Source: Anaerolineales bacterium | Lineage (GTDB): Bacteria; Chloroflexota; Anaerolineae; Anaerolineales; UBA11858 | DNA length: 36,791 nt | Direction: 5' to 3' | Assembly (NCBI GenBank): GCA_018335275.1 | Contig: JAGXKM010000013.1 | Coordinates: 1-36,791, forward strand | Part shown: positions 1 to 36,791 of the stretch, in pieces | Position numbering within the stretch: the first letter of the stretch is position 1 | Layout of the letters: each line of letters opens with the position of its first letter | Notes under the pieces: generated by a model | The model's input: only the letters and a program-made list of their open reading frames with translations | Told to the model about the DNA's origin: nothing | Databases searched by the model: none | Translations under genes and position numbers: made by a program

Positions 1-1
1 C

Positions 2-739
2 TTACTCTTCCGGCACCAAAGGGGCGAGAGGTATATCTTCTGTATACAGAGTCCAGGTGTGATACCCACTTCCCGCAGCAAAGGGCCTCATCGATGAATA
101 GCCTTCCGGGCTATCCACCAGGTAGAAAACCTCCCCTTCCCCATTCTTCCCAGTGTGCGTCTGGATGCCCATGGGGGGGATATTCATAGGTATGATAACG
201 ACATTCCCATCCCTATCAATGCACTCCATTTCACCCTTGTAAGCCAGCCAGTTTTCTTCAATCGTAAGGCTGACCACACCATTTTCACAGCGGCCGTGGG
301 CAGTGGGTTTCATGGTTCCCTCACCGGTCAGGGAACAATCCTCACTCATCACCCCTTCCATGGAATAGGTCAAAGGTGGTGACTCCAACGGCGCGATCGC
401 CCCCTGGTCGTCGACTACCTCCAACTGCAGCCACCCCTGGTGGAGAAAGTGTGTCAGCGAAGTTTCTGAGTAGTTAATGGTTAAAGCATGGTCGAAACCC
501 AAATAGAGGGTGCTGCCTTTGGGAGGACAGGGCAATGTCTCACCCTCAAACGCGGGCTCTATCACCTCTTCCTCTGACCCATTCCCCTGAGCCTGGGGGG
601 AGACTTCCTCATCTCCTTCTTCAATATCCGGTCCAGATTCCAGTTCGGGGCCCCTTATGGATGACAACATACAGGCTGACAGCACCATCGCCAATGCTGG
701 GATCACCAGCACAAAAGCAGACTTTTTTAGTATGGCCAT
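2..739 (-). CDS. Exported lipoprotein of unknown function
   Basis: A 245-residue protein that starts with a Lys-rich n-region, a hydrophobic stretch and a lipobox ending LSAC at about residue 22, so it should be lipid-anchored outside the membrane. After the Cys comes an acidic Glu/Gly/Ser linker (about residues 30-60), then a beta-rich domain with several Cys residues (CPPKG, EDCSL, GRCENG, MECID) that might form disulfides. The open frame runs further upstream to 958, but the ATG at 739 is chosen because AAAGGAGTG lies just before it and the signal peptide begins there. The stop TAA is at 2-4, so the gene is complete. I do not recognise the mature domain. Confidence 0.75.
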   Translation of the reverse strand: MAILKKSAFVLVIPALAMVLSACMLSSIRGPELESGPDIEEGDEEVSPQAQGNGSEEEVIEPAFEGETLPCPPKGSTLYLGFDHALTINYSETSLTHFLHQGWLQLEVVDDQGAIAPLESPPLTYSMEGVMSEDCSLTGEGTMKPTAHGRCENGVVSLTIEENWLAYKGEMECIDRDGNVVIIPMNIPPMGIQTHTGKNGEGEVFYLVDSPEGYSSMRPFAAGSGYHTWTLYTEDIPLAPLVPEE

Positions 740-1114
740 AAGTATATCCACTCCTTTTTGATGATTTCCAGTCCAAAAAACCTCCCCTGGGGGGAGAGCA
801 CATCGGCAAAAAGGGACTAAGCGTTTGAAGGTTTTTCTGATCCAGAGGCGGGATACCACTCCCGTTCCTCCTTCCACTCCTAATAGAGAGAACCCAAACC
901 GGGTATTGAGTATCAAGTGGAAAACTAAAAAACAGATCTTCTTATCCTGCCACTTCACGACTTGATTTACAGCGGAGTAAATATATTATATTATGGATTT
1001 TTTCCCAGATGACAATCCTCGTCAGCGGGTCCAGCGTGTTCAGAAAGGGAAGCAAGGAACGACTCTCCAATACTACGAATCGAAAAATGCAATTCCTTTA
1101 CGTGAATTTCCCTT
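740..1114. other. Intergenic stretch, 375 bases
   Basis: No convincing gene is present. Open frames here on either strand lack ribosome binding sites and family resemblance. The AT-rich part around 980-1000 holds a candidate minus-strand promoter, listed separately. Confidence 0.6.
985..1015 (-). promoter_or_regulatory. Candidate sigma-70-type promoter for the lipoprotein
   Basis: On the minus strand TTGTCA (1010-1015) is followed after 19 bases by a perfect TATAAT (985-990). The spacer is long for a sigma-70 promoter, and the resulting leader to the ATG at 739 would be over 230 bases, so this is only a candidate. Confidence 0.3.
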
Positions 1115-1813
1115 TCAAGCCCCTTCCCCCCAGGCTAGGAAGATTAAGGTTAGGGGCTCTTCGCGTTCGTTCCAGACGATATGTTCCGACTGGGGTGGAA
1201 TATAGTACGCTTCCCCGGCCTGCACGTTCACCATGTCCTTTCCAATCCTGGCTCGCCCTTGCCCGGACAAAAAAACAAACGCCTGGGGAAATGGGTTTGT
1301 GTCCCCCGGCTCATTCAAGCGATCCCCTTCCTCAAGCAGGTACCAAGCGCTTCGAAATCCTTGATCATAAAACATAGCTGCCGCATGGCCCCCGTGGACC
1401 TTCCGGGTGTATCCCTCTCCAAAGATGATTTTCTCAGGAGAGGAAGGATTGAAAAACCGCTGCATAAAGAGGATCATTTCCCGGTACACATCGGGGGTCA
1501 TCTCAACTCCCTCGCCCAGGCGGAAATCCAGGGGCGCTGGTTTGGAGATATGCTCCCGCCCCGCCGCGGTAAGCGGGGACAGATCACCTCTGTAAAGCCG
1601 GACCAGTGTTTCCAGGGAGAGAACGAAGGTGAAACGGGCCTCCGCGTGGGGCCCCTCCTGCGTTTCCGGCATTTCTTCTCCGCCAAAAACCACATGCCAT
1701 ACCCCACCATCAGGTTGAAGATCAAAGTTCACAGCCCAGTTATTACCCTTCTGGGTATGATGGTGATACAAATCGACAAAATCCTGCAGCATCTCCTTAG
1801 GATTCTGCTTCAC
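1115..1813 (-). CDS. SCP2-like plus cupin two-domain protein
   Basis: About 232 residues. The N-terminal half (roughly residues 5-105) reads like an SCP2 sterol-carrier-type lipid-binding domain: WAVNFDLQPDGG, then a VVFGGEE segment, then FVLSLETLVRLYRGDLSPLTA. The C-terminal third (about 150-230) is a cupin barrel with FLSGQGRARIG, VQAGEAYYIPP and SEHIVWN. The role is unknown; binding a hydrophobic small molecule and sensing or modifying it is an inference. The GTG start at 1813 is preferred over the upstream TTG at 1825 because GGAGG, which overlaps that TTG, lies 5 bases before the GTG. The cupin has few obvious metal-binding His residues, so metal-dependent catalysis is not assured. Confidence 0.75.
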   Translation of the reverse strand: MKQNPKEMLQDFVDLYHHHTQKGNNWAVNFDLQPDGGVWHVVFGGEEMPETQEGPHAEARFTFVLSLETLVRLYRGDLSPLTAAGREHISKPAPLDFRLGEGVEMTPDVYREMILFMQRFFNPSSPEKIIFGEGYTRKVHGGHAAAMFYDQGFRSAWYLLEEGDRLNEPGDTNPFPQAFVFLSGQGRARIGKDMVNVQAGEAYYIPPQSEHIVWNEREEPLTLIFLAWGEGA

Positions 1814-1954
1814 GCCTACCTCCAATCTTAACTATCTTACGTACCGCCGCCACCCGAACGGGGAAAGCTGCGGATCAATTCCTGCCAGCCTTTCAGCTCA
1901 CAACCTTTCATATCCCGGTCAAGTTTGCCATCCCACCAGCATATCATTTCAACC

Positions 1955-2338
1955 TTAATTTAAGACGACGTAAGCAGCGTTCAAATAGGTGGCAAACAGG
2001 ACCCACAAGGTGTACGGCCAGAGGAGTATGGAAGACGCCTTGTTAACTCCCCAGAAATTCACAACCAAAATCAACAGGGTCGCGTCGAGGATGAGGATAT
2101 CCACCAGAGCCCAGGGCAGGGATTCAAGGCCAAAGAACAGGCCTGACCAGGCAAAATTCGCAATCATATGGACCCCCAGGATAATGTAGATCCAAACCTC
2201 GACATTCCCCCGGCTGCTCCTCAGAAACAGGAAAATTGAGAGGGCGATCATCAGATAGAGCACCGTCCAAACCGGTCCAAATACCCAACCAGGGGGTGTG
2301 AGCGGTGGTTTTTGAAGGTTTTCATACCACGGGTTCAT
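1955..2338 (-). CDS. tspO: TspO/MBR family membrane protein
   Basis: 127 residues with five predicted membrane helices and the family signature throughout: WYENLQKPPLTPP then WVFGPVWTVLYL near the N-terminus, ANFAWSGLFFGLES in the middle, and PYTLWVLFATYLNAAYVVLN at the C-terminus. TspO proteins bind porphyrins and other hydrophobic ligands and act in tetrapyrrole and stress regulation. It is short compared with the roughly 155 residues common in bacteria, but all five helices appear present. AAAAAAGGAGTGCAC precedes the ATG. It stands alone between unrelated genes. It is about 3 kb from a rhodopsin gene; no functional link can be read from the sequence. Confidence 0.92.
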   Translation of the reverse strand: MNPWYENLQKPPLTPPGWVFGPVWTVLYLMIALSIFLFLRSSRGNVEVWIYIILGVHMIANFAWSGLFFGLESLPWALVDILILDATLLILVVNFWGVNKASSILLWPYTLWVLFATYLNAAYVVLN

Positions 2339-2401
2339 TGTGCACTCCTTTTTTCGGGAAGGTAATCGTACGTTTGCTTCTTAAATCAGCCATCAAAGAG
2401 G

Positions 2402-2686
2402 TTAAGGCGCCCCTTCGCTGTGGTGTTGTTCCCACTGCCGGTAAGCTTCATACATTTCAGGCAGGGTTTTCCATTCTACCTGCCCGGATGCCAGATAGGA
2501 TTCAACCGCCTGCAAGCATTCCTCAACCAGTGCCTTATCCAGGATTTGTTCTCCAATGCTCCACCACAGACAATAAATGTTGAGCACCCCTGGTTCAGAG
2601 ACAGCGAGGGCATTCTCAAGCTCCTTATGGCTTTCCGCTCCGCCGCCAGGTAGCCCACTGCTGCGGGAGCCAGAAAGAAAACCTTA
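2402..2686 (-). pseudogene. Decayed fragment, C-terminal part of an unrecognised enzyme
   Basis: A continuous minus-strand frame from a TAA at 2684-2686 to the stop at 2402 reads well only from about SHKELENALAVSEP onward and ends in ASGQVEWKTLPEMYEAYRQW. This ending resembles the tail of polysaccharide-deacetylase-like proteins, where a helix precedes a final (V)xxxTxxEh strand and helix. There is no good start codon or ribosome binding site; the first possible start is a GTG at 2587. It is best read as a remnant left by deletion. The assignment to the deacetylase fold is weak. Confidence 0.3.
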
Positions 2687-3002
2687 TTAGATTATACAAT
2701 TTTTTTCCAGCGAACGTTCTTCCCAACCTGAAGGAGCGAAAATGACAACTTTCTCTTGAGGGAGAGGGGTGATCCCACCACCCCTTCGCTGTTCGATCTC
2801 AGTTCCGATTTATCGATACATCTTTCTATCTATTTTCACCCTTCCTGCTCTCCTCCCGCGATTGGAAACCTATAATATTATCCTAAGCCAAAGGAGATAC
2901 ATTTTTACAGCGAATCATTTTAATAGTTGATCACATCCCTGAGTACCAATCAGTGAACAAGCTGTGAGATGAATCTCCGATCACGCAAAAAGGAGGATTT
3001 TA
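2687..3002. other. Intergenic stretch upstream of a plus-strand lipoprotein
   Basis: About 316 AT-richer bases with no gene-like frame. It must hold the promoter of the gene at 3003, but no clear -35/-10 pair could be chosen. The last bases form a strong ribosome binding site (AAAGGAGG). Confidence 0.5.
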
Positions 3003-3941
3003 ATGAAAGCAATTATTCCAGAGAACATGAAACAAAGTTGGATCAACAAGAAATCCACTCGACTGATGATAATAGCCGCAACCATCCTGGGACTCACGCT
3101 GGCCTGCAGCATACCCGGTCTCAGCCAGCCCACTGAAGCACCTGAAGGGGCAGTGGAAACCCGCGTGGCAGAAACCATGGCCGCCGAAACCGCCGCAGAG
3201 GAATCAACGGGTGAGGAGACTCCCTCGCCGAGTGAGAACCCTACCGGGACATTGACGGAAACCCCCAGCAGCACTCCCTCACCAACCCTGTCGCCCACTG
3301 CGACCCTGACTGCAACACCTGAGATCGTCCGGGTCAGCGTTTCCGGCGATACCTTCTGCCGCACCGGACCGGGGATAGTATATGAAGGTAAGGGAATACT
3401 CAACACCGATCAAGAATCTGAAATCATTGCTAAGGACCCCACCGGCACATTCTGGTACATCACCAACCCGGACGCATCCGGGAACTGCTGGATCGGGGGA
3501 CGCTACGCCACACCAGAAGGACCCACGGACAGACTACCTGTCTACACCCCGCCGCCCACCCCCACCCCGGGGGTTGAGCTGGTGGTTGACTTCCGGGAAA
3601 TGGACGCCTGCGTGGCTCCCTGGATGGAATTCACCGTCGACAACACAGGGGACCTGCCCCTGGAATCTTTCACCGTCACCTTGGAGGATCGGGACTCCGG
3701 AGAGACCTTCGGTCCCCGGACCAAGAACGCTTTTATGACCTGGAACGGCTGCCTGGATGATACCGATCAGGATAGCATCCCAACCGGTTCCACCGGATAT
3801 TTCATGTCGGCTCAAATTGACGACCCAAGCTACAATCCCCGCGGGGAACCTTTTCAGGCCACGATCAAGATCTGCTCCCAAGAAAAATTGGGCGGCCTGT
3901 GCGAGACCCGGGTGGTAAATTTCACCGCCCCCAGCCCTTAA
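3003..3941 (+). CDS. Lipoprotein with Thr/Pro linker and SH3-like domain
   Basis: 312 residues. A signal peptide with lipobox (LTLAC, Cys at about residue 35) is followed by an Ala/Glu-rich and then Thr/Ser/Pro-rich linker (about 45-105) ending in repeated TPS/TAT units. Next is an SH3-like module (about 108-175) with FCRTGPGIVYE, a conserved NCWIGGRYA strand and a WY pair. After a second short PPPTPTP linker comes a beta-sandwich domain (about 190-312) with FTVDNTGDLPLESFTV, typical of extracellular Ig/CARDB-like folds. It should sit on the outer face of the membrane and bind cell wall or other polymers, but the ligand is unknown. The ATG follows AAAGGAGGATTTTA. A hairpin lies just after the stop. 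Confidence 0.85.
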   Translation: MKAIIPENMKQSWINKKSTRLMIIAATILGLTLACSIPGLSQPTEAPEGAVETRVAETMAAETAAEESTGEETPSPSENPTGTLTETPSSTPSPTLSPTATLTATPEIVRVSVSGDTFCRTGPGIVYEGKGILNTDQESEIIAKDPTGTFWYITNPDASGNCWIGGRYATPEGPTDRLPVYTPPPTPTPGVELVVDFREMDACVAPWMEFTVDNTGDLPLESFTVTLEDRDSGETFGPRTKNAFMTWNGCLDDTDQDSIPTGSTGYFMSAQIDDPSYNPRGEPFQATIKICSQEKLGGLCETRVVNFTAPSP

Positions 3942-3949
3942 TAAGAATT

Positions 3950-3979
3950 AACCTCCGGGGTCCCGGGATTCCGGAGGTT
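3950..3979 (+). terminator. Hairpin terminator after the SH3-like lipoprotein
   Basis: A 9-bp perfect stem (AACCTCCGG with CCGGAGGTT) with a GC-rich 12-base loop begins 8 bases after the stop codon at 3941. Only a weak T-run follows, so termination may be partial. Confidence 0.6.
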
Positions 3980-4119
3980 GGCGGTTTCCTCTAAACTTTA
4001 CGTCCCTCAAAACAGCAGTTTTTTGTCGGTGAGATGATCCTTTTTGAGCGGAACAATAATTGTTTCGACGAATGTTTCAAATAACATTGATGGTGCAATT
4101 CATTAGCGGATGCGGCCGC

Positions 4120-4494
4120 TCAAACGTTTTTCTTGGCTTGCCTGGACCGGTAACCTGAAAGCGCTTTTTCTAAAGCCCTGATGAAGGCTTCAGGGTCATC
4201 AGGCGTGAAGAGTATTCGTCGAATTTTACCTTCGCTTTTGTCTAGAACAACATGTTCTAAAAAGTTGGCCCAATCTAATTTCAAAGCAGGTCGAAAGTTC
4301 TTTAGTTGTAAATCACATCTTGTCAAGAGTCTTTTTAAATCGGACTCAGCGACGTTGACTCGCTCAATGTGATCAAAAGGAACTGTCATTTTTCCGAACA
4401 GCGTGTTAAATTCAATGCGATCGTTGTAGATGAGATATTCCTGCCATATGCTTTTATTTGTACTCTTGGAAGTAGAGATCGGTTTATTGTTCAT
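4120..4494 (-). CDS. Small protein with PH-like domain, unknown function
   Basis: 124 residues when started at the ATG at 4494 (MNNKPISTS); the frame extends to 4566 but the extra residues are atypical. GGGAGG lies 12 bases upstream, which is rather far. The core (EYLIYNDRIEFNTLFGKMTVPFDHIERVNV ... FTPDDPEAFIRALEKAL, split here by about 55 residues) has the strand-rich body and closing helix of bacterial PH-like domains. It has no signal peptide or membrane helix, so it is probably cytosolic. Partners are unknown. Confidence 0.6.
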   Translation of the reverse strand: MNNKPISTSKSTNKSIWQEYLIYNDRIEFNTLFGKMTVPFDHIERVNVAESDLKRLLTRCDLQLKNFRPALKLDWANFLEHVVLDKSEGKIRRILFTPDDPEAFIRALEKALSGYRSRQAKKNV

Positions 4495-4663
4495 TTGGAT
4501 ATTTTTCCTCCCGGACTTCCACAGCCTTGAAAAGCATCTAAGATATAAGCTGATATGCCGCCGCATTGGTACTGCCTGCGACAGGCAGCGGGGTTAGGCC
4601 GCGTTTCATATATGAATTGAAAGAGTGTATAGCTTAAAGTGGACAAAGTTACCTTCACGCTAA

Positions 4664-5128
4664 TCATTCACCGACAGACTGCAATTCACGAAAGAAATAT
4701 TCCTGATTTTCGTCGTCTGTGATCTGTTTGCCTGCTTGCTTACCGAGCTCGAGGTATTCCTGGCATTTTTTGAAATCACCTGCAACTGCATACGCTCTGG
4801 ACAAAGCTTCATATGCAAAGGCGAGATCAAAGTCGCCAATGCCGTTGGTTTTACAGATATCTAAACAAAGTTCAGCATGGTAGATAGCAGACTGTGGATG
4901 GTTCAATATCGAATAAACACGTGAAACCTGCCACTCCCCACGTTCGAGCTCAAGTGGTGTCCCAATTTCACCCCAATGGAAACGAGATGCGTGTGCTGCG
5001 TGAAGCATCCTGATGTTCTCATCTTCGGTTCTTACTTCCTGGTCCATTAATTCCCAAACAAGGTTGAACAGATCCACAGCAAATTGTCTATGCGATTCTT
5101 GCCTGGAAGATTCATTATCTCTTGACAT
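4664..5128 (-). CDS. Helical TPR-like protein, unknown function
   Basis: 154 residues, all helical by composition. The N-terminal part (FAVDLFNLVWELMDQ, then RMLHAAHASRFHWGEIG) and two TPR-like helix pairs (AIYHAELCLDICKTNG; DLAFAYEALSRAYAVAGDF) suggest a protein-protein interaction scaffold. There is no signal peptide. AAGGAATGAGTT precedes the ATG. I have seen similar small proteins described only as conserved hypothetical. It shares its strand with its neighbours but is separated from them by 169 and 265 bases, so it is probably its own unit. Confidence 0.65.
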   Translation of the reverse strand: MSRDNESSRQESHRQFAVDLFNLVWELMDQEVRTEDENIRMLHAAHASRFHWGEIGTPLELERGEWQVSRVYSILNHPQSAIYHAELCLDICKTNGIGDFDLAFAYEALSRAYAVAGDFKKCQEYLELGKQAGKQITDDENQEYFFRELQSVGE

Positions 5129-5393
5129 AACTCATTCCTTCTTGATGTCACTTATTGGTACAGAAAATTTATACAAGGACAATTCCCCGATCTGCTTAGC
5201 TTTTTGTGAGCCTCCTGGAGATTCAGATAAGCTGCGGGGCTTTAAGCCTTAGATAGCGTTAATCCCTTCGCCAAAATACACATTATACCCGCGGGGCGAC
5301 AGCCCTGTCAGCCTGATGTTGAATTGGGCTGCCACCCCTTGGATCTTGCCTGTGGTTAAGAGCGTTGGACCCGATACGCTGTGCAGAGAGTTT

Positions 5394-5993
5394 CTATTCA
5401 GCAGACCTGGCCGACTGGATATAGAAAACAATCTTGGTATAAAAGTCAAGAGTCAGATAGAGAAGGTTCGCCAAACCTGCACCGATCAGGCTTAAGCCGG
5501 TGGGGGCAAGCAAAAAGACAATCGGGAAAACTGTCCAACCGAAAAATATATAGCTGTTCACCCATTGTGATTCTGCGATTTTACCCAACAGGACTTTGAT
5601 GATAAGTAATGTATAAGCTACACAACTGATGACAAAGTGAACCCACCTTACGGCAGAAAGATCACGCGCAGCGAGAAAGCCGGTAAACATCACGATAGCG
5701 GTCAAATACAGAAGTTCCACCAGCCCGCCGCCCTGGATACCTTTCAGCTTCGCGATTTCAACCATCAACAGCGTGCAGCTCAACGCGTAAAAGAGCCATC
5801 GCGTCCAAAAGATCGGCTGCCCGGCTCCTGTTACAACGGTGAGATCCCCCTGCCACATGAGCACATAAGAGATCAATGTGATAAAACTGACGAGAAAAGC
5901 TGAGTTGAGGCCTTTCTTTTTGCCCTCAAAGTAGAAATATATACTTGAAAGGGCAAAGATCACCAGACCGACCAAAAATACCTGATTCAACAT
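5394..5993 (-). CDS. Schizorhodopsin-type microbial rhodopsin (putative light-driven inward proton pump)
   Basis: 199 residues with seven membrane helices. Helix C reads TRWLFYALSCTLLMVEIA. Taking bacteriorhodopsin Arg82 as Arg65, the Asp85/Thr89/Asp96 positions become Phe68, Ser72 and Glu79, the FSE triad that defines schizorhodopsins; Tyr69 and Cys73, also typical of that group, are present. Helix F has WTVFPIVF (matching the Trp182-Tyr185-Pro186 region). Helix G has LDFYTKIVF, giving counter-ion Asp183 and Schiff-base Lys187. Length and residue numbering fit the roughly 200-residue archaeal schizorhodopsins within one or two positions. Those proteins pump protons inward under light using retinal. 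AAGGAGG lies 9 bases before the ATG. No carotenoid or retinal-synthesis gene is in the window, so the source of retinal is unknown. Its presence in an apparently bacterial contig suggests transfer. Confidence 0.9.
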   Translation of the reverse strand: MLNQVFLVGLVIFALSSIYFYFEGKKKGLNSAFLVSFITLISYVLMWQGDLTVVTGAGQPIFWTRWLFYALSCTLLMVEIAKLKGIQGGGLVELLYLTAIVMFTGFLAARDLSAVRWVHFVISCVAYTLLIIKVLLGKIAESQWVNSYIFFGWTVFPIVFLLAPTGLSLIGAGLANLLYLTLDFYTKIVFYIQSARSAE

Positions 5994-6119
5994 ATTCCAT
6001 GCCTCCTTTTTTAGATAAACCTGATGAGATGAATAGCTTCTTGTATTACATTAGCTCATATGTACTTTACCACTAAAAACGTTCGAAAAGAAGTGCCTCC
6101 TACCCTGGTTAAGGGTAAA

Positions 6120-6150
6120 GGCAGCCCGAGGTAAAAGTTCATGGGCTGCC
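6120..6150 (-). terminator. Hairpin terminator
   Basis: An 8-bp perfect GC-rich stem (GGCAGCCC with GGGCTGCC) with a 15-base loop lies just downstream of the minus-strand gene that ends at 6163. On the minus strand a short T-run follows (TTTACCC). It separates that gene from the rhodopsin gene. Confidence 0.5.
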
Positions 6151-6162
6151 GTGCTGCCTTTG

Positions 6163-6513
6163 TCATGAGCTGACCACATAGCCCCATCCGGATTTTTCTT
6201 CCCGGTATCGGACGCGCGCGTCCATCTTGGCACCGGAGTATCGTTCGACTGCATCTTGTGCATCCATGCTTGCCCCTTTATATGTTGTCGGGGTGTCTTG
6301 AGCCAGGTCCAGAAACATGGAGTGAGTAAGGAAGCGCCTGTTCGTAAAACGGGACTGAAAAGTCAATCTGCCAATATTGGGGGCTTGAACGTTTTCTGAT
6401 GATAAGCCAATCTCGCCTTCATAGGTCTGGCCAAAGGCAAAGAAATAAACACCGAAGCCAATCATTCCAACTACCAGACCCAGGGCCAAAATGTTTGTCA
6501 GGATGTCTCGCAT
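6163..6513 (-). CDS. Small single-span membrane protein, unknown function
   Basis: 116 residues. One membrane helix (about residues 5-30, ILALGLVVGMIGFGVYFFAF) is followed by a soluble, probably extracytoplasmic domain with a YEGEIGL start and a C-terminal segment rich in charged residues (KMDARVRYREEKSGWGYVV). The ATG at 6513 is chosen over 6525 because GGAG lies 6 bases before it. I do not recognise the family. It lies directly upstream of the rhodopsin gene on the same strand, but a hairpin and 169 bases separate them, so co-transcription is unlikely. Confidence 0.6.
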   Translation of the reverse strand: MRDILTNILALGLVVGMIGFGVYFFAFGQTYEGEIGLSSENVQAPNIGRLTFQSRFTNRRFLTHSMFLDLAQDTPTTYKGASMDAQDAVERYSGAKMDARVRYREEKSGWGYVVSS

Positions 6514-6595
6514 AATATGCTCCAATATCTATTTCATAATTCCCTGTGATTGCTTTCCAAATTAAAAGCTGTGAGACGGGCATCAACGCCTTCGC

Positions 6596-7150
6596 TCAAG
6601 CGTCTTGTGGGGCAAATCGAATCTGCATGTGAATGTCTTCAGGTTCTTCAGCATAGAGTTGTGGATCGGGGCAGGTCAGAAGCCTGCAGCCCATAGCCTT
6701 ATAGAAACCTACAGTCCTGGGCACTGGCGTGGCGCTGACATACATACCCTGGATATCAAGCTTTTCAGCCTCCTCCCGAATCAAGTCAAAAAGGCGCCTC
6801 CCAATGCCCCGACCCCGATACCCCGGGCTAATCCACAATGGGCCAAAGTTGAACAGGTCTTTGTTGCATCCACATTTCTGGTCAATATCGAGACCTGCCA
6901 CTCCGATTGGCACGTTCTCATCATACGCGCCAATCAGCAGCTTTTCATGTTGTATCAGTTTGTACTTCCAACTTTGAATAATGTCCTCCCATTGCGCTGA
7001 CGAGAAGCCAGGATGTTTGAAGTCCCGCTCCTCTTTAACGAGTTCTCCATCACGGATGACACACCACGAGCTTGATTGATCGCGCCTATCGATGTCGGAG
7101 AGGTCGTCAAGGTCAGAAGGATCAAGAGATTGGTAGTGGATCATAAGCAT
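6596..7150 (-). CDS. GNAT family N-acetyltransferase
   Basis: About 184 residues from the ATG at 7150; the frame stays open upstream to 7252 but that part looks non-coding. The acetyl-CoA binding motif A is clear: FGPLWISPGYRGRGIGRRLFDLIREEA (split, about residues 104-130), where the RGRGIG loop binds the pyrophosphate. Motif B (MYVSATPVPRTVGFYKAMGCRL) follows. The substrate is unknown; these enzymes acetylate amines on small molecules, antibiotics or proteins. It lies just downstream of a truncated alpha/beta-hydrolase gene on the same strand. The ribosome binding site is weak, so the exact start is uncertain. Confidence 0.85.
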   Translation of the reverse strand: MLMIHYQSLDPSDLDDLSDIDRRDQSSSWCVIRDGELVKEERDFKHPGFSSAQWEDIIQSWKYKLIQHEKLLIGAYDENVPIGVAGLDIDQKCGCNKDLFNFGPLWISPGYRGRGIGRRLFDLIREEAEKLDIQGMYVSATPVPRTVGFYKAMGCRLLTCPDPQLYAEEPEDIHMQIRFAPQDA

Positions 7151-7265
7151 ATTCTTGCCCAACGTAAAAGTGCATGTGCCATAAATTTTACCTCTAGCGG
7201 CGGCCGTCCAGGGGATTAGTTTGCTCTTTACCGCCGCTTCCCTCCGCCGCATGGGCTTTGCTCAT

Positions 7266-7490
7266 TCAGGCGCAGCGGGCACGAATCTCGTCTGCAATTT
7301 TATCGGCTGTGTCAGCGAAACCGATCCATTGTTCGTTAGCACTCTGACCCATTCCAGGAAAGTCCGGCAGCAGACAGCGGTAACGAGTCAGAACCTCAAC
7401 CTGTCCCTGTCACATCCAACCAGCTGCCATTGCTCCATGCAGGAATATGACCGGTGTGCCGTTTGCTGCTCCATGTTCTTCAATGTACAT
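7266..7490 (-). pseudogene. Truncated alpha/beta-hydrolase gene with an in-frame TGA
   Basis: From an ATG at 7490 preceded by GGAG, the minus strand reads MYIEEHGAANGTPVIFLHGA, then MAAGWM, a TGA at 7410-7412, and continues QGQVEVLTRYRCLLPDFPGM and GQSANEQWIGFADTADKIAD. This is the start of an alpha/beta-hydrolase: the HGA oxyanion strand, the W-x-x-Q helix and the DFPGMGQS loop. The TGA stands where Trp is normal, so TGG to TGA is the simplest change. The frame ends at 7266, before the nucleophile elbow (GxSxG), His and acid would appear, so the gene has lost about two thirds of its length. It is almost certainly non-functional. Confidence 0.7.
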
Positions 7491-7604
7491 ATTTTATTCT
7501 CCATGGTAGATCTTGCATTAATTTCTTAAGGCGCTCAACGTAAAAGGTCACCCGCTGCCGGATTGGTCGATAAGCCTTTTTCACCCCTTGTAACGCTTCT
7601 GTGT

Positions 7605-7722
7605 TCCAACCTTCCAACTCGCCCCTTCACCCTGTCACCCCCTTTTTCTCTCTCCCCTTTCTCCCTCACCCAGTCCCCCCCTCACCTCCTCACAAAATAA
7701 CCCCCTCAGTCTTTCCCTTCCA
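7605..7722. repeat. Pyrimidine-rich low-complexity tract
   Basis: About 118 bases consisting overwhelmingly of C and T on the plus strand (runs such as CCCCCTTTTTCTCTCTCCCC and CCCAGTCCCCCCCTCACC) with almost no G. Such tracts can form triplex or H-DNA, or simply reflect slippage. No unit repeats exactly. Confidence 0.6.
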
Positions 7723-7768
7723 AGTTAAATAGAATAACTGAATTCATATTCTAATGAAATGGCGTCTG

Positions 7769-7796
7769 TTAGAATAACGATGGACTTATCCTAACA
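7769..7796. repeat. Imperfect inverted repeat
   Basis: GTTAGAATAA and TTATCCTAAC form 10-base arms with one mismatch around an 8-base centre. AGAATAAC also occurs at 7731-7738 as a direct repeat. It could be a regulatory site or a weak terminator for the minus-strand protease gene; the sequence alone does not decide. Confidence 0.35.
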
Positions 7797-7921
7797 CGAG
7801 AAATAATTGCCAGCAAACTTCCTCCTGCATATTTCTCCCGGACCCCCTCCCGGCCTGCGGAACCCTTTAAAAGTTTCTCTATCTTTCCCTCCCGCGTTTT
7901 CTACCTGGTAGGGAAAGTGAA

Positions 7922-8539
7922 TTAATGGCTTCCAGAGGCAACAATGATGATCGCCGTGGCGATAAACCAGTGAATAAGAAATGGATATAGAACAGATTTC
8001 GTTCGCCATGCAACCCAGCCAAAAGCAAAACCGCCAAAAATAGTCGAAAGGGTTTCCAGATCAGGCTTGCTGAGGTGCGCGATTGAAAAAGGGACGGCCT
8101 GCAGCCAGAGGGCATCCGTCCCGTATTTTTCCGCATATCCGAATAGCAGCCAGCCCCGGAAGAGGAATTCCCAGGCAGCCAGCGCCAGCGCATTCTTCCA
8201 CACTAGGCCATCCACAGCTCGGTGATAATACCCCTGCATTCCTGTGTTATAGCGACCCAGCGCCCAGATAACAGGACCCATCAGGGAGATTCCCAGAAAG
8301 GTGATGACCAGCCCCGCTTTCCAATCCCCCAGTCGCAATCCATACTCCCTGGGATGTTCTCGGAAGACCACTATAATGATCAGCATCGGTATCCCGAAAT
8401 AAAGGATTACACTCTCCCAATGGGGGAAAGGGGTAATGCGGTAATAATACGCTATCAAGATCAGCAGCGTGCTGACCACAGTGAGCCAGACAATTTTTCG
8501 ATCGAAATGGAGTTTTTCTCCCAGGAGTTTTTTTATCAT
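7922..8539 (-). CDS. CPBP family intramembrane metalloprotease (Abi-type)
   Basis: 205 residues from the ATG at 8539 (a TTG at 8572 is also open). At least six membrane helices. The family motifs are WEFLFRG at about 123-129 (Glu124, Arg128), FSIAH at about 151-155 and LIHWF with His190. Canonical members have two adjacent Glu in the first motif (EExxxR); here the first is Trp, a common variant. The family includes CAAX-type prenyl proteases and bacteriocin self-immunity proteins; the substrate here cannot be deduced. No bacteriocin-like gene is adjacent. No strong ribosome binding site was seen for either start. Confidence 0.8.
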   Translation of the reverse strand: MIKKLLGEKLHFDRKIVWLTVVSTLLILIAYYYRITPFPHWESVILYFGIPMLIIIVVFREHPREYGLRLGDWKAGLVITFLGISLMGPVIWALGRYNTGMQGYYHRAVDGLVWKNALALAAWEFLFRGWLLFGYAEKYGTDALWLQAVPFSIAHLSKPDLETLSTIFGGFAFGWVAWRTKSVLYPFLIHWFIATAIIIVASGSH

Positions 8540-9052
8540 CTTCTTTGACCTGGCCTTGAGGCTAATGGACAATCTGATTGAACCTTAAAACGATCAGAGA
8601 AACGAATTGCCATATTCAACCCTCGATTTCCATCATCCCACTCAGATGGCAGCTCGTATCTCTATTCTTACGTTTCAGAACCCATAAGTCATAAAACTTG
8701 ATCGGGCCCGGTTAGCTGACCTGCGGGAGTGAGCTCTATCAAGCGGTAAAGATAATAGTCCGCTTGTTTTTGATTTAGTTGAACATGTTGGTTCCTTCTT
8801 TAATTTTACTAACATAAAAGCTTCATGGAGGCCCCGACAGGGGAGCGAAGCATCCTGCCAGGTGATTTACCCTGGTCCACCGGGCACCTGCAGCCGGTTT
8901 GGCAATTCCGGATCAGGAGTCCTGAAACCAACTTTTGCCTAAAATCGCGTCTGACCTCCGCCGTATGGGCGTTTTCTGACCAGCCCCATACGGCGGTGGT
9001 TAGTTACCATCAATATCTACAAAGCGTAAACCCCCCACACACACATGTCAGA
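8540..9052. other. Intergenic stretch, about 510 bases
   Basis: No convincing gene. The frames here are short and unlike proteins. The only structure is the long hairpin at 8954-9000. Confidence 0.6.
8954..9000. terminator. Long hairpin between genes
   Basis: A 12-bp perfect stem (CCGCCGTATGGG with CCCATACGGCGG), extended by 3 more pairs after one mismatch, encloses a 15-base loop. It lies just downstream of the minus-strand membrane protein gene ending at 9053. It could be a terminator or a REP-like element; there is no strong T-run. Confidence 0.5.
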
Positions 9053-9484
9053 TCAAACTTTCGATATAACCGTCGCCAGTACAAATAAAATGATCACTGA
9101 AATAATCATCAATCCCAAAACAATTGAATAGTTCTCTGGTTCAATTTGGTCCTCAAGATCCATCTTCCTAATTAGCGGGAACAGTCTCCAAAAGAAAGTA
9201 GATATTGAGATTACCAGCGTGATTCCGAATAGATAATGATCTTGAGCATCAACTGTGAGCAGTATAGTAATCAGTAACAAAATAAAGATTAGCTTGGTCC
9301 CCGCCACCCAGTTGACCAGATATTTGATTAAGTTATGAATTTCGGGGTCATTCTTTGATTCTTCCCAAGCCTTGAAAACACCGACACCATTTGCATATTT
9401 TGAGCCGGGGAAAAAGTAGAGTGCAATCACATTCATGATTTCTAGAAGAAGAAAAGCAATGATGGCGACAGAGATGATTTTCAT
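9053..9484 (-). CDS. Four-helix membrane protein, unknown function
   Basis: 143 residues with four predicted membrane helices (about 3-22, 58-80, 86-105, 120-141) and a polar loop between helices 1 and 2 (KAWEESKNDPEIHNLIKYLVN, about 38-58). Between helices 3 and 4 is a short charged loop (RKMDLEDQIEPENY). The family is not recognised. TAGGTAATCTT precedes the ATG. The gene is AT-richer than its neighbours, which may hint at separate origin. Confidence 0.65.
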   Translation of the reverse strand: MKIISVAIIAFLLLEIMNVIALYFFPGSKYANGVGVFKAWEESKNDPEIHNLIKYLVNWVAGTKLIFILLLITILLTVDAQDHYLFGITLVISISTFFWRLFPLIRKMDLEDQIEPENYSIVLGLMIISVIILFVLATVISKV

Positions 9485-9713
9485 AAGATTACCTACTCAT
9501 TTCATCAGGATGTTTTCACCAGATGACCTAAATATCCCTTGAGGTGAAGCTTCCTTGTAAATAATCTAGAAGAAATTAAACCCAATAAAATGGCATACTT
9601 AACAATGGAAAACAAGGCATTTTGAGACGTTTCAGGCCCACCTGGTCCAGAGGGAAATCACCATCAATGCGTCAAAGGTGCTGGGGTAAACTTCTGCCCC
9701 TAAAAGCCCAATG

Positions 9714-10301
9714 TTAATCTAGATTTCCCTGGACGGCGGACTTCAAATCCTCCACTTTATCCTCGGCATACACCCCTTCTCCCTCCCAGAGGATGTCCCC
9801 CTCTTGATTGACCAGGAAGAGATGGATGACTTCCTCGGATTCGATCCCCAGGGCCTCTTTGAAGGCCTCCTTGTCCAGATAGAGGGTGATCGTCCGCTCC
9901 CGCGCCTTTTGATCGGGGATCCCGGCCCGCATGCCCTCATTGATGAAAGTCCGCGACAGGGTGGGCAGTTTGTAAATGGTGGGAAGCTCGTAATACACAA
10001 ATTCCGGGAAGGAGCGCTCCAGCTCCTGGGCGGTGGGGACCCAGGTGTTGACGTCCTCCTGCTGGCGCATCTCAAAAGGGACGATGACCAGGTTCAATTC
10101 CCCTTCAAAATCCCGCGGGAATTCAAACTCCTGGCGCTCCAGATTGAATCCGGACACAACCGGGAAGTGGGGTCCTTCCCGGGTCACCTGCAGGCGGCTC
10201 TCCCCCACGGATACCCCTCTGCTTATCCAGATTCCCACCCCGACCAGGATGATAATTACCAAGACGACGATTCCAATGATCATTTTCTTCTTCCTTTTCA
10301 T
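9714..10301 (-). CDS. Membrane-anchored thioredoxin-fold-like protein (ATP10-like)
   Basis: 195 residues. A Lys-rich start and one membrane helix (about 7-27) anchor the protein with its domain outside. The domain begins NLVIVPFEMRQQEDVNTWVP, where a thioredoxin fold would have its first strand and active-site loop, but it lacks the CxxC. It continues with LPTLSRTFINEGMRAGIPD, then ITLYLDKEAFKEALGI and a final HLFLVNQEGDILWEGEG strand pair, as in thioredoxin-like proteins. The pattern resembles the ATP10 assembly-factor family; this is a moderate guess. AGGAG lies 11 bases before the ATG. The gene stands alone between hairpins and intergenic DNA. Confidence 0.6.
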   Translation of the reverse strand: MKRKKKMIIGIVVLVIIILVGVGIWISRGVSVGESRLQVTREGPHFPVVSGFNLERQEFEFPRDFEGELNLVIVPFEMRQQEDVNTWVPTAQELERSFPEFVYYELPTIYKLPTLSRTFINEGMRAGIPDQKARERTITLYLDKEAFKEALGIESEEVIHLFLVNQEGDILWEGEGVYAEDKVEDLKSAVQGNLD

Positions 10302-10477
10302 GATCCGTGTCCGCTCCTGAAATCACTACTTCCTTAAAAGGATGTATAAGCCTGATGATTTAATTCTACCACTCCGGGCGGATGATCTGGGCCCCTTCCG
10401 CGCCGTGCTGGCTCGCATTGAATGCCAATATATTCGCGGAGATGATCATCAGCCTCCCCAGGGCCTGGTTAAATGGA

Positions 10478-10513
10478 CACGGGAGGCTTCACAAAGATGT
10501 GAAGCCTCCCGTG
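10478..10513. terminator. Perfect 16-bp hairpin
   Basis: CACGGGAGGCTTCACA pairs perfectly with TGTGAAGCCTCCCGTG around the 4-base loop AAGA. It begins about 43 bases beyond the stop codon of the HAAS gene on the minus strand, where it would act as the operon terminator. No T-run follows, so another role (mRNA end protection) is possible. Confidence 0.65.
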
Positions 10514-10555
10514 TGCTGCCGTTATCCGGGGCATTCATGCTCCTCCGTGATCAGA

Positions 10556-11566
10556 TCAATTGATTTCTGACTTGAGTCCCTGGGGGGAATATTCCTTCCC
10601 CAGCTGCGCTTTTAGGAGACGGTAAATCAAGACCACGGTTTCAATACTGGTCACGATCAAGGCCACCCCAAAGGCCAGCCGAAAAGCGTGCATGCCCACC
10701 AAATGAAAGCCCTCTTCCAGCAGCTCGGGGAATTTCTCCAAAGTCATCAGGAACCCTTCCGCGTCCCGCGCTGCCAGCCAGGTGGTATGCGCCCTGACAA
10801 GCAAAGCCAGAACCCCGATACTGAGCAGGTTGACGGCGACCTTGAGGACGCGGGTCACCGTACCCCACCGTCCCTGCCAGAGCAGGTAGATATTCAAGCC
10901 GATCCCTGCCAACAAGGAGATCACAATCCATCCCAGATAGCGGCCCAGGACCGGGTTGGCGTAGAACCTCCCTTCAGGCAAGGTTACAAATCCCACCCAC
11001 TCCGGGAAGGCGACCAGCAGGACCAGAACGAGGATGCTGAACACGACCCCCGCGATCAACTCTCCGCGCTTGACCTCTTCCGTGTCCGTGATCCGGGGCA
11101 GGCTGCTCGGATCCCAATCCTCTTCCAACTCCGGCCGGACCTCAAACCGCTGCAGGATCATGAACACGATCGCCACACTTCCCACGGTCATGGGGATGCT
11201 GTTTAACAAACTGGCCAACGCATCCCAGAGGACAAACGGCTCCCGGCCAATGGCGATCGCCAGCGCCCAGGCCAGGAGCTGGGCCCCGATCACCGCGGCC
11301 AGGGCGATCCCGACCACCATCCGAAATAGGGGGTAAAGCGCAGGGCCGATCAGGTACTGGCCCTCGGGATGATACGAAGCAGCCACTTCGCGGGGCGGAC
11401 CCCACTCTTTCAATAAAGCCCGGGCCTCCTCTTCGCTCGCATCCTCCCCGGCCTGGCTTTCCAGGGCATCCACCAACGAGGAACGCAGCTCGGCGAGGAT
11501 ATCTTCCCGATTCTTCCGGGGCAGGTGCCGCTTTACTTCATGCAGGTATCGATCAATTAATTTCAT
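10556..11566 (-). CDS. HAAS-domain multi-span membrane protein
   Basis: 336 residues. The first 70 residues form a HAAS domain (KLIDRYLHEVKRHLP, then REDILAELRSSLVDALE, then EEEARALLKEWGPPREVAASY), a cytosolic helical signalling module that is regularly encoded next to PadR repressors. The rest is a membrane domain of about seven helices with a charged cytosolic loop (EVRPELEEDWDPSSLP). The start overlaps the end of the PadR gene by 14 bases, so translation is coupled and the pair is one operon. It probably senses or transports something the PadR protein responds to; the ligand is unknown. Confidence 0.85.
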   Translation of the reverse strand: MKLIDRYLHEVKRHLPRKNREDILAELRSSLVDALESQAGEDASEEEARALLKEWGPPREVAASYHPEGQYLIGPALYPLFRMVVGIALAAVIGAQLLAWALAIAIGREPFVLWDALASLLNSIPMTVGSVAIVFMILQRFEVRPELEEDWDPSSLPRITDTEEVKRGELIAGVVFSILVLVLLVAFPEWVGFVTLPEGRFYANPVLGRYLGWIVISLLAGIGLNIYLLWQGRWGTVTRVLKVAVNLLSIGVLALLVRAHTTWLAARDAEGFLMTLEKFPELLEEGFHLVGMHAFRLAFGVALIVTSIETVVLIYRLLKAQLGKEYSPQGLKSEIN

Positions 11567-11930
11567 TTTCTCCTCCTTCTGGAGTTATATCTTCCAGCAT
11601 TTCATCCATCACATGTGCTAATCTCCGCCACTCCCCTGCCAGCGCGTTTAACACGGTCCTCCCCTCAGGGCTGAGGCTGTAGTAGCGGCGGGGGCGGGAT
11701 CCTTCCACGTTCCACTCGCTGGTCAGCAGCCCCTGGTCTTCCAGGCGCCGCAGCAGCGGGTACAGAGTCCCCTGTTCAATCTCCAGCCCTTTCTCATCCA
11801 GGCGGCTGATGAGGTCGTATCCGTACCTCTCTTCATCCAACCTGCTGAGCACAGCAAGGACCAGAATCCCGCGGCGGAGTTCTTGAGTGAGCTTATCAAA
11901 GACATCATGGGGTAGTTTTTCTTGTATCAT
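11553..11930 (-). CDS. PadR family transcriptional regulator
   Basis: About 125 residues from the ATG at 11930 (MIQEKLPHDV); an ATG three codons upstream at 11939 overlaps the -10 box and cannot be transcribed from the promoter seen. The winged helix is clear: ELRRGILVLAVLSRLDEERY, then GYDLISRLDEKG, EIEQGTLYPLLRRLEDQGLL and the wing RPRRYYSLSPEGRTVL (about residues 14-95). The C-terminal dimerisation helix is short (WRRLAHVMDEMLEDI), as in subfamily-2 PadR proteins. It likely represses its own operon through the inverted repeat in the promoter. The downstream HAAS gene overlaps it. Confidence 0.92.
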   Translation of the reverse strand: MIQEKLPHDVFDKLTQELRRGILVLAVLSRLDEERYGYDLISRLDEKGLEIEQGTLYPLLRRLEDQGLLTSEWNVEGSRPRRYYSLSPEGRTVLNALAGEWRRLAHVMDEMLEDITPEGGENEIN

Positions 11931-11937
11931 GTCGCAC

Positions 11938-11967
11938 ATTATACTATATATCTAACAGTATTGTCAA
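11938..11967 (-). promoter_or_regulatory. Strong sigma-70 promoter of the PadR-HAAS operon, probably leaderless
   Basis: On the minus strand a perfect TTGACA (11962-11967) and a perfect TATAAT (11938-11943) are 18 bases apart. Transcription should start about 7 bases past the -10 box, at or next to the A of the ATG at 11930, so the mRNA would be leaderless. No Shine-Dalgarno sequence precedes that ATG. Confidence 0.75.
11941..11961. promoter_or_regulatory. Putative PadR operator (inverted repeat in the promoter spacer)
   Basis: ATACT (11941-11945) and AGTAT (11957-11961) are perfect inverted arms 11 bases apart, between the -35 and -10 boxes and overlapping the latter. PadR dimers bind AT-rich dyads of this kind, so autorepression is inferred. 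Confidence 0.55.
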
Positions 11968-12240
11968 ACACATTATATTAAAAATCCGCGCCTTTTTCAT
12001 GACTATTTTGACTCAAAATCGCTTTTCAAGAGAAAAAAATGTCCAGGACCATCTATAAACCAGTCTTGACTACCGGCCGGGAGCGGTCTTTATCCCCCAC
12101 AGGATCCCCCATCATCATCGATCATGGGTCAGAAACCCAGCCTGTAATGAAAACATGATCCACCCCCGGCTCCCAACTTGACAAACTTACCAGCCTGCCA
12201 TACTATGGAACCACTGTTTTTTGGTAAAGAAAGGAAATTT

Positions 12241-12654
12241 ATGAAAAAGAAGATCTTACTAATTGTTTCCATCAGCACGGCACTTGCCCTCGCCCTGACC
12301 GCTTGTGGATCCCAAACAGAAACAACGGATCTGACCGAACCCGATGATGTCTACTGGGCTTACTACGACGCCTGTTCAAGTCAAGATCCATCCCAGGCAG
12401 AAGGTCATCTCACAGAGAGCGCCAAGCAAAAAACTCAAAACATCGGCGTATGTGGTTTTACGCATGATTCCATAAATACATATGAACAAAAACAGGGAAA
12501 CCCGGCACGGTCATTTCCTGAAGACCCCACATTGACTGTCAATGAAGAGGTTGCATCCCTGACCTGGGTCGATGACCGGGGAAATCTGGCCATTGTCATT
12601 TTGGTCGCTGAGAATGGTAAGTGGAAAATTGAGGAAAGCCGGTGGTCCAAATAA
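12241..12654 (+). CDS. Small lipoprotein, DUF4878-like
   Basis: 137 residues. A classic signal peptide with lipobox LTAC (Cys at about 21) is followed by a short Thr/Glu linker and a compact cone-shaped alpha+beta domain: a YWAYYDACSSQDPSQAEGHL helix pair, then strands ending in AIVILVAENGKWKIEES. This closing GKWKI pattern is typical of DUF4878/NTF2-like extracytoplasmic domains. The ATG at 12241 follows AAAGGAAATTT; an upstream in-frame ATG at 12178 is not supported. Function unknown. It is the only plus-strand gene for several kilobases. Confidence 0.75.
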   Translation: MKKKILLIVSISTALALALTACGSQTETTDLTEPDDVYWAYYDACSSQDPSQAEGHLTESAKQKTQNIGVCGFTHDSINTYEQKQGNPARSFPEDPTLTVNEEVASLTWVDDRGNLAIVILVAENGKWKIEESRWSK

Positions 12655-12807
12655 GCGGGATCTAAACCAACCTCATGAAGGGTTGAGACAGCTCTTCATC
12701 TTTTACGGGTCGATGGCACCCATTGGAAACACCTGGCTCAACACCTTACTTCCACTCACCCAGCGCTGACCGAACTACTCAAGTGAAAAACACAACAGCG
12801 AAGGTTC

Positions 12808-13389
12808 TTAAAGCCCAAACCCTTCCCCCCAGAAAAACCCCAGGTAGCGGGGTACCCCATCCATATAATCCCTGTAGGATTCCCCGTAGGCTTCCAGGCA
12901 GGCCTTTTCCTCCGCGATGACCCGCAAGTGGCCCAGGATCGTGATCGCGACCGCCAGAAGAAGCGCTATCCCTGATCCCATGGCCAGGGGAATGCCCAGC
13001 ACGACCAAGACCAGGGCCACCCACTGGGGATTTCTCGAAAATCGGTAGGCCCCGTCCACAACGGGCTCGCCGAAAGGCGTGTTCCGGTAGTTGAGCAAAG
13101 AAATAACCATGAGGACAAACCCGATGCCATAAAGGCCCGTACCCACCCAGAAGACCGTCGTCCCTATCTGGAGCGGGGTGAAAAAGGCCAGCCCAAACAA
13201 GACAAAGGCCAACACCTTGGCCGCCGCGGCATTGACCTGCACCTCTCGGCCCCACCCGGTTCTATCATACAAGCGGGCCACAACCTCCCGGGGGAAGGCC
13301 CACATCATCACGCCAAATACTCCGTAAAAGGCAACCAGCAGCAACCAGCCGTTCAACCAACCTACCGCAAGCCCTGGAAACCATTCCAT
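12808..13389 (-). CDS. Isoprenylcysteine carboxyl methyltransferase-like membrane protein
   Basis: 193 residues with about five membrane helices. The C-terminal signature of the ICMT/phospholipid methyltransferase superfamily is present: a GAYRFSRNPQWVALVL segment (about 113-129), then RVIAEEKACLEAYGESYRDY and MDGVPRYLGFFWG (about 158-187), where the Glu-Glu and the Tyr-x-x-Tyr region form the SAM and substrate site. Such bacterial enzymes methylate lipids or small molecules; the substrate is unknown. The ATG at 13389 is chosen because AAGG lies 6 bases before it; the TTG at 13395 overlaps this site. Confidence 0.8.
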   Translation of the reverse strand: MEWFPGLAVGWLNGWLLLVAFYGVFGVMMWAFPREVVARLYDRTGWGREVQVNAAAAKVLAFVLFGLAFFTPLQIGTTVFWVGTGLYGIGFVLMVISLLNYRNTPFGEPVVDGAYRFSRNPQWVALVLVVLGIPLAMGSGIALLLAVAITILGHLRVIAEEKACLEAYGESYRDYMDGVPRYLGFFWGEGFGL

Positions 13390-13503
13390 CTTCAACCTTC
13401 TTTCAGACTCACTTTTTCACGAAGAAAACATTCCCATGTATATCTCCACACAACCCCACCTAGGGACCCATCCCTCGAAAGGGATTATGGCGCTGAATAC
13501 GAT

Positions 13504-16170
13504 TCAGGGACAGATGCAATACGGCGCCGTGGTGACCCCTTCGCTCATCGTGCCTCCCGCCGCTTCACATTTCTTAGAACCCAATTCCTTATTGCATTTC
13601 AGGGCGGGAATGGTCACGTTCTCCACTGTGAAGACCGGGTCCGGGCAGCCCTCGGTGTACAACTTCAAATCTTTTTCCTCCCCGACCGCTTCAAGCGGCA
13701 GCTGGAAGTAGCAATACAGCCGGTCCTCAAAGCCTTCCAGGCCGCACGCAAACGCTTCAATCTTATCCAGCTGGGCCTGGTAATCCCAAAGTTCCCCCTC
13801 ACGGGGACCCGGCACGCCGCCGGGAATTTTGAAATACATGGTAAAGTTCATGCTGTCCGGATCTACTTTAAGAAACACCAAAGAGATGTCGATCTCATTG
13901 AACATCCCGCAGTGGTCCGTTACCTTGATGGTGGTATCTTCATAGTCCCCTCCCGGGCCGGTGGAATCGGGATCACCGACATCCATCCAGGTATTGGATA
14001 CCAGCACCCGCAGGGTGTGGCTGCCCAGGTTAGAGTAAAGAACACCCGGCGAGAAGGTTATCGTGTGGGAGCCGCCAGGGGGCAGGTCCGGGATGTTTTC
14101 AAACCCAGCCGGGTTGGGCGGGCCCACCCCGTAGTAGGGAATGAGGACCACGTCGTAGCCGGAGGCTTCCATCGTGCCCTGGTTTTCCACTGTGACCTCC
14201 AACTCCACCCACCCTCCCACCAGAACGGTGGTGCTGGAGAGATCCACGTTGGTGATCACCAGATTCGGGCCGCTGACCGTGATCGTGAAATCCTGAACAT
14301 CCCCGGCCGTGCCGGTTGAGTCGGGATCTCCGCTGGCGTACCAGTCATCTGTGACCAGCACCCGCAGAGTATGGCTGCCCTGGTTGGTGTAAAGCACACC
14401 CGGCGAGAAAGTCACCGTGTGAGAAGCTCCGGGAGCCAGATCGGGCAGGGTTTCATACCCGGCCGGGTTGGGCGGGCCCACCCCGTAATGGGGAATAAGC
14501 ACCAGCTCATACCCCGAGGCGGTATCCGAGCCCTGGTTTTCCACCGTGACCTCCACCTCCACCCACTCATCCACCTGGATGCTGATGCTGGAGAGGTCGA
14601 CATTGCTGATCACCAGGTCCGGGCCTTGCGCGCCGGCAAACTGGAAATCCCAGGCGAAAAGCAGATCCGCCAAGTCCTCCCCTTCGGAAAGCGAGATCTC
14701 CATTTGGCCCTGAGGAGGAACTGTGAATTCTCCGGGGATGAGGATGGTATCGTTTGGGGGCTGAAGCGGGTCAATGCTCAAGCAGTAGTTACCCGCGGTG
14801 GGCGGCGGGATCTCAATCTGGAAACTGCCGTCCGCGGCAGTCACTCCGGTCCATCCCGCTGATGAGATTGGACACCCGCCGCTGCCGAGTTCCAGTTCCA
14901 CGCCTGCCAATCCGGGTTCACCGGGGTCCGCGACACCGTCCGCATTCGCGTCATCGACCACAAGTCCCTCAATAAGGGAAGGGTCTCCCAGGGGAGAGCC
15001 GCCGGTAACCTCAAAGGCGCCCAGATCGCAGGCTGACCCCTGGGGCCTGGTTTCTCCTCGCTGGTCAACTGCAGGGCAGCTTCCCACTGCGGCGCCCACA
15101 GCCGGGCTGTTGGGGTCAATGCTGTGGGTTTCCGTCGGGCCGCCGTTATCTGCCAGGGTACCGAGCAGAGGATCATCCGTGATCGTGAAACCGTGGCAGG
15201 TCCCGTCGCTGTCCAGGTTCGCTCCCGAGATTGAGCTGGAAGTCGGGTAGCTGCAGTCAGCAGGTGCGTTGTCAGCGATGATGGTATTGCTGATCTGAAT
15301 GGTATCCGGCGCCGAGAAGACTGCTCCCGAGGTGGTCCCAATATTCCCGGTGACGGTGGTATAGCTGATGGTCATGGTGCCGGCATTGATGACTGCAGCC
15401 CCGCTGGCGATCTCCGCCAGGGTGGTGGAATTCCCGGAGAGGGTGCTGTTGGTGATCGTCATGGTGCCGTTGTTGGCGATCCCGCCTGCGGATTGGCTGG
15501 CGGTGTTGTTGGCGATCGTGCATCCGGTGACCGTCGCCACCCCGGTGTTGTAAATCCCGCCTCCAGATTCACCCGGTTCCCCGCCGATGTCCACGCCGTT
15601 ATCCTGGAGGGTAGAATCGACGAGGGTCATCGTCCCCGCATTGAAAATCCCTCCACCCCGCATTTTGGCATGATTCGCGGTGATCAGGCTGTCCTGGATG
15701 GTGAGGGTCCCGGCGTTGAACACCGCGCCTCCTGAATTGGGGAGCGGATCCGTGACATCCGGGGGTTCCATCCCCATCCCATCCAGCAGCATGATGTCAT
15801 TGAGCACTAACTCGCCCCCCGGAGAGACATGGAAAAGGCGGATGGCAGCTTTTTGAGCGCCCGTGCTGCGCCGGACGGTAGCCCCATTGCCGTTGATGAT
15901 TATGGAGGAGGTAATGGAGGGCAGACCGTTGTTGCCATCCGTAGTATCCTCGACCGTGCCCAGTTCGTAGACACACCCGGGATCCAAATCAATGGTATCC
16001 GTGCCGGTCCCATTGCTGTTGGCATCATCGATCGCGGTCCGCAGGAAAGCGACCGAGCAGGGCGGAGGAGGCGTGCTGCCCCCGGGGATCGGGAGGTTAC
16101 AAGACAAAATGGCAAAGACGAGAGCGATTGCAGGAGCAATCTTCAATACGTTTTTTCGGACAGGGAACAT
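13504..16170 (-). CDS. Large surface lipoprotein: beta-helix, choice-of-anchor Q and two CARDB domains
   Basis: 888 residues. A signal peptide with lipobox AILSC (Cys24) comes first. Residues about 40-310 form a right-handed beta-helix of repeated turns (GGAVFNAGTLTIQDSLI, GGGIFNAGTMTLVDSTL, GGGIYNTGVATVTGCTI and so on). Residues 318-388 match the choice-of-anchor Q region (LADNGGPTETHSIDPNSPA, ending CDLGAFEV). Next comes an SdrD-B-like carboxypeptidase-regulatory domain (about 400-510), then two near-identical CARDB domains (517-632 and 635-750). The C-terminal 135 residues are Cys-rich and unrecognised. It is probably a surface polymer-binding or adhesion protein. GGAGGTAAGCC precedes the ATG. 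A further lipoprotein gene lies 300 bases upstream on the same strand. Confidence 0.85.
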   Translation of the reverse strand: MFPVRKNVLKIAPAIALVFAILSCNLPIPGGSTPPPPCSVAFLRTAIDDANSNGTGTDTIDLDPGCVYELGTVEDTTDGNNGLPSITSSIIINGNGATVRRSTGAQKAAIRLFHVSPGGELVLNDIMLLDGMGMEPPDVTDPLPNSGGAVFNAGTLTIQDSLITANHAKMRGGGIFNAGTMTLVDSTLQDNGVDIGGEPGESGGGIYNTGVATVTGCTIANNTASQSAGGIANNGTMTITNSTLSGNSTTLAEIASGAAVINAGTMTISYTTVTGNIGTTSGAVFSAPDTIQISNTIIADNAPADCSYPTSSSISGANLDSDGTCHGFTITDDPLLGTLADNGGPTETHSIDPNSPAVGAAVGSCPAVDQRGETRPQGSACDLGAFEVTGGSPLGDPSLIEGLVVDDANADGVADPGEPGLAGVELELGSGGCPISSAGWTGVTAADGSFQIEIPPPTAGNYCLSIDPLQPPNDTILIPGEFTVPPQGQMEISLSEGEDLADLLFAWDFQFAGAQGPDLVISNVDLSSISIQVDEWVEVEVTVENQGSDTASGYELVLIPHYGVGPPNPAGYETLPDLAPGASHTVTFSPGVLYTNQGSHTLRVLVTDDWYASGDPDSTGTAGDVQDFTITVSGPNLVITNVDLSSTTVLVGGWVELEVTVENQGTMEASGYDVVLIPYYGVGPPNPAGFENIPDLPPGGSHTITFSPGVLYSNLGSHTLRVLVSNTWMDVGDPDSTGPGGDYEDTTIKVTDHCGMFNEIDISLVFLKVDPDSMNFTMYFKIPGGVPGPREGELWDYQAQLDKIEAFACGLEGFEDRLYCYFQLPLEAVGEEKDLKLYTEGCPDPVFTVENVTIPALKCNKELGSKKCEAAGGTMSEGVTTAPYCICP
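13921..14622. repeat. Tandem duplication encoding two CARDB domains
   Basis: Two adjacent units of about 354 bases (14275-14622 and 13921-14268) encode copies that share long identical stretches such as YGVGPPNPAG, TFSPGVLY and GSHTLRVLV. DNA similarity is also high, so the duplication is fairly recent or kept similar by conversion. Confidence 0.8.
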
Positions 16171-16485
16171 GGCTTACCTCCATCCAGGCAGCATAGAAAT
16201 ATGGCGGGCAGGGTACCCGGTGTGTTTGAAGGGGGAAAACATTAAGAACCGATAATTGATTAATTAGCTCTTATTATATATGGGAAAGCTTTCTCCGGGG
16301 GAAAATTTTCAATCTTATTCCTGCCAGCTGGCAACTACTTCCCACCCCAAATAAACTTACCAACGGGTACCGGACCATTCACACCCACAAACAGGGAGAA
16401 AAGCAACGATGGGAAGCGATAAAGCGGGAAAAGGTGGGTTGTGAAGACAACAGGAGCAACCATCCACGCTTCTGGATAAGAAAGA
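16171..16485. other. Intergenic stretch, 315 bases
   Basis: No gene. On the minus strand a TATAAT occurs in the AT-rich part around 16270-16280, about 100 bases before the start of the beta-helix lipoprotein gene, but no -35 box at a proper distance was found. Confidence 0.5.
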
Positions 16486-17580
16486 TCAGGGGCTTTGCTC
16501 CAGCTGAATATCACGCAGCTGGAGCGTTCGTGTTCGCAAGCCGTCCTCGTTCCAGGCTTCCAGGAAATATTCCAGGGGAGCAGAGATCACATCCTCATAC
16601 CCCGGGACATCGTGGGCATGAATCGACACTTCCCAGCGACCGCCGGCTGCTGCGGCCATGGCCTGATTCTGCCAGGATTCTCCTCCCTGGAGGCGGTAAT
16701 AAATCACGGCCTGGGTGACCCTGGATTCCCCACCGATGTCCGCTGAAATCGTGACCTCTCTGAGATGATAATCCCCCCAGTAAAAGACGTCAGTGCTCCG
16801 CGTGACGCGCTGGATGTAAGGCGGAGAAGAGAGGTACGCCAGTTCCTCCGGTATGCAGGAGGTCTCCACCACGGAATCGGACACCCAGCACCTGAGGTCA
16901 TCCTCCGGAAGCGCCACGTTCCACCAGGTCCAATCCTGGTTTCTACCCTCCACTGACAACCTGTCCCCTTCCGCGAGATAAGCCAGGACCGTGTTTCCCG
17001 TGTGAGGGCCGGCGCGGCAGTTGGCATTCACCTGCACGTCCACCGATGGGGCACAGGGGGTGGATGTCGGCAAAGGAGCAGCCGTGGCTGCCGCTGTGAG
17101 CGTTGGCAGGGGGGTGAAGGTAGGTGTGTGCGTGATGGTTTCAGGGCGTATGTTGATGGTGACGGTGGCTGGAGCGCTCCAAACGCCATCCGTATTCTGC
17201 ACCCGGGCCTGGATGAGATAAGAGCCAGGTCCTGCTGGTGCCCAGGTGTGCTCCATCGAGACCAATAAACGATCAGGTTCCGGATCCTGCAGTGTGGACA
17301 GCAGCTCATCGTTCACACGGACCTCCAGTGCGGAGATGCCGCCGGGATCCGTCCCATGGATCACCACCCGATACGGGGCCAGGGGCAATACAGCGCCATC
17401 CAGCGGGGCGTCCACCCAGGCTTTCAGGGAGGGGCTCAAATTTGAATCCGTCTCAAGTTCCCCGCAGGCAGGCGCTGCCATGATCAGGACCAGGGCCATC
17501 CCGACCAGAAGGCGCTGGATCCACCTCTCCAGCGGCCTGGGTATCAGGGAAGAAAATCGTTCAGGGATAACAGGGAGCAT
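16486..17580 (-). CDS. Lipoprotein with Ig-like and SH3-like domains
   Basis: 364 residues from the ATG at 17580; CAGGAGACAC precedes it, and the frame further upstream is only a shadow of the next gene. Lipobox MAAPAC ends at Cys39. Residues about 50-140 form an Ig-like domain (AWVDAPLDGAVLPLAPYRV ... SYLIQARVQNTDGVWS), followed by a Thr/Pro linker (about 150-175), then an SH3-like module (about 177-240: VNANCRAGPHTGNTVLAYL, DWTWWNVALP, CWVSDSVVETSC). A last beta-sandwich (about 245-364) has DVFYWGDYHLREVTISADI. It starts 20 bases inside the end of the 1007-residue gene, so the two are translated together and probably act together at the cell surface. Confidence 0.8.
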   Translation of the reverse strand: MLPVIPERFSSLIPRPLERWIQRLLVGMALVLIMAAPACGELETDSNLSPSLKAWVDAPLDGAVLPLAPYRVVIHGTDPGGISALEVRVNDELLSTLQDPEPDRLLVSMEHTWAPAGPGSYLIQARVQNTDGVWSAPATVTINIRPETITHTPTFTPLPTLTAAATAAPLPTSTPCAPSVDVQVNANCRAGPHTGNTVLAYLAEGDRLSVEGRNQDWTWWNVALPEDDLRCWVSDSVVETSCIPEELAYLSSPPYIQRVTRSTDVFYWGDYHLREVTISADIGGESRVTQAVIYYRLQGGESWQNQAMAAAAGGRWEVSIHAHDVPGYEDVISAPLEYFLEAWNEDGLRTRTLQLRDIQLEQSP

Positions 17581-20500
17581 GTGTCTCCTGATGGATAATA
17601 GGGCCGTCCGCAGCGCCGCAGGGGACAAGGGTAGAATCCTCGGTGGGTGTGCTGCTGCCCACCAAACCCGGGGGCACGCTGAGACAGGACACCTCGGCCT
17701 TAATCTCCAGTCTTCCCCCCTCGTACAGGCAGCGCCAATCAAAATTTGCGCCCCGGCGTCCCCCTAATCCTCCCACATCACTGAGCTCGATGCCTCTTTT
17801 TTCGAGCTCGGATGCTAACTTCATGAGGTGGCCCGGGATGGCATAGGAGGTCCACTGGAACGTGACCGGGATCGTGATCGATTCCCCGGGATCCATGGCG
17901 GGCAGGGGGATGGATTCCGCTTTAAAGACAAGACCCTGCAGCTCGCCGGGATTGACAGAAATAGTGAAGTTTTCTTTGTAGGGCTCTCCCCCCCAATAGG
18001 AATAGGAATAAGGGATGGTTTGCCCGATCAAATTCGTGTTCGTCCCCCATACCCGCATGTCGAGGACATACGAGGGCGATCCGTGATAGGAAAATGGGGG
18101 AGGTGGTCCATCCCCCGTCCTCGTCACCCGCACCCGGGCCAGGGCTGGATTGGACAACCCTTCAGGCACGGGTTCCGTGTCCACGCCGTCCGGGAAACAA
18201 AACGTGTTCTTCCCCAGGGCATGAGCCCACTTCGCGTTCCCGCAGGCCGGCTGGTCATGCTGGTCAACTACGTTCTCGACGATCTCCTCAAGCTCCGAAC
18301 GAAGCGCATCCCGGCAGGCTTCCGGGCAGGGGATCCCGGCTTCAGCAACCGCCAGTTCAATAGCGTAATCGATGCCCTGGTCAGCCAACTGGTCAAAATC
18401 AGGCAGGGTGGGCGGGATCCCGGTGAAATAGGTCATACCGATCTCCAGGCCCGCTTTCAGGCCCGCTTTACAGGCCGCGTCACAGGGGATGCCCAGCTCG
18501 TTGATCACCGCTGCGGCCGCCTCCACGATCCCGTCTTTCAAGGCGTTGAAAGCGCCGGTCACCGTATCCCAAAACTTATTCAACCCTTCCTCGAGCATGC
18601 CCGCCCACTGCTCCAGGATGGATTCCTCCGGGGCATCATAATCGGTGGGGCAGATCAACAAATTATTGTCCATGGCATACAGCAGTTGATCATATAGGTC
18701 GGAGGCCATATCCGTGATTTGCTGGTCGTAAATGGCGGGGGGAAATGTATCTCGAAAATCCTGCCAGATCCGGTCATAATCCAACTCGAGGATGGAAACG
18801 CAGCCCCAGTACTCCGGGTCCGCGCGCTTGATCTCCGAGAATTCCAGAATCTCCACCTCATAGATGTCCGGCAGATGATCCTCAATGACCGGTTCAAACA
18901 CTTCCTCAGCCAGTTTGACCCTGATCTCCACCACATTCGAGGGCGGCCCGGCAGGCTGATTTCCCGCCAGCGGCGTAAACCGGGCGTAATACGTGGTCCT
19001 GATCCGGGGAAGACCCGCGAGGCTGAACGAGGGCGCCTCCTGGTCCTGAAACTGCACTCCTCCGCAGGGAAGGGCATGGGGATCATAGACGGATAAATCT
19101 CCAAAGTCCACCCTAAACGCCCCACTTTTGCCCCCCTTGGCGCAGCCCGCGGCGATCAAACCCGGGGGATCAAGCAGGTGATTTTCCGGAAACGGCTCAG
19201 ATGAGACCTGCCACAAAACCTCAGTCGTCCCCGGCGCGTTGGTGGACCAATAAAACTCCCGGAGCCGATCTTCCCCGCCGGCGCCGATCTCCCCATATGT
19301 GGACCGGAACTGGCTGGCTGCATCCCCGGTGCATCCCGTGCCCAGATTGCATATGGTTAAGTCGGAACGCTCCACCCGGGAATACCAGGATCCGAGATTG
19401 ACAAGCGATCCCGCTTCCCACCCCCAGAGCACCAGATCTATCTCATACACCGACACGGGTGAACGGTCCACAAGCTGATCGGCGATCTCGTCCACGGAAA
19501 CCGTGAACTCAGACGGTATCAAAAATTGATCGGGGTCCTCCGGAAAACGTTTGAATCCGCCCCCGTTGAACGCGTAATACACATACGCCAGGTCCACGGT
19601 TTCAGCTATGGAGAGTGCCCCTTCACTCCACTCAATCCCCTGGTTGATGGATAAATGCTGGCAATTGGCATCCGCGAAATTCACCAGTACAGGCGCTCCC
19701 GGTGATTCTCCACGGGTATTGAAAGATGCCGCGTAATAAATCAGCGGGCCCTTTTGATCCTGATCCCGATAGGTGAGCTGCTCTCCTGCAGCCAATGGCC
19801 CTAAAGCGGCGATTCGCACAAAGGAATCGCTCCCCGGCTGGGAGCGATAGATGAAATACCCCAGCTCCGTCCCGCCCCTATCCGTGAGGGTGAGGTCGAC
19901 ATCACAATCCGCAGAACTTACCTGCAGCTCAGGCGGCTGCGGCAGTTCTTCTTCCACCGAAAACTTCCTGCTCAACCACAGCGAGACGTCACCCGGCGCT
20001 TCCAGCTCCGGGACAGCGGAAAGGGAGGTCGGCGGGCTGCTCGTTTGCGGGGCATTTGAGTCATTTAGCCTTTTCCGGACTTCCTCAGGTAAAATCTCTA
20101 CTCTTCTCACCCCATCCGCCGGCCGGGAATCAGCTGGAACCACCCCGAACCCGGACGGATCTGTAGCGGTGACAGCCAGGGTATGGGATTGAGCGAGATT
20201 TCCTTCACCGTCCCTGGCCCGCACGAAGAGGCGGTGGGACCCATTGACGACCGGCATCCACCGGAATACGTGCGCGGAGTAGGGAGCCTTCCCTCCATCC
20301 AGGGCGGCGCTGGAAATCCGCCTTCCATCCACCCACAACTCCAGCGTGTCAAGTTTATATCTGTGGGAAATGGTGACCCGGACAGGGATGAAAGCATCCG
20401 CCGGCCACTGGGAGCCATGTTCCGGAGCGTGAATCATTATGCTCATTGGAGCCTGGTTAACAGGAAACTGCTCATCCAGGGATGGGATCCGGTTCACCCC

Positions 20501-20584
20501 CCAATACAGGAAGCCCAGAATGAGCCCCAGAGCCAGCAGGACAGATGCAGACCAGATGATGAGCGCACGACGCGTTTTTCTCAA
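17561..20584 (-). CDS. Large membrane-anchored extracytoplasmic protein with Ig/FnIII-like domains
   Basis: 1007 residues, starting at a TTG (20584) with a GGGGAAGAG-type site just before it. One membrane helix (about 8-30) anchors it. Residues 45-142 form an Ig-like domain ending NGSHRLFVRARDGEGNLAQS. Two or three fibronectin-like modules follow (about 215-305, 310-405 and 440-555, with YYAASFNTRGESPGAP and TTYYARFTPLAGNQPAGPPSN). Residues 600-775 are helical, and within them GIPCDAACKAGLKAGLE (698) recurs as GIPCPEACRDALRSELE (749), a Cys-containing internal repeat. The C-terminal 200 residues are beta-rich and end in a Cys/Pro-rich tail. Function unknown; the next gene overlaps its end, making a two-gene surface unit. 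Confidence 0.75.
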   Translation of the reverse strand: MRKTRRALIIWSASVLLALGLILGFLYWGVNRIPSLDEQFPVNQAPMSIMIHAPEHGSQWPADAFIPVRVTISHRYKLDTLELWVDGRRISSAALDGGKAPYSAHVFRWMPVVNGSHRLFVRARDGEGNLAQSHTLAVTATDPSGFGVVPADSRPADGVRRVEILPEEVRKRLNDSNAPQTSSPPTSLSAVPELEAPGDVSLWLSRKFSVEEELPQPPELQVSSADCDVDLTLTDRGGTELGYFIYRSQPGSDSFVRIAALGPLAAGEQLTYRDQDQKGPLIYYAASFNTRGESPGAPVLVNFADANCQHLSINQGIEWSEGALSIAETVDLAYVYYAFNGGGFKRFPEDPDQFLIPSEFTVSVDEIADQLVDRSPVSVYEIDLVLWGWEAGSLVNLGSWYSRVERSDLTICNLGTGCTGDAASQFRSTYGEIGAGGEDRLREFYWSTNAPGTTEVLWQVSSEPFPENHLLDPPGLIAAGCAKGGKSGAFRVDFGDLSVYDPHALPCGGVQFQDQEAPSFSLAGLPRIRTTYYARFTPLAGNQPAGPPSNVVEIRVKLAEEVFEPVIEDHLPDIYEVEILEFSEIKRADPEYWGCVSILELDYDRIWQDFRDTFPPAIYDQQITDMASDLYDQLLYAMDNNLLICPTDYDAPEESILEQWAGMLEEGLNKFWDTVTGAFNALKDGIVEAAAAVINELGIPCDAACKAGLKAGLEIGMTYFTGIPPTLPDFDQLADQGIDYAIELAVAEAGIPCPEACRDALRSELEEIVENVVDQHDQPACGNAKWAHALGKNTFCFPDGVDTEPVPEGLSNPALARVRVTRTGDGPPPPFSYHGSPSYVLDMRVWGTNTNLIGQTIPYSYSYWGGEPYKENFTISVNPGELQGLVFKAESIPLPAMDPGESITIPVTFQWTSYAIPGHLMKLASELEKRGIELSDVGGLGGRRGANFDWRCLYEGGRLEIKAEVSCLSVPPGLVGSSTPTEDSTLVPCGAADGPIIHQETHAPCYP

Positions 20585-20745
20585 CGACTCTTCCCCTTAA
20601 ACTCTTTCCACAACTAGCTGGATTATATCTGATTTTCAGGGGGTGGGGTGAAAAACCTAAAAGGCTTTCCTTAAACCCATTTTCCCGATCAGACATATCA
20701 TGCACGACATGATCCGCAGAGAAATCCACACTGGCAGCAGTCCTT

Positions 20746-21252
20746 TTATGTGGACCGGTCAGGTACCGTGTTCCTTCTGAAAAAAAACCAGAATCCGGAC
20801 GCATACAGCGCCATTGTCAACGCAAAGTATAAGTGAACTACCAGGGGATGGAGGGCCTGAAGCAGTGACCCGATATCATTCAACCTCCTCATCCCAGCTC
20901 CGTAATTGTAGGCGCTGTTCAGGAGTGGGGAAAGCATGGTGATTATCAAGATATTGACCCACAATCCCCTGCGCTGAATATTAAAAGATGTGCAAATTAA
21001 TACCCCCATTAGAAACGTGAGCAGGTCACCAAAATAAGGGGCCGCTGTCGTCAACCAGGTTGTGCCCCCTCGCCAGGAGACATATCCAAAATAGAATTTA
21101 CCCCCGGGGCCAATGCTGGGCCAGAAGACAAATCTCTGGATCTCTGCGCCTTCCGCTGCGGCAGCCAGAGCATGAAAGCCCTCATGGCGCAATGTGCCCA
21201 GGATAAGATACACAGGGAAAAAGAGCAGCCACAGCCAATCTTTCCTTTTCAT
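20746..21252 (-). CDS. HExxH membrane protein, putative M50-like metalloprotease
   Basis: 168 residues with about four membrane helices. The first helix carries HEGFHALAAAAEGA (His23-Glu24 and His27), the zinc motif of site-2-type proteases, and is followed by a conserved KFYFGYVSWRGG segment. A third zinc ligand (usually an Asp in a later helix) could be the Asp in APYFGDLLTF or the one in LNDIG. The protein is compact compared with typical M50 proteins, so it may be a minimal member or a non-proteolytic relative. AGGTGA lies 5 bases before the ATG at 21252; the open frame upstream of it to 21321 is not supported. Confidence 0.7.
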   Translation of the reverse strand: MKRKDWLWLLFFPVYLILGTLRHEGFHALAAAAEGAEIQRFVFWPSIGPGGKFYFGYVSWRGGTTWLTTAAPYFGDLLTFLMGVLICTSFNIQRRGLWVNILIITMLSPLLNSAYNYGAGMRRLNDIGSLLQALHPLVVHLYFALTMALYASGFWFFFRRNTVPDRST

Positions 21253-21450
21253 GTCGTCACCTGCTTCGTTTCCCGGGCGATCCCCCATAGCATCCCAGAT
21301 CAGAACCGGGGATCCCGGCAACCGCCATGGAATAAGCGTGCATCAAGCGCCAAGGGTTCCCTTGACCCGAACCAACCTGGATGGCGCCAGCATCCAACCC
21401 CTCTGAGAAGGGAGATGCCATTCGCATCCCCCCAAAAGTGCCCGCACTTT

Positions 21451-22620
21451 TCAGATCGCGGCGTGTTTCCCCTCAATGGATTCCACAAGGCCATCCAAAG
21501 CCGCATATGTCTCCTCATCCGGGAGACCTTTAAACAGCTCTGCAGCCAGCATCTCCACCCTCAAATTAGACATTAAATCAGAGATCTGGTCCACCGCCCG
21601 GTTTCCCCAACCGTAGGAACCGATGATCGCTGCGTACTTCAACTTGGGACGCAGGGCGTTGACCAGCGCTGCAGCCGAGATGACATGCGGGTGCGCGCCC
21701 ACCAAAAACGCGGGCGTGCCAATCACGATCGTCGCCGCATCCACGAGAGCCATGGCCAGTTTGCCGATGTCCGTGGTCGTCAGCTCAAACTTTTGCACCG
21801 TGATGCCCCGGTCAACCAGTTCTGTGACCAGGTAATCCACCATGTTTCCTGTGCTCCCGTGCATGGAGATGTACGGGATGACGACGAGGTTTGAGACCTG
21901 GTCCGACGCCCAATCTTCGTAAGCCGAGAGAATGTTCTCCGGGTGATCGTAGACAGGCCCGTGGCTGGGGGCGATGAAATCGAATTCCAGCCCATCCAAT
22001 TTTTTGAGATTTTTCTGAATGATTTTCCGGAAGGGCATCATGATTTCCGCGTAATACCGCTTTGCCGCTTCCATGACATAGGCGTCTTCTCCGGCATAGA
22101 GATCGGTCATGGCGATGTGCGAGCCAAAAAAATCACAGGTGAACAGAACCCGATCCTCCGGGAGGAAGGTGACCATGGTTTCCGGCCAATGAACCCAGGG
22201 CGTATACAGGAAACGGAGTGTCTTGTCGCCCAGAGAAAGCTCCTCACCATCCTCCACGATCTTGATGCGTTCAGCGGGAATGCTCAGGTGGTTCACCAGC
22301 AGATCCTCCGCTTTTGAGGAACAGATGACAACGGCCTGATCATGTTTTTCCAGAAGAAGAGGGATCGACCCGGAATGGTCTTGCTCGGAGTGCTGGGAAA
22401 CGATGAAATCGATCTCACCCACACCTTCTAACTGGTTCAATAAGACATCCGATTTGTCCGGGTCCACGGTGTCAATCAGCGCCGTCTTTTCCGATCCCTG
22501 CACAAGGTAGGAATTGTAACTGGTGCCGTCCGGGAGGGGAATCAAGGCATCAAACAACCTCCGGTCCCAATCCACAGCGCCCATCCACTGCACGCCTTCT
22601 GCAATCTTTTTCGGTTTCAT
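21451..22620 (-). CDS. fprA: FprA-family A-type flavoprotein (flavo-diiron protein)
   Basis: 389 residues. The metallo-beta-lactamase-like domain (about 1-245) carries all diiron ligands in place: HSEQDH (His77, Glu79, Asp81), His144 in PWVHWPETM, Asp163 in TCDFFGSH and His220 in PSHGPV. The flavodoxin domain (about 248-389) has the FMN phosphate loop SMHGSTGNM and a YGWGNRA loop. Such enzymes reduce O2 to water or NO to N2O in the cytosol, using electrons from rubredoxin or a reductase, and protect anaerobes. No rubredoxin gene is adjacent. The second ATG (22620) is chosen because AAGGAG abuts the first one and lies 6 bases before the second. Confidence 0.95.
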   Translation of the reverse strand: MKPKKIAEGVQWMGAVDWDRRLFDALIPLPDGTSYNSYLVQGSEKTALIDTVDPDKSDVLLNQLEGVGEIDFIVSQHSEQDHSGSIPLLLEKHDQAVVICSSKAEDLLVNHLSIPAERIKIVEDGEELSLGDKTLRFLYTPWVHWPETMVTFLPEDRVLFTCDFFGSHIAMTDLYAGEDAYVMEAAKRYYAEIMMPFRKIIQKNLKKLDGLEFDFIAPSHGPVYDHPENILSAYEDWASDQVSNLVVIPYISMHGSTGNMVDYLVTELVDRGITVQKFELTTTDIGKLAMALVDAATIVIGTPAFLVGAHPHVISAAALVNALRPKLKYAAIIGSYGWGNRAVDQISDLMSNLRVEMLAAELFKGLPDEETYAALDGLVESIEGKHAAI

Positions 22621-22736
22621 TTTCATCTCCTTACGAATAAATTTAAAGCCTCAAGCCTACTATCCACTTCTCTTTCCCGGTTTTCGCTCCGACGCTGATC
22701 AGGTCTTGTTTCTAAATTTCACTGTGGCATACCCAA

Positions 22737-24068
22737 TCAATCGCCAAAGCGGCCCAGGAGTTCATAAATTGCATCTGTGCCAAACGCAAGCGCATCAACC
22801 GGAATACGCTCATCCGCCGCGTGAATCGTATCCAGGAAGCTGAAATCTTCCGGCACAGCCATGGGCGTGAAGCTGTAGCTTTGAATCCCCAGGCGGGAGA
22901 AAAACCGGGCGTCCGTGACGCCGCTTAACAGCAATGGCACAGGCACGCCGCCGGGATCCGCCTGCCGTAAAACGTCAGCCAGGGTCTCAAACAATCCCAT
23001 ATCCGTTTCCACCGGTCCGGGATCATACTGCACCACGTCCAGATCTACTTCCTCGCCGACGATGGAGCGCAGCTCGGTGATCAAATCCTCCGATTGGAAA
23101 CCCGGCAGCAGCCGCCCATCGAGCTCCACAGAGACTCTGCCGGGTATGACGTTAATCTTATCACTTCCCTGTAGAATCGTGGGACTCACGGAGTTGTGAA
23201 TCAGGGGATCGAATATGCGCCCGCGCTCACCGAGCAGCCTGAGGATGATATCCGCCAGGGCGGGCCTCATCAACAGCCTGGGCAGCAAGCTGCTCACCCC
23301 GCTTAAGGAAGCGGCCATGGCCCGCAACATAACCCGGGCGGGAGGTGTGATATGAACAGGCAAACGCCACGTATTGAGTCTGCGAAGGAGTTCGGCGAGC
23401 CTGGCCACCGCCCCTCCGCGGACAGGAACGGACCCATGTCCTCCCGGGTCGTGAACGGTGGCCTTCATCCAGCAAAACTGCTTTTCCGCAATCTGGATAG
23501 GATAAAAACGCGTGTTTCCAATATGAAAGGTGAACCCGCCAAACTCACCAATCGCGTACCGCACCCCATCAAAAAGATCAGGGTGCTCTTCAACCAGGAA
23601 CTTGACCCCGAATTCACCCGCCGCTTCCTCGTCGCTGACCACGGCCAGGATCACATCCCCGGGGAGCTTCAAATTCTCAGTTTTTGCGCGGAGGAAGGCG
23701 GCCAGCATCATGGCCACACCGCCCTTCATATCCAAAGCGCCCCGCCCCCACACATAGCCGTTCCGCAGCACCCCCTCAAAGGGCGGATGCTGCCAGTCCT
23801 GACCTTTTGTGGTCACCACATCCACATGCCCGAAAAAAAGCAGGGGAGGCGCATCCCCCCGCCCGGATAACCGGGCCACGAGATTGGAACGGTTCGGCGC
23901 TTTAGAAAGCACGGTGGTCTCGATCCCAGCCTCCGTCAGCAGACGATCGATGGAGGCAATACATTCGGATTCATTTCCGGGAGGATTTGTGGTATCGAAT
24001 TGAATGAGCCTTTGAAGTATCTCCACAGGACGATGGTGGAGAGAGGATTCTTTTTTCGCTTCTGCCAT
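22737..24068 (-). CDS. M20 family metallopeptidase (ArgE/DapE-like)
   Basis: 443 residues, the usual length. Zinc-site motifs are complete: GHVDVV (His81, Asp83), WGRGALDMKGG (bridging Asp113) and SDEEAAGEFG (catalytic Glu147, ligand Glu148). The lid domain spans about 205-330 with HDPGGHGSVP, and the last His ligand is probably in DTIHAADERIP near the C-terminus. The family hydrolyses N-acyl amino acids or dipeptides in the cytosol; the particular substrate cannot be told. GGAAAGGGAAAAGTT precedes the ATG. It is upstream of the flavo-diiron gene on the same strand, with a 116-base gap, so possibly separate. Confidence 0.93.
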   Translation of the reverse strand: MAEAKKESSLHHRPVEILQRLIQFDTTNPPGNESECIASIDRLLTEAGIETTVLSKAPNRSNLVARLSGRGDAPPLLFFGHVDVVTTKGQDWQHPPFEGVLRNGYVWGRGALDMKGGVAMMLAAFLRAKTENLKLPGDVILAVVSDEEAAGEFGVKFLVEEHPDLFDGVRYAIGEFGGFTFHIGNTRFYPIQIAEKQFCWMKATVHDPGGHGSVPVRGGAVARLAELLRRLNTWRLPVHITPPARVMLRAMAASLSGVSSLLPRLLMRPALADIILRLLGERGRIFDPLIHNSVSPTILQGSDKINVIPGRVSVELDGRLLPGFQSEDLITELRSIVGEEVDLDVVQYDPGPVETDMGLFETLADVLRQADPGGVPVPLLLSGVTDARFFSRLGIQSYSFTPMAVPEDFSFLDTIHAADERIPVDALAFGTDAIYELLGRFGD

Positions 24069-24136
24069 AACTTTTCCCTTTCCCTGTGGAGTTTAATCTA
24101 GCTTCCTGATAATCAAGGGGAATCCCGGGTTCCCTA

Positions 24137-24403
24137 TCAAGGCTCGCGCCGGGCTTCTTCTCGCTCCTCCTGGTTTTCCAACTCTTTGTGGGCCCGCTTG
24201 TGTAAATGAAGAAAAATTAGCAGGAGAATCGTGCCAGCAGCCAGACTAAACATGATCCTAATCCCTTGTTTTATGACAGGAGCGGATCTGATGAGCAGGG
24301 ATGTCAAGACGAGCTCCCCCACAAAATACACCCAACTGAAAAACACCAGGCCGATCAGGGACAGGACCAGCACAGCGAGGAAAAATTCTTTGGACACACT
24401 CAT
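24137..24403 (-). CDS. Small two-helix membrane protein
   Basis: 88 residues from the ATG at 24403, with GGGAG 5 bases before it. Two membrane helices (about 7-28 and 48-68) are followed by a charged, helical cytosolic tail rich in Lys, Glu and Arg. The family is not recognised. It lies 68 bases upstream of the M20 peptidase gene on the same strand, so the two could be co-transcribed. Confidence 0.6.
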   Translation of the reverse strand: MSVSKEFFLAVLVLSLIGLVFFSWVYFVGELVLTSLLIRSAPVIKQGIRIMFSLAAGTILLLIFLHLHKRAHKELENQEEREEARREP

Positions 24404-24894
24404 ACTATCTCCCATAGAACCATATGGTCCACCAGGAAATCAAACAGACCTCAACGCGTGCCTGACCTCAACCTACTGCCTTTCTGCTGGTCCTGGATGC
24501 AGTTCAGGCATGAGCCATTTCCCTGCCATTCCAACCCCCGCCAAAGATCCTTCGTCCTCCGCAGGAGGACCTCCAGGGACCCTTTTCACAGGTATTATAA
24601 CTTGAAGAATGGTTCGCGCGTTTGTATGGCTCTATTAAAGTCGAGATATAAATGGTGGCATTCCGGTCCATCGCCGCTCAGTCCGAGCTGGTTTTCATCA
24701 GCGCCTATCCCCCAATACTTCCCCTTCTAGATAACAGTTTGTATGGATTATTCCAGAGGGACCAGCGCCCACCGGCCGTAGGCGAGAAAAACTGCCAGGG
24801 CGAAGAGGATGAGACTCAGATACGCTCATCTTTCATATATAATACCAGTAATCACCCTGTCCAACCTCTACCCTTCTACCGCCGGAGGCAACCC
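24404..24894. other. Intergenic stretch, about 490 bases, between divergent genes
   Basis: No intact gene. On the minus strand around 24748-24823 a frame reads AYLSLILFALAVFLAYGRWA and ends VPLE at a TAA, which looks like the membrane helix of a small protein, but it has no start codon; an ATG with MKDERI just upstream is in another frame. This may be a frameshifted remnant of a small membrane protein gene. Confidence 0.4.
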
Positions 24895-26043
24895 ATGACC
24901 AGCTTCCTCTTACGCCAGGCCTATGATCTCAGCGATCCCACATACCTTGAAGCCAACAAAGCAGGAAAAATACACCCCGACCAGAAAGCGATCTTTGGGA
25001 GTTCTCTGGGCCGCCGCCTCATCAAACCCATTAAAGCCGGGTCCAGGAACGTATCCCCATTGGCGGTGGTTGTGCTGATCCTCTCCGTGATCCTTTTTGG
25101 CGGCGTAAAACTTTCTGAAGCGGGCCTTCCACAGGAGTACATCTATACAGGAGCCGCAGTCCTCGGCATCATTCTCCTGGCAGGGATTGGGTACGGGATC
25201 TACCGCTGGATCAGTAAAACGAAAATAGAAAAGGAAATCAAAACCGGTTCCCTGAAACAGGGCACGGGGCGGCTGGCATTCGGCAGACGAGATTATCAGG
25301 TCAAAGTCCAGAGTCAGCATCTGACATTGCCGTTCGGCGGCGCAGGAACCCTATCTCCCGGGGTCGAATACCGGTTCTATTATTTACCCGAATCCGGCAC
25401 CATCCTCTCTGCCGAACCGCTGTCTCCCCTGGATGACCAGCAGGCTCAGAAGAACTACACCGAGATCTTGGCTCAGGCGAACCGGTTCAAACTGGATGTC
25501 CTGGAAAAGAATCAGCAGGGCATCCTGGCTGCCAAGCAAATCCCCCACCTCTTCCAGGGTGTCTTGATCGCCCTCTTATTTATCGGTGTCCTGGGATATT
25601 TTTCGCTCCCTACTTTTCAACCTTATCTCGAGAGAGGAAATTGGAGCGATATGCCCACAGGCATGATGATCCTGGGGCTTATCCTTGGGGGGATCATCCT
25701 TTATGCGGCATACCTGCTTATCAGCTCTTTCCTGGACATGGTCAGCATGCGTGTCCTCAGCCTTGAGGGAGTGGGGCACCCTTTCACGCGCACATCCGGC
25801 AGCACCGAGGAAGACAGATCCATTAACTATTTCTACCAGATTGGCGAACGGAAATTTAGAGTCCCCCAACGGGCCTACGCCGCACTCCTGGGAGGCCTGA
25901 AGTACCGGGCCTATTTCACTCCATACCGGAAAAAACTGGTCAACATTGAAGCGCTTGAATCCCCGCTCACGGAAACCCCCTCGCAAACCGACATCGCCGC
26001 GAGGTTAAAGAATTTCCCCGGCACCCGGATCTCAAGAAAGTAG
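24895..26043 (+). CDS. Multi-span membrane protein with repeated beta module, unknown function
   Basis: 382 residues from the ATG at 24895 with GGAGG 7 bases before it. Four membrane helices lie in two pairs (about 48-68 with 76-96, and 218-240 with 252-275). After each pair comes a soluble beta-rich segment with a shared theme: ending in YRFYYLPESGTILSAEPL in the first and YRAYFTPYRKKLVNIEAL in the second. The protein therefore seems to be an internal duplication of a [two helices + beta module] unit. Function unknown. It is one of the few plus-strand genes here. Confidence 0.7.
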   Translation: MTSFLLRQAYDLSDPTYLEANKAGKIHPDQKAIFGSSLGRRLIKPIKAGSRNVSPLAVVVLILSVILFGGVKLSEAGLPQEYIYTGAAVLGIILLAGIGYGIYRWISKTKIEKEIKTGSLKQGTGRLAFGRRDYQVKVQSQHLTLPFGGAGTLSPGVEYRFYYLPESGTILSAEPLSPLDDQQAQKNYTEILAQANRFKLDVLEKNQQGILAAKQIPHLFQGVLIALLFIGVLGYFSLPTFQPYLERGNWSDMPTGMMILGLILGGIILYAAYLLISSFLDMVSMRVLSLEGVGHPFTRTSGSTEEDRSINYFYQIGERKFRVPQRAYAALLGGLKYRAYFTPYRKKLVNIEALESPLTETPSQTDIAARLKNFPGTRISRK

Positions 26044-26083
26044 AGAGTTTTCACAACGCGGCCTGCTTGGTTGACAAACCTCA

Positions 26084-26197
26084 TCACCCCCGGGCATCCA
26101 GCGCTCTGGATATCGCTTCGACCGCCGAGCGGTCCTGTTCGCGGCCGGTTTCAAACCGGACGATCTGTGTCCGGCTGCGACCATGGAAAGGAATCAT
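26084..26197 (-). pseudogene. Possible gene remnant
   Basis: A 37-codon frame reads MIPFHGRSRTQIVRFETGRE and continues with a helix (RSAVEAISRALDARG), resembling the closing strand and helix of a PH-like domain. It has no ribosome binding site and no upstream half. It contains a 15-base palindrome (26145-26159, CCGGTTT-C-AAACCGG). It is probably what is left of a deleted gene. Confidence 0.25.
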
Positions 26198-26319
26198 AAC
26201 TTTTCATCTTCCACAGCAAGGCGCGCAAACCGTTTCCCGGACCCATGTGCCCGCAGCCAGGGTGACCCGCGCTCGGGCACATTTCCTCGTGGACGCCGAT
26301 GTGAAACGCGGAATCACAT

Positions 26320-26781
26320 TTAATATGGATCCCGTCCCGGGAAAGCGACTGTAGTAAAGGGCCACGCAGAGTCCAACCAATCCTTTACGACCTGAAACAA
26401 CACGGGGTCTAGGCCCCGGTCAAACTCACTTTGCCGAACCCACATCCTTACTACAGCATCCACCTCCGGGCGTTGGGCGGGTTTGATATACACGCAGCCT
26501 AAAACGCGGCTCTCATCCAAGGAAACGACCGTGTACGCAAACGCCTCCCGACTCAAAAATTCTTGTTGGTGTCGTTGTAGATCTGCCAGATTTTCTTCGA
26601 GGGTAAACCCTTCCCTGGGCCAATTGCCGCCAAACATGGATTGTAAGAGCTCCCGGCTTTCGACCACGGCTTCGTAGTCTTTCTCGACATCCTCCACAGA
26701 CAGCATCCGCAGCCGGAAGCGTTCTGTTTCAAGTTCCTCCGGGATATGAAAATCTCCCGGCACAAATGGTTTTTTCGTCAT
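26320..26781 (-). CDS. GNAT-type N-acetyltransferase-like protein
   Basis: 153 residues. The N-terminal half reads as a GNAT fold of the RimJ-like type: LETERFRLRMLSVEDVEKDY, then a helix (DLQRHQQEFLSREAF) and the central strands AYTVVSLDESRVLGCVYIKP and VDAVVRMWVRQSEFDRGLD. Where motif A (Q/RxxGxG/A) would bind acetyl-CoA, the sequence is RQSEFDRGLDPVLF, so the pyrophosphate loop is degenerate and activity is uncertain. GGGAGGTAATGAG precedes the ATG. It stands alone. Confidence 0.7.
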   Translation of the reverse strand: MTKKPFVPGDFHIPEELETERFRLRMLSVEDVEKDYEAVVESRELLQSMFGGNWPREGFTLEENLADLQRHQQEFLSREAFAYTVVSLDESRVLGCVYIKPAQRPEVDAVVRMWVRQSEFDRGLDPVLFQVVKDWLDSAWPFTTVAFPGRDPY

Positions 26782-27211
26782 CTCATTACCTCCCAGAAAT
26801 ATATACTCCAGACTGCAAATAAAAGGCGCAAAGCAAAGCCATCTTGCGGATGTATGATTTTCTCTCTGGTGCTCACGATTCTGCAGAATACTTCCAGTCC
26901 CTCAAGTCCTTTCTCTTATACCACGATCCCCCCCCCTGCCGGTTGTGAACGTGCTATGTCGCTTGACCTTCTCGCTGTAAAGATGGTTTGATTTGTTTGA
27001 TGATCAAGGGATTTCCACCGTTACCGACCTTCAGCTGGCTTGTTGAGAGATCCCCAAAAAATATCTTTATCCTCCGCAGCCATCTATGATTTCCCCAAGA
27101 TCATACCAACACGGGAAGGCGACAAAACTTTTTTACATACTTAACAAACTCGACATCCCCTCCGCTCAGCCTCCAGCCCACCTTTCAATATTTTTATGGC
27201 AGGAGTCATGA
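26782..27211. other. Intergenic stretch, 430 bases, between divergent genes
   Basis: No supported gene. A run of nine C's occurs around 26930. It should contain the promoter of the gene at 27212, but no clear -35/-10 pair was recognised. Confidence 0.5.
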
Positions 27212-28216
27212 TTGTGGGGTATGGTTAACGAAACGCCACCCGCAGTACCAGACAGCCCCATGGAATCCAAACACCTAAAAGACGCGGTTGCAGCCATCAA
27301 AAAGGGAAACCGGAAAAAAGCCCGGAAACGACTCCTGGCAGCCTTGAAAGAAAATCCGGAGGACCTCCAGGCCTGGATCTGGTCCGTGGAAGTGGCTGCA
27401 AACGAAAAGGAAAAACGCACCATCCTGAAACGGATTCTCACTTTAGACCCCAACCACCAGGCAGCCAAGGAACTCCTTGGGCGTATGGAAACCTCTTCCT
27501 CTAAACTGGATAGAGAACCCCTCGGGACGGGGAAGGCTGAGGAAGCCGGGGGAAGCCCATCTTCCCAGGATGAACCGTTCCGACCCCTCAAAAGGCTGCT
27601 GGCCCCGCTGGAATTGCTTCCCTCCCTGCCACTGTCCTGCGGTTTACTGCTGCTTCTGGGAGCGATGATCGCGGGTGTTTTCATATTTTTCCGCTCCAAC
27701 ACCAGTTTCTTGGGAATTACCGGCGCGGATTTTGATCAACTGCAGTCCTCAAATGCCTACCAGGACGTTTCCCTGGAAGGTGACTACTGGAAAGTGCGCT
27801 ATGAAGGAGGGGGAAAATCGATATACAGGGGCACCATCAGGCATGTAGGCCCGATCCGGAATGGGGATTACAAGCTCCTGACCCACGACGTATTGGTCAC
27901 CAGCGGGGATTTTGCGGATCCGGAAGCGGTCAATACCAGCGTCTTCAACCATAAATTTAGCTGGCATGCAGACGGTCCCCAACGCCCCCAGGGGAAAATC
28001 AACCTGCTCCATACCGTGCCCAACAGCGAAGCCGTGCACCAGCAGCTGCTGGATATTCAAAAATGGGATGAGGTCCAAATCACCGGCTGGGAGATCTATG
28101 CCATCTACGCCTTTGATGAAGGGGGAGATGAAAAGGGATACTGGGCGGACACCGGTTGCAACACCCTGCTCGTGGATTCCGTCTCCATAAACCCCTCTGA
28201 AGAACCACAGGAATGA
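27212..28216 (+). CDS. TPR-type, single-span membrane protein with extracytoplasmic domain
   Basis: 334 residues. The N-terminal cytosolic part (about 20-95) has TPR-like helices (LKDAVAAIKKGNRKKARKRL, then ENPEDLQAWIWSVEVAANE, then RILTLDPNHQAAKELLGRM). A Ser/Glu linker leads to one membrane helix (about 140-162), then an outside beta-rich domain (about 175-334) with YWKVRYEGGGKSIYRGTIRH and a C-terminal GYWADTGCNTLLVDSVSI. The TTG start at 27212 is accepted because AGGAG lies 6 bases upstream; an ATG at 27221 is the alternative. This is a common layout in Chloroflexota for proteins of unknown role. Confidence 0.75.
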   Translation: MWGMVNETPPAVPDSPMESKHLKDAVAAIKKGNRKKARKRLLAALKENPEDLQAWIWSVEVAANEKEKRTILKRILTLDPNHQAAKELLGRMETSSSKLDREPLGTGKAEEAGGSPSSQDEPFRPLKRLLAPLELLPSLPLSCGLLLLLGAMIAGVFIFFRSNTSFLGITGADFDQLQSSNAYQDVSLEGDYWKVRYEGGGKSIYRGTIRHVGPIRNGDYKLLTHDVLVTSGDFADPEAVNTSVFNHKFSWHADGPQRPQGKINLLHTVPNSEAVHQQLLDIQKWDEVQITGWEIYAIYAFDEGGDEKGYWADTGCNTLLVDSVSINPSEEPQE

Positions 28217-28278
28217 TCGGCACCCTCAACAGAAGCTTCTCTGTGCTGCGATACTTTTCTAAACCTCTCATCAGAAGG

Positions 28279-28440
28279 TCAGGCCAGGGTAATGCCCAGG
28301 TAGTACGGCCAGAGGATCAACCCCAGGACACCCTGCCAGAAAGCGAGCTCTGCAAAGCCCAGCGTAAACAGCCACCCCATAAACCAGATCGATCCCGGCA
28401 GTTCATATTTTACGGTTTGTTTTTGATCCCTGTCACCCAT
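28279..28440 (-). CDS. Small Trp-rich membrane protein
   Basis: 53 residues with one or two hydrophobic segments: YELPGSIWFMGWLFTLGFAE and LAFWQGVLGLILWPYYLG. AAAGGAGAACAAAG precedes the ATG at 28440, a strong reason to accept so short a gene. Short proteins of this pattern are widespread, without known function. Confidence 0.7.
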   Translation of the reverse strand: MGDRDQKQTVKYELPGSIWFMGWLFTLGFAELAFWQGVLGLILWPYYLGITLA

Positions 28441-28651
28441 TCTTTGTTCTCCTTTATCAGGTCGTCCTTGACAACTATCAAACAGGATGATCCTCACTCA
28501 ATCAACAAGGGATACCTAAATATATATACGGGACTCTTAATGGAAAGTTGCACTTCGAGGGAATCGGTCCTCCACTGCAGAAAAGAATTCTTTGATAAAA
28601 TGAAATCTTATCCGTGGACCTGTTCAACCTCTCCCCAGCACCTCTTAAACC

Positions 28652-29455
28652 TCAATTCCACATGGATTCCACAAAAAATACAGGGTCCATGATGTCCCAC
28701 AGGTAGCGCAGGAAGGGCGCCAAGGGAAGGAGCAGGATGGGGGAAACCAGGGGCGCTGCAACCGCCAGGGGGTAGGCCCACCAGGGAGGTTTTCGGGCGC
28801 CGCGTTCACCGGGCAGCGAATACGCGGGAAGGTAGACCATCAACGCGTACACAAAAAACCAGAATCCGGCTAAAACATTGGTAGGGGCCATGCTCATCTC
28901 CGCGAGGGACCCGGTCAAGCCAAAGAGCAAAAAAACCTGGGCGGGAGAAAACGCAAAGTACCGCAACAGGATCGTCCAGACCAGGAACATGGGGATAAAA
29001 ACGATCACACTGTGAAAGAGTACAGTGTGCCAGTAATTAGCAGATGCGGTGATGAATGCCTGCCCCACTTCCACCCTGAATAAGGGCGCCAGATTGGTCA
29101 TCGAGACAGTAACCCCCTCCTCGATCAGAGTCAGAAAGGTGCAGAACAAGAAGAAAGTCACCTGCCAGGGGAAAGGAATCCGCCGCACAAATTTTTTCAC
29201 CGGATCGCGGAAGGCAACCATCAAAGAGCCTCCCAGGATCACCCAGATGAGGATCAAACCCAGGGCCATCTTAATAAAAGCTTTCTCAGCCAGGGAAGCA
29301 TCCGATGTCAGGACCAGAAAAGAAATCAGCCCTACTGCCAGTATCGAATAGATCCCGATCACCCGCACCAGAAAGGGGGGCGTAAGCCATTTCAGCAGCC
29401 CCTGCCGGGCGTTCGCCCCCTTTGATTCCACACCCTGCTCTTTTTGTCCGTTCAC
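28652..29455 (-). CDS. Multi-span membrane protein, unknown function
   Basis: 268 residues from a GTG at 29455 with GGAG 7 bases upstream; the frame open to 29506 includes atypical residues. About seven membrane helices. Notable are a charged loop after helix 2 (FRDPVKKFVRRIPFPWQ), an intramembrane Glu pair (LTLIEEGVTVSMTNLAP) and a His-containing helix (NYWHTVLFHSVIVFIP). A Glu-Glu and two His in membrane segments could bind a metal, but no protease motif is complete. The family is not recognised. Confidence 0.65.
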   Translation of the reverse strand: MNGQKEQGVESKGANARQGLLKWLTPPFLVRVIGIYSILAVGLISFLVLTSDASLAEKAFIKMALGLILIWVILGGSLMVAFRDPVKKFVRRIPFPWQVTFFLFCTFLTLIEEGVTVSMTNLAPLFRVEVGQAFITASANYWHTVLFHSVIVFIPMFLVWTILLRYFAFSPAQVFLLFGLTGSLAEMSMAPTNVLAGFWFFVYALMVYLPAYSLPGERGARKPPWWAYPLAVAAPLVSPILLLPLAPFLRYLWDIMDPVFFVESMWN

Positions 29456-29606
29456 AAGTGTTCTCCATCTGATCGGCCGGCAGGCTGGAGGAAACGAACT
29501 CCTCACCGGTGCCAGATCTCAGCGCATTGCCCAACAGCACCAGCCGATCCCTCAGCTGCCCCCTGCGCTGCTTTCAAGATTTCCTGGATGCCGGGGTGCA
29601 AACCTC

Positions 29607-30047
29607 TCAGTCACCCACGCCTGCATCCGTCCTTATCCGCGCCTGCCGCGCATAGATCAGAAATAGGATTCCGGGCACAGCGACCACCACAGCCAGGCCG
29701 TAGGGGGCGATAAGATAGCGGGGGATATTGCCAGCCAGGGGCCAATGGATTAACAGGATGGGGAGATTGACAAGCTGGAAGAGGACAGCAACAGCTCCTC
29801 CCCAGCTTTCCCAGCGCCAGGCCAGGCCCAGCCCTAACGCGCTGATGAACATCAAGAGCGGGGGGATGTTTTCAATGAAAGGATATTCCTCCTCCGCGTA
29901 AGGATCCGTCGTGCCCGCCCCGAAAAATTCTGACAAAAAACCAATGAAAATGAAAAGGGCAACAATCAGGACCCATGTCCCCCAGATTCTGGCAGTCCAC
30001 AAGAGCCCTTTCGAGGGTCGTTTCCCTCGTTGTCCAGGGTTTTCCAT
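29607..30047 (-). CDS. Four-helix membrane protein, unknown function
   Basis: 146 residues. A Lys/Arg-rich N-terminus is followed by four predicted membrane helices (about 20-42, 62-77, 84-103, 112-133) with an acidic outside loop between the first two (TTDPYAEEEYPFIENIPP). GTAAGGAGGAAACC precedes the ATG, a very good ribosome binding site. The pattern is seen in many small bacterial membrane proteins of unknown role. The next gene on the strand starts 151 bases further on, so coupling is uncertain. Confidence 0.7.
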   Translation of the reverse strand: MENPGQRGKRPSKGLLWTARIWGTWVLIVALFIFIGFLSEFFGAGTTDPYAEEEYPFIENIPPLLMFISALGLGLAWRWESWGGAVAVLFQLVNLPILLIHWPLAGNIPRYLIAPYGLAVVVAVPGILFLIYARQARIRTDAGVGD

Positions 30048-30276
30048 GGTTTCCTCCTTACTAAAACCTTAAACCTGGCATGGAACCTGCTCACAGCGGC
30101 ATTATCCGGCAGCCACCATTCCCATCATCTTCCTCAACATTCCTTTTATTTGATTATACCTATGAACTGCTTCATCCGCTAAGGAGGTAGCTGCACAGCG
30201 GTGAACCGGTCTGTTGGCCGGAGATTATGATTCGTGTAGGATAGGAAGATAGCTTACAAAAAAGAAAAGGCAGCGT

Positions 30277-32034
30277 TCACCAATCACTCGTTTCGAAGAC
30301 ATTAAAAAGCAGGTCAGCGCGCTCCTCTTCGGTCATGAACCGGGATTGAGCATTATCGATGAATTGGATGGTAAACAATTCGGTATTGATATACCTGCCT
30401 TTGTATATGAGATGAGAATCTATAAATGCTTGATCACTATGCTGATATTTTTGTACGCGTTGGGCCAAGAGATACTGATCAAAGAAGAGGTTTCCCAGGC
30501 CGTAATGGATCAATGCGCTGTCGTGAAAATCAAGGGCTTGTGGCTGGTGTGCTTGACTGCCACTGACAATATCCGCCCCGGCCTCTGCCAGAGAGCGGAA
30601 ATCCCTTTTTTGATAATGAGAAGCGCGAAATTTATAAATCTCTTCATGCTGCATGGTGGCGATGACCGTGTATCCCTTTTCTTTTAAACGCTCGATCTCC
30701 TCTCTCATCCGGGGGAAGTCACATTTCGCCGCGCCCGGTTCGGTGTCCGAGGCAGTGGCATATTTGTCAGCCCCTTTTGCGTTGCAGCCAATAAAAGCGA
30801 TCCGATTCCCATGATGCTCCCACAGCAGGGGCTGGAGGCCCTCCTCAAGGTTTCTGCCGCCCCCATACCAGTCCCACCCCTGGCTTTCATAAAGCTCAAG
30901 GGTGTGATACATACTTTCCTCCCCCCAATCTCCAAAATGGTCTCCACTGAGCTCCACGATGTCCGTGCCAATATAGTCCAGGAGTTCAAGATACCGATCG
31001 TCACTGCAGAAATACAGGCTTGGTTGGCCGGGGTCAGGTGGGGGACAATCGGACGCGAAAGGGACTTCATTGCTGACATGGGTTAAGTCAGCGCTTCTTA
31101 ACAGTGAACCAATATGTTCTGCCGGGTATAAAACGCCGTTCTCCTCCATCAACGCCGCCGTATCCCGGACAAGGGCGGTGACGCCGGTGAGGAGGATTGT
31201 GGTCATCTCATCCGTGTTCCTGTTGGTCAGGGAAGGATTTTCGGAGAGGACCTCCTTCCGATAAGCATCCCATCCTGTGACGCTGATGGGAATGGATAAA
31301 ACATCTTTATCAGCGTCATATTCTTGATGGGTGGGTTTCTGTCCCCCGACGGCAAGCACCTTCCAGCGGGGCTCTAATGCCTGAAAGGGAATGATGGCCC
31401 AGCGCTCCGGATTCGGCCATAACATGTCCAAGATCTTAGCCCCGGGAAGCACCACAGCTGCCCCATCGCTTGGAGGTCCCCACCAGGCTGTGAGAACACG
31501 CTCTGTCTCCGGGTCCAAATACAAGGGCTGATCATCGTATAATCCTTCCCCTTCTCCCTGCCAAAATGCTGTCAGCCCCGAAACCTGGATCCCTTCTGAG
31601 AGGGAGGGGAACGGCGTGACAAGGGCATATATCCAGTGACCGACGATATTTTGATCACCGATGAAAATGATCACAGACGCTTGATCTTTTTGCTCTATCC
31701 GCGAGAATCCTGCCGGAATTTGGATTTGACTTCTCAGCGCGTCAGGAAGATTGGGATCAATCCAGATGGTTTTCGGCCTGGGTGTAGCTGTGGGGCTGGG
31801 AGTGAAAGAGGGAAGGACCTTTTTGGTTGGATTAGCGGTTGGGGAAGATGAAAGGCCAGCTTCTTGATTAGTTGATTTTGCCACAGCTGTCCGGGTGGCC
31901 TCTGGCCTTTTCTGCAGAAGCAAAAGGTCGATATCCGGTGTCATATAGAAAAGGATCAAAATAAAGACTGCCAGGGACAAAATAACGCGCGCTATCAGTG
32001 AAATCAGATTGCTTCTTTGCCGGCTGTTCTTCAT
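30277..32034 (-). CDS. CapA-like protein with divergent active site and extra N-terminal domain
   Basis: 585 residues. One membrane helix (about 12-32) and a Ser/Thr/Pro linker (about 60-88) put the rest outside. Residues about 90-260 form an unidentified alpha/beta domain that resembles a solute-binding fold. Residues about 280-540 align with the CapA/PGA_cap metallophosphoesterase-like family: SADLTHVSNEVPF, the YIGTDIVELSGDHFGDWG segment, VIATMQHEEIYKF, then ADIVSGSQAHQPQ and GLGNLFFDQ. Usual CapA residues are changed: the first GDhhh motif is LLTGVTALV, NNHxxDxG is SGDHFGDWG, and HxxxEY is QHEEIYKF. Family members act in polyglutamate capsule export; with these changes, a binding role or altered chemistry is possible. 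Confidence 0.8.
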   Translation of the reverse strand: MKNSRQRSNLISLIARVILSLAVFILILFYMTPDIDLLLLQKRPEATRTAVAKSTNQEAGLSSSPTANPTKKVLPSFTPSPTATPRPKTIWIDPNLPDALRSQIQIPAGFSRIEQKDQASVIIFIGDQNIVGHWIYALVTPFPSLSEGIQVSGLTAFWQGEGEGLYDDQPLYLDPETERVLTAWWGPPSDGAAVVLPGAKILDMLWPNPERWAIIPFQALEPRWKVLAVGGQKPTHQEYDADKDVLSIPISVTGWDAYRKEVLSENPSLTNRNTDEMTTILLTGVTALVRDTAALMEENGVLYPAEHIGSLLRSADLTHVSNEVPFASDCPPPDPGQPSLYFCSDDRYLELLDYIGTDIVELSGDHFGDWGEESMYHTLELYESQGWDWYGGGRNLEEGLQPLLWEHHGNRIAFIGCNAKGADKYATASDTEPGAAKCDFPRMREEIERLKEKGYTVIATMQHEEIYKFRASHYQKRDFRSLAEAGADIVSGSQAHQPQALDFHDSALIHYGLGNLFFDQYLLAQRVQKYQHSDQAFIDSHLIYKGRYINTELFTIQFIDNAQSRFMTEEERADLLFNVFETSDW

Positions 32035-32509
32035 ATATTTGTGTCCTGAATCAAGTTTATGTGTTGCCCTTAACTGACCCTTTGCGGAATGCTTTTTTTA
32101 GTGTAGCGCACGGTTAAAGCACCGTCAATGAAGCATAAGAGCGCTTTGAAAATGAAGAGGGTACATTAGCCATCCCGCAACAGAGCCCAAGGACTCATCC
32201 ACCTACGCTTGTATCATACCAGCTTAACACAATAAGATATTCTTCCAGCTCATACCCGGGATTCCACAAGAGTATTTGACATCTGGATCCAAGACATACA
32301 CGCCGGTCTTTGCGCTCTTGCCTGGACAATCCCGATTGATTTGAAGGGATCGTTTCCCGGGTGTGATATAAAAGGTTTAACTCGCCATCCAAAAAAGAAT
32401 AGGACAAGGATATGCTCCTGCACCAGTTCTCGTCCTCGGGCTGGATGACGAGTAATGCCTGATAATAATATTTGAACCCGGAATAGCCCATCCCCCAAAA
32501 GGAGGTGCC
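32035..32509. other. Intergenic stretch, 475 bases, between divergent genes
   Basis: A minus-strand frame (32195-32491) reads MGYSGFKYYYQALLVIQPED and continues to a stop, but its ribosome binding site is poor (GGGGG directly before the ATG) and no family is recognised, so it is not called. Promoters for the CapA-like gene (minus) and the peroxiredoxin (plus) must lie here; no certain -35/-10 pair was identified. Confidence 0.4.
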
Positions 32510-32986
32510 ATGTCGCAAGTATCGCTCAACCAGCCTGCTCCTGATTTTAGCCTGACCACGTACACCGGCGAGCCTTTTTCATTGTCTGATCTTCGGGGGC
32601 AGAAACACGTCCTCCTGGTTTTCAACCGCGGATTCACCTGACCGTTCTGCCGCGAACATCTGGCGCAGTTGCGCCAGGACTATGATCAATTTGCTGCCCG
32701 GGACACAGAGGTTGTGGCGGTTGGCCCAGAAAGCGCCAAGAAATTTCAGGAATACTGGGAAAAGGAAGACCTGCCCTTTATCGGACTGCCTGACCCTGAC
32801 CACGATGTGCTCAAACTCTACGGGCAGGAAGTCAACATATTTAAGCTCGGGCGTTTGCCTGCCCAGGTGGTCATCGACAAAGAAGGGATCGCCCGCTATG
32901 TACACTACGGAAAAAACATGAGCGATATCCCGGCTAACGAGAAACTGCTGGCCCTGATTGATGAATTCACTGAAAAACAAGCTTGA
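32510..32986 (+). CDS. Putative selenocysteine-containing peroxiredoxin-like protein (in-frame TGA read as Sec44)
   Basis: 158 residues if the TGA at 32639-32641 is read through. AAAGGAGG precedes the ATG. The first 43 residues (PAPDFSLTTYTGEPFSLSDL, then HVLLVFNRGFT) are a standard AhpC/TSA thioredoxin-fold start, and the frame continues after the TGA with PFCREHLAQLRQDYDQF and the rest of the fold (TEVVAVGPESAKKFQEYW, LPFIGLPDPDHDVLKLYG, LPAQVVIDKEGIARYVHYG). The TGA sits exactly where relatives have the first Cys of C-P-F-C, giving U-P-F-C. A 7-bp hairpin follows at the distance required for a bacterial SECIS. Such proteins reduce peroxides or disulfides in the cytosol. The gene's true stop is also a TGA. 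Co-transcribed DoxX follows 23 bases later. A plain nonsense mutation is the main alternative. Confidence 0.85.
32660..32677 (+). promoter_or_regulatory. Putative bacterial SECIS hairpin
   Basis: CTGGCGC and GCGCCAG form a perfect 7-bp stem capped by the loop AGTT. The loop starts 25 bases after the in-frame TGA and has G at its second position. Known bacterial SECIS elements need an apical loop 16-37 bases past the UGA with a G among its first two bases, so this fits. Confidence 0.7.
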
Positions 32987-33009
32987 GCAGAAATCAAAGG
33001 AAACAATTT

Positions 33010-33459
33010 GTGATAACTCAACTTTTTAAACCGGCCGGTGAACCAACCAGCAGAATCCGGGCCATTTTCCGGGTCGGGCTGGGGGTGTTTCTAATCTTTG
33101 CGGGCCTCAGCCATTTGACCTTCCAGCGGGTGGAATTTCTGGCCCAGGTGCCCAACTGGGTGCCCCTGGATGGAGACCTGGTGGTCGTTCTTTCCGGCCT
33201 GGTTGAGATCATCCTGGGTGCGGCACTGGTTTTTATTCCCCGCTTCCGGGTTTTCATCGGTTGGATTACAGCAGCTTTCTTCGTCGTGGTCTTCCCCGGG
33301 AACGTTGCCCAGTACCTGAACGGCACTAATGCCTTTGGGTTGAAAACCGACCGGGCCCGCTTCATCCGTCTCTTCTTCCAACCCCTGCTGGTGCTCTGGG
33401 CCCTCTGGAGCACGGGGGCCTGGCGCGATCTACAAGCCAGCCGGCATGCCGAGCAGTGA
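33010..33459 (+). CDS. DoxX-family membrane protein
   Basis: 149 residues from the GTG at 33010, with AAAGGA 8 bases before it; the TTG at 32983 overlapping the previous stop is less likely. Four membrane helices with family features: RVGLGVFLIFAGLSHL (helix 1), a VPNWVPLDGDLVVVLSGLVE segment leading into helix 2, RFRVFIGWITAAFFVVVFPG (helix 3) and a last helix FFQPLLVLWALW. DoxX proteins work in membrane redox and oxidative-stress defence; in mycobacteria a DoxX protein partners superoxide dismutase. It follows the putative Sec-peroxiredoxin by 23 bases, so both are likely one operon with a redox theme. Confidence 0.85.
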   Translation: MITQLFKPAGEPTSRIRAIFRVGLGVFLIFAGLSHLTFQRVEFLAQVPNWVPLDGDLVVVLSGLVEIILGAALVFIPRFRVFIGWITAAFFVVVFPGNVAQYLNGTNAFGLKTDRARFIRLFFQPLLVLWALWSTGAWRDLQASRHAEQ

Positions 33460-33895
33460 AAAGGTCGTTTCATATGTAAAACCCCCGTGACAAGCCTGCC
33501 AGTATGGTTTCCCACAGGCATACTGAACTCAATTGGGGCTGTTAGCTGCTTATGCTCTCCATATAAATGCTGCTACTAGAGAACCAGACCTATTATAAAA
33601 AACTGAAACAGATTTATGGGGATTAATTCATCAGTCCTATGGACCGGGTTTCAGCACATCAATCAATACTTTCGTAAAGAGTTTTTGATCATCGATCTTG
33701 ATCTTTACCCAGCTTGTCATTGACAAGCTGATAGGGGCATCTGGGCTTCTACAGAGGGTTTACCTTTAAAAATGTGCTGGAAAATATCTGTTGGGAAGCA
33801 GCGATATTCCCCAAGCTTTATTTAATTGTTTTTCTTTAACATCTACGATTAAAGTTCCAAGCTAGACGATAATGCACTCATCCAACTCATTCGCT
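33460..33895. other. Intergenic stretch, 436 bases, between convergent genes
   Basis: No gene. AT-rich DNA with two dyads: CAGTATG/CATACTG arms (33500-33525) that may end the DoxX transcript, and a nearly uninterrupted palindrome at 33710-33730. Otherwise nothing stands out. Confidence 0.5.
33710..33730. repeat. 21-base palindrome
   Basis: CAGCTTGTCA and TGACAAGCTG are perfect 10-base inverted arms separated by a single T. With so short a centre it is more like a dimeric protein-binding site than an RNA hairpin, but it lies between convergent genes, where an operator would be unexpected. Confidence 0.6.
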
Positions 33896-34543
33896 TTATG
33901 CTTCCAGAATCCACCGGGCGGCATTGAGCAGGATATCTTGAAAAGCTTCATGTTTCAGTTGTCTTGCCCCATGGCCCAGGCTGAGATAAACCACTTTTCC
34001 CAAACCGTAGGGTTTGACCCATACAACAGGCCTCAGAAAGCCCTCATAATCGCAAACAGCCAGGGTCTCAAAAGGGGTATAGGGCTCGACCACATAAAGT
34101 TCATCCTTGATGGAAAAATCACACACATCATGCATGACAGCATGCTCCGGATGGATGATCTCTACGTCAAGCGTTTCAAGGGGTGGGTGAACCAGGAATT
34201 TTCCCCCCAGCATTCTCAGGTAAGCTTCAGAATTCAGAAAAGAGCAGGCAGCCCCATGAATCCCAATAAACCCTTTCGTCCTGGCTGACTCATGCCACGG
34301 GTCTCCCCGGACAGCTCCCAATAACCCCTCTTCTTGATCAGGGCTGAGGGTGTGACCAAATGTGTAGCAGACGATAAGGTCAAATCCCTCAATCCGATCC
34401 GGTAAGAACAGATCTGGATCGTCGCTGACGGTCACATCCAGTTCAATCGTCTCCAGGAACCCACTGAGGATGGGCAGCAGCCTGTCAAAATTGTGATATG
34501 TGTTGTCCGCCCCTCCCATCAGGAGCAACTGAAAGTCTCTCAT
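33896..34543 (-). CDS. ThuA-like domain protein (glutamine-amidotransferase-like fold)
   Basis: 215 residues. The ThuA-like fold is clear: QLLLMGGADNTYHNFDRLLP at the start, FDLIVCYTFGHTLSPDQEEG, then GFIGIHGAACSFLNSEAYLR (the GIHGA segment), a LVHPPLETLDVEII strand, a DELYVVEPYTPFE segment, PVVWVKPYGLGKVVYLSLGH and the terminal helix EAFQDILLNAARWILEA. Family members act on carbohydrates or are structural; the biochemical role is poorly known. Its ATG lies 3 bases past the stop of the SDR gene, so the two are translationally linked and probably serve one pathway. Confidence 0.9.
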   Translation of the reverse strand: MRDFQLLLMGGADNTYHNFDRLLPILSGFLETIELDVTVSDDPDLFLPDRIEGFDLIVCYTFGHTLSPDQEEGLLGAVRGDPWHESARTKGFIGIHGAACSFLNSEAYLRMLGGKFLVHPPLETLDVEIIHPEHAVMHDVCDFSIKDELYVVEPYTPFETLAVCDYEGFLRPVVWVKPYGLGKVVYLSLGHGARQLKHEAFQDILLNAARWILEA

Positions 34544-34546
34544 AGT

Positions 34547-35239
34547 TTACCAATCCAATTTATCAGCGGTCTTACTGTCCACGAAGATAGGATCCTCCAA
34601 AGACCAATCCTTCAAAATGGTTTTTCGGACATAAGCCGCCGCTTCAGCAGGCGTGATTGGGGCTTCCGAACCACCCATATCGGAACGAAACCACTGGGGA
34701 TGGACAGCGAGAACTTTAAGGCCTTCTTCCTCCAGTCTGTTCTGGAGGATTTTCGACGCCATGTTTAACGCTGCCTTGCTCATGCAGTACCCGTATTCCC
34801 GCTTCCTCCAGCAGTTTGCAATGGATCCGGCCTCGGAGGAGATATTGATGATCTTTTTTGTGATGAAGGGATAGAAGTGCTGGAGGACCATCAGGGGAGC
34901 GACGGAGTTGACTTCGAAGGTCCGCATAATTTTTTTGAAATCCAGGTCACCTATATCTGGCGCTGGCTGTTCCAGGTGAACGGCAGCGTTATTGATCAGG
35001 ATATCAATGGTGCAGCCTTGATGAGAAAAATCCTCAGCGATCTCCCCCAATCCTGAGCTGTCGGTCACATCAGCCTCGTAAAGGATCATCTCTTCGTCAT
35101 AGCTCTCTTTTAGGTTTTGCAAGCTGTCACTGAGGGTTCTGGAGATTGAATACACAGTGAAATTGTGTTCTAAAAATTCTTTCACCAAATATAAACCCAA
35201 ACCCCGATTAGATCCTGTAATTAAAACGGTTGAAGACAT
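34547..35239 (-). CDS. Short-chain dehydrogenase/reductase (SDR)
   Basis: 230 residues from the ATG at 35239, with GGAGTG about 9 bases before it. Classical SDR motifs: the cofactor loop TGSNRGLGLYL (GxxxGxG, about 8-18), acidic EADVTD, LINNAAVH, INISSEAG with the catalytic Ser, and YCMSKAALNMA with the Tyr-x-x-x-Lys pair. The substrate is unknown; the Arg in SISRT after strand 2 favours NADPH. First gene of the pair with ThuA. Confidence 0.92.
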   Translation of the reverse strand: MSSTVLITGSNRGLGLYLVKEFLEHNFTVYSISRTLSDSLQNLKESYDEEMILYEADVTDSSGLGEIAEDFSHQGCTIDILINNAAVHLEQPAPDIGDLDFKKIMRTFEVNSVAPLMVLQHFYPFITKKIINISSEAGSIANCWRKREYGYCMSKAALNMASKILQNRLEEEGLKVLAVHPQWFRSDMGGSEAPITPAEAAAYVRKTILKDWSLEDPIFVDSKTADKLDW

Positions 35240-35366
35240 GATTTTCACTCCAGTCTATCTACTCAAGCTGCTGTCTTTGCAAACACTTCACGCAGGTGAA
35301 GAGAACCTTCATGTGGGAAAGGAAACATTCCTGTGGTAGTTTTCAGATGATAAGAACAAAACCTCC

Positions 35367-36791
35367 CTATTTTTTCCTCATCAGCCGGGCTGAGTTGGCC
35401 ATGATCCCTAAATCCGGGAGGGACTGGGCGGCAGCGGCAAGGGCCGGCGGTAGGTAGCCCAGAGCAGCCAGCGAGAGCCCAATCACATTGTAAAGGGCTG
35501 TAAAACCGAGGTTCATCTTTACCACCCGCATGGTCCGGCGGGCTGTCCGGATCCCTTCCGGGATAAGCTTCCAATCCTCACGCATCAGGGAGACGTGAGC
35601 GGCTTCCAGGGCAATGTCTGTGCCCGCCGCGCCCATGGCGATCCCGATGTCCGCCTGTGCCAGAGCGGGCGCGTCATTTACGCCGTCACCGATCATGACC
35701 ACCGTGCGGCCTTCAGCCTGATAGCTTTTCACAACGTTAATTTTGTCTTCCGGCAGCAGTTCTGCGTGGAATGCAATGCCCAGCTCGTCAGCAATGGCTG
35801 AAGCGGTCCGTTCATTGTCCCCGGTCAGCAGTTCGATATGTTTGATCCCAAGGTCCTTCAATTCTGCCAAAGCGGTTGGGATCTCAGAACGCAGCGTATC
35901 AGCCGCGGCGATGATCCCCAGAAGTTCACCTTCCCGCGTCAAGTACAGCAATGTTTTCCCTTGCGCTTCCAGCTTCCGTGCATCTGTCGCGCGCTCCTCT
36001 GTTTGGACAAAACGGCGGCTGCCGACAGCCACGATTTTCCCATCTATCCGGGCCCGAACCCCCAGGCCGGGAACGGATTCAAACCTCTGGGGTTCCGTAA
36101 GGGAAAGACCTTCTTCAAGGGCAGCGCGGCGCACGGCCTCCGCGAGGGGATGTTCTGAATCGCGTTCCACAGCAGCCGCCAGGGCAAGAACATCCATCTC
36201 AGACATCTCGTCAGGGAATGAAACCACATCCGTGACCCTGGGCTGCCCCAGGGTCACCGTGCCTGTCTTATCGATCAAGAGCACATCGGCCCGGGCCATG
36301 GACTCGAGGTATTTCCCCCCTTTAATCAGCAGGCCATGCTTGGCACTTCTCCCAATGGAAGCCAGCATGGCAACCGGGGTTGCCAGCGCGAACGAGCATG
36401 AGCAGGCCACGACCAGAACCGCTGCGGTGGAGAGCGGGTCGCGGCTGAGCAAAAAGGTGACAGCGGCAATGAACCCCACGACGGGCAGGTAGAGAGCGCT
36501 GAACTGATCCGCATAGCGCTGCATATCGCCCCGGTGGGCTTCCGCTTCTTCCACCATTTTTACAACCCGCCCGAATGTAGTTTCGGACCCGGTGCGGCGC
36601 GTCTTAATGCGCAGGCTGCCCAGCGTCGTCATCGCTGCCGCATACACTTCCGAACCAACCTCCGTTTCCACAGGCATCGACTCTCCCGTGATGGCTGATT
36701 GGTCAACCGTAGCCCGGCCGGCAGTGACTACGCCATCTACCGGGATTTTCTCTCCGGGCCGGACAATGACTGTTTCGCCTGCTTTCACTTC
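35367..36791 (-). CDS. Heavy-metal-translocating P-type ATPase (P1B), 5' end outside the window
   Basis: 474 residues of the C-terminal two thirds; the frame runs off the window end. Seen in order: the actuator domain with TGES (SAITGESMPV), the transport helix with ACSCSFALATPVA, the phosphorylation site DKTGTVTLGQP, the SEHPLAEA motif of metal P1B pumps, TGDN, GDGVNDAPAL, and the last two helices with DLGIMANSARLMR. These define a P1B pump that exports transition metal. The usual CPC or SPC in the transport helix is CSC here, so the metal cannot be assigned from it. The N-terminal metal-binding domain and first helices lie beyond 36791. No metalloregulator is visible in the window. Confidence 0.93.
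   Translation of the reverse strand, partial: EVKAGETVIVRPGEKIPVDGVVTAGRATVDQSAITGESMPVETEVGSEVYAAAMTTLGSLRIKTRRTGSETTFGRVVKMVEEAEAHRGDMQRYADQFSALYLPVVGFIAAVTFLLSRDPLSTAAVLVVACSCSFALATPVAMLASIGRSAKHGLLIKGGKYLESMARADVLLIDKTGTVTLGQPRVTDVVSFPDEMSEMDVLALAAAVERDSEHPLAEAVRRAALEEGLSLTEPQRFESVPGLGVRARIDGKIVAVGSRRFVQTEERATDARKLEAQGKTLLYLTREGELLGIIAAADTLRSEIPTALAELKDLGIKHIELLTGDNERTASAIADELGIAFHAELLPEDKINVVKSYQAEGRTVVMIGDGVNDAPALAQADIGIAMGAAGTDIALEAAHVSLMREDWKLIPEGIRTARRTMRVVKMNLGFTALYNVIGLSLAALGYLPPALAAAAQSLPDLGIMANSARLMRKK

Follow-up and report, generated by a model that had tools for sequence, protein, structure and literature searches.

The gene at positions 32510 to 32986 (forward strand) of the window, i.e. 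the whole stretch of 36,791 nucleotides that was analysed, is almost certainly a genuine selenoprotein gene with a SECIS hairpin, in which UGA codon 44 would be decoded as selenocysteine (Sec). This assignment is based on the conserved codon, a hairpin under RNA-level selection and the machinery genes of the source genome. The product is peroxiredoxin-like (Prx-like), and on balance we favour the view that it belongs to a distinct, almost Sec-only subfamily of Anaerolineae and other Chloroflexota, which has no curated model and in which the register of the SECIS has changed: family f2 would have moved the GU-loop hairpin 9 nt nearer to the same UGA by rewriting MAQLR to AQLAR. If true, this is a natural experiment on the spacing tolerance of SelB and a case of RNA structure dictating protein sequence. 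The window is one entire contig (C57) of a draft genome (2.47 Mb, 204 contigs, 89% complete), whose close relatives in the homologue searches are Anaerolineae of the phylum Chloroflexota.

The reading frame starts at the ATG at 32510, 4 nt downstream of the Shine–Dalgarno sequence AGGAGG (32500–32505), and encodes 158 residues up to its own stop TGA at 32984–32986. The sole in-frame TGA is located at 32639–32641; it specifies the first residue of U-P-F-C, and the translation around it reads ...VLLVFNRGFT-U-PFCREHLAQLRQDY... Cys47 (32648–32650), with which Sec44 makes up the UxxC redox pair, is nearly invariant in the alignment. The Pfam domain AhpC-TSA spans the TGA uninterrupted (residues 7–130, E=7.6e-26, 90.9 bits vs 26), and the homologues demonstrate strong constraint on both sides of the codon. 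An earlier note, made from the window's letters, had described a single TGA in place of the first Cys of a C-P-F-C motif, conserved coding on either side and a strong ribosome binding site, and all of these are borne out. The ORF list also contains a TTG-started frame of 105 aa (32669–32986), and standard gene callers will probably annotate this C-terminal fragment in place of the full gene. The existence of this frame allows the alternative that the UGA mostly terminates and that a functional C-terminal fragment is made from the TTG, or that readthrough is regulated by selenium; we regard this as very improbable, as the N-terminal half is conserved too and is part of the fold. Close downstream of the selenoprotein gene lies a gene for a weakly MauE/DoxX-like membrane protein (33010–33459). 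It was considered as an operon partner and rejected, because it is not kept beside the homologues in the flanks examined; the only neighbour case in another genome is a MauE/DoxX-like fragment upstream of the selenoprotein gene in locus L037.

Homologues were found in six other genomes in the family-level search, with one TGA apiece, and in 123 of 396 genomes in the class-level search, with one TGA in nearly all; the phylum-level search yielded TGA copies in further Chloroflexota as well. Among the loci read, the TGA is found exactly at codon 44 in 142 (139 distinct), nearly all of them from Chloroflexota. All homologues with at least 46% identity that cover codon 44 have TGA there and none has a sense codon. 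The closest copy without TGA is the Cys homologue L218 (TGC, 45% identity), which together with L225 (TGT, 41%) makes up the two Cys versions found within Chloroflexota. Aligned at residue 44, the position the earlier note had singled out, homologues thus carry TGA or a Cys codon. In a midpoint-rooted tree the Sec rows cluster, and three Cys rows form long branches of unsure placement, so no direction of the change between Sec and Cys is claimed. Matches of about 25–38% identity in cyanobacteria and proteobacteria were also considered as Cys versions of the subfamily and rejected: most are conventional peroxiredoxins with TxxC, or else TlpA/ResA-like proteins.

Two other explanations of the TGA can be weighed at this point. 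That it is a sequencing error, or a nonsense mutation of a Cys codon in a pseudogene, might be suspected of a draft assembly with this many contigs, and the earlier note had itself allowed for a misread TGC. A base error is ruled out, since other assemblies have the same TGA at 139 distinct loci; the sequence on either side is under strong coding constraint and the TGA is followed by a conserved hairpin, which speaks against a pseudogene, and the chance of either is negligible. Equally negligible is a genome-wide recoding of UGA to a standard amino acid such as Trp or Cys, with which a frame open through the TGA would agree. TGA is the terminator of 9 of the 15 window ORFs examined, the Prx-like gene included; as it is an ordinary stop in the window, local hairpin-directed recoding is needed and not an altered code. 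Moreover, complete Sec machinery is present, and UGA 44 is the one place in the gene that is followed by a maintained hairpin.

The putative SECIS is the hairpin CTGGCGC-AGTT-GCGCCAG at 32660–32677, with a 7-bp stem, the AGTT tetraloop at 32667–32670 and 25 nt from the UGA to the loop. It agrees with the bacterial SECIS pattern of a stem–loop that closely follows the UGA and has a G in its small apical loop (PMC1088965). Of the 1403 TGAs of the window (both strands, any frame), 17, i.e. about 1%, are followed at a comparable distance by a perfectly paired stem of 7 bp or more, so the hairpin alone proves little; it is the comparative evidence on the homologues which rules out chance. Where Ala, Gln and Leu are encoded at codons +8, +9 and +10 after the UGA (137 sequences), the codons are GCG in 98%, CAG in 100% and TTG in 95%, compared with a pooled usage of 39%, 67% and 31% in the same genes. 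Divergence at third codon positions is 0.15 in codons +8 to +11, compared with about 0.6 in the coding sequence around them. Windows of 10 codons fold more stably than their synonymous shuffles over codons +3 to +16 (mean z about -1.5), and z stays near 0 away from the hairpin (about -0.4 to +0.5). The stem of form A (120 sequences) also covaries, its pairs varying with compensation as in GGCAC-AGTT-GTGCC (L029), TTGACGC-AGTT-GCGTCAA (L210) and CTCGCGC-AGTT-GCGCGAG (L165); none of 500 column shuffles, which ignore the kinship of the sequences, reaches the observed share paired, double changes or pair types. The GU of the loop is kept in 137 of 139 sequences (120 of 121, and 17 of 18 of form B). 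Thus the hairpin which the earlier note had pointed out, with G in its loop, and had called SECIS-like is both present and under selection at the RNA level.

The Cys homologues provide the expected contrast, as judged from two sequences. L218 keeps the protein motif LTQLR with the codons ACT CAA CTT CGG, so that the conserved hairpin is lost, and the conserved hairpin was not found in L225. Among the TGA homologues, L211 is without the GCGCAGTTGCGC hairpin and has another strong hairpin region instead (GGCGGCTCTGGCCAGAG).

A second register of the hairpin, form B, is found in 18 sequences of family f2, all of the same order (e.g. L180, L177 and L182). Its hairpin, GCGCGC-AGTTG-GCGCGC, has a 6-bp stem that is paired in 100% of cases, and its loop starts 16 nt after the UGA, versus 25 nt in form A, i.e. 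9 nt nearer and with the GU loop kept. The f2 protein reads RAQLAR, versus RHMAQLR elsewhere. In the midpoint-rooted tree the form B rows of f2 make up a supported group among the form A rows, which points to an origin of form B from form A.

The source genome contains selA, selB and selD as well as tRNA-Sec (71.5 bits; confirmed by ARAGORN, anticodon TCA), i.e. all the machinery genes which the earlier note had proposed to look for, and an absence of selB and selC, which would have told against Sec, is thereby excluded. According to the mechanism proposed here, SelB carrying Sec-tRNA-Sec would bind the mRNA hairpin just 3' of the UGA, and codon 44 would be decoded as Sec. Across the class, 123 genomes have a homologue, and selB (E<=1e-50, the weakest about 6e-72) is found in 116 of them. 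Five of the other seven have tRNA-Sec, and in two (G146 and G148) neither selB nor tRNA-Sec was seen; no tRNA-Sec was seen in G017 and G020. All four assemblies are drafts, split into 50 to 1110 contigs, and because drafts are incomplete such absences are weak evidence. For comparison, a selB match is present in 334 of all 396 Anaerolineae genomes (G000–G415), 314 of them above the curated cut-off, and Sec use seems to be the rule across the class.

Other genes of the source genome also contain UGA codons of this kind. The selD gene has its own in-frame TGA (L228:1528-1530, G000:C27) in the context CAGU-ASK, followed by a GGCGCAG-GTC-CTGCGCC hairpin which resembles the SECIS of the Prx-like gene; selD is probably a selenoprotein gene too. 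Two AhpC-TSA genes, L256 (G000:C56:33543-33920) and L257 (G000:C149:56985-57383), have TGA at the peroxidatic position (FTPVU and FTFVU, respectively) and probably encode TxxU selenoperoxiredoxins.

Concerning the structure, the AlphaFold model of the Prx-like protein (pLDDT 91.8, pTM 0.88) has a peroxiredoxin fold, and its best PDB matches are Bcp/AhpE peroxiredoxins, the top one being Bcp1 (TM 0.89). When the protein is aligned with Bcp1, U44 lines up with the Thr of TxxC and C47 with the peroxidatic Cys, while the Pro of PxxxTxxC corresponds to R40. The typical peroxiredoxin site PxxxTxxC/U is therefore not found, with R40 for Pro and U44 for Thr, and the protein has the UxxC motif U44-P-F-C47. 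The ResA and thiol peroxidase models are both matched by 70 of 70 aligned members, the window protein lying below their cut-offs. The product would be a peroxiredoxin-fold redox enzyme with the pair Sec44/Cys47, in which Sec44 would take the place of the first Cys of CxxC in thioredoxin-like proteins and Cys47 that of the peroxidatic Cys of true peroxiredoxins. Sec44 may attack a disulfide or a peroxide as the nucleophile; Cys47 would resolve the product to a selenenylsulfide, which a thiol reductant could then reduce.

As Sec44 is at the Thr position and Cys47 at the peroxidatic position, the alignments favour a thioredoxin-like UxxC mechanism (thiol:disulfide exchange) over a peroxidase, and we consider the former the probable one. 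A peroxidase of the peroxiredoxin or GPx type, with Sec44 peroxidatic and Cys47 resolving, is possible but rather unlikely. The fold and the Bcp/AhpE matches speak for it, and the nearly invariant Arg115, which may act as the peroxiredoxin active-site Arg, can be aligned with that Arg. The likewise nearly invariant Pro117 can just as well be aligned with the Pro found in TlpA-like proteins (e.g. 3hdc), which speaks against a peroxidase, as do the missing TxxC, the match of all aligned members to the ResA model and the presence of the two TxxU selenoperoxiredoxins in the same genome.

The earlier note had presented the gene as a new selenoprotein. This stands for the gene itself and perhaps for the subfamily, but not for the kind: Prx-like UxxC selenoproteins have been on record since 2005–2006 (PMC1088965, PMC1794560), and thiol:disulfide oxidoreductase selenoproteins of this type, assigned to pfam00578 and with UxxC or UxxU, e.g. 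WP_010940744.1, are described in several papers (PMC9312934, PMC13188914, PMC2398784, PMC1088965). What is apparently new is the nearly all-Sec Chloroflexota subfamily, which reaches no curated NCBIfam cut-off, and its re-registered SECIS. Among open-licence papers, no description of this subfamily or of the moved SECIS was found, nor anything specific on selenoproteins of Anaerolineae or Chloroflexota; a 2006 survey gave only three selenoprotein families for the phylum (PMC1794560). The subfamily adds about 140 clear selenoprotein loci to Chloroflexota, and its unusually deep alignment makes codon choice, covariation and register shift directly visible in a single bacterial SECIS.

With the known Prx-like UxxC selenoproteins the subfamily shares the Pfam domain, UxxC and a bacterial SECIS immediately after the UGA. 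It differs in the motif FNRGFxUPFC, in being nearly all Sec and in its near-invariant GCGCAGUUGCGC hairpin; from WP_010940744.1 it was set apart by description. The best curated model is NCBIfam NF040769 (SelL-related redox protein), which is matched by 70 of 70 aligned members; however, the window protein reaches 85.3 of the 120 bits required, and only over residues 8–105. The selenocysteine peroxiredoxins (Prx, TxxU) have the same fold and Pfam family and also use Sec as the redox residue, but there Sec is peroxidatic, whereas here it stands three residues earlier and Cys47 is in the peroxidatic place. The ResA/TlpA-type thiol-disulfide oxidoreductases have CxxC where UxxC is found here, and they share the conserved Pro that precedes the strand leading into the DxxG turn (chain 3hdc). 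They usually possess a membrane anchor or signal and use Cys; in contrast, the Prx-like protein has Sec and starts directly at the domain, so it is probably cytoplasmic.
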